Assembly: GCF_040822115.1 (NCBI RefSeq)
Contig: NZ_CP162004.1
Coordinates: 3,147,001-3,211,000, forward strand
Direction of reading: 5' to 3'
Length of the DNA: 64,000 nucleotides
Source of the DNA: Flavobacterium sp. WC2421
Lineage (GTDB): Bacteria; Bacteroidota; Bacteroidia; Flavobacteriales; Flavobacteriaceae
Positions 1 through 64,000 of the stretch are shown piece after piece. Numbering within the stretch: position 1 is the first letter of the stretch; every line of letters starts with the position of its first letter. Made by a program: the position numbers and the translations under genes. Under the pieces are notes generated by a model. It was given only the letters and a program-made list of their open reading frames with translations, did no database searches and was not told the DNA's origin.

Positions 1-809
1 GCTTGTTCTGGACTAATAAATGATGAAGCTACTTTTACATGTACCACTTCGCCTTTTTTAGTTTTAAAACCAATAATTGCACCTACATGTTTCCCCTCAC
101 TTTCAGTAGAGTTTTCCATTAATTTCCAACCATCAGTCCATGTATCGTTGATTTCAAAATCTTTATCAAACTCGGCCACAAAATAATTATGGAAGTTATC
201 CGGAACACCACCACTATTATTACGACAGTATCCAATTATTTTGCGTTCAGCTGGAATAATTTTCACCATCGATCCTTTAAAAAAGGCATCTAACATGATG
301 TATGAAGTTTTAGCTTCTGGAAAAGTAAATTTAAAATGAGCTGCTCTTTCCGTTGGGCTCACCTCTGCAGTCACATCATAATCTGCTAAATAAACAGAAT
401 AGTAATATGGTTTTGCAATTTCGGCTTTGTGAGAAAACCAAGATTCACGCTCGTCTTCTTTATATTTTAAATCTCCTGTTACTGCCATCAATGAAAAGGC
501 AGCGTAATCATTAATCCAAGGACTTGGCTGATGTGTTTGTTTAATCCCTCTAATTTTATTATCATCATACTTATAACACCAACCATCACCCATTTTTGAT
601 GTCGTAGGGGTCCAAAAGTTCATTGCCCAAGGGGTCGCAATTACAGGATAAGTATTTCCATTAGATAAACTATAATCAGAATCAGTTCCCATCAACGGAT
701 TAACATAATCTACAACATTGACTGCTTTTTCTGTTGTTTTTAAAAATTCAATTGTCTTATTCGAACAAGAAAAACACAATAAATAAACTAAAAATTTTAA
801 ATATTTCAT
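1..809 (-). CDS. GH92 family glycosidase, partial (C-terminus beyond left edge)
   Basis: The N-terminal 269 codons of a glycoside hydrolase family 92 protein; the rest lies outside the window. The ATG at 807-809 is followed by a short lipoprotein-like signal (hydrophobic stretch ending LLCFSCSN), so export and lipid anchoring are likely. The GH92 N-terminal hallmark is present as YVNPLMGTDSD, followed by GNTYP and WAMNFWTP. GH92 enzymes are calcium-dependent exo-alpha-mannosidases acting on N-glycans. The WAMNFWTP region differs from the two full GH92 proteins further along the operon, so this copy probably belongs to another subgroup with different linkage preference (inference). It starts 3 bases after the GH20 gene and is the last visible gene of the operon. 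Confidence 0.88.
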   Translation of the reverse strand, partial: MKYLKFLVYLLCFSCSNKTIEFLKTTEKAVNVVDYVNPLMGTDSDYSLSNGNTYPVIATPWAMNFWTPTTSKMGDGWCYKYDDNKIRGIKQTHQPSPWINDYAAFSLMAVTGDLKYKEDERESWFSHKAEIAKPYYYSVYLADYDVTAEVSPTERAAHFKFTFPEAKTSYIMLDAFFKGSMVKIIPAERKIIGYCRNNSGGVPDNFHNYFVAEFDKDFEINDTWTDGWKLMENSTESEGKHVGAIIGFKTKKGEVVHVKVASSFISPEQ

Positions 810-812
810 ATC

Positions 813-3134
813 TTAATTAATTACAATTTCATCAAAAAACATAAATACACTTTCTCCTTTTGGAGATTTCTTCAAATTGGTTGCTATTACCTTTACAAAT
901 TTGGCATTTATAGCATTAAAATTAATTATAAAATCTTTTAATTCCGATTTTGAATTGGTAACAAATGGATGTAAAAGTTGCCCCATTTCTTTATAAGTAA
1001 CTCCGTCATTTGAAACTAATACTTTTATTGCTATTGGAAAAAATATACCAGCACCTTGATTTTCAATCGAACCTAATCTTACCTCATTGATACTTTGAGC
1101 AGCTCCCAGCTCAATAACAGCTTCCATATCATTAGCTAACCAAGCTTGCCATTGACCATCATGAAAATCCTTAGTACCTCTAATAATATTTACTAAGCTT
1201 AATGGACTGTTTCCTTTATAATTGTCATTATACGACGTTTTAAAACTTATTTTACTGCCAAACCCTTTATGAAATTGAATGGTATCTATAAGGACTTTTC
1301 CTCTTGATTTATCATTTTCGAATAGAGAAGCTTTTAAGATTGTTGTTTTATTAAGAACAATCGAATCTGTATATTTGATTGGATTATGAGTTAAACTTTT
1401 ATCGCCAAAAACATAACGAATATCTTTTTTTTGCAATTCATTTTTCAACGCCACTTTCACTGTTTTATTTTTTAAATCAGCAGTTGAAGAAGAAATTATT
1501 AGATAAGCACTTTTAGCATAATTTATTCCTAAATAATCAAAACGATTCAATAAACTAGGTAATCTATTAATAAAACTTTTCCAACTTCTCACTTCTTTTG
1601 GGCTCCATACGGCTTCCGCCAAAGCAGCTAATCTTGGAAAAATCATATATTCTGATGCTGATGGAGTAGTAATATATTCCGACCATAAATTAGCTTGACC
1701 ACCTAAAACATGTTTAGCTTCAGCAGGAGTCATTGATTCTACAATAGGATCAAATTCATACACTTTACTCAATGGAAGAAAGGCATCAAAAGCTAATGGT
1801 TCTTCGTTTTGCGGACCTTGATAAAAGTTAATATAACAATGAGAATCTGGTGTCATAACTACATCATGTCCTTGCTCTGTAGCTTCAATTCCACCTTTGG
1901 TTCCTCTCCAACTCATAACAGTTGCATCGGGAGCTAGACCTCCTTCTAAAATCTCATCCCAACCTATCACTCTTTTACCTTTAGAATTGATGTATTTTTC
2001 CATTCTTTTTACAAAATAACTTTGTAATTCATGGGTACTTTTCAATCCTTCATCTTTCATTCTTTTTTGGCAAAACGGACAAGTTTCCCAATTAGTTTTG
2101 GTTGCCTCATCTCCTCCAATATGAATATATTTAGATGGAAAAATAGCAAAAACTTCATCTAATACATTTTGCAAAAATTCAAAAGTAGAATCTTTACCTG
2201 CGCAATAAATATCAGTAATTGGCCAAACTCCTCCAGAAGGAACACCAATCTGTTGGTTAAAACAAGCTAACTCAGGATAAGAAGCAATAGCACTACTTAC
2301 GTGTGCGGGCATCTCTATTTCTGGAATTATTTCAACATTTTTTGATTGTGCATATTTTACAATTTCTTTTAGTTCCTCTTGTGTCAAAAATCCACCATAA
2401 GTCCCTTTTTCATCTGCATTGACCTTACGTCTTGAATTCCAAAATAGATTTTCTTGATTTACTCTCCAGCCTCCTACTTCGGTTAATTTAGGGTATTTTT
2501 TGATTTCAATTCTCCATCCTTGATCATCTACTAAATGCAAATGCAATACATTCATTTTTAGCATCGCCAAGCGATCAATTGTTTCTAGAACATATGCTTT
2601 ATCGAAAAAATGACGGGATAAATCCAGCATCAATCCTCTCCATTGAAAACGGGGCTCATCAGTGATAGTCACATTAGGTACTTCCCATTTTACATTAGGA
2701 ACAATGGACTTACTTTCGATCGCAGTTGGCGATAATTGTCTAATAGTTTCAAGAGCATAAATAAAACCTGCATTTTCCTTAGCTGTAACAATTATAGCTT
2801 TAGCATTAACTTCCAATTTATATGCTTCTCTATTAAGGTTTTTATCTACTTTAAACAAGATATAATTGCTTTTTGGCACCTTTGTCGCAAATTGCGGTTT
2901 CCAGCCAGCTGCAGCTTCAAACTTGTTGATTAAAGCAGTTGCAATCTCTTTTTGAGAATTTCCATTTACGATAAACCTAGTGGAATTAGAAAATTGAAAT
3001 TTTCCCTTATTCACAATCATCTTAGCAGGTACAGGGATAATATGAATATCTTTCTCTGTGAGTGCATTTTGACTCACACAAGATCCAGAAATACCTAGCA
3101 GTATTGCTAAAATTATTGTTTTTAATCTACTCAT
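813..3134 (-). CDS. GH20 beta-N-acetylhexosaminidase lipoprotein
   Basis: A 773-residue exo-beta-N-acetylhexosaminidase that would remove terminal GlcNAc (or GalNAc) from glycan antennae. The N-terminus is a lipoprotein signal (ILLGISGSC), placing it in the outer membrane or periplasm. Residues about 30-150 form the GH20b accessory domain. The catalytic TIM barrel follows, with WRGLMLDLSRHFF and the Asp-Glu pair in HIGGDEATK near residue 340, the general acid of substrate-assisted catalysis. The last ~140 residues look like a discoidin (F5/8 type C) carbohydrate-binding domain. It sits 2 bases after the GH2 gene, consistent with sequential removal of Gal and then GlcNAc. The family call is strong; natural substrate is inferred from context. 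Confidence 0.95.
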   Translation of the reverse strand: MSRLKTIILAILLGISGSCVSQNALTEKDIHIIPVPAKMIVNKGKFQFSNSTRFIVNGNSQKEIATALINKFEAAAGWKPQFATKVPKSNYILFKVDKNLNREAYKLEVNAKAIIVTAKENAGFIYALETIRQLSPTAIESKSIVPNVKWEVPNVTITDEPRFQWRGLMLDLSRHFFDKAYVLETIDRLAMLKMNVLHLHLVDDQGWRIEIKKYPKLTEVGGWRVNQENLFWNSRRKVNADEKGTYGGFLTQEELKEIVKYAQSKNVEIIPEIEMPAHVSSAIASYPELACFNQQIGVPSGGVWPITDIYCAGKDSTFEFLQNVLDEVFAIFPSKYIHIGGDEATKTNWETCPFCQKRMKDEGLKSTHELQSYFVKRMEKYINSKGKRVIGWDEILEGGLAPDATVMSWRGTKGGIEATEQGHDVVMTPDSHCYINFYQGPQNEEPLAFDAFLPLSKVYEFDPIVESMTPAEAKHVLGGQANLWSEYITTPSASEYMIFPRLAALAEAVWSPKEVRSWKSFINRLPSLLNRFDYLGINYAKSAYLIISSSTADLKNKTVKVALKNELQKKDIRYVFGDKSLTHNPIKYTDSIVLNKTTILKASLFENDKSRGKVLIDTIQFHKGFGSKISFKTSYNDNYKGNSPLSLVNIIRGTKDFHDGQWQAWLANDMEAVIELGAAQSINEVRLGSIENQGAGIFFPIAIKVLVSNDGVTYKEMGQLLHPFVTNSKSELKDFIINFNAINAKFVKVIATNLKKSPKGESVFMFFDEIVIN

Positions 3135-3136
3135 TT

Positions 3137-6289
<3,153 letters not shown>

Positions 6290-6296
6290 TTACAAA

Positions 6297-7313
6297 TTAT
6301 TTATCCCAAGTCATTTTGAATTTAGCATCTTCCATTCGGTTTCCTTTTTCATCATCGCAAACTGCATAGTTGAAACCAGAACGCAAACTATATCCAGAAT
6401 ACTCCCCATTTTTATTAAGTGCGATAAAACCAACTTGCAAGTACTCCATATCTTTATGTTTTTTATGCTTGTTGTAAATGCGCTCGGTGATTTCTTTACA
6501 AGCATCAAAGGGTGATTTTCCTTGACGCATTAATTCTACTACCATGGCACTTCCTGCAGTTCTTATTACCGCTTCACCTAATCCAGTAGCTGCTGCTGCA
6601 CCAACTTCGTTATCTAGAAAAAGACCCGCACCAATGATTGGGGAATCACCAACGCGTCCGTGCATTTTCCAAGCTGCGCCACTTGTAGTACAACCTCCTG
6701 CCAAATTACCCTCTTCATCAATCATGAGCATACTAATAGTATCATGATTTTCTATATTGATAACTGGTTTATATTTCGATTCATTTAGCCATTTTTTCCA
6801 ATCCTTTTCGGATTCTGGAGTTAACAAGTTCTCCTCTACAAATCCTTCCGATAAAGCAAATTGTAATGCTCCTTGACCTGATAACATAACATGTGGAGTG
6901 TTTTGTAAAACTCTTTTGGCTACCGAAATAGGATGCATTATCCCTTCCAAAAAAGAAACTGAACCACAATTACTATTGTGATCCATAATACAAGCATCTA
7001 GCGTTACTTTTCCTTCACGATCAGGATATCCCCCATAACCCACGCTTCTAATATTGGGATCAGCTTCAGGAATTTTTAAGCCCGATTCAATCGCATCTAA
7101 TGCAGGTTTTCCTTGTTTTAATTGTACCCAAGTTTCAGCATTGGCAGGCAAACCATGATTCCAAGTAGAAATGATTACTGGTTTTTTAGTTTTTTTTAAA
7201 TCCGTTACTTTTTCTTCCTCTACTTCATTAGCAACACTTTTAAAGCTAAAAAAGGAGCCTACAGCAAGTGTTCCTAAAGTTGTTCTTTTTATAAAATCTC
7301 TTCTGTTTGACAT
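6297..7313 (-). CDS. N4-(beta-N-acetylglucosaminyl)-L-asparaginase (glycosylasparaginase)
   Basis: An Ntn-hydrolase that cleaves the GlcNAc-Asn bond, the last step in taking apart an N-glycopeptide. I chose the ATG at 7311-7313 over an upstream ATG at 7382 because it starts a clear twin-arginine signal (SNRRDFIKRTTLGTLAVGSF) and removes a 55-base overlap with the upstream gene. The protein has 338 residues. The autoprocessing site is NHDTISML, with cleavage expected before the Thr near residue 191, which becomes the N-terminal nucleophile of the beta subunit. GGCTTSG and RVGDSPIIGAG are further family motifs. The Tat signal implies export after folding. It lies between GH92 and GH2 genes with 13-base gaps. 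Confidence 0.93.
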   Translation of the reverse strand: MSNRRDFIKRTTLGTLAVGSFFSFKSVANEVEEEKVTDLKKTKKPVIISTWNHGLPANAETWVQLKQGKPALDAIESGLKIPEADPNIRSVGYGGYPDREGKVTLDACIMDHNSNCGSVSFLEGIMHPISVAKRVLQNTPHVMLSGQGALQFALSEGFVEENLLTPESEKDWKKWLNESKYKPVINIENHDTISMLMIDEEGNLAGGCTTSGAAWKMHGRVGDSPIIGAGLFLDNEVGAAAATGLGEAVIRTAGSAMVVELMRQGKSPFDACKEITERIYNKHKKHKDMEYLQVGFIALNKNGEYSGYSLRSGFNYAVCDDEKGNRMEDAKFKMTWDK

Positions 7314-7326
7314 GATTTTGATTTTT

Positions 7327-9561
7327 TTAATTATAAATTTTAGAGGATAATGCCATGCTGTTATTGTTGCTTTTAGGCACATTACCCATTGTAAAAATTA
7401 AAGTCCCTCCTTGCATAATTTCATTATGCGTAATATAATTTCTATTCATTTTTTCACCATTCAATTCAATAGATTGGATATAAATATTATCTTTAGAATT
7501 ATTCTTTGTCTTAATAACAAATGTTTTATTATTCTCTAAATTTAAAGTAGCGGTGTCAAACATTGGTGCACCAAAACTATAAATACTTTGTGCTGGATTT
7601 ACTGGATAAAAACCTAATGAGCTCAATATATACCAGGAAGACATTTGTCCACAATCTTCATTACCACAATGTCCATTTGGCTCGTTTTTATATTGCGTTT
7701 CTAAGATCTCTCTCACTAACTTTTGGGTTTTCCAAGGTTTATTAATATAATTATATAAATAAGCCACATGATGACTTGGTTCGTTCCCGTGCGCATATTG
7801 CCCAATCATCCCTGTGCTAAAAATGGGTAATTTGTCTTCTGGGAATGGTTTTAAAGTGAACATAGAATCTAACTTTTTTTCAAATGCATCCTTTCCACCA
7901 ACCACTTTAATTAAACCTTCAATATTTTGAGGAACAGACCAGAAATATTGCCATGCGTTACTTTCGCAGAAATAAGGAGTATAATCTTTTGGTATAAATT
8001 CTTTTAAAAACTGCCCGTTCTTAAATTTTGGACGCATAAAATTACTTTTTGAATCATAAACATTTCTCCAATTCTCTGAACGTTTTATGAAATATTTATA
8101 ATCGGTTCCTTTATTTAATGCTTTTGCAAATTGAGCCAAACACCAATCATCATATGCGTATTCCATCGTTTTTGAAACCGACCAGTTATCGCCGCTTTCA
8201 TCAGCTGGAACATATCCTAAAGTTTTATAACTATCATATTGTCTTGAATCAACCATGGAGCTTTCTTTACACGCTTTATAAGCCAACTCTACATCAAAAT
8301 TTTTAATTCCTTTAAAATAAGCATCAACAATTACTGGAATAGCGTGATTTGCAATCATCATATTGGTTTCATTTCCTTGCAAAGACCACACGGGCAATAA
8401 TCCTGTTTCTTTATAATGAGCTAATAAAGAATTGATCATACTTGACACCCTTTTTGGGTGCAAAATAGTGTACAATGGATGTGCAGCTCGGTACGTATCC
8501 CATAATGAAAAGGTATCGTACCGATCAAAAACCTGAGCATTATGAATTTTACCATCAGCACCTTTGTAATCCCCATAACAATCACTTAAAAGTGTGGGTG
8601 CTAACATGGATTGGTACATCATGCTATAAAAAACCTTCTTCTTATTTTCATCAGCGGTGGTTACCTCTATTTTTTGTAATTCTTTCTCCCACAAATTATT
8701 TGCTCGTTCTTTGTATTTTTCAAAATTAAAATCGGGTGCTTCCACTTGTAAAGACTTATAAGCTCCCTTAATAGTAGCCGTTGAAAGCCCTGTTTTTAAA
8801 ATGATTTCCTCATTATCAGTTGTCTTATAATTTAAAACAATTTTTGTTTTTACGGCTTCAGCAGGACTCGTTGTCAATGAATCATTTTTGTAAATTTGAT
8901 AGGATTCAAAAGGTTTAGAAAGTTTTATTACAAAATATGCCCTTTGGTCTTTTGCCCAACCAGTAGATTTTCTATACCCTTCAATAGTGGTATTATCGAC
9001 TACTTTTATATATGTTTTTGTGGGAGCATCCCAATTTAAAGCATACCCCAAATCGATATGAATTTGTGAAGCATTATCTTTAGGAAATGTATATTTATGA
9101 ATACCTGTTCTGGCAGTTGCAGTTAGCTCCGCTTTTATACCAAAATCCAATAAATCTACAGCGTAATAGCCTGGAAAAGCTTTTTCTTTTTCATGTGAAA
9201 AACTAGAAAAAGGCATGAAGTTATTATCTTTTATTCTATTTACAAATCTACTGTTGGTGGGCATTATTAGAATATCATACAAATCGCCGGCACCAGTACC
9301 CGTTAAATGCAGGTGTGAAAAACCGGAAATAATAGAATCTTTATAATAATAACCAGCAATTCTATCCCAACCTGGAATCCCAATATCTGGACTTAACTGT
9401 ACCATTCCATAGGGCACAGTAGCTCCAGGATAGGTATTCCCCGGACCATCTGTGCCTATAAAAGGATTTACATAATTGGTTAATTGAACATGGCCTGATT
9501 CATACCGACCGCAATTATATATTAGGGCTAGAAAAACTATATATAGTAGACCATGTTTCAT
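7327..9561 (-). CDS. GH92 alpha-mannosidase lipoprotein
   Basis: A 744-residue full-length GH92 protein. The N-terminus (hydrophobic segment ending LIYNC) is a lipoprotein signal. Family hallmarks: YVNPFIGTDGPGNTYPGA near the start, SLWDTYRAAHPL in the middle, and QYAHGNEPSHH plus CGNEDCGQMSSWY toward the C-terminus, which contribute calcium and catalytic residues in the (alpha/alpha)6 domain. GH92 enzymes are inverting exo-alpha-mannosidases. It is a clear paralogue of the GH92 gene at 14672-16921 in the same operon. Linkage specificity (alpha-1,2, 1,3, 1,4 or 1,6) cannot be read from the sequence by eye. Seven bases separate it from the upstream gene. Confidence 0.95.
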   Translation of the reverse strand: MKHGLLYIVFLALIYNCGRYESGHVQLTNYVNPFIGTDGPGNTYPGATVPYGMVQLSPDIGIPGWDRIAGYYYKDSIISGFSHLHLTGTGAGDLYDILIMPTNSRFVNRIKDNNFMPFSSFSHEKEKAFPGYYAVDLLDFGIKAELTATARTGIHKYTFPKDNASQIHIDLGYALNWDAPTKTYIKVVDNTTIEGYRKSTGWAKDQRAYFVIKLSKPFESYQIYKNDSLTTSPAEAVKTKIVLNYKTTDNEEIILKTGLSTATIKGAYKSLQVEAPDFNFEKYKERANNLWEKELQKIEVTTADENKKKVFYSMMYQSMLAPTLLSDCYGDYKGADGKIHNAQVFDRYDTFSLWDTYRAAHPLYTILHPKRVSSMINSLLAHYKETGLLPVWSLQGNETNMMIANHAIPVIVDAYFKGIKNFDVELAYKACKESSMVDSRQYDSYKTLGYVPADESGDNWSVSKTMEYAYDDWCLAQFAKALNKGTDYKYFIKRSENWRNVYDSKSNFMRPKFKNGQFLKEFIPKDYTPYFCESNAWQYFWSVPQNIEGLIKVVGGKDAFEKKLDSMFTLKPFPEDKLPIFSTGMIGQYAHGNEPSHHVAYLYNYINKPWKTQKLVREILETQYKNEPNGHCGNEDCGQMSSWYILSSLGFYPVNPAQSIYSFGAPMFDTATLNLENNKTFVIKTKNNSKDNIYIQSIELNGEKMNRNYITHNEIMQGGTLIFTMGNVPKSNNNSMALSSKIYN

Positions 9562-9568
9562 TATACTA

Positions 9569-10654
9569 TTATTTTAAACTTTCTTTAGTTTCTTTAATCG
9601 TTCTTAATTGTTCAGGAGTTATAGCGGGTCCATCATAGAAACAAACTCCTTTAGCTCCATTTTCTTTTGCTAATAAAATAGCTTCTTTCAATTCTTCTGG
9701 AGATTTAAAAGCGGGTAAATAAACACCTGTATTTATTTTAGTTTTTTTTCTTAGTAAGTCCGAAACACCTTGTTTAGTTGCATAACCAACCCAATCTACT
9801 TCTTCATTGTAAAAACCATGATAAATCATAGGATAAACCTCATCAATATCCCATTTATCCCAGCGTTGACGTACCATGTGATCAGCCATTTCTGGGTAAG
9901 GAAATACGGCAGCCGTTAAATTTTTATGGTATTTGTGAACAATTTTGTAAGCATCATCAACAACTGCTTTTATAGCATTTAGTCTGAAATTTTTCCATTC
10001 CATATCAATTGATGTGTTATGGCTTTCTTTTGGATTTTTATGATGTATTTTTTCAAAAGCTTTTATACATTCATCACAATAACAGAAATCATATTGGGGT
10101 AGCTCCTCGTCTTGCACCAAATTGTATTTGGGCAACAAACCAATTGGTAAGAAAATATCGGGGAACCGAATGTAGTCTAAATGTACACTTTCGATTCCGT
10201 CTACTTTAGCTAATTCTTCTACTAAACCTAATACGTGATTTCTAGATTCTTTTCTAGTTGGACACAACCATTGGTAATAATCTACGTATGGACGATTATC
10301 AAAACAAGACTTTCCTTCTTTACTAACAGCATACCAGTCGGGGTGCTGAAGTGCTATAGAATCACCTGGTCTGTTCATGGCCATAATCCAAGCATGCACT
10401 CTTAACCCATTTTCTTTTGCGATTGGAACTAATCGTTTCAACAATTTTGGATCGGTTCCTGTATTAATTAATACTTCATCAATTCCAGCATTTTTATACT
10501 TCGCAAATTCTTGAGCATAATCTGCATTTGTTCTCTCCTTATGTGCCGTTATCCATACCCCAAATTCAAATGGAGTTTTTTCATCTTCTTTTTTACTAGC
10601 ACATGAAATGATACTCAATGCTAAGATAAAAAGTAATAATTTAGGTAGTCTCAT
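9569..10654 (-). CDS. GHL10-type putative glycoside hydrolase lipoprotein
   Basis: A 361-residue lipoprotein of the family-10-like glycosidase group (GHL10, also called DUF187-type). The ATG at 10652-10654 is preferred over one at 10684 because it directly begins a lipoprotein signal ending LSIISCAS and leaves a 7-base gap to the preceding gene. A TIM-barrel pattern is visible: FGVWITAHKERTN, LRVHAWIMAMNRPGD, ESVHLDYIRFPD with a candidate catalytic or binding Asp, and CYCDECIKAFEKIH. No activity is established that I can name for this subgroup. Its position between a CBM9-like gene and GH92 suggests a glycan-related role, possibly an endo-acting or unusual linkage-cleaving step (inference). 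Confidence 0.8.
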   Translation of the reverse strand: MRLPKLLLFILALSIISCASKKEDEKTPFEFGVWITAHKERTNADYAQEFAKYKNAGIDEVLINTGTDPKLLKRLVPIAKENGLRVHAWIMAMNRPGDSIALQHPDWYAVSKEGKSCFDNRPYVDYYQWLCPTRKESRNHVLGLVEELAKVDGIESVHLDYIRFPDIFLPIGLLPKYNLVQDEELPQYDFCYCDECIKAFEKIHHKNPKESHNTSIDMEWKNFRLNAIKAVVDDAYKIVHKYHKNLTAAVFPYPEMADHMVRQRWDKWDIDEVYPMIYHGFYNEEVDWVGYATKQGVSDLLRKKTKINTGVYLPAFKSPEELKEAILLAKENGAKGVCFYDGPAITPEQLRTIKETKESLK

Positions 10655-10661
10655 CGTTTTT

Positions 10662-11729
10662 TTAGTTTGATATAATTTTCCCATCTTGTTTAATAATTAA
10701 CGTTTTATTTGAAAAAGGACTTTTTATTGTAATATTAAATCCTGTTGAATGATTTTCTAAAACAGGTTTTACCATTTTACCATCAACAACAATACTAGAT
10801 TTAGTTAGACTATCTAAAGATTTAGCCCATGCCTTATGAGTTTGGTAATATTTTTTTTGAGCTCGGTAAAGGCTGTATAATTCCCACTTTAATTTTTCCT
10901 CTTGTGGAATAATAAAACTATCGGTTCCCGCTTTTGAAGAAAAATAAACATAACCCCATTTTTCAGGTTCATGCATATTGATTACACCTTGTGGAGACCA
11001 TACCCAATTATACTCTTGTAAAAATTTCCCGTCTGAACCTTTCTTTCTTTTGTATGTTCCATTTGTTAAAGAATGTTGCCAATTTACCCTAGAGAAATTT
11101 ACTCTCCAAAATTGATCTACTGGAACATTATTTTCACCAAAGGACTTTCTATAAGCTGCCCAAGGAATTGCCATTTCCAGCACCCAACCTTCATCGGTAT
11201 CATTGGGATTATTGATTGTTCCGTTTATTTTAACGGCCGATTTTAATCCCGATATATTCCAGTCATTCAATACTACATTATCATTCTCACGATAGGGTTT
11301 TGTCAAGAATAAATCCCAAGCTGTATTTAAAGCGTTTATTTCTAATTCGTAATAATTGAATGTATCACCATCCGGATCAATAAAAACCTCAAAATCATTG
11401 TTGTAAAAAATAATAGTGTCGCGCTGTTTTAGATTAGCCCAAACATGTGGTTCTTCCATCTTAGCGAGAATGTAAAAATTAGTCTCATCCCATAGCATTT
11501 TCACCTTAGTGTTGTACTTTGGTTTTTCCACTCCTTCTATGTCGGTAAAAGGATCTGACCAATCCACTTTTGACCATGAAGCATCCGATTCATCGCCATC
11601 GATAACGATTGTATCAAATACTTTATGAACAACATACGATTTAGGGATAATTCCTTTTTTTGATTGTGAAAAACCAATAACAGAAATTAGACTAAATACA
11701 ACTGATAACCATTTCAATTTCACAGCCAT
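10662..11729 (-). CDS. family-9-CBM-like sugar-binding protein
   Basis: A 355-residue secreted protein with a Sec signal (SVVFSLISVIGFSQ). Most of it is a carbohydrate-binding domain of the CBM9-like type: FDTIVIDGDESDASW, YILAKMEEPHVWA, NNDFEVFIDPDGD, YYELEINALNTAWDL and EGWVLEMAIPW are the recurrent blocks. The last ~90 residues hold a helical segment and a short hydrophobic strand region without a recognised domain. No catalytic motif was seen. It probably binds glycan or glycopeptide and may work with the adjacent GHL10 protein, from which it is separated by only 7 bases. Function beyond sugar binding is unknown. Confidence 0.82.
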   Translation of the reverse strand: MAVKLKWLSVVFSLISVIGFSQSKKGIIPKSYVVHKVFDTIVIDGDESDASWSKVDWSDPFTDIEGVEKPKYNTKVKMLWDETNFYILAKMEEPHVWANLKQRDTIIFYNNDFEVFIDPDGDTFNYYELEINALNTAWDLFLTKPYRENDNVVLNDWNISGLKSAVKINGTINNPNDTDEGWVLEMAIPWAAYRKSFGENNVPVDQFWRVNFSRVNWQHSLTNGTYKRKKGSDGKFLQEYNWVWSPQGVINMHEPEKWGYVYFSSKAGTDSFIIPQEEKLKWELYSLYRAQKKYYQTHKAWAKSLDSLTKSSIVVDGKMVKPVLENHSTGFNITIKSPFSNKTLIIKQDGKIISN

Positions 11730-11737
11730 GCTTTTTT

Positions 11738-12733
11738 TTATAAACTATTGTCTTTTGTAAACTGAAGTACTTCGCTTAATTTACCAAATGCCATCGCTAC
11801 AACAGTATCAGCAGCACCATAATAAACGGCCAATTTATCTTCTTCCATATCATGTAAAGCAGCACAAGGGAAAACTACATTTCCTACGTCACCCACTTGC
11901 TCATACAACTCAGCAGGAGCTAATAAATAAGGTTGTGTTCTATACTTTACAATATCAGGCTGATTTGTATCTAAAATAGCAGCTCCCATACTATAACGGA
12001 ATCCATTACACGTATTGATTACACCATGATACAACATTAACCAACCTTCATCAGTAAGAATAGGAATAGGTCCTGCTCCAATTTTTGTACATTGCCAAGC
12101 ACTGTCTTCAAAAGGAGTTGGCTTCATTACGCATCTATGCTCTCCCCAATATTTCATATCTGGACTGTAACTAATCCAAATATCTCCAAAAGGAGTATGT
12201 CCATTATCACTTGGACGGCTTAACATGGCAAATTTACCGTTGATTTTTTGTGGAAACAATACCCCATTTCTGTTGAAAGGCAAATAGGCATTTTCACATT
12301 GAAAAAATTCCTTAAAATCAAATGTATATCCAATACCAATTGTTGGTCCATTGTATCCGTTACACCAAGTAATCCAATAACGATCTTCAATAAAAACGAC
12401 ACGGGGGTCATATTTATAATCTGATTCTATCATTTCAGTATTACCCGCTTGCATTACAATAGGCTCATGATTGATATCCCAGTCCATTCCATTCTTGCTA
12501 AATCCAGCAAAAATATTCATTTGGACTGCTTTGTTGTCACATCTAAATACACCTGCAAATCCATCTCCAAAAGGAACGACTGCACTATTAAAAATACTAT
12601 TTGATGATGGTATTGCATACCTGTCAATAATTGGATTTTCTGAATATCTCCAAATTACTTCATTGCTGTTTTCTGGTCTATCTTGCCATGGAATTGTACT
12701 CACTATATTTAATTTATTTGTTAAACTTAACAC
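11738..12733 (-). CDS. GH130 beta-mannoside phosphorylase (probable Man-beta-1,4-GlcNAc phosphorylase)
   Basis: A 331-residue GH130 protein. No signal peptide is present, so it is cytoplasmic. Recognisable blocks are [48 protein letters not shown] and [12 protein letters not shown], the five-bladed propeller pattern with the general-acid Asp expected in YDPRV. In N-glycan-using Bacteroides this family splits Man-beta-1,4-GlcNAc with phosphate into mannose-1-phosphate and GlcNAc; the same reaction is inferred here from the neighbours. No ATG is available: the start is GTG at 12733, or a second in-frame GTG at 12703 that gives an N-terminus beginning STIPWQDRP. It lies 61 bases after the symporter gene. 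Confidence 0.9.
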
Positions 12734-12794
12734 TATCTTAGGTCTAATTCATTTTTAATAATCACACCCGATTTAAACTTATACTATTCTTCTT

Positions 12795-14672
12795 TTAATT
12801 TTTTATTTTTCTCACTTTATCCAACCACGTATATTTTAAAATAATCGAAGTAATCAAGAAAATGACTAGTGATACTATCGTTTTGGGATAATCTCTAATT
12901 ATAAAAAATATTGGAAGGACAATCATGCTTGATTGCCATATAATTCCAATAAGACAGTTCAGCATATCTTTTGTAAAATCATTATTTTTTTCAAAAGTTA
13001 GATCTTTACTTTTTAGTTCATTATAAACTGGTTTCCACCATCCCCAAGGTCTTACATTAGTATAAAATGATTTTAACACTTCTATATCTGTAGGTTTACT
13101 AAAGAAAGTCCCTAGCAAGCAACCCAAAGTAGAGAAGGTCAATATAACTGGAAACAAATAGATAGCTTGCATTTCAGACAAATCGTATAGAAATGTTCCA
13201 GAAGTGAAGTTCCCTTTATTTTGGTCTAAAACAAATTCTAAAGACGCAACCACTAATCCAGAAAACATACCCCAAAAATACCCCCAACCATTGAAACGCC
13301 ACCATATCCATTTTAAAAAGTTGGCTGCTACATAACCCCCAAACAATGCACTTGTTATCCATAAGGTCAAGGAATTAATAGAATCAGCAAAGAAGCCCAT
13401 AAAAACACCCAAACCAACTACTAAGAAAGAAGCAACTTGACTTATTTTAATATAATGAGAACTAGACTCATTTGGCTTAAAATATTTTTTATATAAATCA
13501 TTAACAATATAGGCTGGTCCCGCATTTACAAATGCAGAAAAAGTAGACATAAATGCCGCTAACAATCCAGCTAATAACAGTCCTTTTATTCCAACGGGAA
13601 TATGAAGATTAATTACTTTTGGCATTAATACTTCTAAATCGGCACCACTTAAATTTGGATTAATAGCCATTTCAGGAGCTAAGGTTACCAATGCTATTAC
13701 AACGATTCCAGCAATTAATAAATATCTAGGAATAAACAAAATAAGGTTTGTAAAACCACTCATGTATGCGGCCTCTTTTACAGATTTAGTGGAAAGAATT
13801 CGTTGCAAATCATAACTTGGTGTTGGTCCAGCTATACTAGCAAAAAAACCTTTAAACAAAGACATTCCCACTAATGAACCAAACATTTTATAGCCTTCAG
13901 TATTAATTAAATTATCAAAAGCTTTGAATTTTGCCCCCCAGTGTGATCCTAATTCCGCAGAAAAGAATACATTTTTCCATTCAGGAGTAATTACAGAATT
14001 AATTTGAACATCAGTGTAATTAATCAATGTATAGCCAGCAACAAGTACTCCTGCTATCACCATAATCCCGTATTGCAATACTTCGGTTGCCACCACCGAA
14101 AACATACCTCCTTTTATCGTGTAAATTGTTGTTAAGAAGATAACCAATAAAGCATACGATTGCTCCGAATTTAATACCATCATATCTCCTATTTGAAGGG
14201 CTAAATTCCAAGGTAAAATAATGGTCATAAACTTACCAATTCCTTCAAAAAAGTAGGCGATAAAACCTATCGTAGAAACAATGGCAAAAACAGCTACAAT
14301 TATATGAGAAGCTTTACCTGCATTGTCGTTACCAAAACGGGTTAAAATCCATTCAGATCCTGTCATGGTATTTGATTTACGGATCCAAACTGCCAAAAAC
14401 ATCATGACAAAGATTTGGTTCCAAATAGGCCAAAGCCACATAAACATAAAACTTTTGACACCATATAAAAACAATACCCCAACCATCCAAGCCGTTCCAG
14501 ATACGTCAAACATACCTGATCCGTTACTTAAACCTAGATAATACCACTTTATAGAATTTCCCCCTAAAAAATAATCATCTAATCCTTGCGAAGCTTTTCT
14601 AGAAATCCAAACTCCAATACCTATGGTTAATATTATATAAAATACAATTATTGATACATCAATGCTATCCAT
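12795..14672 (-). CDS. sodium:solute symporter (SSS family)
   Basis: A 625-residue integral membrane protein with about 14 hydrophobic segments spread over its length. It belongs to the sodium/solute symporter family (SglT/PutP-like): DYFLGGNSIKWYYLGLSNGSGMFDVSG and GLLLAGLLAAFMSTFSAFVNAG are typical, the latter holding the Ser/Thr-rich sodium-site helix. Its start overlaps the stop of the upstream GH92 gene by one base (TAATG), so the two are translationally linked. Being next to a cytoplasmic GH130 phosphorylase, it may bring in a released sugar such as Man-GlcNAc, mannose or GlcNAc (inference). Confidence 0.9.
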   Translation of the reverse strand: MDSIDVSIIVFYIILTIGIGVWISRKASQGLDDYFLGGNSIKWYYLGLSNGSGMFDVSGTAWMVGVLFLYGVKSFMFMWLWPIWNQIFVMMFLAVWIRKSNTMTGSEWILTRFGNDNAGKASHIIVAVFAIVSTIGFIAYFFEGIGKFMTIILPWNLALQIGDMMVLNSEQSYALLVIFLTTIYTIKGGMFSVVATEVLQYGIMVIAGVLVAGYTLINYTDVQINSVITPEWKNVFFSAELGSHWGAKFKAFDNLINTEGYKMFGSLVGMSLFKGFFASIAGPTPSYDLQRILSTKSVKEAAYMSGFTNLILFIPRYLLIAGIVVIALVTLAPEMAINPNLSGADLEVLMPKVINLHIPVGIKGLLLAGLLAAFMSTFSAFVNAGPAYIVNDLYKKYFKPNESSSHYIKISQVASFLVVGLGVFMGFFADSINSLTLWITSALFGGYVAANFLKWIWWRFNGWGYFWGMFSGLVVASLEFVLDQNKGNFTSGTFLYDLSEMQAIYLFPVILTFSTLGCLLGTFFSKPTDIEVLKSFYTNVRPWGWWKPVYNELKSKDLTFEKNNDFTKDMLNCLIGIIWQSSMIVLPIFFIIRDYPKTIVSLVIFLITSIILKYTWLDKVRKIKN

Positions 14673-16921
14673 TACTTTACTGATTTAATAGTTAAACCCC
14701 ATTTTTTATTAGGTTCAGATCCCATAACGAAATATAAAATACCACCTTGTAAAAGTTGTTGATGTGAAATTGTTGTTTGGTTGAATACAACTCCATTTAG
14801 AGTAGCCGATTGAATGTAGAAATTCTTGTTGGAAACATTTTCTGCCTGTATAACAAATGTTTTTCCATCTTGAAGATGAATTGTTGATTTTTCAAAAATT
14901 GGACTTCCTATTTCGTACTCACCAGAAGCTGGATTCATAGGATACAATCCCATTGAACTAAATACATACCAAGCTGACATTTGACCGCAATCTTCGTTAC
15001 CACTCAATCCATTAGGTGTAGTATTGTATTGTGTATCTAAAATATAATGCACCCAATACTGTGTTCTCCATGGTTCATTAGCATGATTAAACATATAGGA
15101 AATGTGATGACTTGGCTCATTACCATGTGCATATTGTCCGATTAATCCCGAAATATCTGCAGAAACATTATCTCCAGTTATCTCTGAACTTTCAGTAAAT
15201 AATTGTTCTAAACGTTTTACGAAAATGTCGTTGCTTCCATTTAATGCAATAAAGTCATCTACATTTTGTGGTACAAACCAACTGTGTTGCCAAGCATTAC
15301 CTTCCGTATAATCAGTATGTTCTCTATGATTAGAGTGTTTTGGATCAAAAGGTGTATTCCACGTTTTTCCGTCTTTTGATTTTCCACGCATAAAGCCAGT
15401 TATTGGATCAAATAAATAGCGATACGCTTGAGAACGTTTCAAGAAATAATCATAATCCTCATTTTTTCCTAATTCTTTAGCCATTTGAGCTACACACCAA
15501 TCATCATAAGCATACTCTAAAGTTATTGTTACTGATTCATCCAGTAAGTCATAAGGAATATAACCGTATTGTTTGTATAAATTCAATCCGCGTTCGTCTT
15601 GCATCATGGTTGCTTTCATAGCGGAATAGGCTTTTTCAGCATCAAACCCTTTTATTCCGTTTTTATACGCATTAAGAATCACAGGAATCGAATGGTAACC
15701 TGTCATCGTATTGGTTTCATTCCCGTATAAGGTCCAAACAGGCAATATTTTTTTAGTTTCGTAATAAGCTAACATAGAATTTACAATATCCGAAGACTTG
15801 TCAGGAGCTAATAAAGTCAACAAAGGATTTTCGGCTCTAAAAGTATCCCAAAGCGATAATGTAGAATAAGCCGTGTAATTAGTAGCAGTTATAATTTGGT
15901 CATCCTCTCTTCTAAACTGTCCGTTCTTATCACTATAAGTAACTGGCGCTAATTGGGCATGGTAAACAGCAGTGTAAAACATCGTTTTTAGCGAATCAAT
16001 TGGAGTTTCCACTTCAATTTTGGATAATGTATTACCCCAAATTGTTTTGGTTTCTGATTTTGTAGTTTCAAAATTTCCAGTATCTAAATTCTCTTTGGCA
16101 TTAGCCAAACTAACCGAAGACAAAGCTACTTTTACAAACAACTCATTGTTTTTATTATTAACAAAAAACAATTGCGAAGTTACTTTCTCTCCCGAAGTTG
16201 TAGTTCCTTTTATAACTTTTCGGTCAGCAATTAATTCCTGTCCTGTAATAGACTTAGAAAATTGAGCCACAAAAAATACTTTTTGATTTTTAGCCCAACC
16301 TGTGCTGTAACGATAACCACTTATGGTATTATCATTTTCAATCGTAATCCCTGTTTTTGTTGATTTGTCCCAATTGATTGCAAAACCAAGATCCACTACT
16401 ACAGACTGCATGTCATTTTTAGCAAATGTATATTTATGATAAGCAGTACGTTTTGAAGCCGTTAACTCCACATTAATTTTAGGGGTTTCAAGAAAAACTT
16501 GGTAATATCCAGGTATTGATGTCTCATTAGAATGGCTATATGTCGACTTATAGGCAAGTAAATCTCTAGAAGTAGGTTGTGCTTTTAAATCTACCTTTTT
16601 ATTTATTGGCATAAATAATATATCGGCCAAATCACCAATACCTGTTCCGCTTAAATGCAAATGGCTAAAACCTGCCACTATGGAATCAGAATAATGGTAG
16701 CCCGAACACCAATCCCAGCTAGAAACACCATTATCAGGACTTACTTGAAGCATTCCAAAAGGAACGGTTGCTCCTGGATAAGTATGCCCGTGCCCACCAG
16801 TACCAATAAACGGATTAACATGTTCGATAAAAAGTAACTTAGAGCTATCATTTTTATCTATCTTTATCTTACAACCTGTAAGTAAACCTGCAGCTAAAAT
16901 AAATAAGGAAATTTTCTTCAT
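14672..16921 (-). CDS. GH92 alpha-mannosidase lipoprotein, first gene of the operon
   Basis: A 749-residue GH92 enzyme and the first gene of the long minus-strand operon. Lipoprotein signal ILAAGLLTGC, then HVNPFIGTGGHGHTYPGA, SLWDTFRAENPL, QYAHGNEPSHH and LSGNEDCGQMSAWY, all standard GH92 motifs. It is paralogous to the GH92 at 7327-9561; having two similar and one divergent copy in one operon suggests they cover different alpha-mannose linkages of high-mannose or trimmed N-glycans. The 128-base region upstream separates it from a divergent LytS-type kinase, the probable regulator. Confidence 0.95.
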   Translation of the reverse strand: MKKISLFILAAGLLTGCKIKIDKNDSSKLLFIEHVNPFIGTGGHGHTYPGATVPFGMLQVSPDNGVSSWDWCSGYHYSDSIVAGFSHLHLSGTGIGDLADILFMPINKKVDLKAQPTSRDLLAYKSTYSHSNETSIPGYYQVFLETPKINVELTASKRTAYHKYTFAKNDMQSVVVDLGFAINWDKSTKTGITIENDNTISGYRYSTGWAKNQKVFFVAQFSKSITGQELIADRKVIKGTTTSGEKVTSQLFFVNNKNNELFVKVALSSVSLANAKENLDTGNFETTKSETKTIWGNTLSKIEVETPIDSLKTMFYTAVYHAQLAPVTYSDKNGQFRREDDQIITATNYTAYSTLSLWDTFRAENPLLTLLAPDKSSDIVNSMLAYYETKKILPVWTLYGNETNTMTGYHSIPVILNAYKNGIKGFDAEKAYSAMKATMMQDERGLNLYKQYGYIPYDLLDESVTITLEYAYDDWCVAQMAKELGKNEDYDYFLKRSQAYRYLFDPITGFMRGKSKDGKTWNTPFDPKHSNHREHTDYTEGNAWQHSWFVPQNVDDFIALNGSNDIFVKRLEQLFTESSEITGDNVSADISGLIGQYAHGNEPSHHISYMFNHANEPWRTQYWVHYILDTQYNTTPNGLSGNEDCGQMSAWYVFSSMGLYPMNPASGEYEIGSPIFEKSTIHLQDGKTFVIQAENVSNKNFYIQSATLNGVVFNQTTISHQQLLQGGILYFVMGSEPNKKWGLTIKSVK

Positions 16922-17049
16922 AGGAATCTATCTGTATATAAAAATAAAATTATTTAAATTTAGCCTTTTTTAAAACTTATTTAGACAGACGACATATAAA
17001 CTGAGCTAAACATCAAAAAAAACAGTTTCAAACACTCATTCTTTAGAAA

Positions 17050-18108
17050 ATGAATTTCAATTCCAGCAAATTTTACAAAATACCATTACATTATCATATA
17101 ATATTTTGGTTGATTTATTTTTTATTCAACACCTTTCGATGGGGAAGTTATTTCAATGATTATCTCTACTCTTTTAAAACAAATTTATTGGGTTTCCCAA
17201 TTCACATTACCCTGTGTTATTTGAATATTTTAATTCTGATGCCTAATTTGGTGTATCGAAAAAAATATACACTATATATCCTTTCGGTTATTGCCGCATT
17301 ATTTATTATGGTTTTGGTAAAGTTTAATCTTACTTATCTTTTAATTAGCCATAATGTTTGGCCAGAAGGCCCCGAACAAATAGAAAAATTATCGTTTAAC
17401 TATTTTATAGACATGATGATTGGCGAACTTTATGTAATTACATTTGTTACAGCCATAAAAATTACATTTGACTTTTTAAATGAACAAAAAAGAGTAACCG
17501 ATCTTGAAAAATCACAATTAGAAACGGAGTTGCTTTTTTTAAAATCTCAAATATCTCCGCACTTTTTCTTCAATACACTTAATAACATATACTCGCTATC
17601 AGTAGAAAAATCAAATAAAACGCCAAAAGTGGTAATTAAACTTTCCGAGTTAATGCGTTATATGTTGTATGAAACAAAAAATAAGAGACAAACCTTAGAA
17701 AATGAAATTCTATGCATTCAAAACTATTTGGATTTAGAAAGAATCAGAAATGACGACCGATTAGAGATTAATATGTCCATTTCTGGAGATATTCATGATA
17801 AAGAAATAGGCCCCATTTTATTACTGACATTTGTTGAGAATGCTTTTAAACATGGCGTAAATAAAAATATTGGAAAAGTAAAAATTGACATTAGCTTCGA
17901 AGTTAAAGAAGATTTTCTTTATTTTACCATTAAAAATCCAATGCCTGCAATTACTAAACACAAAGACAATTTAAACAGATCAAGTGGTATTGGTATTGAA
18001 AATGTCAAAAAAAGACTGGAATTAGGATACAATAAAAATGATTATAAGTTAACTTTTAAAAATAAAAAGAATAGTTTTGTCGTTAAGCTTATCATTAAAG
18101 TGTCTTAG
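17050..18108 (+). CDS. LytS/YehU-type sensor histidine kinase
   Basis: A 352-residue membrane kinase. Four hydrophobic segments occupy roughly residues 12-145, with no large periplasmic domain. Then comes the His_kinase (PF06580 type) box QISPHFFFNTLNNIY, with the phospho-accepting His near residue 171, and a HATPase domain with the N-box TFVENAFKHG and GIGIENVKKRLEL. The partner is the LytTR regulator starting 68 bases downstream. The gene is divergent from the N-glycan operon, so the pair may control that operon (inference). It is similar in build to the kinase at 25413-26411. Confidence 0.93.
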   Translation: MNFNSSKFYKIPLHYHIIFWLIYFLFNTFRWGSYFNDYLYSFKTNLLGFPIHITLCYLNILILMPNLVYRKKYTLYILSVIAALFIMVLVKFNLTYLLISHNVWPEGPEQIEKLSFNYFIDMMIGELYVITFVTAIKITFDFLNEQKRVTDLEKSQLETELLFLKSQISPHFFFNTLNNIYSLSVEKSNKTPKVVIKLSELMRYMLYETKNKRQTLENEILCIQNYLDLERIRNDDRLEINMSISGDIHDKEIGPILLLTFVENAFKHGVNKNIGKVKIDISFEVKEDFLYFTIKNPMPAITKHKDNLNRSSGIGIENVKKRLELGYNKNDYKLTFKNKKNSFVVKLIIKVS

Positions 18109-18176
18109 CAAATGATATCTTTTTTTTTAGAATATACCCCTATAAATTATTTCGCTTAAAAAAATAATAGATTGAG

Positions 18177-18890
18177 ATGAAAGTAAATTGTTTGATTATA
18201 GATGATGAGCCATTGGCTATCAATGTTATTAAGAATCACTTAGAACATATTGAAAATTTTGAATTAATAAACAGCTTCAGTAATCCTATTGAAGGTTTTA
18301 ATTTTTTAAAAAACAACAGTGTTGATGTCATTTTTCTAGACATAAACATGCCTGTCCTTGATGGAATTAACTTTATAAAAAGTTTAGAAAACCCACCTTT
18401 ACTAGTTATTACCAGTGCCTACGACCAGTTTGCTATTGAAACCTACGAATTAGATGTTTTAGATTACTTAGTAAAACCTATTGAATTCCCTAGGTTGATG
18501 AAAGCGATAAACAAGATCAACAAAAGATTGGAAGGTACTTCTAAAGCTCCTCAAGAAAACAGTAAAGAAAATCCCTTCATTTTCGTTAAAATTGATAAAA
18601 AGAAAATGAAGAAAATCTTTTTAAATGAAATTTTAGTCATAGAAAGTCTAAAAGATTATTTAAAAATAAATACATTAACAGGGAAATACATCATTCACAG
18701 TACGCTTGCTGATTTTACAAACTTATTACCTGAAAGAGATTTTATAAGAATACATCGATCTTACACTATTGCTATCGATAAAATTGATGCTGTTGAAGGA
18801 AATAGTATAGAAATAGAAGGACTTAGATATGTTATTGGAAGGTCATACATCGACGAAGTAAAGCAAAGAATTCTAAACTCATCGATCTAA
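18177..18890 (+). CDS. LytTR-family response regulator
   Basis: A 237-residue regulator. The N-terminal receiver domain has the acidic pair in LIIDDEPLA, the phospho-acceptor Asp in VIFLDINMPVLDG, and the conserved Lys in YLVKPIEF. The C-terminal ~100 residues form a LytTR DNA-binding domain with KIFLNEILVIESLKDYLKI and FIRIHRSYTIAIDKI. LytTR proteins bind pairs of direct repeats. It is paired with the upstream LytS-type kinase; the N-glycan operon, the nagB-like gene and the fucosidase gene are candidate targets by position. Confidence 0.94.
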   Translation: MKVNCLIIDDEPLAINVIKNHLEHIENFELINSFSNPIEGFNFLKNNSVDVIFLDINMPVLDGINFIKSLENPPLLVITSAYDQFAIETYELDVLDYLVKPIEFPRLMKAINKINKRLEGTSKAPQENSKENPFIFVKIDKKKMKKIFLNEILVIESLKDYLKINTLTGKYIIHSTLADFTNLLPERDFIRIHRSYTIAIDKIDAVEGNSIEIEGLRYVIGRSYIDEVKQRILNSSI

Positions 18891-18911
18891 AATTCAAAAA
18901 AAGAGGTATAT

Positions 18912-18941
18912 ACTTAAAGTACTCGAAGAGCTACTTTAAGT
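18912..18941 (+). terminator. strong hairpin after the LytTR gene
   Basis: Ten-base perfect arms ACTTAAAGTA and TACTTTAAGT, with an inner CTC-GAA-GAG stem, giving an almost unbroken hairpin 21 bases past the stop codon. There is no clean T-run afterwards, so it may be an RNA-stabilising 3' hairpin rather than a classical terminator. Confidence 0.5.
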
Positions 18942-19100
18942 CAAATTACAACTATTTTTAATTTAAAATTTGGTGAAAAAATTAAATTTTCAGTACTTAT
19001 TTTTGGCATTTACAGATTGCTAAAGACATGAAAAAAACATCTAGTGCTCCTTCGCTTTCATGTTACATTCTTTTTATTCATTTTTCACAAAATTTATTAC

Positions 19101-19134
19101 AAAAAAAATGCAACCAAAAAGATGATTGCATTTT
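19101..19134 (-). terminator. rho-independent terminator of the nagB-like gene
   Basis: Perfect 9-base arms AAAATGCAA and TTGCATTTT around a 12-base loop. On the minus strand the stem is followed by a run of eight T. It lies 66 bases after the end of the NagB-deacetylase gene. Confidence 0.8.
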
Positions 19135-19199
19135 AAAACCAAGGTAACTAACCTAAACAAATTATAAACCAAATAATTTACTGTATTATAACACCAAAA

Positions 19200-21131
19200 C
19201 TAGAAATGATAGCGTTTAAAAGCTTCTATGGCTGAATAATCCGCCAATCCCAAATCATGATATTTTTTTGCTGTTAATCTATTTCTATCTTCTGCGCGTA
19301 CCCAAAACTCTCTGCTATCGTCCCCTTGGAACATCACTCCATCTTTTTGAGATTGGTGATAAAAAATAGCATGACGTTTTTTAAGTACTTGATCCGGACT
19401 CATTGGTACTGCCATCTCAATTTGATACGATTCCCATTCATGCCAAGCTCCACGGTACAACCATACCCAACAATCATCCATATAACTATTATGTTTCAGT
19501 CGCTCTAAAGCTTCAAACAAACTATCCAAACACACCTTATGTGTTCCATGCGGATCAGCTAAATCGCCTGCAGCATAAATTTGATGTGGTTTTATGTCTT
19601 CAATGAGATTACACATAATATCTATATCAGCATCTGTAAGATTCCCTTTCTTTACTGTTCCAGTTTCATAAAAAGGAAGATCAAGAAAATGAACATTTGA
19701 ATCCGCAACTCCTAAATATCTTGTAGCACCTAAAGATTCACTTCTTCTAATTGAGCCCTTTAATTTTCGAACTTCAATCGTATCAATATCATTTTTAGAC
19801 TTATTTTTTAAAAATTTGATGATACTATCAGATTCACTAGACACTGAATTTAAAACCGTAGAAACTTCGGCAAATTTTAGTGCTTCATCATTTGAAACAG
19901 CTATATTACCTGAAGTTTGATAGGCAACATGTACATCATGTCCTTGCTCAACTAATCGATCAAAAGTTCCTCCCATTGAAATAACATCATCATCGGGATG
20001 TGGGCTAAAAATGATGATTCGTTTTTGCTCTGGTCTCGCACGTTCCGGTCTATAAGTATCATCCTCATTGGGTTTTCCACCAGGCCATCCGGTAATGGTA
20101 TGCTGCATTTTATTAAACATTTTTATATTTAAATCATATGCAGTCCCTTCTTCTGTTAAAAGACTAGACATTCCGTTATCGTTATAATCTTTATCCGTTA
20201 ATTTAAGAAACGGCTTCTTCGTTAATTCACTCAACCAAGCAACAGCCTTCAATTTTAACTCTTCGGTCCATAAACATGATTTTACCAACCATGGTGTTTT
20301 TACACGTGTTAACTCCGACGAAGCCTCAGTATCTAAAACAAACGTTGTGTTATTATGTTCTTGCAAATAGGTCGCAGGAACTTGAGAAGACACATCTCCT
20401 TCAATTGTTTCCTTTATGATTCCTGCTTTACTAATTCCCCAACCAAGAAGTACAATTCTTTTGGCATTTTTTACAGTACCAATCCCCATTGTTATTGCTT
20501 TTCTAGGAACATTATCAATTCCTAAAAACGCAGGTGCAGCGTCCATACGTGTTAAATGATCTAGCGTAATACTTCTAGTACCAGAATTGATATGCGAGCC
20601 TGGTTCATTAAAACCTATATGCCCAGTCCTTCCAATACCTAAAAGTTGAAAATCTAACCCACCATAGGATTTAATCTTCATTTCATAATCTATACAGTAT
20701 TGTTGTAGTTCTTCATTACTAACTTTTCCATCTGGGATATTTATATTTTCAGGGTTAATATCTACATGATCAAAAAGATACTCATGCATAAAGTGATAAT
20801 AACTCTGAATATTATTTTTATCCATCGAATAATACTCATCTAAATTAAAGGTTACCACATTCGTAAAGCTCAACCCTTCTTCCTTATGCAATCTAACCAG
20901 TTCTTCATACACTTTAATAGGTGAAGATCCAGTTGCCAAACCTAAAATACAAGGCTCATTCAATTCTTCTTTTCTCTGAATTAAATTTGCTATTTCTTGC
21001 GCTACTAATACTGAAGCTTCTTTCGATGAATCAAAAATTACATTATGAATTTTTTCAAAACGTGTTTCTTCAAACTTTCCTGCTTCCTTGAAGCCTATAC
21101 CCTTTTTAAAACTTATACCTTCTTTAATCAT
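19200..21131 (-). CDS. nagB: glucosamine-6-phosphate deaminase fused to a PIG-L/LmbE-type deacetylase
   Basis: A 643-residue two-domain protein without a signal peptide. Residues ~30-290 are NagB: VVTFNLDEYYSM, HEYLFDHV and the hallmark GRTGHIGFNEPGS near residue 171; NagB converts glucosamine-6-phosphate to fructose-6-phosphate and ammonia. Residues ~360-640 are a PIG-L/LmbE deacetylase domain: IIIFSPHPDDDVISMGGT near 375 and DPHGTHK near 528 supply the expected zinc ligands. The deacetylase half could remove the acetyl group from GlcNAc-6-phosphate or a related sugar, making one protein do NagA- and NagB-like steps (inference). It fits a GlcNAc-releasing glycan locus. It starts 115 bases after the fucosidase gene. 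Confidence 0.93.
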   Translation of the reverse strand: MIKEGISFKKGIGFKEAGKFEETRFEKIHNVIFDSSKEASVLVAQEIANLIQRKEELNEPCILGLATGSSPIKVYEELVRLHKEEGLSFTNVVTFNLDEYYSMDKNNIQSYYHFMHEYLFDHVDINPENINIPDGKVSNEELQQYCIDYEMKIKSYGGLDFQLLGIGRTGHIGFNEPGSHINSGTRSITLDHLTRMDAAPAFLGIDNVPRKAITMGIGTVKNAKRIVLLGWGISKAGIIKETIEGDVSSQVPATYLQEHNNTTFVLDTEASSELTRVKTPWLVKSCLWTEELKLKAVAWLSELTKKPFLKLTDKDYNDNGMSSLLTEEGTAYDLNIKMFNKMQHTITGWPGGKPNEDDTYRPERARPEQKRIIIFSPHPDDDVISMGGTFDRLVEQGHDVHVAYQTSGNIAVSNDEALKFAEVSTVLNSVSSESDSIIKFLKNKSKNDIDTIEVRKLKGSIRRSESLGATRYLGVADSNVHFLDLPFYETGTVKKGNLTDADIDIMCNLIEDIKPHQIYAAGDLADPHGTHKVCLDSLFEALERLKHNSYMDDCWVWLYRGAWHEWESYQIEMAVPMSPDQVLKKRHAIFYHQSQKDGVMFQGDDSREFWVRAEDRNRLTAKKYHDLGLADYSAIEAFKRYHF

Positions 21132-21195
21132 TTGTCAGTAATTCATTTAATTAATACTATAAAATTAAGTATTTGCTAGTTGTTCAAAATAAAAA

Positions 21196-21208
21196 TTCGA
21201 CTAATAAC
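21196..21208 (-). promoter_or_regulatory. candidate operator upstream of the nagB-like gene
   Basis: Minus-strand GTTATTAGTCGAA, 65 bases before the start codon. It matches 11 of 13 bases of GTTGTTGGTCGAA upstream of the fucosidase gene (23453-23465), and in both cases TATTT follows a few bases later. Suggestive of a shared regulator site; not proven. Confidence 0.35.
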
Positions 21209-21246
21209 CAGTAGTCTTCGGCAAAGAACATAATTATCAACTTTAA

Positions 21247-23376
21247 TCAATTGTTTTTATAATCTCCTTTATTAGTCTGCTGTTTTTCAATTACATTTAT
21301 TTCTGCAATTGATACTGTTTGTATTTTACCAACTCCCGCTTTAGCTACAAATCGAAGGTATTTAGCTTTTACACTTTCAAATGTCTTTACTTGCTCTATC
21401 GGATTATTTTTAATATTTGAAAATTCTCCTTCTGATTGCTTATTCCATTGATTACCATCAAGACTGGTATAAAATTCATAATAGGAAATTAAGTTTAGAT
21501 TATTTCCTACTTGTTGCGGCACATAAGTAAACCCGTTTATAGTAAGAATGCTTCCCATATCTAACACCACTTCTTGCGGTAATTTATTCGTTCCATCTCC
21601 AAAACTATAATCTGTAGTTGGGTTCCCATCAATTATTCTGTTTGCTCTATTTAAATCACCACTTGAAATAGAAACTATTCTCCATTTTTCTTTAGACTGT
21701 CCATACTTTACCTTTTTAATGGCACTACTTATATTCTCCTTAGTGTTTCTGGTAAATGCTTTTATTTCGACTGCCGCATCATATTTAAAAGCTCCTTTAT
21801 ACAGGGTACTATTCATCGTTGGAACAGAACCGTCGACTGTATAAAAAATACTATTCCCTACATCAGATTTCATGGTTACTAACCCCTTATTATCCCGTTG
21901 AATATTTGGCATACGAACAAATGTAGGTGCGTTAAATGCTTCAATATTAGCAATTACTATACTTGCTTTTGAATCTGTAACATTGACTCTAAGCGCCGAA
22001 ACTACAACCCTATCAAATCTTAAAATTCTTTTGTATCCTATAGTAGTTTGTTTCGCAATTGTTTTCCATTGTCCACCTACTTTAGCTTCTACATTAAAAG
22101 CTTTCACTCGTTGTCCTAATTTTATGTATTCCTGAAGTAAAATTCGATTAACAGCTGTGGGCTTATTAAATTCAAATAGTAATGAAGCTTTTTTAACATT
22201 ATCATCGGTAGCCCAATAGGTATTTTTATCTCCATCAATCACGTTTTTAGCAGCATATTCACTTTCGCTTCCTCTATAACTATCAGTACTAACTGTACTA
22301 GCTGCTAATAATTCTATTTTAAAATCGGCTTTAATAACTGCCGAAAACTCTTGTAATCTTGCGACATCATTTTCGTTGATTAATCCTCTTTTATCTGGAG
22401 GCAGGTTCAATAAAAAAGTCGAATTACGACCTACTGATTGATAATAAAAATCAACCATTTCATCTAAGGAATGTACTTTATCATCTTCTATAGTGTGGTA
22501 AAACCATCCTGGTCTTATCGACACATTTGTTTCTCCAGGTACCCATTTTTCTCCATCTTCATGCCCCGACATAAAATCTGTATATGGCACTTTTCCCGCT
22601 AACTCGTCCTTTTGACGCAATAAAGACCAGTTAGTTTCATTAGCATAACCCTCTTCATTTCCTATCCATCTTGCTTCTGATGGACCTACACCCCAAACCA
22701 ATGTTTTTGGAGCAATTTTATAAATTAATTGATAGGTTTCGTCCCAGTTATAATATTCCAGTGTATTAATCTTTCTGGTTTCATTAGCACCTCCATAGTA
22801 TCCATCACCACCATTTGCTCCATCAAACCACATTTCGAAAACATCACCATAATTAGTCAACAACTCTTTCAACTGATTTCTGAAATAAGTTATATATTCT
22901 GGTTTGCCATAATCAGGATTGTTTCTATCCCAAGGAGAAAGATACAGTCCTAATTTCAAATTGTATTCTCTGCATGCCTCTGCTAATTCTTTAACAACAT
23001 CTCCTTTTCCATTTTTCCATGGTGAATTTTTCACAGAGCGCTCCGTATATTTTGAAGGCCACAAGCAAAAACCATCATGATGTTTGGCCACCAATATGAT
23101 TCCTTTCATTCCGGCCTCTTTTACAACACGAGCCCATTGATGTGTATCCAATGCAGTAGGATCAAACAATTGAGGTGATTCGTCTCCATAACCCCATTCT
23201 TTATTGGTGAATGTATTTAACGAGAAATGTATAAAAGCATAAGATTCCATTTCTTGCCAATTGATTTGTTTTTGGGTCGGTAATGGACCATAAGGTTTTG
23301 GTGCCTTCACTGATTCTTTACAACTAGTACACAGTACGATGAACAAAAAACTTATAAATAGCGAAACATCTTTCAT
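21247..23376 (-). CDS. GH29 alpha-L-fucosidase lipoprotein with discoidin domains
   Basis: A 709-residue fucosidase. The ATG at 23374-23376 is chosen over one at 23442 because it begins a lipoprotein signal ending LFIVLCTSC. The GH29 barrel covers residues ~30-360: HFSLNTFTNKEWGYG, ILVAKHHDGFCLWPS, LSPWDRNNPDYG and the nucleophile Asp in EMWFDGANGG near residue 184. It is followed by an F5/8 type C (discoidin) domain, a chitobiase-type beta-hairpin segment (IFYTVDGSVPT) and a second discoidin-like region. Such enzymes remove alpha-fucose from core or antennary positions. Its placement beside nagB and the N-glycan operon supports a role on fucosylated N-glycans. Confidence 0.93.
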   Translation of the reverse strand: MKDVSLFISFLFIVLCTSCKESVKAPKPYGPLPTQKQINWQEMESYAFIHFSLNTFTNKEWGYGDESPQLFDPTALDTHQWARVVKEAGMKGIILVAKHHDGFCLWPSKYTERSVKNSPWKNGKGDVVKELAEACREYNLKLGLYLSPWDRNNPDYGKPEYITYFRNQLKELLTNYGDVFEMWFDGANGGDGYYGGANETRKINTLEYYNWDETYQLIYKIAPKTLVWGVGPSEARWIGNEEGYANETNWSLLRQKDELAGKVPYTDFMSGHEDGEKWVPGETNVSIRPGWFYHTIEDDKVHSLDEMVDFYYQSVGRNSTFLLNLPPDKRGLINENDVARLQEFSAVIKADFKIELLAASTVSTDSYRGSESEYAAKNVIDGDKNTYWATDDNVKKASLLFEFNKPTAVNRILLQEYIKLGQRVKAFNVEAKVGGQWKTIAKQTTIGYKRILRFDRVVVSALRVNVTDSKASIVIANIEAFNAPTFVRMPNIQRDNKGLVTMKSDVGNSIFYTVDGSVPTMNSTLYKGAFKYDAAVEIKAFTRNTKENISSAIKKVKYGQSKEKWRIVSISSGDLNRANRIIDGNPTTDYSFGDGTNKLPQEVVLDMGSILTINGFTYVPQQVGNNLNLISYYEFYTSLDGNQWNKQSEGEFSNIKNNPIEQVKTFESVKAKYLRFVAKAGVGKIQTVSIAEINVIEKQQTNKGDYKNN

Positions 23377-23452
23377 CTGAAGAATATTTAATTTTTTAAT
23401 TAAACTATTGTCGCACAATAGTAACCTAAATTTATGTTTCAATAAATACTAT

Positions 23453-23465
23453 TTCGACCAACAAC
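23453..23465 (-). promoter_or_regulatory. candidate operator upstream of the fucosidase gene
   Basis: Minus-strand GTTGTTGGTCGAA, 77 bases before the chosen start codon; near-copy of the element upstream of the nagB-like gene. Followed by TATTT as in the other copy. Confidence 0.35.
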
Positions 23466-23930
23466 AATTATAGAACAGTATTGGTGATTTAAATGATTTA
23501 ATTCATTTGCTTTATTGGATTAGTGTCTTCAAGGAATTATTATAGTATCCACTATAGCACACCAGCTTGCACTATTCCTATTTCTTGCAGGTGCTACTGT
23601 AATTAAACTATTTTTATCTAAAATATTAATCAATAAGAATTCTGCTTGAGTTAGTATCCATTCAGTCAATAGTTTTCTATATTAAACACTATACTATTTA
23701 TCTAGATTTTGATTCTTAATTAAGCCTTAATCAGCAAATCTTATAAAGGTTTTAGAATCTAGTTCAGAAATTTTACCAATTCTTTTAATAGCCTAATTAA
23801 CCTATTTACTATAGCAATCGAGACACAATAATCTGGCATTCTTCAATCACTATTAAAAGCTCCCCAAATAGATAATTAGTTAGCAATAATCAATTCAATT
23901 ATTATCTATTAGGTTAGACCAATTCAAAAT

Positions 23931-23964
23931 AAAAAACCACCAAAATAATAATTTTGATGGTTTT
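23931..23964 (-). terminator. terminator of the small HMA-like/outer-membrane gene pair
   Basis: Arms AAAACCACCAAAAT and ATTTTGATGGTTTT (one G-T type mismatch) around a 4-base loop. On the minus strand the stem runs into a T-tract. It lies 37 bases past the end of the gene at 24001. Confidence 0.75.
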
Positions 23965-24000
23965 AGTATTCTATGAAAAGACTTGAAAATTAGAATAATA

Positions 24001-24210
24001 TTATTCTAATTTTATGCATTGATACCCAATACTATTTACATATTCTACAATTTTATTACTATCTAATTTTTCCGCTTCAATTCTGAGTATTTTATCACAA
24101 TCTTCCAAATCAAAATTGACTTTATAATCTGGGAAATGAGTTTTAAAAATTGAAATTATATAATTCGTAACCGCTTTCTTTTGCACATTTGTTTTAAAAA
24201 CCTCTACCAT
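24001..24210 (-). CDS. small conserved protein, HMA-like fold without metal motif
   Basis: A 69-residue protein from the ATG at 24208-24210 (an upstream GTG at 24228 would add six residues). It begins VEVFKTNVQ and alternates strand and helix in the beta-alpha-beta-beta-alpha-beta order of heavy-metal-associated (ferredoxin-like) domains. It lacks the CxxC metal site; the two Cys present are in EDCDKIL and YQCIKLE. It follows the outer-membrane protein gene by 47 bases on the same strand. Function unknown; fold assignment is an inference from the pattern. Confidence 0.6.
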   Translation of the reverse strand: MVEVFKTNVQKKAVTNYIISIFKTHFPDYKVNFDLEDCDKILRIEAEKLDSNKIVEYVNSIGYQCIKLE

Positions 24211-24257
24211 AATTACTTTTTTAAACACTACTTATTAATTTAAATAAAAGAACATTC

Positions 24258-25235
24258 CTAGAATAATTTATACGAAACACCTAATCTAAAATAAAACTGA
24301 GGATCTACTTTTTGATCGTAGATATATTTATTTGTACGCTCTCCTTTTTTTGTAATACGAGTATTGATCACGTTATCTAATCCCGTTTTAAACAACCCAT
24401 ATAATTTTGGAGTAAATCGAAATTCATAAGTGATTCCTGATTTTAACTCTAATTGATTTAATTCATAAATTCCTTTCAATTCGGGGGTGTTAAGATCTAA
24501 ATAAAAATTCTCTGAATTCAATTCGGTTCCAAAAGAAACTCGCCCATTTTCTAATAATTGTCTTCTAAACAAAAGACGTTGAGGAAGAACAAAATCAATA
24601 TCCCATTTTGTATTTTCAAATTTATGATTATAGGTAAAAATAGGCGTTACTGGAATTATCGAAGATGGATCTAAAGAGACCAGAGCACCAATAGTCATGG
24701 TTGTAAATTCGGTTTTTTTGATTACTAAATTTGCAGTAATCAATCCTTTTACACGTTGCGCATTTTTTTCATTTCCATCAACAGTAAAAGTTGCATTATA
24801 AATTATAGGCTTTTTAAAAAGCGTCGATATATAAGTAGCACTTATTGATCCTGATAAATAATGAAACTCTTGCTTATCGTTTGAAAATGGACCAATGGGA
24901 TTTGTGTTAGCTGAAGTCCCAAGATCGAAAGTTTCATATTTATAGCGCAACGAACTTGTTAAAACAAACCGTTTCGAGTTTGAAACATAAAAAGGTAAAT
25001 TAAATGCCACTTTAAATCGGCTATGATTATCAATTCTACCATTTTCAAATGGCAGATCAAAGAGCTTTGAATTAAAATTAGTCGTTCCTAGTTGCTCATA
25101 CTGAACATCAAATGTTCGTGTTGTTGGAAACTTATCGGTTATTGCTTTACCAAAAGTTTTTAAACTTGTTTTTTCTTGAGCAAATGTATGCAATGAATTA
25201 CATAGAATTAAAATACAAATAATCTTTTTTATCAT
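24258..25235 (-). CDS. outer-membrane beta-barrel protein (DUF6268-like)
   Basis: A 325-residue protein with a Sec signal (IICILILCNSLHTFAQ) and a long series of alternating amphipathic strands, ending in YFRLGVSYKLF, the terminal aromatic signature of outer-membrane barrels. It resembles the DUF6268 outer-membrane family of Bacteroidetes (from memory of the family pattern). It is divergent from a LytS/LytTR pair, and a 20-bp direct repeat plus back-to-back promoters lie between them, so the pair probably controls it. Confidence 0.78.
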   Translation of the reverse strand: MIKKIICILILCNSLHTFAQEKTSLKTFGKAITDKFPTTRTFDVQYEQLGTTNFNSKLFDLPFENGRIDNHSRFKVAFNLPFYVSNSKRFVLTSSLRYKYETFDLGTSANTNPIGPFSNDKQEFHYLSGSISATYISTLFKKPIIYNATFTVDGNEKNAQRVKGLITANLVIKKTEFTTMTIGALVSLDPSSIIPVTPIFTYNHKFENTKWDIDFVLPQRLLFRRQLLENGRVSFGTELNSENFYLDLNTPELKGIYELNQLELKSGITYEFRFTPKLYGLFKTGLDNVINTRITKKGERTNKYIYDQKVDPQFYFRLGVSYKLF

Positions 25236-25280
25236 AATTGAGGAGCTAATTTATAATTGTCGTTTTCTATTGAAACTAAT

Positions 25281-25289
25281 GCAAAAATA
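25281..25289 (-). promoter_or_regulatory. promoter -7 box of the outer-membrane protein gene
   Basis: Minus-strand TATTTTTGC fits the Bacteroidetes TAnnTTTG(C) consensus. A TTG (minus strand, about 25310-25312) lies 18-20 bases upstream as a -33 element. The direct repeat at 25321-25350 sits just upstream of that, where an activator would be expected. Confidence 0.55.
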
Positions 25290-25318
25290 CTCTAGAAGCA
25301 TCAAATACAATCGACTAA

Positions 25319-25354
25319 TTATACTAACGGCCTACAATTTATACTAATGGCGTT
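25319..25354. promoter_or_regulatory. 20-bp-period direct repeat between divergent genes, candidate LytTR site
   Basis: TTATACTAACGGCC (25319-25332) and TTATACTAATGGCG (25339-25352) are direct repeats 20 bases apart, about two helical turns. LytTR regulators bind two direct repeats with roughly this spacing. The site lies upstream of both the outer-membrane gene promoter and the kinase gene promoter. Confidence 0.55.
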
Positions 25355-25399
25355 CAAATAATTTTACAACAAAAATAATTGTAAAACACAATATTCCTT

Positions 25400-25407
25400 T
25401 ATTTTTG
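25400..25407 (+). promoter_or_regulatory. promoter -7 box of the second LytS gene
   Basis: TATTTTTG fits TAnnTTTG and ends only five bases before the ATG at 25413, so the transcript may be leaderless or nearly so. Confidence 0.5.
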
Positions 25408-25412
25408 CAGTT

Positions 25413-26411
25413 ATGAAAATCCTTAAAATATATCAAAACTTTTTCCTTAGAAACCTCTTTCTAAATATAATCGTTTTAAGCATTCTGTTTTTAAGTATAT
25501 ATGACGAAGTACAACCGCTGAACCACAATTTTATCTATATTTTAAAGAAAATAGCACTGGGTTATTTGCCTTGTATCCTCTGTATCACCTTTTTTAACTT
25601 TTTTTTAATTAAACAATTATTATTCAAAAAAAAATATAGAATTTTTCTTTTTCTTTTTATTGTTTATTGGGTCAGTTTTTACATTTTTATGAATTGGTAT
25701 TTTCCTGCAGTTGGACTTGGTAGATTAAGAACATTTTCTATATTATCTTTTATTGTAAACGGAGTTGCTTTTTATTTCCTGCATATTGTAATCACAAAAA
25801 AAATTACAGAAACAGATAAAGAAATTATTAATTTCAAATCGGAACTTTCATTTTTAAAACAGCAACTCAATCCTCATTTTCTTCTTAATGCAATGAATAA
25901 TTTATATGGAGAATCCTTAACCAAGCCAGAAAAATTGCCAGACAGAATATTAAATCTTTCAGACATGCTTCGTTATCAAATTGAGGCAACCAAAAAAGAT
26001 TTAGTACCTTTAAAAGAAGAAATAAACTTTGTAAAAAAATACATCGAATATTATACTTTTAGAAATGAGCGACTTGTTATTACCCAAAACTTTGAAGGCG
26101 TTTTTGATAAAATTGAAATACCCCCTTTATTCTTTTTGCCATTGGTAGAAAATGCAATTAAATTTTCTGGAGAAATGTCTGATCCTACAATAGTTTTAAA
26201 ATTAAAATTAAAAAACGGAAATCTATCTTTTAGTTTACAAAACAATTGTTTAGAAACCGATTCCAATCTTTCAAGTACAGGAATAGGAATCGAAAACCTT
26301 AACAGACGTTTAGAAGTTTACGGATTGAAACATGAGCTTAATTTTAAAAAAGAAAAAAGTACATTTAGTATAAAATTAAACATATGGAACTTACCTACCG
26401 TTGTCTCATAA
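25413..26411 (+). CDS. LytS/YehU-type sensor histidine kinase
   Basis: A 332-residue kinase with four hydrophobic segments in residues ~10-130, then the PF06580-type box QQLNPHFLLNAMNNLY (His near residue 155), an N-box LPLVENAIKFSGE and GIGIENLNRRLEV. It overlaps the downstream regulator gene by 28 bases. Same build as the kinase at 17050-18108, but the input segments differ in sequence. Likely senses a membrane or envelope signal and controls the divergent outer-membrane protein. Confidence 0.92.
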   Translation: MKILKIYQNFFLRNLFLNIIVLSILFLSIYDEVQPLNHNFIYILKKIALGYLPCILCITFFNFFLIKQLLFKKKYRIFLFLFIVYWVSFYIFMNWYFPAVGLGRLRTFSILSFIVNGVAFYFLHIVITKKITETDKEIINFKSELSFLKQQLNPHFLLNAMNNLYGESLTKPEKLPDRILNLSDMLRYQIEATKKDLVPLKEEINFVKKYIEYYTFRNERLVITQNFEGVFDKIEIPPLFFLPLVENAIKFSGEMSDPTIVLKLKLKNGNLSFSLQNNCLETDSNLSSTGIGIENLNRRLEVYGLKHELNFKKEKSTFSIKLNIWNLPTVVS

Positions 26412-27094
26412 TTGATGATGAAACGCCAGCTCATAAGGCTTTAGCGTCACATATTGCTAAGTATGAAGATTTAGAACATTCTGGAAGTGCCTATAATGGA
26501 AGAGAAGCACTTAAAATGCTGAATGAAAATAACTATGATATTATTTTTTTAGACATTAATATGCCTATCATTTCAGGAATTGAACTGATGGAAATGCAAC
26601 CTAATAGACCAATAACAATTGTAACAACAGCCTATTCTGACTTTGCTCTTTCCGCATATCAAAATGATGCCATTGATTATTTACTAAAGCCAATTTCATT
26701 TGAAAAATTTGAAAAAGCAATTGAAAAAGCAAAAACCTATTATTCTGGAATAAGTTTAAAAAAAGACGAAAATAAAAAAGACGAAGTTCTTACTTATCGT
26801 CTTAACGGTCAAATAGTGGAATCCCTGCTAGACGATATTGTTTATATTGAGAGCCTAGGTAATTATATAAAGCTATACAGTACAAAAGCAAAACTACCAG
26901 TGATTATATATGGTTCTTTATCTAATATAACCATTGAATTAAATAATGCTAATTTTCTGCAAATACATCGCTCCTATATCATTAATACAAATAAAATTCA
27001 ATCTACCTCTCAAAAATCATTAACGATGTGTGATGGGAAAATTATTCCTATAGGTCGAAAATATCAAATTTTACTGCACCGCTATTTCAAATAA
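26384..27094 (+). CDS. LytTR-family response regulator
   Basis: A 236-residue receiver plus LytTR protein. Acidic pair in LIIDDETPA, phospho-acceptor Asp in IIFLDINMPIISG, Lys in YLLKPISF; the C-terminal DNA-binding domain has DIVYIESLGNYIKLYS and FLQIHRSYIINTNKI. The start ATG lies inside the kinase gene (28-base overlap), which suggests coupled translation. The 20-bp direct repeat at 25319-25354 is a natural candidate for its binding site. Confidence 0.93.
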   Translation: MELTYRCLIIDDETPAHKALASHIAKYEDLEHSGSAYNGREALKMLNENNYDIIFLDINMPIISGIELMEMQPNRPITIVTTAYSDFALSAYQNDAIDYLLKPISFEKFEKAIEKAKTYYSGISLKKDENKKDEVLTYRLNGQIVESLLDDIVYIESLGNYIKLYSTKAKLPVIIYGSLSNITIELNNANFLQIHRSYIINTNKIQSTSQKSLTMCDGKIIPIGRKYQILLHRYFK

Positions 27095-27209
27095 AATAGT
27101 ACCATTTGTAAAATGTATTAAAAGCTATGATCCGGCAAGATTTGAATACAAAAAGTCGAAAAAGAAAAATCACTCGTTGAAGCAATAATAAAAACATCAA
27201 GTATAATAA

Positions 27210-27569
<360 letters not shown>

Positions 27570-27610
27570 CAAAAGATAAACTTAACATTCAAAACTTCTT
27601 CTAAAAATAA

Positions 27611-27760
27611 GTTGGCTGTCCAAGCAGGCTATTCACTTCAAGTCCGCGGTATTCAGCCCATAAAATATAAGCCCAAAAACGAGCTTCCTTTGGTCGCAGT
27701 TTTGGGCTTTGTTTTATAAAAGGCTTCATTCCTTGCGGGCTTTTCGTTACTATCCTTGAC
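27611..27760 (-). repeat. structured intergenic repeat, flavobacterial type
   Basis: Contains a long imperfect inverted repeat (about 27655-27681 against 27698-27726, core AAGCCCAAAAAC/GTTTTGGGCTT). Read on the minus strand it begins AAGGATAGTAACGAAAAGCC, which resembles the minus-strand GAGTGATGGCAGTGGAAATC of the element at 34821-34910. From memory, such GATAGnAnnGnAAAGCCC elements recur between Flavobacterium genes. It could also end transcription. Confidence 0.45.
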
Positions 27761-27863
27761 AGAAAGACTACTTTACAAAATAATATTTTTACATCAAACT
27801 ACTTACTATTAAATTAAATAACTAACATTCAGCAATTTAAATAAAATTCACTAACTTTAATAA

Positions 27864-29000
27864 ATGAAAAAGCATTTCCATATTATTATTGCTGGTGCGG
27901 GAGGCATTGCTGAGGCTGCTGCTTTATTATTGATGGAATGGAGCGAAGTTACTCCCAGCATTTTTATAGGAAATAGATCGATACCCAAAGCTATAAAAGT
28001 AGCCCATTGGGTAGAAAACGGATGTACAAAACCATGCACTATTAAACCGTTTCTATTGCCTGAAGATGGAATTACACCTAAAATGATAACCATTTTAAAG
28101 CAAGCCGATATTATTTTGGATTGTCTACCAGGAAGTCAGGCGCCCAGAATGGCACAACTCGCTAAAGAATACAACCTTCATTACGCCAATCTTACGGAAT
28201 ATGTTGACGAAACTAATAAAATAATTGCCTTAGCCAAAAATTCACAAACAGGATTTATTCTTCAGACTGGCTTGGCCCCAGGTTATATAGATTTATTAGC
28301 CAATGGATTATTTCAGCAATTTTGTATTGATTACAAAGTCAACTCCGTTCATACCTTAGAATTCAAAGTAGGTGCATTAACTAAAAATGCTGTTGCTCCA
28401 CATTATTATGGTTTTACTTGGAGTCCCGTAGGTGTAGCTACTGAATATTTGAAAGACACCATTGTGCTGCGTGATTACAATAAAACGACACTCCCTTCTC
28501 TATCTGAAAGAGCTACAATTATAATTGATGGTATTACCTACGAGGAAGATTTAACCTCTGGCGGTGCTGCCGATTTGCCTGATGCCTTAACTGGAAAAGT
28601 AGGTACACTCGATTATAAAACGCTGCGCTTTCCTGGTCACTATGCATGGATAGAAAAACAAATTAATACCAAAGACAATACTACGACAGCAATTCAAAAA
28701 CTTCAACACAAAATGGAAGTAGCTATTCCACATGTTGAAGACGATCAAATTGTATTATATGCTGCTGTAGAAGGCAAGGATATAGAGGGTGTATTGCGCC
28801 GTCGAGAAATAGCTAAAACCATATTACCTCTTCTAGTAGGGAAACATTATTTAAGAGCCATACAAACTACTACGGCAGCTCCTCTAGTACAAGCAGCACA
28901 ACTATTACTGGAGACTAATCCACAAGGTGCTATCTTGCAAAGTCAAATTGATTCCAATGCCTTTCTAAAAGGAAATTATGTTTCAAGAGTATACGGTTGA
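27864..29000 (+). CDS. saccharopine dehydrogenase family protein
   Basis: A 378-residue soluble NAD(P)-dependent oxidoreductase. The Rossmann motif is IIIAGAGGIAEAAALLL near the N-terminus. ILDCLPGSQAP, YANLTEYVDET and GFILQTGLAPGYIDLLAN are typical of the saccharopine dehydrogenase/homospermidine synthase superfamily, with a C-terminal catalytic-type domain after residue ~130. Exact substrate cannot be assigned; a role in lysine-type amino acid metabolism is plausible. It stands as a single gene. Confidence 0.87.
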   Translation: MKKHFHIIIAGAGGIAEAAALLLMEWSEVTPSIFIGNRSIPKAIKVAHWVENGCTKPCTIKPFLLPEDGITPKMITILKQADIILDCLPGSQAPRMAQLAKEYNLHYANLTEYVDETNKIIALAKNSQTGFILQTGLAPGYIDLLANGLFQQFCIDYKVNSVHTLEFKVGALTKNAVAPHYYGFTWSPVGVATEYLKDTIVLRDYNKTTLPSLSERATIIIDGITYEEDLTSGGAADLPDALTGKVGTLDYKTLRFPGHYAWIEKQINTKDNTTTAIQKLQHKMEVAIPHVEDDQIVLYAAVEGKDIEGVLRRREIAKTILPLLVGKHYLRAIQTTTAAPLVQAAQLLLETNPQGAILQSQIDSNAFLKGNYVSRVYG

Positions 29001-29195
29001 TTTTTTGTGAAAACAAATAAATAAAAAACTAACTTTAAACAAGTCCATAAACTAATTAACGAGAGTATTTTGTTAATTATCTCTTGATGTGATAGCAGTG
29101 AATTTCAAAACAATTCAACTCACGAAATTAAATAGGAATACTATTTTTTTTGTAATATTACGCTGTACTTTTACATAGAAAATTGTAGCATATCA

Positions 29196-29906
29196 ATGAG
29201 AACGTATTACATTAATAACGGCAATGAAAATGGCGGACCATTTACGCTAGAGGAACTAAAAACCCAACAAATAAAGGAAACCACATTAGTCTGGCATCAA
29301 GGTATGGACGAATGGAAACATGCAATTGAGATAGCCGATTTGAGGCCTTTTTTTAATATTGTTCCTCCACCTATAAAACGAGCTAGTCCTACTCAAAAAG
29401 TAGAATCTACCGAAACATCTAAAACTATTTTAGGCCTAAAGAAAAGTTATTTCTTTTTGGCTATAGCTTTTTTAGCTATTATGATAATTGTCTTAGTACT
29501 GAATATCATTCAGAATAATAAAAGAAATGAATTAGACATAAAAAACAAACAAACAGAGTTTGGTAACGAACAAATTAATCTACAACAAAAAGAATCGAAC
29601 GAACAACGCATTCAGGAAGAAATACAAAAAAGAATAGAATCTGAAAATAATAACAAAAGAAGAAAAGATTCCATTACTACTCGTCTTGCCGAAATCAAAA
29701 ATTTACTTATTGAAGATAAAAATCAATTGGTCGAATCGAAAAACAACCTAATTGATGCCGAAGATTTTAGATTATTACGATCAGAAAGTACTAAAGACGA
29801 ACAGATTCGTTCCATACAAAATGATATAGAAAACTGGAGAAAAGAAATTGATCAACTAGAAAACGAAGCCAATAGATTGTATCTTGAACTAGAAACAATA
29901 CACTAA
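29196..29906 (+). CDS. GYF_2-domain protein with one membrane span and coiled coil
   Basis: A 236-residue protein. Residues 1-50 are a GYF_2 (DUF4339) domain with YYINNGNENGGPFTLEEL and TLVWHQGMDEWKHA, a proline-peptide-binding type fold. A single transmembrane helix lies near 85-107 (YFFLAIAFLAIMIIVLVL). The remaining ~125 residues are highly charged and predicted to form a coiled coil. Topology is probably domain inside, coil outside, or the reverse; not determinable here. It is followed by an (AAT)7 tract and a convergent gene. Confidence 0.82.
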   Translation: MRTYYINNGNENGGPFTLEELKTQQIKETTLVWHQGMDEWKHAIEIADLRPFFNIVPPPIKRASPTQKVESTETSKTILGLKKSYFFLAIAFLAIMIIVLVLNIIQNNKRNELDIKNKQTEFGNEQINLQQKESNEQRIQEEIQKRIESENNNKRRKDSITTRLAEIKNLLIEDKNQLVESKNNLIDAEDFRLLRSESTKDEQIRSIQNDIENWRKEIDQLENEANRLYLELETIH

Positions 29907-29940
29907 AGCTATTTAGAGATTGAACATTTGACACTCTCCT

Positions 29941-29961
29941 AATAATAATAATAATAATAAT
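29941..29961. repeat. (AAT)7 microsatellite between convergent genes
   Basis: Seven perfect AAT units 35 bases after the GYF_2 gene and 10 bases before the end of the convergent oxygenase gene. Non-coding; length may vary between strains. Confidence 0.85.
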
Positions 29962-29970
29962 AGATCAATA

Positions 29971-30564
29971 CTAATCACATTTCAACCAGCCCGTAATACT
30001 CATTCGGGTGTTTTGAGTTACTAAGACTTCATGAAGTAACTCATCACTTTTGAAGAAAACTGTTTTGCCTTGTGTGGGCGCAATTTTCTGGTTGTTATTA
30101 TCCTGGTGAATTAATAACTCTCCTCCATCTGCAGGCTGCCAATCGCTATTCAAATAACTAATCATCGAATATTTTCGACTCGGGTTATTTTGAAACTGAT
30201 CATAATGTTGCAAATAAAAATCTCCTTTTTCATACAAGGAGTAATGAAATTCATAACCCGTAATTCCGGTATAACAACTTTCATTTAAATAATTGATAAA
30301 CGCTTCCATTTGTTCAAAAAATTGATTTTCAAACACATTATTATTCTTTTTATCTAACCAATAAATAGAATCACTGCGCACTGCACTATCATAAGCAATC
30401 GCTTCTGAGTTTCCTGTTCCAGCAGTAATCAATAAATCTTGTTGGTTTAACGCGAGTAAATTTTGCTTTAAATTATTAGCTAATTCATCACTTAAAAAAA
30501 TTTCAGATATACCTACTTTATTATCAATATAAGTGGCAATCAAAGCTTCAAAGCTATTTTCCAT
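29971..30564 (-). CDS. 2OG-Fe(II) oxygenase (prolyl-4-hydroxylase-like)
   Basis: A 197-residue soluble protein with the iron and 2-oxoglutarate signature: HYDQF (His and Asp ligands), DELLHEVLVT (second His) and NTRMSITGW (Arg binding 2-oxoglutarate). GGELLIH between them is the usual core strand. The protein resembles the small prolyl hydroxylase/SM-20 type in bacteria. Target unknown; ribosomal protein or EF-Tu hydroxylation is known for relatives. A terminator separates it from the upstream MoxR gene, so it is likely transcribed on its own. Confidence 0.87.
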   Translation of the reverse strand: MENSFEALIATYIDNKVGISEIFLSDELANNLKQNLLALNQQDLLITAGTGNSEAIAYDSAVRSDSIYWLDKKNNNVFENQFFEQMEAFINYLNESCYTGITGYEFHYSLYEKGDFYLQHYDQFQNNPSRKYSMISYLNSDWQPADGGELLIHQDNNNQKIAPTQGKTVFFKSDELLHEVLVTQNTRMSITGWLKCD

Positions 30565-30662
30565 TAGGTTTTCATTAACCGCAAGGACGGCTAACTGTTG
30601 TAAGGTAGTACATATTACATCACTTATAACATACTATTCTCATTTTGCCTTAATTATGAAAT

Positions 30663-30701
30663 AAAAAAAAGCGCTTAGAAAACTACTTCTAAACGCTTTT
30701 T
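30663..30701 (-). terminator. terminator of the VWA-MoxR pair
   Basis: Arms AAAAAGCGCTTAGAA and TTCTAAACGCTTTTT with one mismatch around a 6-base loop; the minus strand continues into a T-tract. It lies 22 bases past the end of the MoxR gene. Confidence 0.8.
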
Positions 30702-30722
30702 AAATAATGATAATAATAGCTA

Positions 30723-32186
30723 TTAAAGCTTACTAATATAACTTCCGTAAATATCTTTGAACTGATATCCTTCTGATATACGATCTTTGCTCAGTTTATT
30801 GTACTCTACCAAAGCCCAAAGAATAAACTCCTTCATAAATAACTTATCCTCCTTAGCCAATTCTGGTTGGTATTTTTTAATTAAAATTTCAAGTGGGACA
30901 ATGGCTCCCAATATTCTTTGGTACTCTTCATCGCTTGCATCATCTAATAATTCGAAACCACTTTCGGCAAAAAACCATTCTATTAAATCCGTATAAGCTG
31001 TTTTCTCATTTGGTTTTTCTAGCTTTTCAATTTTTGGAAAATAAGCTGGAAAAAAAGTATGAATAGCCGAGCCCAACAAGTTTTGCGCCACAGCTGCTGC
31101 TCCCTCCTGCTCTCCTTCGTAAACCAACTCTACTTTTCCAGTTATAGCGGGGATTATTCCCATAAAGTCCGACAAACGCAAACTTGTTTTATCAACACCT
31201 GCTCTTAAAGCGCGACGTTCCGCAGTACTCAATAAGTTTTCATAAGCCGTAATACTCATCCTAGCACTCACTCCACTTTTATTATCTATATATTCGCTTT
31301 CACGTGCTTCAAAACCTATTTGTTCCAGTAAATCTTTGGCCAATGAAGGAACATAAACCATATCACTTTGCACCGCATCAAGCTTCGCTTCCTGTTCCGT
31401 AATAGTACGAGCAATTTTTATGGTTTCTGGGTAATGCGTTAATATTTGAGAACCTATTCTGTCTTTCAAAGGCGTTACAATACTACCACGGTTGGTATAA
31501 TCTTCTGGGTTTGCCGTAAATACAAACTGCATATCTAGTGGCATACGCAATTTAAATCCTCTAATTTGAATGTCTCCTTCTTGCAAAATATTAAACAAAG
31601 CCACTTGAATACGCGCTTGTAAATCAGGTAACTCATTGATAACAAAAATACAACGATTAGCACGCGGAATCATTCCAAAATGAATCACACGATCATCAGC
31701 ATAGGAAAGCTTTAAATTAGCGGCTTTTATTGGGTCAACATCACCTATCAAATCGGCTACCGTAACATCTGGTGTTGCTAACTTTTCTGAAAAACGATCG
31801 TTTCTATACAACCATGAAATTGGAGTATCATCGCCTTTGATGTCAATGATATCTTTGGCAAAACGAGAAATTGGATTTAAAGGATCATCATTAATCTCCG
31901 AACCCGTCACAAACGGTATGTATTCGTCTAATAAATCAACCATTTTGCGCGCCAACCTAGTTTTGGCTTGACCACGAAGCCCTAACAAATTTATATTATG
32001 GCGAGATAATATAGCACGTTCCAGTTCTGGAATTACGGTGTTTTCAAAACCATGAACCCCTTCAAATGCGGATTTTCCAGATTTAATCTTTTCTCTTAAA
32101 TTAGTACGCAATTCCTCTTTAATCGAGATACTTTTATATCCTGCTGCTTTTAATTCTCCTAATGTATGTATATTCTCTATTTTCAT
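30723..32186 (-). CDS. MoxR/ChlI-like AAA+ ATPase
   Basis: A 487-residue AAA+ ATPase of the magnesium-chelatase/MoxR type. The P-loop is NLLGLRGQAKTRLARK, Walker B is in CIFVINELPDLQ, and VFTANPEDYTNRGSIV with PLKDRI contains sensor-type residues. Bacteroidetes carry this long version next to a VWA-domain gene, as here. MoxR-VWA pairs usually act as chaperones that insert metals or mature protein complexes. The C-terminal 150 residues have no recognised domain. Probably co-transcribed with the VWA gene 126 bases upstream. Confidence 0.88.
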   Translation of the reverse strand: MKIENIHTLGELKAAGYKSISIKEELRTNLREKIKSGKSAFEGVHGFENTVIPELERAILSRHNINLLGLRGQAKTRLARKMVDLLDEYIPFVTGSEINDDPLNPISRFAKDIIDIKGDDTPISWLYRNDRFSEKLATPDVTVADLIGDVDPIKAANLKLSYADDRVIHFGMIPRANRCIFVINELPDLQARIQVALFNILQEGDIQIRGFKLRMPLDMQFVFTANPEDYTNRGSIVTPLKDRIGSQILTHYPETIKIARTITEQEAKLDAVQSDMVYVPSLAKDLLEQIGFEARESEYIDNKSGVSARMSITAYENLLSTAERRALRAGVDKTSLRLSDFMGIIPAITGKVELVYEGEQEGAAAVAQNLLGSAIHTFFPAYFPKIEKLEKPNEKTAYTDLIEWFFAESGFELLDDASDEEYQRILGAIVPLEILIKKYQPELAKEDKLFMKEFILWALVEYNKLSKDRISEGYQFKDIYGSYISKL

Positions 32187-32239
32187 ATTTATTATTTAAA
32201 AATTGAATGATTTAAAATTCAACTTATTTATTATTTTAA

Positions 32240-32312
32240 CTTTGAAACACTTAAACTTTGTTACTCTGTCTCTTTGAAACTTTAAAGCTTTAAAGCTTTG
32301 AAAATTTGCAAC
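32240..32312. repeat. degenerate CTTTGAAAC-type repeat between VWA and MoxR genes
   Basis: The intergenic spacer is built from variants of ACTTTGAAAC / CTTTAAAG / GTTACTCTGT, including TTTAAAGCTTTAAAGCTTTG. No coding potential. Such monotonous spacers occur between flavobacterial genes; function unknown. Confidence 0.5.
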
Positions 32313-33431
32313 TTACTTCACTCTCTTCTTCCTATTCGTCTCATAATCTTCAAATATCATTTCACCTAAACCTTTCAGTCCGGTATAAAATGCTTTTCCT
32401 TGATTGGCTTCGGTGAACTTATTGACAAATTTTTGTAAATATGGATCATTAGCGATCATAAAAGTGGTTATGGGAATATGCAGTTTTCGGGCTTGCTGTG
32501 CTTGACTGTAACATTTATCCACAATGTACTCATCAAGCCCATTACTGTTCATGTAATACGATCCATCTCGCTCTCGTACACAACTCGGTTTTCCATCCGT
32601 AATCATGAAAATTTGCTTATTCGTATTTCGTTTTCTACGCAGTAAATCCATTGCTAGTTGCAATCCAGCAACAGTATTGGTATGAAAAGGACCTACTTTT
32701 AAGTACGGCAAATCCTTAATGGCAATAGTCCATGCATCATTTCCAAAAACTAAAATATCCAAAGTATCTTTCGGATAGCGTGTAGTAATTAATTCAGCTA
32801 ATGCCATCGCCACTTTTTTGGCTGGTGTGATTCGATCTTCTCCATACAAAATCATACTGTGACTGATATCAATCATCAGCACCGTACTCATTTGGGATTT
32901 GTATTGGGTTTCTTCGACAACCAAATCATTTTCGGTTAACATAAAATCAGTCACACCGTTATTAATTTGGGCATTACGCAAACTCTCCGTCAAGGAAATG
33001 CGTTCTAAACCATCACCAAAATGAAATTCTCTAAACTCTCCAGTGTGCTCATCACCGTTTCCAGAGTGTTTCGTTTTATGATTACCACTTCCAGAACGTT
33101 TTAAATTACCGAAAATTTGGTCTAAGGCTTGTTGTCTAATTGCACGTTCTGTCTTAGCAGTAATTCCCAATCCTGAAGTTCCATCCTCTTTAACTTCATC
33201 TTTGATATACCCTTTTTTCTTTAAATCTTCGATAAAATCATCAATGGTATAGTGTTCATCGGTGAGTTTATATTCCTTGTCTAATTCCCGCAACCAATCG
33301 ATCGCTTCATCAAAATCTCCCGAAGTATGTGTAATTAATTCCTTGAAAATTCCAAAGAGTTTGTCAAACGGAGATTGATTTGGCGCCTCATATTGCTTAA
33401 AATAAAAACCTTTTTTATTATCCTTTTCCAT
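32313..33431 (-). CDS. VWA-domain protein, partner of MoxR ATPase
   Basis: A 372-residue soluble protein. The C-terminal half is a von Willebrand A domain with an intact metal-ion-dependent adhesion site: LMIDISHSMI (DxSxS), TNTVAGLQLAM and ITDGKPSC. The N-terminal half is charged and helical, with GNLKRSGSGNHKTKHSGNG as a flexible linker. It precedes the MoxR-type ATPase gene. In known pairs the VWA protein recognises the target on which the ATPase acts. No membrane segment is present, unlike BatA/BatB. Confidence 0.87.
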   Translation of the reverse strand: MEKDNKKGFYFKQYEAPNQSPFDKLFGIFKELITHTSGDFDEAIDWLRELDKEYKLTDEHYTIDDFIEDLKKKGYIKDEVKEDGTSGLGITAKTERAIRQQALDQIFGNLKRSGSGNHKTKHSGNGDEHTGEFREFHFGDGLERISLTESLRNAQINNGVTDFMLTENDLVVEETQYKSQMSTVLMIDISHSMILYGEDRITPAKKVAMALAELITTRYPKDTLDILVFGNDAWTIAIKDLPYLKVGPFHTNTVAGLQLAMDLLRRKRNTNKQIFMITDGKPSCVRERDGSYYMNSNGLDEYIVDKCYSQAQQARKLHIPITTFMIANDPYLQKFVNKFTEANQGKAFYTGLKGLGEMIFEDYETNRKKRVK

Positions 33432-33576
33432 AGACTTTAAAATTACATCATTTTAAAATAAAGCCTTGACAAACGATTACTAATTTTTAGTTAAAATGGA
33501 TTTTTTTACAACAATTCATTTTAATTGTATCCTATTATAGGAAATAAGTTTAATTTTATATTTTTAAAAATTAAAA

Positions 33577-34809
33577 ATGCAACAACACGAACATTGGGAT
33601 ATACTTTTGTCCAATCAAGTAGATAAAAAAGCGTTTATAGAAACAATTCTAACTGGAAAATCCATTGGAAAATTAAGCTCTTTTAATTCTAAAAATGGGA
33701 TTCTATTTTCAGACATTGCCATTGCTAATTTCATCAAAAAAGAATACCAATACAATTCCATTGAAGCTGCAACTGACACTACACGAAAATTAAGTAGCTT
33801 TTCATCGGGGGAACGAAAAAAAGTATTTTTAAATTATTGTATCAAGCAAGAACCTGATTATATAATTCTCGATAATCCATTGGATCATTTGGATATAAAT
33901 TCAAGAAAATCAATTACAATTGCATTAGAAGAACTGGCCAAAAAAGTACTATTAATCCAAATTGTAAATCGCAATACCGACCTACATTCCTTCATCCTCA
34001 ACAAAGCACATATTCAAAACAATTCGTTTGTGTTAGAAGATTTAAAACTAGCTGAAGAAACGACAACCACATATTTCAAATCAATTCCGGATGCATTTGA
34101 CCCCATTGTATATCAAGATACCATATTAATTCAAATGAACGGAGTCAATGTGAGTTACTTGGAAAAACCGATTTTAAAAACCATAAACTGGACCATTAAA
34201 AAAGGAGAATTTTGGCATTTATTAGGTCCAAATGGTTCGGGAAAAAGTACTCTATTATCGTTAATTACTGGAGAAAATGCTAAAGGTTACGGTCAAGACG
34301 TTTACCTTTTTGGGAAAAAGAAAGGCAGCGGAGAAAGCATTTGGGACATCAAAAAGAATATTGGTTATTTTTCGACTGCTATGCTCGATTTGTTTCAAAA
34401 AAGAGACACTCTTGAACAAATGATTTTGTCTGGTTTTTTTGACTCCATCGGTTTGTACACGCAACCTACTAGTTTACAAAAAAAGCTAGTGAGTCAGTGG
34501 TTGGAACTAATTAATATGACTCATTTAAAAAACAACATCTTCAATCAACTTTCAATAGGACAACAAAGGCTTGCTTTGATTGTAAGAGCAGTACTCAAAC
34601 ATCCTCCTTTATTAATTCTAGATGAACCTGTGGAAGGTTTGGATGATGAAAATGCAGCTTTAGTTACTCAATTAATTACGGTTTTATCTCAAAAAACTGA
34701 TATGGCTATTTTATATGTTTCTCATAGAAGTGAACCCAATTTAAAGCCAAATGCTATCTATGAATTAACACCACAAACTAATGGATCAACTGGCGAAATT
34801 AAAAATTAA
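33577..34809 (+). CDS. ModF-like ABC ATPase with degenerate first nucleotide-binding domain
   Basis: A 410-residue protein with two ABC ATPase halves and no membrane segment. The second half is complete: Walker A LLGPNGSGKSTLL near residue 217, signature QLSIGQQRLAL near 325, Walker B LLILDEPVEG near 346. The first half has a signature (LSSFSSGERKK near 72) and Walker B (YIILDNPLDHLD) but no GxxGxGKS/T loop; only TGKSIGKLSS occupies that place. The arrangement recalls ModF/PhrA ATPases. No permease gene is adjacent. Role unclear. Confidence 0.85.
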   Translation: MQQHEHWDILLSNQVDKKAFIETILTGKSIGKLSSFNSKNGILFSDIAIANFIKKEYQYNSIEAATDTTRKLSSFSSGERKKVFLNYCIKQEPDYIILDNPLDHLDINSRKSITIALEELAKKVLLIQIVNRNTDLHSFILNKAHIQNNSFVLEDLKLAEETTTTYFKSIPDAFDPIVYQDTILIQMNGVNVSYLEKPILKTINWTIKKGEFWHLLGPNGSGKSTLLSLITGENAKGYGQDVYLFGKKKGSGESIWDIKKNIGYFSTAMLDLFQKRDTLEQMILSGFFDSIGLYTQPTSLQKKLVSQWLELINMTHLKNNIFNQLSIGQQRLALIVRAVLKHPPLLILDEPVEGLDDENAALVTQLITVLSQKTDMAILYVSHRSEPNLKPNAIYELTPQTNGSTGEIKN

Positions 34810-34820
34810 TTCTAAAAAAT

Positions 34821-34910
34821 TTGGGCGTGACCACAAGGGTCGTGCTGTACGTTCTCAATCCACGCAAAAAAGCGTGGGATTTCCACTGCCATCACTCACG
34901 CAACTCGCAC
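34821..34910 (-). repeat. structured intergenic repeat, flavobacterial type; possible terminator
   Basis: Between convergent genes. Central hairpin ATCCACGC-AAAAAA-GCGTGGGAT (34858-34880), flanked by TTGGGCGTG on the left and CATCACTCACGC on the right. It resembles a widespread Flavobacterium intergenic element (from memory) and the element at 27611-27760. May also terminate the ABC ATPase transcript. Confidence 0.5.
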
Positions 34911-34934
34911 TTATAATTCAATCTTGCTTATAAA

Positions 34935-35312
34935 TTAATGAAATGTACCATCTACATAAAACCATTTTCCGTTTTCCTCTTTAAACGCGGAAAACTCATG
35001 ATGAATTTGCATTTGGTGATCGCTGTCCAAAAAATACGCTTTAAATTCAACTGTAGTAGCTGTTGCATTTAAAACCTCCAACTTTATCCATTGATTGCTT
35101 TGAGACCAATCAAGAATAGCACTTTTAGAATGAAGTTTTCGAGTGGAACTATGTGTCGTAGCTACTAGATAATCTGCATGCTGTGTAGCATAAGCAGAGT
35201 AACGTGAACGCATTAGAACAACTGCTGTTTCTGCTGTTTTAATCTCTTTTAAATAAGGTTCACAACATTCCTCATACGAAAGTGAAGAACAACAATAACA
35301 ATTTAATTTCAT
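34935..35312 (-). CDS. YchJ-family protein with N-terminal Cys-rich motif
   Basis: A 125-residue protein. It starts with NCYCCSSLSYEECCEPYL, a SEC-C-like Cys cluster, then MRSRYSAYATQHADYLVATTH, the core of the YchJ family, and an NTF2-like beta region (VEFKAYFLD, FYVDGTFH). YchJ proteins are widespread and of unknown function. It lies 23 bases after the 76-residue gene on the same strand. Confidence 0.88.
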   Translation of the reverse strand: MKLNCYCCSSLSYEECCEPYLKEIKTAETAVVLMRSRYSAYATQHADYLVATTHSSTRKLHSKSAILDWSQSNQWIKLEVLNATATTVEFKAYFLDSDHQMQIHHEFSAFKEENGKWFYVDGTFH

Positions 35313-35335
35313 CTTTAATATATCAAACTTACCAC

Positions 35336-35566
35336 TTAAACTAGACCATCGAGAGCCAAGATTTTTTCATGAAGTTTATTCAATAAAACTTGATACCTAC
35401 TGATTTCTCGTAGATCTTCATCCTCATCAGAATGGTCCAATAATTCATCCAATTGTTCACTAACATCCACCAACTTATTATTGGCTTCAATTGCATTACT
35501 ACTTGCAATCAAATCAATAATTTCCTGAACATTACTTTTTAACAACTCAAATTTATCGTTTTCCAT
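35336..35566 (-). CDS. small acidic helical protein, 76 residues
   Basis: Starts ENDKFELLKSNVQEIIDLIA and is almost entirely helical, with a heptad-like pattern and an acidic middle (DHSDEDEDLREI). No signal peptide or membrane segment. No family recognised. It is 5 bases from the preceding 50-residue gene and 23 from the YchJ gene, so the three probably form one transcript. Confidence 0.7.
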   Translation of the reverse strand: MENDKFELLKSNVQEIIDLIASSNAIEANNKLVDVSEQLDELLDHSDEDEDLREISRYQVLLNKLHEKILALDGLV

Positions 35567-35571
35567 AAATT

Positions 35572-35724
35572 CTATTTTTTATCACTAGCATTAGCTTCGT
35601 TAAACATTTTAACGATTTGTTTTAACTTCTCTTTACGAGTTATTTCAGCTTGTTTCACTTTATCCTGCGCTTTATGCAACTTGTCGTTATGCTTTTTAAT
35701 ATTTCTTTCGTTATTCCTGCTCAT
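35572..35724 (-). CDS. very small basic protein, 50 residues
   Basis: An open frame from ATG 35722-35724 to the stop at 35572-35574. The product begins SRNNERNIKKHNDKLHKAQDK and is Lys-rich and helical throughout, ending EANASDKK. The gene is in tight array with the 76-residue gene (5-base gap), which supports it being real. No function can be assigned; the basic character would allow nucleic-acid binding (guess). Confidence 0.6.
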   Translation of the reverse strand: MSRNNERNIKKHNDKLHKAQDKVKQAEITRKEKLKQIVKMFNEANASDKK

Positions 35725-36068
35725 TTTTTTTATATTTAAGTCTAACTTTAAATAGACTCCATTTTTTTTAGCACTAAATTTTTCATAAACATCCTTAATG
35801 AAATATAAAAAGGAAAATTCCTGAATTTAACTCGTGCAAAGTTCGTGAATTTAATTTAGAATTGCATTAATGCATTCTTATGATCTTCCTTTATTAAAAT
35901 AAATTTAGTTGAGAACCTTAAATTTAAGCAAATCATAGATTTAAATGATTTTAGTTTTAAGCTTGAATTTTATGTTAGTTACAAATATTTACTTGTTAAT
36001 TAAAAACATAATAATTACATTTAGCTTTTAAATATAATGGGTTTATCTAAGACCAAGAAAAAGAATAA
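35725..36068. other. 344-base divergent intergenic region
   Basis: Lies between the small minus-strand genes and the CHASE-PAS kinase. No coding sequence or RNA is recognised. TACATTTAGC (about 36016-36025), one base off the TAnnTTTGC consensus, is a weak promoter candidate for the kinase. Confidence 0.55.
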
Positions 36069-38912
36069 ATGAAATCTGAAATAAATTGGTCGAAATTGAT
36101 TAACTGGTTTTTAAATAAACCCAAATCAACAGGCTTCATAGTATTTCTAAGCCTAAGTGTTGTGTTTTCCTATATCTCTATACAGCAATATCATATAGAA
36201 AAACAAAATAAAAAGGATGAGATGGATAATACTCTTAAAGTATTACGACAAAACATAGAACAATCTCTAAAAAACTGTTATACAACTACACTCACACTAG
36301 CACTTACTATTAATGATGATGGAATTCCTGAAGATTTTAATTCCATTGGTCAACGTTTAATAGAATCCAATAATAGTATCGAAGCTGTACAATTAGTACC
36401 AAATGGAATTATTAGGTATATCTACCCAATGAAAGATAATGAAGCTGCTATGGGGTTGAATATTTTGAAGTCAGCATATCTTAAGAAAGAAGCCTTAAAA
36501 TCCATCTTAAATCAAAAAATGTACTTTGCAGGACCTCTTGAATTAAGGCAGGGGGGACAAGGAATTGTGGGCAGGCTTCCTGTGTACATAAAAAACAAAT
36601 TTTGGGGATTTTCGGCAGTCATTATTAAATTAGACAAACTTTTAAAAACTTCTGGTATAAATGCTATTGATAAAACTAAATATTATTTTCAAATCTCTAA
36701 GAGAAATCCAATTACTCAAAAAGATGTTTATTTTTTACCTCAAAAAATAAAATTATCAGAAAATAGTTTCGTAACCAATACAATTCCTGATGGGGACTGG
36801 AAATTATATCTAATTGATACAAAATCAACGAATGCGCTAACCTCTTTTATTGTATCAATTATTTTAAGCTTCATCTTGGCACTAACCTTTGGTTTTTTAA
36901 CTCTTCTATTGTTGAAAAAACCAGCTGAGTTACAAGTCTTAGTGGATAAACAAGCATCTAATTTAATTGATAACGAAATTAAATTCAAGACTATTTTTGA
37001 TCAAGCCGCAATTGGTATCTCTAATGTTGATCCCATCACAGGTACATTTTTGGAAATAAACAATCAATTTTGTAAACTTTTGGGATATACTCAAAAAGAG
37101 ATGAAAGAAAAGAACTATCAATCTATTACACATCCAGATGATTTAAAAGATGACATTGCTACCGTAAAGAAAATTAATAACGGAACGATCAATGACTATA
37201 CCGTAGAAAAAAGGTATCTAACCAAAAAGGGAGATGTTATTTGGGTCAATTTATCTGTAACTCCACTTTGGAAAAAAAACGAAAAACCCACTAGCAACAT
37301 TGTAATTATTGAAGATATTACACAAAAAAAAGAAGCGGAACAACTTATTAAACAAAGCCAAATTAGATTTAAAAGTCTTTTTGATGATTCTCCTCTTCCA
37401 TTGTGGGAACAAGATTATTCACATGTAAAAAAATATCTGCAAGAATTAAATCTAATCAATGAATCCAAGGAAAATATTAGTTCATATTTAAAACAACATC
37501 CTGAAGTAATTAAAAAATGTTTTTCTTTAGTTCATATTATTGATGTAAATAATGAATGTTTAATACAATATGATCCCAAAACTAAATCGGAACTATTAAA
37601 TAATTTTGACATTATTTTTAGTGATGTAGCAATCCCCTCATTCACAAATCATATCATCGCAATTTGCAGAAATGAAAATAGTTTAATAATGGATGCTAAA
37701 ATAAAAAATCCAAAAGGGGAAATAAGAGATGTCAATTTTATTTATAGTGTAATGAAGGGGTATGAAGATACTTTAGAGCGAGTCATAATTTCAACTGAGG
37801 ACATTACCGAACGAAAAAAACAGGAAAAAATAATCCTCAATTCGCAAATAAGAATCGAATCTTTAATCAATACTATTGATGGAATCGTTTGGGAATGCGA
37901 TGCACAAACATTCCAATTTACATTTATTAGTAAAAAGGTAGAAAATATTTTGGGATATACTACTGAAGAATGGTTATCAAGTCCTACTTTTTGGGCAGAT
38001 CATATTTATACTGAAGACAAAGAAGAAGTAGTAAAATATTGTTCAAACCAAACTAATTTAATGCTAGACCATGATTTTGAATATCGAATGATTGCCAAAA
38101 ATGGCAATATCGTTTGGTTGAGAGATATTGTTAACGTAATAACAAAAAATAATAAAGCAGTCAGTTTAAGAGGAATTATGATTGATGTTACTAAAACTAA
38201 GGAAATCGAAAAAGATCTAAACAGTTCCTTTTTTTTAGTTTCGGAACAAAATAAAAGATTGCTGAATTTTTCCTATATAGTGTCACATAATTTAAGATCG
38301 CATACCAGTAATATTACATCACTGACAGGGCTTATTGAAACTGCGGAATCTGATGAAGAGAGAGAACAAATGGTTCAATTATTAAAAACTGTATCTAATT
38401 CCCTTAATGAGACTTTATTTAACTTAAATGAAGTTGTAAATATCCAAACTAATATTGGGTTAGTTTCTGAAAAAATAAATTTAAAAAAGTACATAGACAA
38501 TACTTTCAATATCCTTGCAGAACAAATCAAAATAAAAGGGGCGCATATCACTTCTAATGTTAGTGACGATATTGAAATTAATTATAACCCAGCTTATCTA
38601 GAAAGTATTCTTTTTAATATAATATCAAATGCCATCAGGTACAGTCACAAGGATCGAGAACCAAAAATTTTAATAAATTTTCTAAAAGAGAATAACCTTA
38701 AAGTAATTGAAATTTCAGACAATGGAATTGGAATTGATTTGGAGAAAAATGCAAACAAAGTTTTTGGTATGTATAAAACATTTAGTGATAATCCTAATGC
38801 TAAAGGTATTGGGTTATTTATTACTAAAAATCAAATTGAAGCCATGGGAGGAAGTATTACAATAGAAAGCAAACCTGGTGTAGGAACTACCTTTAAAATT
38901 TATATAACATGA
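36069..38912 (+). CDS. CHASE-PAS sensor histidine kinase
   Basis: A 947-residue membrane kinase. Transmembrane helices near residues 20-38 and 258-285 flank a CHASE-type periplasmic domain (AVQLVPNGIIRYIYPMKDNE). Three PAS segments follow: ~300-420 (EINNQFCKLLGYTQKEM), a degenerate one ~430-585, and ~590-720 (ENILGYTTEEW). The kinase core has the phospho-His in YIVSHNLRSHTSNI near 740, N-box FNIISNAIRYSHKD, and DNGIGID plus KGIGLFITKNQIE. The stop overlaps the start of a receiver gene by 4 bases (ATGA). CHASE domains bind small extracellular ligands; the ligand here is unknown. Confidence 0.92.
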   Translation: MKSEINWSKLINWFLNKPKSTGFIVFLSLSVVFSYISIQQYHIEKQNKKDEMDNTLKVLRQNIEQSLKNCYTTTLTLALTINDDGIPEDFNSIGQRLIESNNSIEAVQLVPNGIIRYIYPMKDNEAAMGLNILKSAYLKKEALKSILNQKMYFAGPLELRQGGQGIVGRLPVYIKNKFWGFSAVIIKLDKLLKTSGINAIDKTKYYFQISKRNPITQKDVYFLPQKIKLSENSFVTNTIPDGDWKLYLIDTKSTNALTSFIVSIILSFILALTFGFLTLLLLKKPAELQVLVDKQASNLIDNEIKFKTIFDQAAIGISNVDPITGTFLEINNQFCKLLGYTQKEMKEKNYQSITHPDDLKDDIATVKKINNGTINDYTVEKRYLTKKGDVIWVNLSVTPLWKKNEKPTSNIVIIEDITQKKEAEQLIKQSQIRFKSLFDDSPLPLWEQDYSHVKKYLQELNLINESKENISSYLKQHPEVIKKCFSLVHIIDVNNECLIQYDPKTKSELLNNFDIIFSDVAIPSFTNHIIAICRNENSLIMDAKIKNPKGEIRDVNFIYSVMKGYEDTLERVIISTEDITERKKQEKIILNSQIRIESLINTIDGIVWECDAQTFQFTFISKKVENILGYTTEEWLSSPTFWADHIYTEDKEEVVKYCSNQTNLMLDHDFEYRMIAKNGNIVWLRDIVNVITKNNKAVSLRGIMIDVTKTKEIEKDLNSSFFLVSEQNKRLLNFSYIVSHNLRSHTSNITSLTGLIETAESDEEREQMVQLLKTVSNSLNETLFNLNEVVNIQTNIGLVSEKINLKKYIDNTFNILAEQIKIKGAHITSNVSDDIEINYNPAYLESILFNIISNAIRYSHKDREPKILINFLKENNLKVIEISDNGIGIDLEKNANKVFGMYKTFSDNPNAKGIGLFITKNQIEAMGGSITIESKPGVGTTFKIYIT

Positions 38913-39304
38913 AAACAAGAAAAATCTGGGTAATTGATGATGATATAATTTATAAAACCATCATGAAAAAAATTATCCTTAAATCCGAAATTTTCACTTC
39001 AACTGTTACTTTTTCAAATGGAAAAGAAGCTATAGATGCTTTAAAAAAAGCAATAGAAAGTAATGATGACCTACCCGAAATTATTCTTCTTGACATTGAA
39101 ATGCCAGTTATGGACGGATGGGGTTTTATGAGTGAAATGGCCATTCTAAAATCAAAACTTCAATCTAAAATAATGATTTATATTTCAAGCTCATCCATTG
39201 CTGTTGATGATAAATTAAAAGCTAAAAACAATAGTGATATCCAAGGCTATATGTCAAAACCAATCAGCCTAAATGATTTAAAATTAATAGCTTCATCAGA
39301 TTAG
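38909..39304 (+). CDS. single-domain response regulator (receiver only)
   Basis: A 131-residue CheY-like receiver with no output domain. IWVIDDDIIYK has the acidic pocket, ILLDIEMPVMDGWGF the phospho-acceptor Asp near residue 62, and YMSKPISL the conserved Lys. Translation is coupled to the kinase by a 4-base overlap. It may relay phosphate to another protein. The gene's stop lies in a perfect palindrome shared with the convergent gene. Confidence 0.92.
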   Translation: MKTRKIWVIDDDIIYKTIMKKIILKSEIFTSTVTFSNGKEAIDALKKAIESNDDLPEIILLDIEMPVMDGWGFMSEMAILKSKLQSKIMIYISSSSIAVDDKLKAKNNSDIQGYMSKPISLNDLKLIASSD

Positions 39305-39337
39305 AAGAAATTAAATTAAATTTTTAATTTCTTCTAA
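39301..39337. terminator. bidirectional terminator spanning two stop codons
   Basis: Perfect 15-base arms (39301-39315 and 39323-39337; core AGAAGAAATTAAA) around a 7-base loop. The arm contains the end of the receiver gene and the last codons of the convergent gene, so the hairpin is built partly from coding sequence. Confidence 0.65.
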
Positions 39338-39853
39338 AGTTGTATTGGTATATATCAATTGATCAATGATGCTTTTTCTCAAAACATTTAAATCATCATA
39401 TTCATAATATTTTGCCCAAGAAGTCAAATTAAATAAATTTCGAATTTGTTTGATTTTTTTGGTAGTTTCAAAACTGGTTCTTAGTACAGCTTTATTATCG
39501 TAATTGGGATTGTTTCTATGTTGATAGTTTACCGTATTTGTTGTATAATCTGCCTCTAGATAATAGAGTTTATCAGTATCATTATCTGGGTAAAAACTTT
39601 CCCAACTAGCAAACCCTAATTTAAATTTTGATGCCGTTTCAGGCTCTAATGGAATTAAACGCCATTTACTATTAGCTAATCTTCCCCAATGATTAGAAAC
39701 TCTATACATACCTAAATTAGTATAATAATAACTACTTCCCGCCTTACTTTGATATTGTAATTTAAGGTCTTTAATTTTTTCTAATGATTCTTCATTAAAA
39801 ATACAAAACGTATTTTTAAAAGAATTTGGGCTTGGGCGAAAATTTTTTTCCAT
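39311..39853 (-). CDS. hypothetical protein, 180 residues
   Basis: Starts at ATG 39851-39853 (EKNFRPSPNSFKNTFCIFNE). No signal peptide or membrane segment. Contains aromatic-rich blocks (SYYYTNLGMYRVSNHWGRLA, KFKLGFASWESFYP) and a helical C-terminus ending LEEIKNLI. No family recognised. It is convergent with the receiver gene, sharing the terminator; the neighbouring 82-residue gene is divergent from it. Confidence 0.72.
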   Translation of the reverse strand: MEKNFRPSPNSFKNTFCIFNEESLEKIKDLKLQYQSKAGSSYYYTNLGMYRVSNHWGRLANSKWRLIPLEPETASKFKLGFASWESFYPDNDTDKLYYLEADYTTNTVNYQHRNNPNYDNKAVLRTSFETTKKIKQIRNLFNLTSWAKYYEYDDLNVLRKSIIDQLIYTNTTLEEIKNLI

Positions 39854-39904
39854 GCGCAAATATAATCAGAAAGTAAAGAAGAGAAAAACCATTAAATAAA
39901 TCAT

Positions 39905-39913
39905 TAACTTTGC
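39905..39913 (+). promoter_or_regulatory. promoter -7 box for the 82-residue gene
   Basis: TAACTTTGC matches TAnnTTTGC and lies 28 bases before the ATG at 39941. Confidence 0.5.
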
Positions 39914-39940
39914 AACTTAGAATATTTTAAAAATTACATT

Positions 39941-40189
39941 ATGACTAAAGGTTCCGAAGAAAAAATGTTGCAAAAAGGGGTATACACTGGGATAATTGAA
40001 AAAGATGAAAACAACAATTTTTTTTGTGGTATTTATCTTTTAGATTATAAAATGGTTCAAGCAAAACATATTGTAGGTGATTGGATTACAATAAAATCTA
40101 TCATTGAAAACCCAAGTGATATTAGTTATAATAAATATCCTAAAAAGTCAAAAAACTTTGACAAAGCAAATAACAAACCCGAACAATAA
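39941..40189 (+). CDS. hypothetical protein, 82 residues
   Basis: Begins TKGSEEKMLQKGVYTGIIEKD, with a short beta-rich core (FFCGIYLLDYKMVQAKHIVG) and a basic, disordered tail. Has its own promoter box. No family recognised; cytoplasmic. Confidence 0.65.
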   Translation: MTKGSEEKMLQKGVYTGIIEKDENNNFFCGIYLLDYKMVQAKHIVGDWITIKSIIENPSDISYNKYPKKSKNFDKANNKPEQ

Positions 40190-40276
40190 TTCTTGTATTT
40201 CTTTTTTAAAATTAAATTAAAAAAAGACAAATAGTGATTTTTTTTTTATGACAAAGTAAAAACTTAAAAAAAAGTG

Positions 40277-40285
40277 TACCTTTGC
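40277..40285 (+). promoter_or_regulatory. promoter -7 box for the J-KTSC gene
   Basis: TACCTTTGC matches the consensus exactly, 67 bases before the ATG at 40353, leaving a leader of about 60 bases. Confidence 0.55.
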
Positions 40286-40352
40286 AAAAAATTGTTGTTT
40301 TTGAAATTAAAAAATATAATTTCATATTAAAAAACAAGTAGTTACCTTATTT

Positions 40353-40793
40353 ATGAAAAAAATAGTTGAATACCGCAAGTTGCTAAATGTAGACAAAACT
40401 GCAGAATTAAAAGATTTAAAAACCATTTATCGCAACGCGATGAAAGAAGCACACCCTGATAAATTTCAAGGAGATGAAGCTGGTTTAAAAGCTGCAGAAG
40501 AAAATAGTAAGAAAATTATTGAAGCATATCACTTTTTGGTAAGCATCAATCCAGAAACTACTAAAATAAACTTACCAGAATACACCGAAACAATATCAAC
40601 ATCAACAATTACTGATTATAAATTTGTTGAAGGAAGATTGATCATTAATTTTTCAAATGGTAGTGTTTACGAATACATTAGTGTTCCTAAAGCTACTTAT
40701 GTAAAAATGGTAAATGCTGACTCTCCTGGAAGATTCGCAAAAAGACACATCCTTAATTCTTTTACTTGGAGAAAAACAATTAACCAAGATTAA
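40353..40793 (+). CDS. J-domain/KTSC-domain fusion protein
   Basis: A 146-residue protein. Residues 1-68 resemble a DnaJ J-domain: YRKLLNVDKTAELKDLKTIY, then the HPD motif in EAHPDKFQGDE (His near 34) and a helix IIEAYHFLVS. Residues ~80-146 are a KTSC domain (ITDYKFVEGRLIINFSNGSVYEYI, VPKATYVKM, SPGRFAKRHIL). The J part implies contact with an Hsp70/DnaK partner; KTSC function is not established that I can state. Single gene with its own promoter and terminator. Confidence 0.85.
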   Translation: MKKIVEYRKLLNVDKTAELKDLKTIYRNAMKEAHPDKFQGDEAGLKAAEENSKKIIEAYHFLVSINPETTKINLPEYTETISTSTITDYKFVEGRLIINFSNGSVYEYISVPKATYVKMVNADSPGRFAKRHILNSFTWRKTINQD

Positions 40794-40816
40794 GTTTTAA
40801 AACTTCTATATAAATC

Positions 40817-40846
40817 AGCACTCTTAATAAAGAGTGCTTTTTTTTT
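40817..40846 (+). terminator. rho-independent terminator after the J-KTSC gene
   Basis: Perfect 9-base arms AGCACTCTT and AAGAGTGCT around AATA, followed by a T-run. Confidence 0.88.
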
Positions 40847-40957
40847 ATCATAACTTTTTCAAAAGTAAAAAAAATCATACAATACTAATTTTAATTGTGT
40901 AATATACTTATTTTTAGTATTTTAGCCAACCTTAAAAAATAACCAAACCAACTAACC

Positions 40958-41191
40958 ATGACCAAACCATGCAATTTGTATAAATCTCAATACAATAAAG
41001 CCACCGAAACACTTAAGACACTATTAAAACAAAGAGAAGAAATTGATTCAAAACTAAAAACTAACCCAATAAGTTCTGATTTACATAAAGACTTAAGAAC
41101 AATCAATTTAGAAATAAAAATTACAAATAACGAGATTGAACAAGCTGAATCTGATATTTTAGAATGCGAGTCAACTGAAAACGTATCGTGA
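40958..41191 (+). CDS. hypothetical coiled-coil protein, 77 residues
   Basis: Begins TKPCNLYKSQYNKATETL and is helical with heptad character throughout (LKTLLKQREEIDSKL, INLEIKITNNEIEQAE), ending in a Cys-containing acidic tail. No signal peptide. No family recognised. Confidence 0.55.
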   Translation: MTKPCNLYKSQYNKATETLKTLLKQREEIDSKLKTNPISSDLHKDLRTINLEIKITNNEIEQAESDILECESTENVS

Positions 41192-41387
41192 AAGCTAATT
41201 GAATCTCTAAAACAAGTACAATTCAATAAAAATCACTCTCATCAAATACTGCTGCTCATTATTTTAAAAATTCCATTGTCTTTTTTAACAACTAAAAAGA
41301 GATACATGCACTAACTTATACTAAAAATAAATTAAATTATAACAAAAATTTAGGTTATAAAATTATTTATACTTTAATAAAATTAAA

Positions 41388-41396
41388 TACTTTTGC
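41388..41396 (+). promoter_or_regulatory. promoter -7 box for the thioredoxin-like gene
   Basis: TACTTTTGC fits TAnnTTTGC, 27 bases before the ATG at 41424. Confidence 0.5.
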
Positions 41397-41423
41397 AGAC
41401 TTAACTTAATTAACTAATTAATA

Positions 41424-42584
41424 ATGAAAAAAATAATTTTATTACTTTCTGCTGCTGTTGTTTTAATTTCTTGCAGCAAAGTTGGAAAAGACGAATACAT
41501 CATTTCTGGTACTGCAAAAGGTATTGAAAATGGAAAAACAATTATCCTTGAGACACAAAACGATATGGGAATGGTTGCTATTGATACTGTAAAGGTTGAA
41601 AATGGTAAATTTGAAATTAAAGGAAAAATTACTGAACCAGCATTTCATACATTACAATTAGAATCTGCTACAAGTAAAATTCCTTTTATACTAGAATCTG
41701 GAGAAATCTCTATTGTTATCGATAAAGACAGTATTCAAAAATCAAAAGTATCAGGTACTTATAACAATGATGAGTATGTAAAATTTAATGAGGAAATAAA
41801 AGTAGTTCAAAAGAAACTTATGGATTTCCAAACTAAAAACATGCAAGCAATGAATACAGCACAACAAACTAAGGATACTGCTGTAATCAATTCATTAATG
41901 AAACAGTTTTCAGAAATACAACAAGAAGTTGGAGAAGCGTCTAAAGCTAAGTATGTAACTTATGCAGAATCTCATCCAAAATCGTTCATAAGTGCCTTAA
42001 TTATTCAAGGTATGGCTAACGATCCAAGTGTTGATTCTAAAAAAACAGAAGCAATTTATAATAGCTTCGATGCATCATTAAAAAACACTAAACCAGGTAA
42101 AGCAATAAAAACTAGACTTGATCAAATGAAAGCGCCTGCTGCTGGAGCCACTGCCCCAACTGCTGGTGACGCTAGATGAAGTACCGATTTTTCGGCACCC
42201 AATCCTGAAGGAAAAGTAATTTCTCTTAAAGAAAGTTTAGGAAAAGTAACAATCGTTGATTTTTGGGCCTCATGGTGTGGTCCGTGTCGAAAAGAAAATC
42301 CAAATGTTGTAGCTATATACAAAGAGTTACATTCAAAAGGACTTAACATCGTAGGTGTCTCTTTAGATAAAGACGCAGCAAAATGGAAAGAAGCTATTGC
42401 TAAAGATAAATTAACTTGGACACAAGTATCCAATTTAAAATTTTGGGATGAACCAATAGCTGCTCAATATAAAGTAGAAGCTATTCCAGCCACTTTCATA
42501 CTTGATGCATCAGGTAATATAGTTGCAAAAGACTTAAGAGGCGATGAACTTAGAGCAAAAATTATTGAACTTTTGGCTAAATAA
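41424..42584 (+). pseudogene. DUF4369/TlpA-type thioredoxin lipoprotein gene with in-frame TGA
   Basis: One reading frame from ATG 41424 to TAA 42582-42584 is interrupted only by TGA at 42177-42179. The first part (251 codons) encodes a lipoprotein signal (AAVVLISCSK) and a DUF4369 domain (DEYIISGTAKGIENGKTIIL). The part after TGA, in the same frame, is a complete thioredoxin-like domain: DFSAPNPEGK, VDFWASWCGPCRKENP with an intact CxxC, and the cis-Pro region VEAIPATFILD. No ATG, GTG or TTG in frame could restart translation early in that part. The TGA falls in the Ala/Pro-rich linker. It could be a nonsense mutation, a sequencing error or readthrough. The domain order is normal for ResA/TlpA-like proteins of Bacteroidetes. 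Confidence 0.85.
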
Positions 42585-42606
42585 TCCAATTCTTAGAATA
42601 AAATAA

Positions 42607-42636
42607 AAAAATCTCCCTAGTGGAGATTTTTTTATT
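42607..42636 (+). terminator. terminator of the thioredoxin-like gene
   Basis: Perfect 10-base arms AAAAATCTCC and GGAGATTTTT around CTAGT, then T-run; 23 bases past the TAA. Its place after the TAA at 42584 supports the two halves having been one gene. Confidence 0.85.
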
Positions 42637-42688
42637 TTATTCAATACCAATACGTTAAAAATAATAGTGAAATTAAGTGCAAAATTAG

Positions 42689-42720
42689 TTTGCATAAACC
42701 AAAACAGTTTCTATATTTGC
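42689..42720 (+). promoter_or_regulatory. promoter of tRNA-Tyr
   Basis: TTTG (42689-42692), 19-base spacer, TATATTTGC (42712-42720): a textbook Bacteroidetes -33/-7 promoter 41 bases before the tRNA. Confidence 0.75.
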
Positions 42721-42760
42721 AACCGCTTACAACAACATAAGTGTTGTACTCAAAGGCCTC

Positions 42761-42842
<82 letters not shown>

Positions 42843-42845
42843 CAA

Positions 42846-42875
42846 AACGCTGCAAGTAATTGCAGCGTTTTTTTT
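42846..42875 (+). terminator. terminator of tRNA-Tyr
   Basis: Perfect 9-base arms AACGCTGCA and TGCAGCGTT followed by a T-run, starting 4 bases after the tRNA. Confidence 0.9.
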
Positions 42876-42912
42876 GTTCCATATACTTTGTAACAATTTT
42901 ATAATATCAAAA

Positions 42913-42950
42913 AAAAGTCCCGTCTAATTATTAAATTAGACGGGACTTTT
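42913..42950. terminator. bidirectional hairpin between tRNA-Tyr and SIMPL gene
   Basis: Perfect 17-base arms (42913-42929, 42934-42950; core AGTCCCGTCTAATT) around ATTA, with A-tract on one side and T-tract on the other. Terminates the minus-strand SIMPL gene. Confidence 0.85.
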
Positions 42951-42968
42951 ATAAAACCAATATTCTAT

Positions 42969-43658
42969 TTATTCCAAAATAAAACTTACACTTACGTTAG
43001 CCGTTATTTTAATTTCACCTACTGCTAGTGTTTCTCTAGGCGCACCCATATCACTCATCTCCGTTTTCATCATTCTCGCATAGACTGGCTGCGGATTGTA
43101 ATTTTGTGAATTGTCGGATATTGTCATTGCACGGCCTACTTTTTGTCCTAAAACAGACACATAATCCTCTGCTTTCATCTTCGCATCCTTCATTGCTAAT
43201 TTTCTAGCTTCTGATTGGTATTTTGCTATGTTTGAAGACTGAAAAACTACATTGTCAATTCTATTTATCCCTTGGTTAACTAAACCCTCCATCAATTCAT
43301 CATATTTAGAAAGATCACGCACTATGATTTCAATTGTTTGAGTAGCATTGTAAGTCGTTTTCTTTTTTTCGTAATCATATTGTGGATTTAAAGCAACACG
43401 TTGCGTCTTATAATCAGCAGGAGCTAAATTCATCTTTTTTATCAATTTCAAAACAGATTCAATCTGTTCGTCATTTTGTTTTTTTACTTCTTTAGCATTA
43501 TTCCCTTTAGTTTCAACCGTAGCCGAAATAGTTGCTTGATCTGGTACTACTTTAATCTCCCCCTCTCCAGTTACACTTATTTGAGGAATTTGTTTTACTT
43601 CTTGAGCGTATGACATTGTCATAAACAACATCGAAAGAATTAATAATGATTTTTTCAT
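42969..43658 (-). CDS. SIMPL-domain (DUF541) exported protein
   Basis: A 229-residue protein from ATG 43656-43658; an upstream ATG at 43742 would overlap the rhomboid gene and hide the signal peptide. Signal KKSLLILSMLFMTMSYAQ, then the SIMPL core: ISVTGEGEIKVVPDQATISATV, NAKEVKKQNDEQIESVL and GRAMTISDNSQNY. SIMPL proteins are periplasmic or outer-membrane proteins of unclear function. It follows the rhomboid gene by 55 bases on the same strand. Confidence 0.9.
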   Translation of the reverse strand: MKKSLLILSMLFMTMSYAQEVKQIPQISVTGEGEIKVVPDQATISATVETKGNNAKEVKKQNDEQIESVLKLIKKMNLAPADYKTQRVALNPQYDYEKKKTTYNATQTIEIIVRDLSKYDELMEGLVNQGINRIDNVVFQSSNIAKYQSEARKLAMKDAKMKAEDYVSVLGQKVGRAMTISDNSQNYNPQPVYARMMKTEMSDMGAPRETLAVGEIKITANVSVSFILE

Positions 43659-43713
43659 TTTTAAAATATTTAAATTATTTATTTGCAATAGTATTCTTTC
43701 AAAAGTTATGCCA

Positions 43714-44352
43714 TTAAATTTTTCCCATTTTGGCCATGGCAAAAAGAATTACTATAGGAATCATTAATAACACTACCATTAAGGTGTTTTCTATAAGCAA
43801 ATGAGGGTTTGTTATAAGTGTAATTAAAAAACCCCCAATAGCGCCTCCAAAATGCGCCGTATGACCTATATTATCATTCTTAGCTCTCATACCATAAATA
43901 GAATATAGCAAATATAAAATTCCAAAAATATATGCTGGGATAGGAATGATAAAAAAGATTCCTAACATCATATTAGGCTCCAGTAATATAGCCGAATATA
44001 AAATTCCAGTAACAGCGCCAGATGCTCCCACAGCCCTATAATTATAATCATTTTTATGAAAAAGAATAGTCAATAAACTACCAAAAATTAAACTACCAAA
44101 ATAGATGATTACAAATGAAAAGGTTCCTAAATAACCAATTACAACTGGTGCAAAAAAGTAAAGCGTAATCATATTGAAAGCCAAATGCCCTATATCAGCA
44201 TGAAGGAAAGCAGACGAAAGTAATCTTATTTGTTCTCCTGATCTAATACTTCCTATGTGGAATTCGTATTTTCTGAAAAATGTATGATCATTAAACCCTT
44301 TATAACTAAACAATGCATTTGCAACGATTATTGCAATCAAAATGGTATTCAT
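43714..44352 (-). CDS. rhomboid-family intramembrane serine protease
   Basis: A 212-residue protein with six hydrophobic segments. Catalytic Ser in GASGAVTGILY near residue 111 and catalytic His in HTAHFGGAIGGF near 165; HLAFNMITLYFF (HxxxN) lies in an earlier helix. All expected rhomboid residues are present. It would cleave single-span membrane proteins; substrate unknown. Confidence 0.93.
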   Translation of the reverse strand: MNTILIAIIVANALFSYKGFNDHTFFRKYEFHIGSIRSGEQIRLLSSAFLHADIGHLAFNMITLYFFAPVVIGYLGTFSFVIIYFGSLIFGSLLTILFHKNDYNYRAVGASGAVTGILYSAILLEPNMMLGIFFIIPIPAYIFGILYLLYSIYGMRAKNDNIGHTAHFGGAIGGFLITLITNPHLLIENTLMVVLLMIPIVILFAMAKMGKI

Positions 44353-44443
44353 AAAATCTATTTATAGTGAATTGTAAATGTAGTGATTCTCTAAGATTCG
44401 TCTAGTATGTCTTTAAATTTTATCTGTTTATTCATTTTTGACT

Positions 44444-44452
44444 TATATTTGC
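44444..44452 (+). promoter_or_regulatory. promoter -7 box for the acyltransferase gene
   Basis: TATATTTGC matches the consensus, 14 bases before the ATG at 44467, so the leader would be very short. Confidence 0.5.
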
Positions 44453-44466
44453 AAAAAAAATAGTGC

Positions 44467-45351
44467 ATGCAATTTCTCATTTTTATTATAGCTTATCCCC
44501 TACTTTGGTTACTGTCTATTCTTCCTTTTCGCATTTTTTATTTATTATCAGATGCTATTTACTTTTTAATCTATTATATAATAGGCTATCGTAAAAAAAC
44601 AGTACGAGAGAATCTAGCTATGGCCCTACCCAATCTTAGCGATGAGGAACGTCTTGTGATCGAAAAAAAATCATACCGCCATATGTGTGATATGTTCATG
44701 GAAATGATCAAGACCATGACCATTTCATCCAAAGAAATGAATAAACGATTTGTTATCACAAATTTGGAAGTTATTAAAGAATATGAGGCAAAAGAAAAAA
44801 GCATCATGTTATTAGTATCACATTACGCCAGTTGGGAATGGCTTATCACTCTTAATCAAAAAATAAGCTATAAAGGTGTAGGAGTTTATAAAAAAATAAA
44901 TAATAAATATTTTGACAAACTCATTAGAGACATTCGATCAAAATACAATACCGAATTAGTTGTCTCAAATAAAACAATACCATTGATTGCGGACAATAAT
45001 CGAAAAAACATTCTTTCCATATATGGCATACCAAGTGACCAATCGCCCGCAGCAAACAGAATATTTCATTGGGATAAATTCATGGGCATAGAAGTTCCTG
45101 TGCATACTGGAGCCGAAATGTTAGCCAAAAAATATGATTTAAATGTCATTTATGTAAAAGTAAAAAAAGTAAAAAGAGGGTATTATGAAGCCACATTAAT
45201 TCCTCTAAGTGACAATGCAAAGTCAATTCCAGATTTTGGAATTACACACGACTATTTACAGGAAGTTGAAAAACAAATTCACGAAGCTCCTGAGTTTTAT
45301 TTCTGGACACATCGAAGATGGAAACACAGACGAAAAGACATAAATGCCTAA
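44467..45351 (+). CDS. LpxL/HtrB-type lysophospholipid (lipid A) acyltransferase
   Basis: A 294-residue inner-membrane enzyme. N-terminal membrane anchor (residues 1-38, FLIFIIAYPLLWLLSILPF), then YRKKTVRENLAMALP and the catalytic HxxxxD/E-type motif as SHYASWEWLI. IPSDQSPAANRIFHWDKFMG and FYFWTHRRWKHRRKD are typical of the LpxL family. It transfers an acyl chain to lipid A or an aminolipid. Single gene ahead of selO. Confidence 0.92.
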   Translation: MQFLIFIIAYPLLWLLSILPFRIFYLLSDAIYFLIYYIIGYRKKTVRENLAMALPNLSDEERLVIEKKSYRHMCDMFMEMIKTMTISSKEMNKRFVITNLEVIKEYEAKEKSIMLLVSHYASWEWLITLNQKISYKGVGVYKKINNKYFDKLIRDIRSKYNTELVVSNKTIPLIADNNRKNILSIYGIPSDQSPAANRIFHWDKFMGIEVPVHTGAEMLAKKYDLNVIYVKVKKVKRGYYEATLIPLSDNAKSIPDFGITHDYLQEVEKQIHEAPEFYFWTHRRWKHRRKDINA

Positions 45352-45389
45352 TTAAGTTTTAATTAACGGTTGTTCCCCTAATATTTCAT

Positions 45390-45397
45390 TAATTTTG
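45390..45397 (+). promoter_or_regulatory. promoter -7 box for selO
   Basis: TAATTTTG fits TAnnTTTG; TTG at about 45370-45372 lies near the -33 position; ATG follows at 45417. Confidence 0.45.
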
Positions 45398-45416
45398 ATA
45401 CTAATACACTACCCAA

Positions 45417-46985
45417 ATGAATTTAAAAATCAACAATAGGTTTAGTACAGAATTACCAGCAGATACTGATGAAACAAATGTACCACGCCAAGTGCACAAG
45501 GCTTGTTTTTCCTATGTTACTCCAAAAATCCCATCCAAACCTCAACTCATTCATTTTACGGAAGAAGTTTTGGATTTGATTGGAATTTCTAAAGAGGAAG
45601 CACAGTCTACTGTCTTTACCAATGTGTTTTCTGGAAAAGAAATACTTCCCAATACTCGCCCCTATTCTATGAGTTATGCAGGACATCAATTTGGCAATTG
45701 GGCTGGACAATTAGGTGATGGGAGAGCTATTATTCTTGCCGAAATAGAAAACAATCAACAAAAAACATATACCTTACAGCTAAAAGGAGCAGGAATGACG
45801 CCTTATTCCCGTAGAGCTGATGGGCTGGCCGTCTTACGTTCTTCTATTAGAGAGCATTTATGCAGTGAAGCCATGTTTCATCTGGGCATTCCTACTACCC
45901 GCTCGCTATCTTTAATTCTTACAGGAGACCAAGTTTTACGTGACGTGATGTACGATGGTCATCCTGAGTATGAAAAAGGAGCCATAGTTTGTCGCGTTGC
46001 CACTTCGTTTATTCGTTTTGGGAATTTCGAACTTTTCTCTTCCCAAAATGACTTGAAAACCTTAAAATTATTGGCTGATTTTACTATCAAATATTATTTT
46101 CCTGAAATAAAAGGAACTCCCAAAGAAAGCTACATCCAATTTTTTAATGAAGTGGCTAATAAAACCCGCGAAATGGTGTTACAATGGCAACGTGTGGGCT
46201 TTGTACATGGCGTGATGAATACCGATAACATGTCCATTTTAGGACTTACTATAGATTATGGACCTTACGGTTGGCTTGAAGATTACAATCCAAATTGGAC
46301 TCCTAATACGACCGATCGTGAAAACCGCAGATACCGTTTTGGGAATCAACCTCACATTGCCCTTTGGAATTTATACCAACTCGCCAATGCATTATTTCCT
46401 TTGATTGAAGAAGCTGCTCCATTAGAAACCATTTTACATGATTATCAGTCCCTATATGAAGCGGATTATGCCGATATGATGCGAAACAAATTAGGATTGG
46501 TTACCCAAAAAGAAAATGACAATCAACTCCTACATATTTTAACCGAAAATCTTCAACTGACAGAAACGGACATGACTATTTTCTTTCGAAAATTAAGTCA
46601 GATAAAGAAAGAGGAATCCGTTGAAAATGCATTTTCAGTGATTACTGACTCATTCTACACTACCGACGCAATTACTTCCCAAATAAAAGACTCTTGGTTG
46701 TATTGGTTTACCCAATATTTAAATCGTTTGCAACAGGAAGACACAACTGATGCCGATCGTCAACTAAGTATGGATAAAGTAAACCCAAAATATGTGCTGC
46801 GTAATTATATGGCTCAAGTAGCAATTGAAGCGGCAGAAAAAGAGGATTATTCGATACTAGAAGAATTGCATGTTCTATTGAAAAACCCCTATTTAGAACA
46901 AGAAAAATTTGAAAAATGGTTTGCCAAAAGACCCGATTGGGCCAGAGAAAAAATTGGAAGCTCTATGTTGTCTTGCAGTTCATAA
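45417..46985 (+). CDS. selO: SelO/YdiU protein adenylyltransferase (pseudokinase fold)
   Basis: A 522-residue SelO-family protein. Family blocks: YAGHQFGNWAGQLGDGRAI, QLKGAGMTPYSRRADGLAVL, SIREHLCSEAMFHLGIPTTR and VHGVMNTDNMSILGLTIDYG. SelO transfers AMP to Ser, Thr or Tyr of target proteins and is linked to redox stress. The protein ends LSCSS; a Cys three residues from the end is also found in the E. coli protein, where it forms a regulatory disulfide, so that control could apply here. The final codons form one arm of the terminator hairpin. Confidence 0.95.
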   Translation: MNLKINNRFSTELPADTDETNVPRQVHKACFSYVTPKIPSKPQLIHFTEEVLDLIGISKEEAQSTVFTNVFSGKEILPNTRPYSMSYAGHQFGNWAGQLGDGRAIILAEIENNQQKTYTLQLKGAGMTPYSRRADGLAVLRSSIREHLCSEAMFHLGIPTTRSLSLILTGDQVLRDVMYDGHPEYEKGAIVCRVATSFIRFGNFELFSSQNDLKTLKLLADFTIKYYFPEIKGTPKESYIQFFNEVANKTREMVLQWQRVGFVHGVMNTDNMSILGLTIDYGPYGWLEDYNPNWTPNTTDRENRRYRFGNQPHIALWNLYQLANALFPLIEEAAPLETILHDYQSLYEADYADMMRNKLGLVTQKENDNQLLHILTENLQLTETDMTIFFRKLSQIKKEESVENAFSVITDSFYTTDAITSQIKDSWLYWFTQYLNRLQQEDTTDADRQLSMDKVNPKYVLRNYMAQVAIEAAEKEDYSILEELHVLLKNPYLEQEKFEKWFAKRPDWAREKIGSSMLSCSS

Positions 46986-47010
46986 CAGACAACATAGCTC
47001 CTATTTTTTT
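46963..47010 (+). terminator. selO terminator built partly from coding sequence
   Basis: Perfect 11-base arms CTATGTTGTCT (46963-46973, inside selO) and AGACAACATAG (46987-46997), followed after CTCCTA by a seven-base T-run. Confidence 0.75.
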
Positions 47011-47024
47011 AAGTAAAATTGTTT

Positions 47025-48521
47025 TTACAAAGAAAACCACTCTTTTACTAATTCATCTTCTAAAGGTTGTGCTTTCTTATGCACAAACTCATTCGTATCT
47101 CTATTGTAATCGTAATCTAAAGCCCAAGATGCATGATTTTTGGCCAAATCCTTAATTGCATTACATACAAATTCAATTTCAGCAGTAGTAGTTGTAGGAT
47201 GAATGGACATTCTAATCCAACCCGGCTTTCTTATCAAATCCCCTAAACTAATTTCATCAATCAATTTATGCGACGTTTCTTGATCTACATGCAGTAAAAA
47301 ATGTCCATAAGTACCAGCGCAACTACAGCCACCGCGAGTTTGAATTCCGAATTTATCATTCAGTAACTTCACTCCCAAGTTAAAATGTAGATCATCAACA
47401 TAAAAAGAAATGACACCTAATCGATCTTGATGTTGACCAGCCAATATTTTAATATTAGATACATTTCCCAGTTCTGAGAATACAAAATCAACAATTTCAT
47501 GTTCTCTTTTTAGTATATTCTCAATTCCCATTTTCTCTTTTAACTGAATCGCAAGTGCTGTTTTAATCACTTGTAGAAAACCTGGAGTTCCACCATCTTC
47601 CCTATCTTCAATATTATCGATAAATTTATGTTCCCCCCAAGGATTGGTCCAGGAAACAGTACCACCACCTGGATTATCAGGAACTAAATTTTGATATAAT
47701 TTTTTATTAAAAACTAATACTCCAGAAGTACCAGGACCACCAAGAAATTTATGTGGAGAAAAGAAAACGGCATCTAAATAGCTTTCTGGATCTTTAGGGT
47801 GCATGTCTATTTCTACATATGGACCAGAGCAGGCAAAATCAACAAAACAAAGTCCGCTATGTTGATGCATAACTTTAGCAGCTTCATGGTAAGGAGTTCG
47901 TATTCCGGTTACATTAGAACAAGAAGTGATTGAAGCAATTTTAAAGCTTCGATCTTTATATTTTTCAAGTAGTATTTCTAAATTTTCAATACTAAACAAC
48001 CCATCTTCAGTAGAAGGAATTACCTCAACATCAGCAATCGTTTCCAACCAAGAAGTTTGATTCGAATGGTGCTCCATGTGCGAAATAAAAACAACAGGTC
48101 GTTTTTCGGCAGGGATATTTATGAAATCTTTCAAATTCTCAGGAACTTTCAGTCCTAATATTCTTTGAAACTTATTTACTACTCCAGTCATTCCAGTACC
48201 ATCTGTTATCAAGATATCATTGGCATTCGCATGAACATGATTTTTAATAATATGACGTGCTTTATGATAGGCTTTGGTCATAGCCGTACCAGAAACAGTT
48301 GTTTCTGTATGCGTATTGGCTACAAAAGGTCCAAAATCATTCATCAACTTTTCTTCAATAGGACGATAGAGACGTCCACTTGCTGTCCAATCTGTATAGA
48401 TGATTTGTTGTGGTCCGTATGGGGATAAAAAATCTTGATCGATTCCTATAATATTCTTACGAAATTGTTGGAAATATTGTTCTAATTGAGTTGGTGTATC
48501 TGTAACGGTCATGATATGCAT
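47025..48521 (-). CDS. class V aminotransferase-fold PLP enzyme (cysteine desulfurase-like)
   Basis: A 498-residue PLP enzyme. YTDWTASGRLYRPIEE, FVANTHTETTVSG, VVFISHMEHHSNQTSW and the PLP-binding Lys in FFSPHKFLGGPGTSGV near residue 257 give the class V fold. A Cys-rich stretch RGGCSCAGTYGHFL occupies the place of the desulfurase loop, so cysteine desulfurase, selenocysteine lyase or another activity are all possible. No Suf or Isc genes are nearby. Two possible ATG starts (48521 and 48512) lie three codons apart. Confidence 0.85.
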   Translation of the reverse strand: MHIMTVTDTPTQLEQYFQQFRKNIIGIDQDFLSPYGPQQIIYTDWTASGRLYRPIEEKLMNDFGPFVANTHTETTVSGTAMTKAYHKARHIIKNHVHANANDILITDGTGMTGVVNKFQRILGLKVPENLKDFINIPAEKRPVVFISHMEHHSNQTSWLETIADVEVIPSTEDGLFSIENLEILLEKYKDRSFKIASITSCSNVTGIRTPYHEAAKVMHQHSGLCFVDFACSGPYVEIDMHPKDPESYLDAVFFSPHKFLGGPGTSGVLVFNKKLYQNLVPDNPGGGTVSWTNPWGEHKFIDNIEDREDGGTPGFLQVIKTALAIQLKEKMGIENILKREHEIVDFVFSELGNVSNIKILAGQHQDRLGVISFYVDDLHFNLGVKLLNDKFGIQTRGGCSCAGTYGHFLLHVDQETSHKLIDEISLGDLIRKPGWIRMSIHPTTTTAEIEFVCNAIKDLAKNHASWALDYDYNRDTNEFVHKKAQPLEDELVKEWFSL

Positions 48522-48631
48522 TTATTAAAGCGTAAATATATTGATTATTGTGGATTCTACAATTTATAAAATTATCAAAATCATCACTGTCCATTCATAA
48601 ATAAATCGAATTTAAATCACTCTCGACTAAA

Positions 48632-48664
48632 AAACCCTCTCAAAGTAGTACTCTGAGAGGGTTT
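48632..48664. terminator. terminator of the lipoprotein-protease-barrel operon
   Basis: Perfect 11-base arms AAACCCTCTCA and TGAGAGGGTTT. It lies 24 bases past the stop of the beta-barrel gene. Confidence 0.78.
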
Positions 48665-48688
48665 AAATATAGTAGTTAACTAGTACGA

Positions 48689-49270
48689 TTATAAATCAAA
48701 TCCTACTGAAAATTGCCAAACACGATTGTGTGCTTTATCATTATCATACAAATCTCCTAGACCTAAATGATAACGTACTCCTAAGCTTATTCCAGAATCT
48801 GTTTTAAAACCAGCTCCAAAATTCATTCCCCAATCAAAACTGTTTGGGTCGTACTGCTGTGAACTATTGAATAACCCTTCATAAACTTCCTTGTGAGAAA
48901 CTGCCAATCCAATTTGTGGACCTGCTTCCAAAAAGAAATTTTTAGATGGATATGCTTTAAGCATAACGGGTAAATTGATATAATCTAATTTTTGAGTAAA
49001 AGTACCATTAGCATCTTTTATCTCATATCCTTGTTGAGAATACATTAATTCTGGTTGAATAGAAAAGCTTTCACTAATGAAAGATTCTCCATAAACTCCC
49101 ACATGAAAACCATGACGTTGTCCTGTTTCTCCATTACCATCATAATTGACAGCGGCTAAATTGTATCCTCCTTTTATCCCAGCATTTGATTTTGGAACTG
49201 AATGGTCTTGTGCACTCATTGTTGATAGTACACCAAAAAATAAAGCAAGTGTTAAATAGGTATTTTTCAT
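48689..49270 (-). CDS. outer-membrane beta-barrel protein (PorT/OmpA-barrel type)
   Basis: A 193-residue protein with a Sec signal (TLALFFGVLSTMSAQ) and an eight-strand barrel pattern: GIKGGYNLAAVNYDG, GFHVGVYGESFIS, QPELMYSQQGYEI, FFLEAGPQIGLAV, DWGMNFGAGFK, and a C-terminal strand ending WQFSVGFDL. This is the outer-membrane beta-barrel domain common in Bacteroidetes. It is the third gene of a minus-strand operon with a protease and a repeat lipoprotein, predicted to be controlled by the ECF sigma factor. Confidence 0.87.
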   Translation of the reverse strand: MKNTYLTLALFFGVLSTMSAQDHSVPKSNAGIKGGYNLAAVNYDGNGETGQRHGFHVGVYGESFISESFSIQPELMYSQQGYEIKDANGTFTQKLDYINLPVMLKAYPSKNFFLEAGPQIGLAVSHKEVYEGLFNSSQQYDPNSFDWGMNFGAGFKTDSGISLGVRYHLGLGDLYDNDKAHNRVWQFSVGFDL

Positions 49271-49320
49271 TTTGTTTGTTTTTTATTATTTATTTTTAAT
49301 AGTATTCAAATTTTAAGTTT

Positions 49321-50097
49321 TTACTTTCCTCCGTTTGCTTTCAGGTCGGCTAAACATTGTGCATCTAGTTTTGGTGCTGTTCCTCCCGAAACCATATTAG
49401 TAATTCCGCTTCCTGATTCGGCTGACCAATACATCAAACAACTCTCCACATTACAATGTTTTGCATGATCTAAATCTTCATGGTTGCTTTGCAGTTTTGC
49501 TCCTAAATTAGTTAGTCCTAAAATGTGACCAAACTCATGTGTCATGACCGTAGTTTCTAATAAACTTCTACTGGGCTTAAAAGGACTATCACTTAACCCT
49601 TGAATCTTTTTTTCGTAAATAACGAATGATGTATTTCTATAAGCCGTTCCCAGAACCAGTCCTGAACTGGTATTACTCGCTGATTCTCCATCTACAAAAA
49701 ATGCCCACACAGCAATTTGATTTGAAGTATTGTATTTTGTTCTGTTCCCATCTTCAATGGCTATAATTTCTTCATTGGTAAAAGTGGCTTTACCTGAGGA
49801 TGCAATTGCTCTTTTAACAATACTAATTCCCTGTGATTTATTAACTCTTTCATTAAGAAAACTGACAAAATTATTAATTGCAGCAGTCGATGGCTCATAT
49901 CCTTGAACGTATACCACTTCAACAACCATACTTTTAAAAGTATCCTCAGCCAATAAATCATAGGAAGAACTTCCTGTTGCTTTTTTATTATTGGAAACTA
50001 AATTCCCTCCAACTGTAATATCATTTGAAGCATCTTGTTTAGAACAAGACAGCGTTAAAGCAAAAATCATGGCCAAGACTGCAATTCTTTTTTTCAT
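49321..50097 (-). CDS. metzincin-like zinc metalloprotease lipoprotein with archaemetzincin-like Cys motif
   Basis: A 258-residue lipoprotein (signal ending ALTLSCSK). The zinc motif is THEFGHILGLTNLG near residue 187-191: HExxHxxGxx followed by Asn, where metzincins normally have His or Asp. About 20 residues later comes HCNVESCLMYW, which reads H-C-x4-C-x-M; the same C-x4-C-x-M occurs in archaemetzincins directly after their zinc site. The Met would be the Met-turn, and the His before the first Cys a candidate third ligand. The later CxxC of archaemetzincins is not seen. It follows the repeat lipoprotein gene and precedes the barrel gene. Such proteins have been called membrane metalloproteases in Bacteroidetes (from memory). 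Confidence 0.83.
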   Translation of the reverse strand: MKKRIAVLAMIFALTLSCSKQDASNDITVGGNLVSNNKKATGSSSYDLLAEDTFKSMVVEVVYVQGYEPSTAAINNFVSFLNERVNKSQGISIVKRAIASSGKATFTNEEIIAIEDGNRTKYNTSNQIAVWAFFVDGESASNTSSGLVLGTAYRNTSFVIYEKKIQGLSDSPFKPSRSLLETTVMTHEFGHILGLTNLGAKLQSNHEDLDHAKHCNVESCLMYWSAESGSGITNMVSGGTAPKLDAQCLADLKANGGK

Positions 50098-50124
50098 TTT
50101 TTTTCTTTTTAATTTTTTATTTCA

Positions 50125-50158
50125 AACAACAGTTCCTTAATCAAAGTGAACTGTTGTT
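50125..50158 (-). other. intercistronic hairpin before the protease gene
   Basis: Perfect 11-base arms AACAACAGTTC (50125-50135) and GAACTGTTGTT (50148-50158) in the 87-base gap between lipoprotein and protease genes. No T-run of terminator type directly after on the minus strand; could tune relative expression or protect mRNA ends. Confidence 0.6.
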
Positions 50159-50184
50159 CAAAAATGTACTAATTCAATTAGTGA

Positions 50185-51228
50185 TTATATTTGGTTTAAA
50201 ACCAATGTTACACCCGCATTTGTAGTGCTTTGCAAAGTGATTGATGACGCACTGAAGCTTGATACTTTCCAAGTGTTATTCAATAAATTGAAAGAAGCGT
50301 TCCCTGTGAAATTCAATTTCAAGAAAACATCTACTTGCGAACTCATCGCATAAGTTCCTGTTGCAGTTGTACTCAAGGTGTTTACCACTTTTATTGACAT
50401 ATCGTTTGCGAAATCAATGGTATTGTCTTTGTAGGTATTAGCTGAATCTACTCCTGCACTTACAAAAGACTGTACTTTAAAAGCACCATTCACTAATATA
50501 GTTTCCAGTTTTTTTGAATTTTGAACCGCTTCCTGCATTGTAGCTTCCGTTTTAAGTGAAGCGTTTATAGCAGCTTGAAATTCAGCATCACTAGACACAG
50601 TTGTTTTTGTTCCGTCAATTAGAGTTACTGTCATTGGATATTTTACCGAGAATAACTCTGAACTACTCATTGTAGACATATACGCATATAATTGTTGTTC
50701 GGATGTAATAACAATACTTCCTGTTTGTTCTAAACTTATGTTATAAGTTAAAATAGTAATAGGAAAAGTAATATTTACAGATGAAATAGCATCTTGACCA
50801 GAAGATTGTGCCGTTGTACATGCATTTACAATAGCATTGTATTCTGCTTGACTATTTACAGTAACTTCTGTATAGTTACTCATTTTCACTTTTAATGGAA
50901 ATTGAAGTGTAACTGAATCTTGATCATTGTTAAACTGTCCTAAAATCGATATTACTTGTGTATAATCCAATTGGCTTAAAAGAGTAACCTTTGTATCATT
51001 TACTGTTGCAGTTACAGGTAAAACAATGGAAGAACATGAAGCACCATCAATAAAATCATCAAATGAACCATCATACATCGAAGTACGTTTTAGGTTATTA
51101 GCTGTTGTTGAGTTAGCAGCATTTGTGTTTGGGTTTTGACCTTGAACATCATTAACTTCACTTTGACATGATGTAAAACCTAATATTGACATTAATGCGA
51201 TTCCTGTAATAATTCTTAACTTTTTCAT
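50185..51228 (-). CDS. secreted lipoprotein with four repeated P-x-T/K-V modules
   Basis: A 347-residue lipoprotein from ATG 51226-51228 (signal ending ILGFTSCQSE). A low-complexity Asn/Thr linker follows. Then four related units of about 45-55 residues can be seen, each with a pattern of aromatic/Leu-Pro, a hydrophobic strand, a polar turn, V-x-S-x-x-E/D and a helix: LPVTATVNDTKVTLLSQLDY, FPLKVKMSNYTEVTVNSQAE, FPITILTYNISLEQTG and YPMTVTLIDGTKTTVSSDAE. The C-terminal ~110 residues are a separate beta-rich domain. No enzyme motif is present. It is the first gene of the operon and is preceded by the ECF-type promoter at 51282-51313. Confidence 0.82.
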   Translation of the reverse strand: MKKLRIITGIALMSILGFTSCQSEVNDVQGQNPNTNAANSTTANNLKRTSMYDGSFDDFIDGASCSSIVLPVTATVNDTKVTLLSQLDYTQVISILGQFNNDQDSVTLQFPLKVKMSNYTEVTVNSQAEYNAIVNACTTAQSSGQDAISSVNITFPITILTYNISLEQTGSIVITSEQQLYAYMSTMSSSELFSVKYPMTVTLIDGTKTTVSSDAEFQAAINASLKTEATMQEAVQNSKKLETILVNGAFKVQSFVSAGVDSANTYKDNTIDFANDMSIKVVNTLSTTATGTYAMSSQVDVFLKLNFTGNASFNLLNNTWKVSSFSASSITLQSTTNAGVTLVLNQI

Positions 51229-51628
51229 AATTTTATTTTTAATGTTTTGTATCACTATTGACGTTTTTTACGCCTTTCTATTAGTAAGACAACTAACATT
51301 ATTTTTACCCTACCCAAATTTTAAAAAAAATATAAAAATTTATAATATCCCTTTATACTTCCTATTGGTTTGGAAGCAAAATTATCCAAAATATCTTTTA
51401 GAACTATTATAAAATTATCTTTAGAACTTACACAATTATTGGAGAAACCAAAAACTATATCAAATAGCGTAATGAAATATATCCCATATTTTACGGTTCT
51501 TAATACAGTTCTTTTTTTCTATTGTTTCCTACCGATTATCCATAAAACAAATTGGGAATTTAAAATCAAAACAATAGATTCAAAAAATATTTTACTTTTA
51601 CAATCTATTAAAAACGAATTTGCATGCA
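51229..51628. other. 400-base divergent control region
   Basis: Separates the repeat lipoprotein gene from the ECF sigma gene. Holds the minus-strand ECF-type promoter at 51282-51313. A plus-strand open frame at 51370-51657 lacks an ATG start, overlaps the sigma gene and has no family likeness, so it is not called. No second copy of the ECF promoter faces the sigma gene. Confidence 0.65.
51282..51313 (-). promoter_or_regulatory. ECF-sigma-type promoter of the lipoprotein operon
   Basis: Minus strand: GTAGGGTAA, ten bases, AGTTGTCTTACTA. The GGGTAA and GTCTT blocks are 14 bases apart, exactly as in the promoter before fecR (52159-52190). The -10-like block ends about 54 bases before the start codon. 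Confidence 0.75.
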
Positions 51629-52144
51629 ATGACCGACGAAAAAACGAATCTTTGTGACGAAAAGTACTTCAATCACTTTTATCTTAAAAATGTGCAATCG
51701 GCTACGAATTTTGCTTATTACAAATGTGGTGATAGCGATGCCGCTTTAGATTTGGTTCAAGATGCCTTTACCAAAATATGGGAGAATTGTTCCAAAATTG
51801 ATTTTACAAAAGTGAAAACCTATTTACTTACAACTGTAAATAATTTATTTTTAAATACTATTAAGCATAAAAAAGTGGTTCTGGCTTACGCCAAAGAATC
51901 TCCCAATCTTGATATTACGAATCAAAGTCCTGAATACCTATTAGAAGAAGAAGAATTCAAAGAGAAACTTCAAAATGCTATTGCCTCATTAACAGAAGCA
52001 CAACGTGAAGTGTTTTTAATGAATCGAATTGACGGTAAAAAATACCGCGAAATTGCAGAACTACTTGATATTTCACAAAAAGCAGTCGAAAAAAGAATGT
52101 CCAGTGCACTCAAAATATTAAAAGAGCAGATCGAAAACATATAA
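51629..52144 (+). CDS. ECF-type RNA polymerase sigma factor
   Basis: A 171-residue sigma factor from ATG 51629 (TDEKTNLCDEKYF; an upstream in-frame TTG is less likely). Region 2 contains SDAALDLVQDAFTKIWEN and TYLLTTVNNLFLN; region 4 contains LTEAQREVFLMNRIDGKKYREIAELLDIS followed by KAVEKRMSSALKIL, the helix-turn-helix that reads the -35 element. It is followed after 61 bases by fecR. The two near-identical promoters at 51282-51313 and 52159-52190 are its predicted targets. Confidence 0.94.
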   Translation: MTDEKTNLCDEKYFNHFYLKNVQSATNFAYYKCGDSDAALDLVQDAFTKIWENCSKIDFTKVKTYLLTTVNNLFLNTIKHKKVVLAYAKESPNLDITNQSPEYLLEEEEFKEKLQNAIASLTEAQREVFLMNRIDGKKYREIAELLDISQKAVEKRMSSALKILKEQIENI

Positions 52145-52158
52145 ATAATTGATTTGTA

Positions 52159-52190
52159 GTAGGGTAATTCCATAATGAGTTGTCTTACTA
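52159..52190 (+). promoter_or_regulatory. ECF-sigma-type promoter of fecR-TonB receptor genes
   Basis: GTAGGGTAA (52159-52167), ten bases, AGTTGTCTTACTA (52178-52190). Same spacing and almost same sequence as the divergent promoter. Lies in the 61-base gap between sigma and fecR, 16 bases before the fecR ATG. Confidence 0.75.
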
Positions 52191-52205
52191 TTATAGAGGT
52201 TCAAA

Positions 52206-53120
52206 ATGAAAAACGAAAAAGAAATACTAAAATGGCTCAATGGGGAACTCTCCAATCAAGAAATTGAAGATTTAAAACAATCGGAAGGATCGGACACGTT
52301 GGAAAAAATCGCTCATTATTCATCACTTTTGGAAACTCCAAAAGTAGATGCACAAAAAGCATTAGACCAATTCAAAGCCAGAGACAAATCTAAAAACGAA
52401 ACCAAAGTTCGAACACTACACTTTAAAACCATTTATAGTGTAGCTGCTGCTATCGTTGTGTTATTAACAGGCGCCTACTTCCTGTTTTATAATACTACAA
52501 CCGCATTTGAAACACAAATAGCTCAAATCAAAACGTTCCACCTTCCGGATGATTCTGAAGTATTATTGAATGCGGCTTCAAAAATAACTTTCAAGGAAAA
52601 AGAATGGGAAAACAAACGTGACTTAACCTTAGACGGAGAAGCGTATTTTCAGGTAAAAAAAGGACAAACCTTTAGCGTCAACACTGCTGATGGTGTTGTT
52701 CAAGTGCTAGGAACACATTTTAACGTAAAGCAACGCAAAAATTATTTCGAGGTGAGTTGTTTTGAAGGCTTAGTTAGTGTAACCCATAATAACGAAACCG
52801 TTAAGCTACCACCAGGAAAAACCTTTAGATTGATCAATAATAAAATTGAAGATGTACCTGATTTTAATGCCCAAAATCCTTCGTGGATGCAAAAAGAATC
52901 CAGTTTTGACCGCATTCCTCTAGATCAGGTTATAGCCGAATTAGAGCGCCAATATGATATTAAAATAAAAACCGAAGGCGTGGATACTTCTAAATTGTTT
53001 ACTGGAAGTTTCACACATACGAATCAAAAAATAGCTTTAGAAGCAATTACAATTCCGCTTAAACTAAGTTACAAGCTACAAGGGAAAACCGTTATATTTT
53101 ACAACTATGGAGTGCAATAA
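52206..53120 (+). CDS. FecR-family anti-sigma/transducer protein (DUF4974)
   Basis: A 304-residue inner-membrane protein. Cytoplasmic sigma-binding part residues 1-75, one membrane helix near 78-97 (TIYSVAAAIVVLLTGAYFLF), periplasmic FecR domain ~105-210 (FHLPDDSEVLLNAASKITF, REL-like DLTLDGEAYFQVKKG) and C-terminal DUF4974 (FDRIPLDQVIAELERQYDIK) which contacts the receptor's STN domain. Overlaps the TonB receptor gene by 14 bases. Together with the sigma factor it forms a cell-surface signalling unit. Confidence 0.95.
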   Translation: MKNEKEILKWLNGELSNQEIEDLKQSEGSDTLEKIAHYSSLLETPKVDAQKALDQFKARDKSKNETKVRTLHFKTIYSVAAAIVVLLTGAYFLFYNTTTAFETQIAQIKTFHLPDDSEVLLNAASKITFKEKEWENKRDLTLDGEAYFQVKKGQTFSVNTADGVVQVLGTHFNVKQRKNYFEVSCFEGLVSVTHNNETVKLPPGKTFRLINNKIEDVPDFNAQNPSWMQKESSFDRIPLDQVIAELERQYDIKIKTEGVDTSKLFTGSFTHTNQKIALEAITIPLKLSYKLQGKTVIFYNYGVQ

Positions 53121-55635
53121 ATGGGTCTTTTATTTTTTATTGCTCCTAGGAAGTATAAGTTATGCGCAAAAAGCGACTGATAAAATTCCGCTTACTCAAG
53201 TTATTAGTACAATCGAACAACAGTTTAATGTGAAATTTTCTTATGCTGTTGAAGATGTCGCTGGAATTACTATCGAAAAACCAGCAACTACACTTTCATT
53301 ACCACAAACAATTGATTACTTGAACGCTAAAGTGCTGTTGAACTTTAAAGCATTAGACAACCGCTATGTTACTGTTTCTGTTCTTAACAAAACAATATCG
53401 ATCGCTGGTGTGGTCCTTTCAGAAGATTCGAAAAATCCTTTAAATGGAGCAACAATAATCGCTGATAATCAAGTTGCAATTACAACCAAAAACGGGTATT
53501 TTAGTTTAAAAAATATTCCTATAACTGCTGCAGTTACTATTTCATATATCGGTTTTGAGTCTCGAGAATACAGAGCAAACGAATTATTTTCGAATCAAAC
53601 AAAACCCAAAGAAATACTTTTAAAATCCAGCAATGAAGAACTGAATCCCGTTTTAATCAATGTATATTTGACTCCGGGATTACAAAAATACTTAGACGGA
53701 AGTACCGTTTTGAACACTAAAAAATTTGGAATCTTACCGGGTTTAATTGAACCTGACGTATTGCAATCGATTCAAGCATTGCCAGGCGTAGAAAGTACGA
53801 ATGAAAGTATTGCCAACATCAATGTGCGTGGTGGCACAAATGACCAAAATCTAATGGTTTGGGACAATATAAAAATGTACCATTCGGGTCATTTCTTCGG
53901 ACTCATATCCGCCTATAATCCCAATTTGACTAATAAAGTTATTGTTACTAAAAATGGAACCAGTGCAGAATATAGTGATGGGGTTTCCAGTACCATCAAT
54001 ATGTTTACCAATGATGAAGTGAGCAATTCCTTTTCGGGCGGTGCAGGAATTAACTTAATCAATGCTGATGCTTTTTTGGCTATTCCCATAGCTAAAAACT
54101 TAGAAATTGACATCTCTGGAAGGCGTTCTGTAACGGATCTTTTTAACACGCCAACGTTTACCAACTATTACAAACGAAGTTTTCAGGATAGTGAAATTAA
54201 TGCCGACAGCCATCAGAACAATACCAATTCGGATTTTTACTTTTACGATTATACCGCTAAAATTTTATTTGATCTCAACGAAAAACACCAATTTAGAGCA
54301 AATCTTATTGGAATCAACAACGCCTTGAATTATACAGAATACAATGCTAATGACACTAATTCCGAAACCAAAGCAAGCACGCTTTCGCAAAAGAATATTG
54401 GGTTTGGGGGAAACTGGAAAGCACAATGGAATTCTAAATTCAGTTCCAATCTGATTACGTATTTTTCCAAATACAATATTGATGCTGCGGATTACAGAAT
54501 AGAAACAGCTCAACGACAAACCGAAGCCAATGAAGTATTGGAAACAGGAATTAAATTAAATACCCATTATAAAGCCAACGAATACTTTACCCTCTTGGCA
54601 GGTTATGAATTTAATGAAACGGGTATGCTCAACCAGACCACCGTAAGCGCTCCATCCTACTCTAGTACTAAGAAAGACGTACTAGATAATCACGGACTAT
54701 TTACGGAAGGAGAATACCATAAAAACAACACCTATTTCAGAATTGGCGTTCGCTTGAATTATTTTCAAAAGTTTGATAAATTACTCGTAGAACCTAGGAT
54801 AAACATCTGGCAGCAACTATCCAATCAATTTGCACTAAAACTGGAAGGGGAATTTAAAAACCAAACCGCTACTCAAATTATTGATTTTGAAGATGATTTT
54901 CTAGGTGTTGAAAAAAGACGTTGGGTATTAGTCAATAATCAAAGTATTCCTATTGCCACAAGCAAACAAGGTTCTTTTGGTGTAGAATTTAATGCCAATA
55001 AACTCAATATTGACCTGACTGGATTTTACAAAGTGGTTAATGGCATCACTGCGTCCAATCAAGGTTTTTATAATAATTTTCAATATAAAAATGCTCATGG
55101 AAGCTATACCGCAAAAGGAATTGAGTTTTTGGCTAATAAAACGGCAGGAAAATACAGCACTTGGTTAAGCTATACTTTTAGTATTAATAATTATGAATTT
55201 GATAGTTTCACACCCAATACATTTCCAAACAATGTAGACATCAGACATTCTGTTTCTCTAGGTTTCAATTATGATATTGTGAAAAATTTCAAACTCTCAG
55301 TAGGTGGAATTTGGCGAAATGGACAACCTTACACGGTACCATTAGAAGGTAATGAAACAGTGAAAAATGGTAATACAACCATGGTGAATTACGATTCTCC
55401 TAATAGTAAAAATTTGGATAATTTCATGCGTCTCGATGCCTCTTGCAGTTACCAGTTTAATCTTGCAACCGGAATCAAGGGAATCCTTCGTGCTGGAGTG
55501 ATTAATACAACCAACGAAGACAATGTAATCAACCGGTATTACAAAGTAGACCCAAATGATTCTAATAAAACGATAAAAGTGGATAACAAATCCCTTGTTA
55601 TGACTCCTAATTTGAGTTTTAGAGTGAATTTTTAA
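53107..55635 (+). CDS. TonB-dependent receptor with N-terminal STN signalling domain
   Basis: An 842-residue outer-membrane transducer. Signal peptide ends SISYAQ; STN domain residues ~27-75 (PLTQVISTIEQQFNVKFSYA); CarboxypepD_reg-like domain ~105-190 (GATIIADNQVAITTKNGYFS); plug ~200-320 (LQSIQALPGVESTNESIANINVRGG); the rest is a 22-strand barrel ending LSFRVNF. The STN domain marks it as a transducer that signals through FecR to the sigma factor. No SusD gene follows, so it is not a classic SusCD pair. Substrate unknown; siderophore, peptide or other ligand are all possible. Confidence 0.94.
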   Translation: MECNKWVFYFLLLLGSISYAQKATDKIPLTQVISTIEQQFNVKFSYAVEDVAGITIEKPATTLSLPQTIDYLNAKVLLNFKALDNRYVTVSVLNKTISIAGVVLSEDSKNPLNGATIIADNQVAITTKNGYFSLKNIPITAAVTISYIGFESREYRANELFSNQTKPKEILLKSSNEELNPVLINVYLTPGLQKYLDGSTVLNTKKFGILPGLIEPDVLQSIQALPGVESTNESIANINVRGGTNDQNLMVWDNIKMYHSGHFFGLISAYNPNLTNKVIVTKNGTSAEYSDGVSSTINMFTNDEVSNSFSGGAGINLINADAFLAIPIAKNLEIDISGRRSVTDLFNTPTFTNYYKRSFQDSEINADSHQNNTNSDFYFYDYTAKILFDLNEKHQFRANLIGINNALNYTEYNANDTNSETKASTLSQKNIGFGGNWKAQWNSKFSSNLITYFSKYNIDAADYRIETAQRQTEANEVLETGIKLNTHYKANEYFTLLAGYEFNETGMLNQTTVSAPSYSSTKKDVLDNHGLFTEGEYHKNNTYFRIGVRLNYFQKFDKLLVEPRINIWQQLSNQFALKLEGEFKNQTATQIIDFEDDFLGVEKRRWVLVNNQSIPIATSKQGSFGVEFNANKLNIDLTGFYKVVNGITASNQGFYNNFQYKNAHGSYTAKGIEFLANKTAGKYSTWLSYTFSINNYEFDSFTPNTFPNNVDIRHSVSLGFNYDIVKNFKLSVGGIWRNGQPYTVPLEGNETVKNGNTTMVNYDSPNSKNLDNFMRLDASCSYQFNLATGIKGILRAGVINTTNEDNVINRYYKVDPNDSNKTIKVDNKSLVMTPNLSFRVNF

Positions 55636-55804
55636 TAGTATATCTTTTAATTCATACATTCCATTTTAGCTATTTTTATACGAATAGTCTTAAAGATAAA
55701 TCCCTGTTCTTGTAAAAAGAATGCTATATTTGATTAAAATGCACTACTTAGTAGCGACTATATACAAGTTGACTGTTAGTTTAGAAAACCGAATTAAAAG
55801 TAAA

Positions 55805-55982
55805 ATGAAATCTATTATAAAACATAAGATTTTCAAGGGATTAATTTTAACAACAATTCTTTGTTGTTCAATTGTGATTATTTGCTTTTTCTTTTTCTCA
55901 TCTAGAGTTCAAATATAAGTTTGATATAAAAGCATTCATTGGAAAAGATTATTATAGTCTAAATTGGACAGAACATAAATAA
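55805..55982 (+). pseudogene. small membrane protein gene with apparent frameshift
   Basis: From ATG 55805 the frame encodes KSIIKHKIFKGLILTTILCC and a strongly hydrophobic helix, then stops at 55916-55918. In the +1-shifted frame, sequence overlapping that stop continues as FKYKFDIKAFIGKDYYSLNW to a stop at 55980-55982. The join falls in the T-rich run at about 55887-55900 (TTTTTCTTTTTCT). This looks like one ~59-residue protein broken by a single-base slip, or a decayed gene. The next gene begins 14 bases later. Confidence 0.4.
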
Positions 55983-55996
55983 AAAAACTTTAATTA

Positions 55997-56458
55997 ATGG
56001 AAGCACTTTGGATTTTTCCTCTGTATTTTGTTTGTCCAATAGTTGGCATAATTTTACTAATCTTTGGCATATTTCAATATTATAAAAGAAAAGATAAATC
56101 TAGAATCATTACCGGAATCTTTTTTATTTCATTGCCAATCATTCATTTATTTTTAATGGAAGTAATTCAAAATAATTTTGAAAAAAATGTAGTTGGACAT
56201 TATAATATCCTCGGAAAAAACGAAATAGTTTTAAAGATCAAAATTGATGGAACTTTTGAACTTAACAATTTACTTGGATTAAAACAGCAGGGAAAGGGTA
56301 AATGGGACATATTTAGGGGTGATATTACAACGCTTGATTTACACTTTAAAAATAATCAAGAAGCAGATGTTTCTTTTGAAATAAATGATGAAAAAAAACA
56401 TCTAAAATTAACATCTAGTCCTTTCGAAAATTACCCTTTCGAGCTAATAAAAAAATAA
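55997..56458 (+). CDS. hypothetical membrane protein, 153 residues
   Basis: Two transmembrane helices at residues ~5-28 (IFPLYFVCPIVGIILLIFG) and ~37-55 (IITGIFFISLPIIHLFLM), then a ~95-residue soluble beta-rich domain (VLKIKIDGTFELNNLLG, GKWDIFRGDITTLDLHF) resembling a small lipocalin-like barrel. No family recognised. Lies 14 bases after the frameshifted small gene, with which it may have been co-transcribed. Confidence 0.68.
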   Translation: MEALWIFPLYFVCPIVGIILLIFGIFQYYKRKDKSRIITGIFFISLPIIHLFLMEVIQNNFEKNVVGHYNILGKNEIVLKIKIDGTFELNNLLGLKQQGKGKWDIFRGDITTLDLHFKNNQEADVSFEINDEKKHLKLTSSPFENYPFELIKK

Positions 56459-56913
56459 AATATATTAATAACTAAGCGCTTATATTTAGTTGCACTTGTA
56501 GCACAAACCTTAAAACCGTATTAAACGGAACCGCTCTACATCCATCCCCTATGAGTTTAAAATCAATAAGTCATAGCAATTTCAAGAAGCCATTGTGCTT
56601 CTTTTTTTTTAGTCTTTTAATTAACAATCCTTTAGTCCTATTTTTTTTATTTATAAAACTACGGATGTTAAAAAACATCTATTTAACTGTTATTTAATAC
56701 TTTAGATTTTTTAATATTTGTATTTTTAATAAAAATAAAATTGGAGTACCCTACTAAACTCTTATTTATTTAGTTATTAAATACTTTTCCAGAATAATTA
56801 CCAACTACTCCTATAAATGAAATATAATTTTATAAAAAGTGGAGACCAGAAACCATTTTAAAAACGGGGCGTTATCGAAAAGCCAAACGAGTAGAAAATA
56901 AAATTACTACAAA
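56459..56913. other. 455-base region without a gene
   Basis: No coding sequence is supported. It contains a promoter-like TATATTTAG (56481-56489), a GC-richer stretch to about 56560, and a hairpin with T-run at 56584-56612, which together could mark a small RNA of about 115 bases. The rest (56613-56913) is AT-rich with no recognised feature. Confidence 0.5.
56584..56612 (+). terminator. rho-independent terminator
   Basis: Perfect 7-base arms AAGAAGC and GCTTCTT around CATTGT, followed by a T-run. It is 125 bases after the nearest gene end. Confidence 0.75.
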
Positions 56914-57219
56914 ATGGAAAATAAGAAAAAAGTTATGGTTCAATTTGACTTTCCTGGAATGTCAGTAAAGGAATACGATCAAATATGGAATGACCTTCGT
57001 GCCGCTGGACATCAAAACCCACAAGGATTGATTCACCATGCTGGTGCTCCAACCGATAAGGGCGTCAAAGTAGTTGATGTATGGGAAAACGCAGATAAGT
57101 TCAATGAGTTTGGACAAGCGCTAATGCCAATTCTAAACAAACACGGTGTCAAAGAACCTAAACCCGTTATTTTACCGCTACACTATGAATATAATAATGC
57201 CAAATCAGCGGTATTATAA
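56914..57219 (+). CDS. small dimeric alpha/beta-barrel-like protein, 101 residues
   Basis: Begins ENKKKVMVQFDFPGMSVKEY and contains WNDLRAAGHQNPQGLIHHAG and VKVVDVWENADKFNEFGQA, the beta-alpha-beta pattern of small ABM-like (antibiotic biosynthesis monooxygenase) or similar dimeric barrels. Conserved His pair in LIHHAG. No signal peptide. Activity unknown. Confidence 0.72.
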   Translation: MENKKKVMVQFDFPGMSVKEYDQIWNDLRAAGHQNPQGLIHHAGAPTDKGVKVVDVWENADKFNEFGQALMPILNKHGVKEPKPVILPLHYEYNNAKSAVL

Positions 57220-57244
57220 CCCAAACCAATCGCATTTAAAAAAT

Positions 57245-57279
57245 AAAACCCTTTCAAAACAAGCATTTGAAAGGGTTTT
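57245..57279 (+). terminator. terminator hairpin after the ABM-like gene
   Basis: Perfect 14-base arms AAAACCCTTTCAAA and TTTGAAAGGGTTTT around 7 bases. Its stem sequence is nearly the same as the hairpin at 58298-58331. Confidence 0.8.
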
Positions 57280-57482
57280 ACTATTTATAAAAACAGACCT
57301 TTTTAAACTTAATCTCAATTGTTATCTTCTAAATACTTTTATCAAAACCAATCAATTTGTATTTTAATTCCTTTATATTTACAGTATAACACCGTATTAT
57401 GACTAAAATATCTGCTTAGTTTTATCTTAAATAGAATTTCAAATCTGCGTATTTAGTCCATTATTAATTAAAAACCAACCTT

Positions 57483-57725
57483 ATGAAAACAATGACATGT
57501 AAACAACTAGGAGGAGCGTGTGATACTGCATTTCAAGCTAAAACTTTTGAAGAAATAGCTGAATTGAGCAAAAACCACGCTATGGAAATGATTCAAAAAG
57601 GGGATGAACCACATAGTAAAGCTTTGAGAGAAATGCAAGAACTCATGCATTTTCCGGAAGGAATGAATGCATGGTTTGAAAACAAAAGAAAAACTTTCGA
57701 CTCTTTGTCATCTGATAAAATATAA
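57483..57725 (+). CDS. DUF1059-type small protein
   Basis: An 80-residue protein: TMTCKQLGGACDTAFQAKTF, FEEIAELSKNHAMEM, then HSKALREMQELMHF. The CKQLGG-C-x-F opening with two Cys matches the DUF1059 family of small, possibly metal-binding proteins. No signal peptide. Function unknown. It precedes DoxX by 113 bases. Confidence 0.85.
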   Translation: MKTMTCKQLGGACDTAFQAKTFEEIAELSKNHAMEMIQKGDEPHSKALREMQELMHFPEGMNAWFENKRKTFDSLSSDKI

Positions 57726-57838
57726 TAATCATAACAAAACATATAAATAGTACAACTAAATAAATGAAGTTAATTAGTTTTAAAGTACTATTCTGTCTTT
57801 TCATCTCTTCAAAAAAACACTAATCAATTATTAATATT

Positions 57839-58237
57839 ATGAATAAAAATACCAATCTAGCCTTATTAATACTTCGAATTTCAGTAGGTGCATTAATGTT
57901 ATTTCATGGAATCGCTAAACTAGGAGGCGTATCATTCATTGAAGGTATGTTAGGCGAAAAAGGGCTACCCTCTTTTCTAGCCTATGGGGTTTATATCACT
58001 GAAATTATTGCACCGCTCCTAATTCTAATTGGGTATAGAACAAGATTAGCCTCTGTAGCCTATATTTTTGGTTTATTATTTGCTACCCTATTAGTACACA
58101 CTGGAGATTTATTTTCTTTAAACGAAAATGGTGGTTGGCAATTGGAATTAATAGGTTTATACCTTTTAGGTGCCCTTGCTTTATTCTTTTCTGGTAGTGG
58201 GAAATATGCAATTTCAACAACAAATAAATGGGATTAA
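57839..58237 (+). CDS. DoxX-family membrane protein
   Basis: A 132-residue protein with four transmembrane helices. LALLILRISVGALMLFHGIAKLGG at the start and EIIAPLLILIGYRTRLAS in the middle are DoxX hallmarks. Family members are quinone- or redox-associated membrane proteins. Ends 61 bases before a bidirectional terminator. Confidence 0.92.
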   Translation: MNKNTNLALLILRISVGALMLFHGIAKLGGVSFIEGMLGEKGLPSFLAYGVYITEIIAPLLILIGYRTRLASVAYIFGLLFATLLVHTGDLFSLNENGGWQLELIGLYLLGALALFFSGSGKYAISTTNKWD

Positions 58238-58297
58238 ATAAATTAGTGCTATTACTTTTTTTTAAATTATGTTCGTTCCATTTCAAGCTTAAAAACA

Positions 58298-58331
58298 AAA
58301 CCCCTTTCAAAATAAAATTTGAAAGGGGTTT
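58298..58331. terminator. bidirectional terminator between doxX-like gene and glmM
   Basis: Perfect 14-base arms AAACCCCTTTCAAA and TTTGAAAGGGGTTT around 6 bases. Serves convergent genes on both sides. Confidence 0.82.
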
Positions 58332-58352
58332 ACTATTTAATAAATACGTTTT

Positions 58353-59750
58353 TTAAATTCCAGCTACCGCTTTTATTTCATCTATAATGCGCAATGCTAA
58401 CGTATCCGCTTGAGCTTGCGTAGGTGCTTCTGTATAAATACGAATAATCGGTTCCGTATTTGATTTTCTTAAATGCACCCACTCATTAGCAAAGTCAATT
58501 TTCACTCCGTCAATTGTAGTGATATCTTCGTTTTTATACTTCTCAGTCATAGCAACCAGAATAGCATCAACATCAATTTGTGGTGTCAATTCAATCTTAT
58601 TCTTACTCATGTAGTATTCTGGATAGGAAGCACGCAAAGCAGAAACTGTCATTTTTTTATTGGCCAAATGCGTCAAAAACAACGCTACGCCTACTAAACT
58701 ATCACGACCATAATGCGATTCCGGATAAATGATTCCACCATTCCCTTCACCACCTATAATGGCATTGTTCTTTTTTATTAAGTCAACTACATTCACTTCA
58801 CCTACAGCCGATGCTTCATAATTCCCGTTATGCTTGTTTGTCACATCACGCAAAGCACGAGAAGACGACATATTAGAAACTGTATTTCCTGGCGTTTTAC
58901 TCAATACATAATCGGCGCAAGCCACAAGGGTATATTCTTCTCCAAACATTTCTCCGTCTTCACAAATGAAAGCCAAACGATCCACATCTGGATCAACAAC
59001 AACACCTAAATCTGCTTTTTCTTTAACAACTAATTCTGAAATATCAGTCAAATGTTCTTTTAGAGGTTCTGGGTTATGAGGAAAATGACCATTAGGTTCA
59101 CAGTACAATTTTACTACTTCTACTCCCATCAATTCTAGTAACTTAGGAATAATAATTCCTCCAGATGAATTCACACCATCAACAACCACTTTAAATTTAG
59201 CTGCTTTTACAGCTTCAACATCTACCAAAGGAAGATTCAATACTTCATCAATATGAATATCCATATAAGCATCGTTCTCTGTTATTTCTCCTAAACTATC
59301 TACATCCGAAAAATCAAAAGCTTCAGCCTCGGCAATAACAAGGATTTTTTCTCCTTCAATTCCATTCAAGAATTCCCCTTTTCCATTCAATAACTTTAAG
59401 GCATTCCATTGTTTTGGATTGTGAGAAGCAGTAAGAATAATTCCACCATCTGCATTTTCCAAAGGAACTGCTATTTCTACTGTAGGAGTTGTAGATAAAC
59501 CTAAATCAATAACGTCAATTCCTAATCCAATCAAGGTATTTACTACTAAGTTATGAATCATTGGTCCTGAAATACGAGCATCACGACCTACGACTACTTT
59601 TAGTTTAGCATTTGTTCTTTCTAGTGTATTGTTTTTCAACCAAGTACCATATGCTGAAGCAAATTTTACTGCATCCACTGGCGTTAAGTTATCTCCCACT
59701 TTACCTCCTATAGTTCCACGAATTCCTGAAATTGATTTTATTAAAGTCAT
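58353..59750 (-). CDS. glmM: phosphoglucosamine mutase
   Basis: A 465-residue enzyme of the alpha-D-phosphohexomutase family. Active-site Ser in LTASHNPKQWNALK near residue 107, metal loop DPDVDRLAF near 253, sugar loop EGNGGIIYPESHYG, and phosphate loop RKSNTEPIIRIYTEA. The N-terminus SGIRGTIGG is the first signature. Assigned as GlmM (glucosamine-6-P to glucosamine-1-P) rather than phosphomannomutase from overall likeness; Bacteroidetes keep this GlmM-like form. Essential for peptidoglycan precursor supply. Confidence 0.9.
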   Translation of the reverse strand: MTLIKSISGIRGTIGGKVGDNLTPVDAVKFASAYGTWLKNNTLERTNAKLKVVVGRDARISGPMIHNLVVNTLIGLGIDVIDLGLSTTPTVEIAVPLENADGGIILTASHNPKQWNALKLLNGKGEFLNGIEGEKILVIAEAEAFDFSDVDSLGEITENDAYMDIHIDEVLNLPLVDVEAVKAAKFKVVVDGVNSSGGIIIPKLLELMGVEVVKLYCEPNGHFPHNPEPLKEHLTDISELVVKEKADLGVVVDPDVDRLAFICEDGEMFGEEYTLVACADYVLSKTPGNTVSNMSSSRALRDVTNKHNGNYEASAVGEVNVVDLIKKNNAIIGGEGNGGIIYPESHYGRDSLVGVALFLTHLANKKMTVSALRASYPEYYMSKNKIELTPQIDVDAILVAMTEKYKNEDITTIDGVKIDFANEWVHLRKSNTEPIIRIYTEAPTQAQADTLALRIIDEIKAVAGI

Positions 59751-59847
59751 TTATATCTATTTAAATTTTGAGTGATTTATTTATAATTTCCACAAATATA
59801 ATAATTGACAGTTTAAAAATGTCAATTAGAATTCATAATTTAGGCGA

Positions 59848-60432
59848 ATGAATTTTCTAGCACACATCTATCTTTCAGGCGACAATGATTTAATCAAAAT
59901 TGGCAATTTTATGGCTGATGGTATTCGAGGGAAACATTTTGAAACTTTTCCCTTGGATGTGCAAAAAGGGATTGTCTTGCATAGAGCCATTGATACTTTT
60001 ACAGATGCCCATCCCGTTTTTAGACAAAGTACTAAAAAATTGCACAAAAGATACCATCATTATGCTGGTGTAATTGTCGATGTCTTTTACGATCATTTCT
60101 TATCAAAAAATTGGAATAACTATTCTAATGAAAGCTTAGAAAATTTTGTACAACGATTTTATCAGTCCTTGGATGACAACCGATCAATCCTTACTGAAAG
60201 AACCATTGGTTTAATGCCTTACATGGTCAAACAAAATTGGTTGTCTAGTTATCAAACGGTTGAAGGAATAAATCAAATCTTGACCCAAATGGATAGTCGG
60301 ACTAAAAACAAATCAAAAATGCGTTTTGCAACTGATGAACTACTAGAATTTTATGTAGATTTTGAACAGGAATTCACTGATTTCTTTGAAGATTTAAGAG
60401 CACATGTAATACAAAAATTAACAACCTTATAA
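59848..60432 (+). CDS. ACP phosphodiesterase-like protein (AcpH family)
   Basis: A 194-residue protein starting NFLAHIYLSGDNDLIKIGNF, then MADGIRGKHFETFPLDVQKG and VLHRAIDTFTDAHPVF, with several His and Asp that match the AcpH/HD-type family. VDVFYDHFLSKNW is another conserved block. The E. coli member removes phosphopantetheine from acyl carrier protein. Divergent from glmM, and 26 bases before the first ggt gene. Confidence 0.9.
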   Translation: MNFLAHIYLSGDNDLIKIGNFMADGIRGKHFETFPLDVQKGIVLHRAIDTFTDAHPVFRQSTKKLHKRYHHYAGVIVDVFYDHFLSKNWNNYSNESLENFVQRFYQSLDDNRSILTERTIGLMPYMVKQNWLSSYQTVEGINQILTQMDSRTKNKSKMRFATDELLEFYVDFEQEFTDFFEDLRAHVIQKLTTL

Positions 60433-60458
60433 AACATATAATAAACCACAACCAAAAC

Positions 60459-62144
60459 ATGAAAAAAATAATTCTATTCCTTTCCTTAAGTATTCTAGGC
60501 TGTAAGTCAAATGAAAAAGTAATATCCCCAACTGGTCTTGTAACAAATAAAGCAATGGTTGTTTCGGCACGAGAAGAAGCCTCAGCAATAGGAGTTGCCA
60601 TAATGAAAAAAGGCGGAAATGCATTTGATGCTATGGTTGCGACTGAGCTGGCTTTGGCTGTTTCTTATCCGCAAGCTGGAAACATAGGTGGTGGTGGTTT
60701 TATGGTATATAGAAAAGCAAACGGAGAAACGGGGGCCTTAGATTATAGAGAAAAAGCACCTTTGGCTGCATCGAAAGATATGTTTCTAGATAAAGATGGA
60801 AATGTAATCGAAGGTAAAAGTAGAGAAACTGCATTTGCTTCAGGAGTTCCTGGAACACTCGCTGGTTTATTTGCCGTGCATAAAAAATACGGTTCTTTAC
60901 CGATTGCGGAAATTCTGGCTCCCGTAATCGCTTTAGCTAAAAAAGGAGTCGTTGTCACCGATCATCAAGCAAAAAGCTTATCTGATTATAGAGCTACTTT
61001 TATTAAAACCAATGGCCCAAATAGTTTGTTTTCTCAAGAATATAAGGCGGGAGACACTATAAAATATCCAGCACTAGCTGCCACTTTACAAAGAATATCT
61101 GATAATGGTCGTGATGAGTTTTACAAAGGGGAAACGGCTCAAAAGCTAATTACTTTTTTGAATAACAAAGGAGGTAATATGACTGTTAAAGACTTGAATA
61201 CCTATGAAGCAAAATGGAGAACACCAATTACTTTTAAATACAAAGATTTAAAAATTACATCTATGTCTCCGCCTAGTAGCGGTGGAATTTGTTTGAACCA
61301 AATAATGAAAATGATTGAGCCTTTTGATCTGGCACAAATGGGACACAACAGCGTGAAAGCAATTCAGGTAATTACAGAAGCCGAACGCAGAGCGTATGCG
61401 GATAGAAATTCATTCTTAGGCGATCCTGATTTTGTACAACTTCCTGTAAAAGAACTATTAGATTCTACTTATATCAAAAATAGAATGAGTGATTTCTCAT
61501 TCGATAAAGCATCAAAATCTTCTGAAATTGGAAAAGGTAAAATCCCAGGCTACGAAAGCAAACAAACCACACATTACTCTATAGTAGATGCCGAAGGTAA
61601 CGCCGTTTCAGCTACAACAACTTTAAATGATAATTATGGCTCTAAAATATACTGCGATGAATTAGGCTTTTTTCTAAACAATCAAATGGATGATTTTAGT
61701 GCTAAGCCTGGTGTTCCTAACCTCTATGGCCTTACAGGCACTGAAGCGAATAGTATCGCTCCAGGAAAAAGAATGCTAAGTTCTATGACCCCAACTATTG
61801 TAGAAAAAGACAAAAAACTATTCATGGTAGTTGGAACTCCAGGAGGATCTACTATTATCACCTCAGTTTTACAAACGATTTTGAATGTATATGAGTATAA
61901 TATGAGTATGCAAGAAGCGGTTAATGCTCCTCGTTTTCATCATCAGTGGTTGCCTGACGAAATCACATTTGAGCCCAACTCATTTGACAAAGAACTATTG
62001 AAAAAAGTAAAAGAAAAAGGATATAAAGTCAATGAGACTAATAAAGAAATAGTGGGTCAGGTTGATGCAATTTTAATCTTGGCCAATGGAAAATTAGAAG
62101 GTGGTGCAGATAAAAGAGAAGACAATAAAGCCGTTGGTTTTTAA
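60459..62144 (+). CDS. ggt: gamma-glutamyltransferase lipoprotein, copy 1
   Basis: A 561-residue enzyme. Lipoprotein signal LFLSLSILGCKS. Autocleavage and catalytic Thr is in SKQTTHYSIVDAEGNAVSAT (first Thr, near residue 370), after which the mature small subunit starts. GGNAFDAMVATELALAVSYP and IGGGGFMVYR form the large-subunit core; GGSTIITSVLQTILNV is near the end. Splits glutathione and other gamma-glutamyl compounds in the periplasm. The next gene is a close paralogue, 52 bases on. Confidence 0.96.
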   Translation: MKKIILFLSLSILGCKSNEKVISPTGLVTNKAMVVSAREEASAIGVAIMKKGGNAFDAMVATELALAVSYPQAGNIGGGGFMVYRKANGETGALDYREKAPLAASKDMFLDKDGNVIEGKSRETAFASGVPGTLAGLFAVHKKYGSLPIAEILAPVIALAKKGVVVTDHQAKSLSDYRATFIKTNGPNSLFSQEYKAGDTIKYPALAATLQRISDNGRDEFYKGETAQKLITFLNNKGGNMTVKDLNTYEAKWRTPITFKYKDLKITSMSPPSSGGICLNQIMKMIEPFDLAQMGHNSVKAIQVITEAERRAYADRNSFLGDPDFVQLPVKELLDSTYIKNRMSDFSFDKASKSSEIGKGKIPGYESKQTTHYSIVDAEGNAVSATTTLNDNYGSKIYCDELGFFLNNQMDDFSAKPGVPNLYGLTGTEANSIAPGKRMLSSMTPTIVEKDKKLFMVVGTPGGSTIITSVLQTILNVYEYNMSMQEAVNAPRFHHQWLPDEITFEPNSFDKELLKKVKEKGYKVNETNKEIVGQVDAILILANGKLEGGADKREDNKAVGF

Positions 62145-62196
62145 AATTAATTTATAATTTATTCTATTCCAAAACAATTATTAAAATACCCCAGAA

Positions 62197-63882
62197 ATGA
62201 AAAAAATTATTATTCTACTTAGTGTCATTTGTTTCGGTTGTAAAGCTCAAAACACTTCAGTAAAACCAACAGGACTGGTTGCCAATAAAGCTATGGTCGT
62301 TTCGGCACGAGAAGAAGCTTCTAAGATTGGTGTCGAAATCATGAAAAAAGGCGGAAATGCATTTGATGCTATGGTTGCCACAGAATTATCTCTTGCTGTT
62401 GCTTATCCTTATGCAGGTAACATAGGCGGTGGCGGCTTTATGGTGTATAGAAAAGCCAATGGAGAAACGGGGACTTTAGATTACCGTGAAAAAGCACCAT
62501 TAGCAGCTACAAAAGATATGTTTCTTGATAAAGAGGGAAATGTAATCAAAGGAAAAAGTACTAAAACGCCTTTGGCCATAGGAATTCCAGGAACTATAGC
62601 TGGTGTTTTTGCTGTGCATAAAAAATTGGGTTCTTTACCAATGGCTGAAATTTTGAAACCTGTTATCGAGTTAGCTGAACGCGGAGTGATTGTGACTCAC
62701 AAACAAGAAGAACGCTTAAATGAATACCGAGAGGAACTGACAAAAATAAACGGAGCTAACTCTGTTCTTTCTAAAGTGTATAAAGAGAATGACACTATTA
62801 AATATCCCGCTTTAGCAAAAACGTTAAAAAGAATCTCAAAAAATGGAAGAGATGAGTTTTACAAAGGAGAAACAGCAAGAACATTAGTAGCTTATTTAAA
62901 AGAAAAAGGAGCTATTATTACCATGGAAGATTTGGCGAAGTACGAGGCCAAATGGAGAAATCCCATTACGTTTAAATATAAAGATTTAAATATTATTTCT
63001 ATGGCGCCTCCTAGCAGTGGTGGTATCTGCTTGGCGCAAATTATGAAAATGATTGCTCCTTATGATTTAGCAAAAATGGGTCACAATTCGGCTCAAGGAA
63101 TTCAAGTTATTGTAGAAGCTGAGAGAAGAGCTTATGCTGATAGAAGTTACTTTTTGGGTGATCCAGATTTTGTAAAGATCCCTTTGAAAGCGTTAATGGA
63201 TGACACCTATTTAAAAGGTAGAATGAGTAGTTTTAACGTTGATAAAGCCACATTATCCTTTGATATAAAAGAAGGAAAAGTAACTTACAATGAAAGCATG
63301 GAGACCACCCACTACTCTATTGTCGATCAGTTTGGTAATTCAGTTTCGGCAACAACAACACTGAATGCAGGATATGGTTCTAAATATTATTGTGACGAAC
63401 TGGGCTTTATGTTGAATAATGAAATGGATGATTTTAGTTCAAAACCAGGAACCCCAAATATGTTTGGATTAGTTGGGAATGAAGCCAATAGTATCGCTCC
63501 CGAAAAAAGAATGTTGAGTTCTATGACTCCAACGATTGTTGAAAAAAACGGAAAATTATTTATGACCGTGGGTTCACCAGGAGGCTCTACTATTATCACT
63601 TCGGTATTACAAACCATTTTGAATGTATATGAATACCAATTGAGTATGCAAGATGCGGTAAATGCACCTCGTTTTCATCACCAATGGTTGCCTGATTTAA
63701 TTACTTTTGAACCCAATACTTTTGACGTTAAAACATTAGAAACATTAAAAGAAAAAGGGTATTTGATTAACGAAAAAACGACTCCTGTTATCGGTAAAGT
63801 TGATGCAATTCTTGCGCTTCCAAATGGAAAACTGGAAGGTGGAGCCGACTTTAGAGGCGATGACAAAGCAGTCGGATTTTAG
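62197..63882 (+). CDS. ggt: gamma-glutamyltransferase lipoprotein, copy 2
   Basis: A 561-residue paralogue of the preceding gene, same length. Lipoprotein signal LLSVICFGCKA. Catalytic Thr near residue 370 in SMETTHYSIVDQFGNSVSAT; the residue before the cleavage site is Glu rather than Gln. Most core blocks are the same as in copy 1 (GGNAFDAMVATEL, IGGGGFMVYR, PSSGGICL). Divergence is greatest near residues 160-200 and 320-370. A tandem duplication with later change is the likely origin. Confidence 0.96.
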   Translation: MKKIIILLSVICFGCKAQNTSVKPTGLVANKAMVVSAREEASKIGVEIMKKGGNAFDAMVATELSLAVAYPYAGNIGGGGFMVYRKANGETGTLDYREKAPLAATKDMFLDKEGNVIKGKSTKTPLAIGIPGTIAGVFAVHKKLGSLPMAEILKPVIELAERGVIVTHKQEERLNEYREELTKINGANSVLSKVYKENDTIKYPALAKTLKRISKNGRDEFYKGETARTLVAYLKEKGAIITMEDLAKYEAKWRNPITFKYKDLNIISMAPPSSGGICLAQIMKMIAPYDLAKMGHNSAQGIQVIVEAERRAYADRSYFLGDPDFVKIPLKALMDDTYLKGRMSSFNVDKATLSFDIKEGKVTYNESMETTHYSIVDQFGNSVSATTTLNAGYGSKYYCDELGFMLNNEMDDFSSKPGTPNMFGLVGNEANSIAPEKRMLSSMTPTIVEKNGKLFMTVGSPGGSTIITSVLQTILNVYEYQLSMQDAVNAPRFHHQWLPDLITFEPNTFDVKTLETLKEKGYLINEKTTPVIGKVDAILALPNGKLEGGADFRGDDKAVGF

Positions 63883-63885
63883 ATT

Positions 63886-64000
63886 ATGCCTTTTATTAGT
63901 GAGCTAGACAATACTTTTCAAGAAAATAGCCATGCCGAAAATGGTTTTGCTATGGCAAAATACATGAAAAATAAATTTCCTTTTTTTTTGGATAAAAACG
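63886..64000 (+). CDS. probable DNA alkylation repair protein, partial (right edge)
   Basis: ATG at 63886-63888, 3 bases after the second ggt gene. The first 38 residues, PFISELDNTFQENSHAENG and then FAMAKYMKNKFPFF, resemble the N-terminus of AlkD-type HEAT-repeat DNA glycosylases, where YMKNKFPFFGI is frequent. The frame is open to the edge. With so little sequence the call is provisional. Confidence 0.5.
   Translation, partial: MPFISELDNTFQENSHAENGFAMAKYMKNKFPFFLDKN

Follow-up and report, generated by a model that had tools for sequence, protein, structure and literature searches.

Which genes answer to the FecI-like sigma factor encoded at this Flavobacterium locus, and do they amount to an uptake pathway? 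FecR-associated ECF groups, ECF10 for example, have been published for Bacteroidota. Genomes of this phylum can encode a great many ECF sigma factors, 50 in B. thetaiotaomicron (PMC12596196). The original prediction for the window, that is the whole stretch of 64,000 nucleotides that was analysed, had joined the sigma gene, fecR and the TonB receptor gene to a divergent lipoprotein-protease-barrel operon through two nearly identical promoter-like sequences. Comparison across loci supports this link, and the cluster probably specifies a FecI/FecR/TonB-transducer cell-surface signalling system, whose predicted regulon consists of surface and envelope proteins, with no uptake pathway evident.

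Gene content of the locus

The cluster comprises the following features:

48689..49270, minus strand: beta-barrel gene, small outer-membrane protein (OMP_b-brl_2), third gene of the divergent operon
49321..50097, minus strand: protease gene, predicted metzincin-like zinc metalloprotease lipoprotein
50185..51228 (likely ATG), minus strand: repeat lipoprotein gene, first gene of the divergent operon
51282..51313, minus strand: predicted ECF-sigma promoter of the lipoprotein operon, -35 GTAGGGTAA, -10 TGTCTTA, 16 bases from GTAGGG to TGT
51593..51600, plus strand: tentative, weak primary-sigma -7-like box TACTTTTA before the sigma gene, one mismatch to TAnnTTTG
51629..52144, plus strand: ECF sigma factor, FecI-like, TIGR02985
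52159..52190, plus strand: predicted ECF-sigma promoter of fecR-tonB, same 32-base motif
52206..53120, plus strand: FecR-type anti-sigma factor, PF04773 (E 9e-18) and PF16344 (E 2e-9)
53107..55635, plus strand: TonB-dependent outer-membrane transducer with a weak STN-like N-terminus, CarboxypepD_reg and plug

The sigma reading frame, listed from a TTG at 51620 and having an ATG at 51629, scored 127.3 bits against TIGR02985 (cut-off 126.4), with sigma regions 2 and 4 both matched. It also gave the single PADLOC match, which was taken as an HTH cross-match, and a defence-system reading was dropped. The FecR alignment matched the solved anti-sigma factors 4m0n (8e-30) and 4m0h (1e-29). Among 13 receptor homologues, the plug was found in all, a CarboxypepD_reg-like domain in 12 and the Pfam barrel model in only one, and the four solved-structure matches of the receptor were confined to the CarboxypepD_reg/plug part. 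The receptor had been described as STN-bearing; its plug and CarboxypepD_reg domains are clear, whereas the Pfam STN model did not match, the STN-like FecR_C match was weak (E 0.011 in the window protein; 7/13 homologues, best E 8e-4), and so was the hhalign comparison of the receptor N-terminus with the FecR C-terminus (prob 26, E 7e-4). The 8 proteins scanned with profiles gave no SusD family match, so that a SusD-like lipoprotein beside the receptor, as in a SusC/SusD polysaccharide utilisation locus, was not found.

In the divergent operon, the lipoprotein reading frame is listed from a GTG at 51255, and the likely ATG start gives 50185-51228. The protein carries four repeats around Pro 71, 111, 156 and 198, without a Pfam family above cut-off or an NCBIfam match, and its alignment found nothing among solved structures. 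The barrel protein matches PF13568 in Pfam (E 1.1e-26). Rfam at gathering scores gave nothing inside the cluster.

The predicted promoter pair and its conservation

The two 32-base sequences, GTAGGGTAA-N10-AGTTGTCTTACTA, are present as predicted at 52159-52190 (plus strand) and 51282-51313 (minus strand). The core pattern GGGTAA-N14-GTCTT occurs twice in the window against 0.03 expected, a count reached by none of 100 shuffles, and a scan of the 3.83-Mb genome returned the same two exact matches only, both at the cluster. As the reversed pattern, used as control, gave four matches in the whole genome, lone matches are at chance level and it is the co-location that matters. With up to three mismatches, 14 matches stood against 37 for the reversed control; since the control exceeded the matches, only the two exact sites and a third with two mismatches were kept. 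A recurring near-match, with one mismatch in four relatives and three here, was dropped, because in every case it fell within a reading frame of ~1,000 codons.

The neighbourhood was compared in the best 80 of 166 loci, referred to as the named loci. F. glaciei and F. granuli, both non-pathogenic environmental species, also have the locus. The order TonB-FecR-sigma|lipoprotein-protease is kept in 79/80 of them, with fecR adjoining the sigma gene, as in the window, in 79/80 and the lipoprotein gene divergent from the sigma gene in 79/79; the protease gene is present in 80/80 and the barrel gene in 74/80. One locus (L036) had no sigma gene within the 19 kb examined. A regular expression for the motif matched before fecR in 74/79 named loci, the five misses being sites with one or a few altered bases, ahead of the lipoprotein gene in 62/79 and before a gene for a His-rich protein in 23/24, as compared with 0/79 before the TonB gene, 0/80 before the protease gene and 1/74 before the barrel gene. 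A weight matrix trained on the fecR sites alone, with the 99th percentile of shuffles as threshold, exceeded that threshold before 79/79 lipoprotein genes and 24/24 His-rich genes of the same best 80 of 166 loci, and before the sigma, TonB, protease and barrel genes in 2/80, 0/79, 1/80 and 4/74 cases, respectively. In L041, another gene lies in between and the lipoprotein gene is without the motif. Furthermore, 25 genomes chosen among those with the top lipoprotein matches held 63 exact copies of GTAGGGTAA-N13-TGTCT, 57 of them at the cluster, against none for the reversed control. Both the gene order and the promoter pair are thus conserved family-wide.

The geometry of these sites bears on whether they are promoters at all. 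Although spacings of 16-20 were permitted in the search of the named loci (best 80 of 166), the spacing was 16 in 160/160 sites, the sites lie on the strand of their own gene, and the median distance from the end of the -10 block to the start codon is 20 nt for fecR, 64 nt for the lipoprotein gene and 51 nt for the His-rich gene. Were the motif an operator for a transcription factor, or an element of the mRNA, this would accord with the conservation in these loci, which reaches past the two core blocks; this reading is nevertheless highly improbable, given a geometry that is that of a promoter and cluster reading frames that include no other regulator gene in the window.

The claim that the sigma gene is without the motif, and hence not simply self-activated, was borne out by the comparison, the regular expression matching upstream of it in 0/80 named loci (best 80 of 166), and the motif likewise in 0/42 loci. 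An exact TAnnTTTG was found within 120 nt of the sigma gene in 33/80 named loci (best 80 of 166) against 11.7 in shuffles, a weak signal, and TAnnTTTG showed no enrichment over the whole window.

The conservation speaks for a shared promoter and not for which sigma factor reads the sites. Within-locus sites differed slightly less than between-locus sites (1.65 vs 1.85 mismatches, permutation p 0.01), a weak difference from which phylogeny was not removed. The motif might instead be a general promoter of many FecR-linked Bacteroidota ECF factors, read by one or more other sigma factors, with adjacency incidental. Close motif variants are indeed used by paralogous sigma-FecR-lipoprotein systems in other genera, and a TGTT at about -10 is described, in a motif called non-significant, at two SigW-1-linked B. 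thetaiotaomicron promoters in the cited part of PMC12596196. Such a general role appears improbable, however: neither of the two further FecR loci detected in the genome carries such a motif ahead of its fecR or receptor gene, one similar string in L067 lying within a fecR gene on the opposite strand, and the three sites that stand out genome-wide all lie at the cluster or its third target. Among 23 more distant loci, 16 have TGTT at both promoters, one has TGTC at both, one is mixed and one has a site before fecR only, and the four without either site form a supported clade of their own in the sigma tree, so that divergent sigma factors and lack of both sites go together. The match between sigma clade and -10 sequence is imperfect, as L173 is mixed and L154 falls outside the main TGTC clade.

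Predicted outputs and a probable signalling circuit

The third site lies before an unlinked gene for a 155-amino-acid exported protein rich in His, Cys and Tyr, possibly a metal binder; its alignment found nothing among solved structures. In other genera this gene lies inside the cluster with its own promoter copy, and a likely micro-membrane-protein unit is also seen in other genera. Among 31 genomes of the same genus, four have an orthologue, and the site stands directly before the gene in 4/4. When loci were picked by the His-rich protein, the strict site was found at 15/17 cluster-linked and 8/13 unlinked genes and was absent from the other two and five; it was present in 21/23 cases where the genome has a core-type lipoprotein (E < 1e-100) and in 2/7 where it has none. 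The unlinked target, the family-wide conservation and the likely micro-membrane-protein unit had not been named in the original prediction.

The protease motif HEFGHxxGLTN...HC...CLMYW is invariant in 14/14 aligned proteins, in keeping with the earlier metzincin-like label, whereas the profile matches to Reprolysin, M10 and archaemetzincin all stay sub-threshold. A structure search gave one weak N-terminal match, which was taken as a signal-peptide chance hit. Net-acidic residues follow the lipid cysteine in 73/80 protease and 78/79 lipoprotein homologues, which makes a location of the protease at the cell surface plausible; C-S-K-Q-D of the window protein is an imperfect match to the published export signal C-X-K-(D/E)2. 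For the proposed uptake no support emerged: neither a transporter nor a SusD or catabolic gene turned up behind the sites examined. An uptake or polysaccharide-locus reading was retained only as an alternative, since no SusD, transporter or enzyme was seen there.

The same signalling could still serve uptake, with the lipoprotein as a substrate-binding lid and the protease freeing a ligand from protein, a reading that overlaps with the preferred one and differs from it in purpose. FecIRA systems have been studied mostly in iron uptake, according to the consulted text of PMC9249621, and TIGR04549 (LP_HExxH_w_tonB) models zinc metallohydrolase lipoproteins beside TonB receptors. The protease scores far below the cut-off of that model (12.9 bits against 75), and with neither an inner-membrane transporter nor SusD or catabolic genes seen behind the sites examined, an uptake function is possible but doubtful.

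In the preferred reading, a surface-signalling system without an evident uptake pathway, the protein families suggest that an extracellular ligand would engage the transducer, that the periplasmic N-terminus of the transducer would signal to the inner-membrane FecR, and that FecR would then free the sigma factor. Comparison supports the next step: its predicted promoters, RTAGGGTAA and TGTCTTA with 16 bases from GTAGGG to TGT, stand before fecR-tonB, the lipoprotein-protease-barrel operon and the unlinked His-rich gene, and not before the sigma gene. Because they precede both fecR-tonB and surface-protein genes, activation would raise the sensing pair as a feedback and deploy the repeat lipoprotein, the predicted surface metalloprotease, the small barrel and the putative metal-binding protein. 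Of all partners in the system the lipoprotein is the most constant and, as a guess, it probably acts with the transducer at the surface. It is conceivable, if rather unlikely, that the sigma-controlled lipoprotein serves the transducer as a sensing partner or is itself the thing whose state is sensed, and that the co-induced surface protease processes the lipoprotein or its ligand. If true, the Flavobacteriaceae would share a proteolytic feedback circuit closed at the cell surface, whose further outputs would include a metal-binding exported protein and, in some genera, also a micro-membrane protein.

Comparison with known systems

The system appears to be common in Flavobacteriaceae and to be a variant of a known signalling type. 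The original prediction knew of no described system of this composition; none was found among the matches listed for open-licence PMC literature. The composition is no one-off but family-wide. The assignment of sigma factor, promoter and regulon was obtained by sequence comparison alone, holds for many genera and yields precise single-gene predictions, the unlinked target included. It would offer a handle on a common, apparently unnamed system for the display of a surface lipoprotein and protease.

Within Flavobacterium, the SM6 promoters of F. psychrophilum are likewise ECF-type, but have a CGT -10 box and control type IX secretion genes; in the cited sections, the share of the seven ECF factors was not settled by the authors (PMC9723704). 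The B. thetaiotaomicron SigW-1/SigH-1 promoters and promoter motif 2 share TGTT at about -10, at two SigW-1-linked promoters, but differ in their targets, in a MEME motif that was non-significant and in that no GTAGGGTAA -35 is stated in the text drawn on (PMC12596196, PMC7366714). The Bacteroides ECF/anti-sigma SusC/SusD loci share with the present one the phylum, an anti-sigma factor in the membrane and a receptor of SusC type, whereas SusD and glycan enzymes are absent here and the lipoprotein, a repeat protein, is unclassified; the part of that paper cited left ECF promoters unpredicted, prediction being said to need mapped starts (PMC3878776).

As described in the consulted text on E. coli FecI-FecR-FecA ferric-citrate signalling (PMC9249621), that system has the same ECF sigma factor, FecR anti-sigma factor and TonB-dependent outer-membrane transducer, and its fecIR is not autoregulated, just as the Flavobacterium sigma gene is without a site. 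Unlike in E. coli, fecR joins the transducer here among the predicted sigma targets, and the remaining targets are surface and envelope proteins with no transporter. P. aeruginosa PUMA3 (VreA-VreR-VreI) belongs to another phylum, has an unrelated regulon and a VreA without beta-barrel, but is alike, in the portion of the source cited (PMC2729926), in extending surface signalling beyond iron uptake to genes of surface or secreted function.

Predicted promoter pair and gene layout of the locus

Two nearly identical promoter-like sequences had been predicted to link an ECF sigma factor with its fecR and receptor genes and with a divergent lipoprotein-protease-barrel operon, and both were confirmed in the window, at 52159-52190 before fecR and, on the minus strand, at 51282-51313 before the lipoprotein gene. 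The string GGGTAA-N14-GTCTT matches twice in the window against 0.03 matches expected, and the proposed scan of the whole genome (3,833,975 bases) gave these same two matches, both at the locus. The reversed pattern, used as a control, matched four times genome-wide, so a lone match carries little weight; the telling feature is the occurrence of two copies at one divergent locus, each ahead of a gene start.

Genes of the system (ORF, open reading frame)
51629-52144, + strand, ECF sigma factor; ORF call and domain evidence
52206-53120, + strand, FecR; ORF call and domain evidence
53107-55635, + strand, TonB-dependent receptor; ORF call and domain evidence
51228-50185, - strand, lipoprotein; ORF call, no family match (none in Pfam above cut-off, none in NCBIfam)
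50097-49321, - strand, protease; ORF call, profile matches all below cut-off
49270-48689, - strand, barrel; ORF call and domain evidence

The description of the protease as metzincin-like is suggested by its motif, with every profile match below cut-off: HEFGHxxGLTN, HC and CLMYW are kept in all 14 aligned proteins, a pattern resembling the zinc site and Met-turn of metzincins. The STN-like N-terminus predicted for the receptor was weakly supported. Outside the system, a DUF805 RNA (Rfam RF03081, 85.4 bits) lies at 56834-56901 on the + strand.

Conservation of the arrangement and its promoters

Homologues of the lipoprotein were found in 21 of 60 genomes searched (own included), all of the same genus. 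Its closest relatives from named genomes belong to Flavobacterium. In 16 of 20 regions fetched from these relatives the lipoprotein gene diverges from sigma-fecR-tonB, down to approximately 25% identity, with an extra gene in between in L039 and L041; of the others, L032 is truncated at the edge of its contig, L036 lacks a nearby sigma factor, in L044 all genes point one way and L045 is without such a cluster. Protease and barrel are present only in closer relatives, whereas GTAGGG...TGT(C/T) is found ahead of most lipoprotein and fecR genes in the genus. In one relative sigma and fecR are separated by an additional exported-type gene of 526 aa (L040:7991-9571); since the motif is still directly behind sigma, the inserted gene would be under its control.

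The suggested neighbourhood comparison revealed that the arrangement recurs, with both promoter sites, across the Flavobacteriaceae. The lipoprotein has homologues (E <= 0.001, partial matches counted) in 235 of 299 family genomes, with up to eight matches per genome, and at the 29 best family loci it has the sigma factor as neighbour in 25 and the protease in 27. The motif was surveyed in 48 loci (the window, 18 genus and 29 family loci) and in the best 80 of 166 relatives with named genomes; the latter are not independent of the family set because the genomes are partly the same. In 79 of the 80 named loci the genes for TonB, FecR and sigma stand in this order and diverge from those for lipoprotein and protease (in two of them with the barrel between lipoprotein and protease), the 80th being a partial contig.

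Motif upstream of each gene (48-locus survey; regular expression, named loci; weight matrix trained on 74 fecR sites, named loci, threshold at the 99th percentile of shuffles)
fecR: 41/42; 74/79; training sites
lipoprotein: 38/47; 62/79; 79/79
His-rich protein: -; 23/24; 24/24
sigma: 0/42; 0/80; 2/80
TonB: 0/17; 0/79; 0/79
protease: 0/35; 0/80; 1/80
barrel: 0/30; 1/74; 4/74

Shuffled lipoprotein, fecR and sigma upstreams of the 48-locus survey gave a mean motif count below 0.1. The sigma gene lacks the motif, as predicted, by both survey and regular expression. The five fecR upstreams missed by the latter hold recognisable sites with one or a few bases altered. Spacing was 16 bases in 160 of 160 sites, 16-20 being permitted in the search, and the median distance from the end of the -10 block to the start codon was 20 nt for fecR, 64 nt for the lipoprotein and 51 nt for the His-rich gene.

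Several further observations concern the lipoprotein gene. It is tandemly duplicated in L160 and L162, every copy with its own motif. Two motif copies lie <=330 nt upstream in 15 named loci (e.g. L236, L243, L256, L258, L259, L262, L264, L265, L271, L276), and in 13 of these an ATG micro-ORF of 20-55 aa begins between the copies, by eye a single hydrophobic helix in ten, and possibly another micro-membrane protein under sigma control; in the window only one motif copy is present there. The primary-sigma-like box TAnnTTTG is enriched, if weak, before the sigma gene (33/80 named loci vs 11.7 in shuffles). Before the lipoprotein it occurs <=120 nt upstream in 36/79 (vs 7.2), and the box lies 10-19 nt before the start 34 times in the 79 loci (L199-L278), possibly as a basal second promoter; none was found at 10-19 nt in the window. 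Outside the family, 36 of 45 matching genomes match only the C-terminal ~120 residues (window residues ~228-347), mostly in small open frames of ~140-180 aa (e.g. L179-L198), and one near-full-length homologue is in genome G371 (L176).

A histidine-rich exported protein as a probable third target

When mismatches were permitted, one more site stood out in the window's genome (C1:1924368-1924396, two mismatches), approximately 40 bases ahead of the gene for a 155-aa exported protein rich in His, Cys and Tyr; identity runs on through GTTGTCTTACTA. An orthologue is found in four of 31 same-genus genomes, in each directly behind a site with <=1 mismatch. Three other close relatives searched lack the gene: one has no site besides the two at the locus, and in two the sole extra is a recurring one-mismatch string within a long reading frame, found also in two of the four relatives with the gene. 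In other genera, five of six full clusters listed have the orthologue behind the barrel (the protease if there is no barrel) and under a promoter of its own.

The protein was found in 47 of 299 family genomes. Among the 30 best (own genome included), a strict site precedes the gene in 15 of 17 cases where it is linked to the cluster and in 8 of 13 where it is not, or in 21 of 23 genomes with a core-type lipoprotein (E < 1e-100) and 2 of 7 without, a split chosen after seeing the result. No family matched at a meaningful score; H-x2-HC-x2-HC-x-HSD and a YYY stretch, kept in 7/7 aligned proteins, suggest metal binding.

Six of 63 exact motif matches in 25 genomes are off-locus, preceding the His-rich gene, a paralogous fecR and genes for three small and one other membrane-anchored proteins. 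The three small ones show weak mutual similarity (126-149 aa, hydrophobic N-terminus, ~30% identical), and two of their genes adjoin one resembling yajC by eye.

Small off-locus proteins, each with an exact motif copy upstream
L153:2219-2599
L155:2213-2659
L158:2423-2872

Sigma factor, signalling and known systems

The base after TGT is C at both promoters wherever the two sites of a named locus are strict (60 of 60). Among 23 more distant loci it is T at both in 16 and C at both in one; L173 is mixed, L041 has the fecR site only and four have neither site. These four form a separate supported clade in a 39-member sigma-factor tree, and TGTC and TGTT mostly track clades (imperfectly for L173 and L154), which fits, and does not prove, co-evolution of the sigma factor with its promoters; a within-locus test of site similarity was weak. 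Conservation of both promoters across genus and family supports the original prediction that the sigma factor is linked to fecR-receptor and divergent operon alike. Paralogues of the whole sigma-FecR-TonB-lipoprotein system have GTAGGG with a TGTT -10 box (L165, L166, L167, L170) or TGTC (L154); in several of them the lipoprotein is ~590-600 aa long.

From established FecIRA signalling and the present results, a ligand would engage the TonB-dependent transducer, which would signal to FecR; the sigma factor thereby set free would switch on three promoters. Within this scheme, the promoters and their genes are supported comparatively. Acidic residues after the lipid cysteine, resembling export signals described in PMC5080379, suggest surface display.

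The original prediction knew of no described system of this composition, and none was found among the literature matches listed, although the motif on its own may already be known from published ECF groups. The locus is not a SusCD locus. Its predicted mode of working is that of FecIRA systems, most of whose testable defining features are found here, but its regulon differs from theirs.
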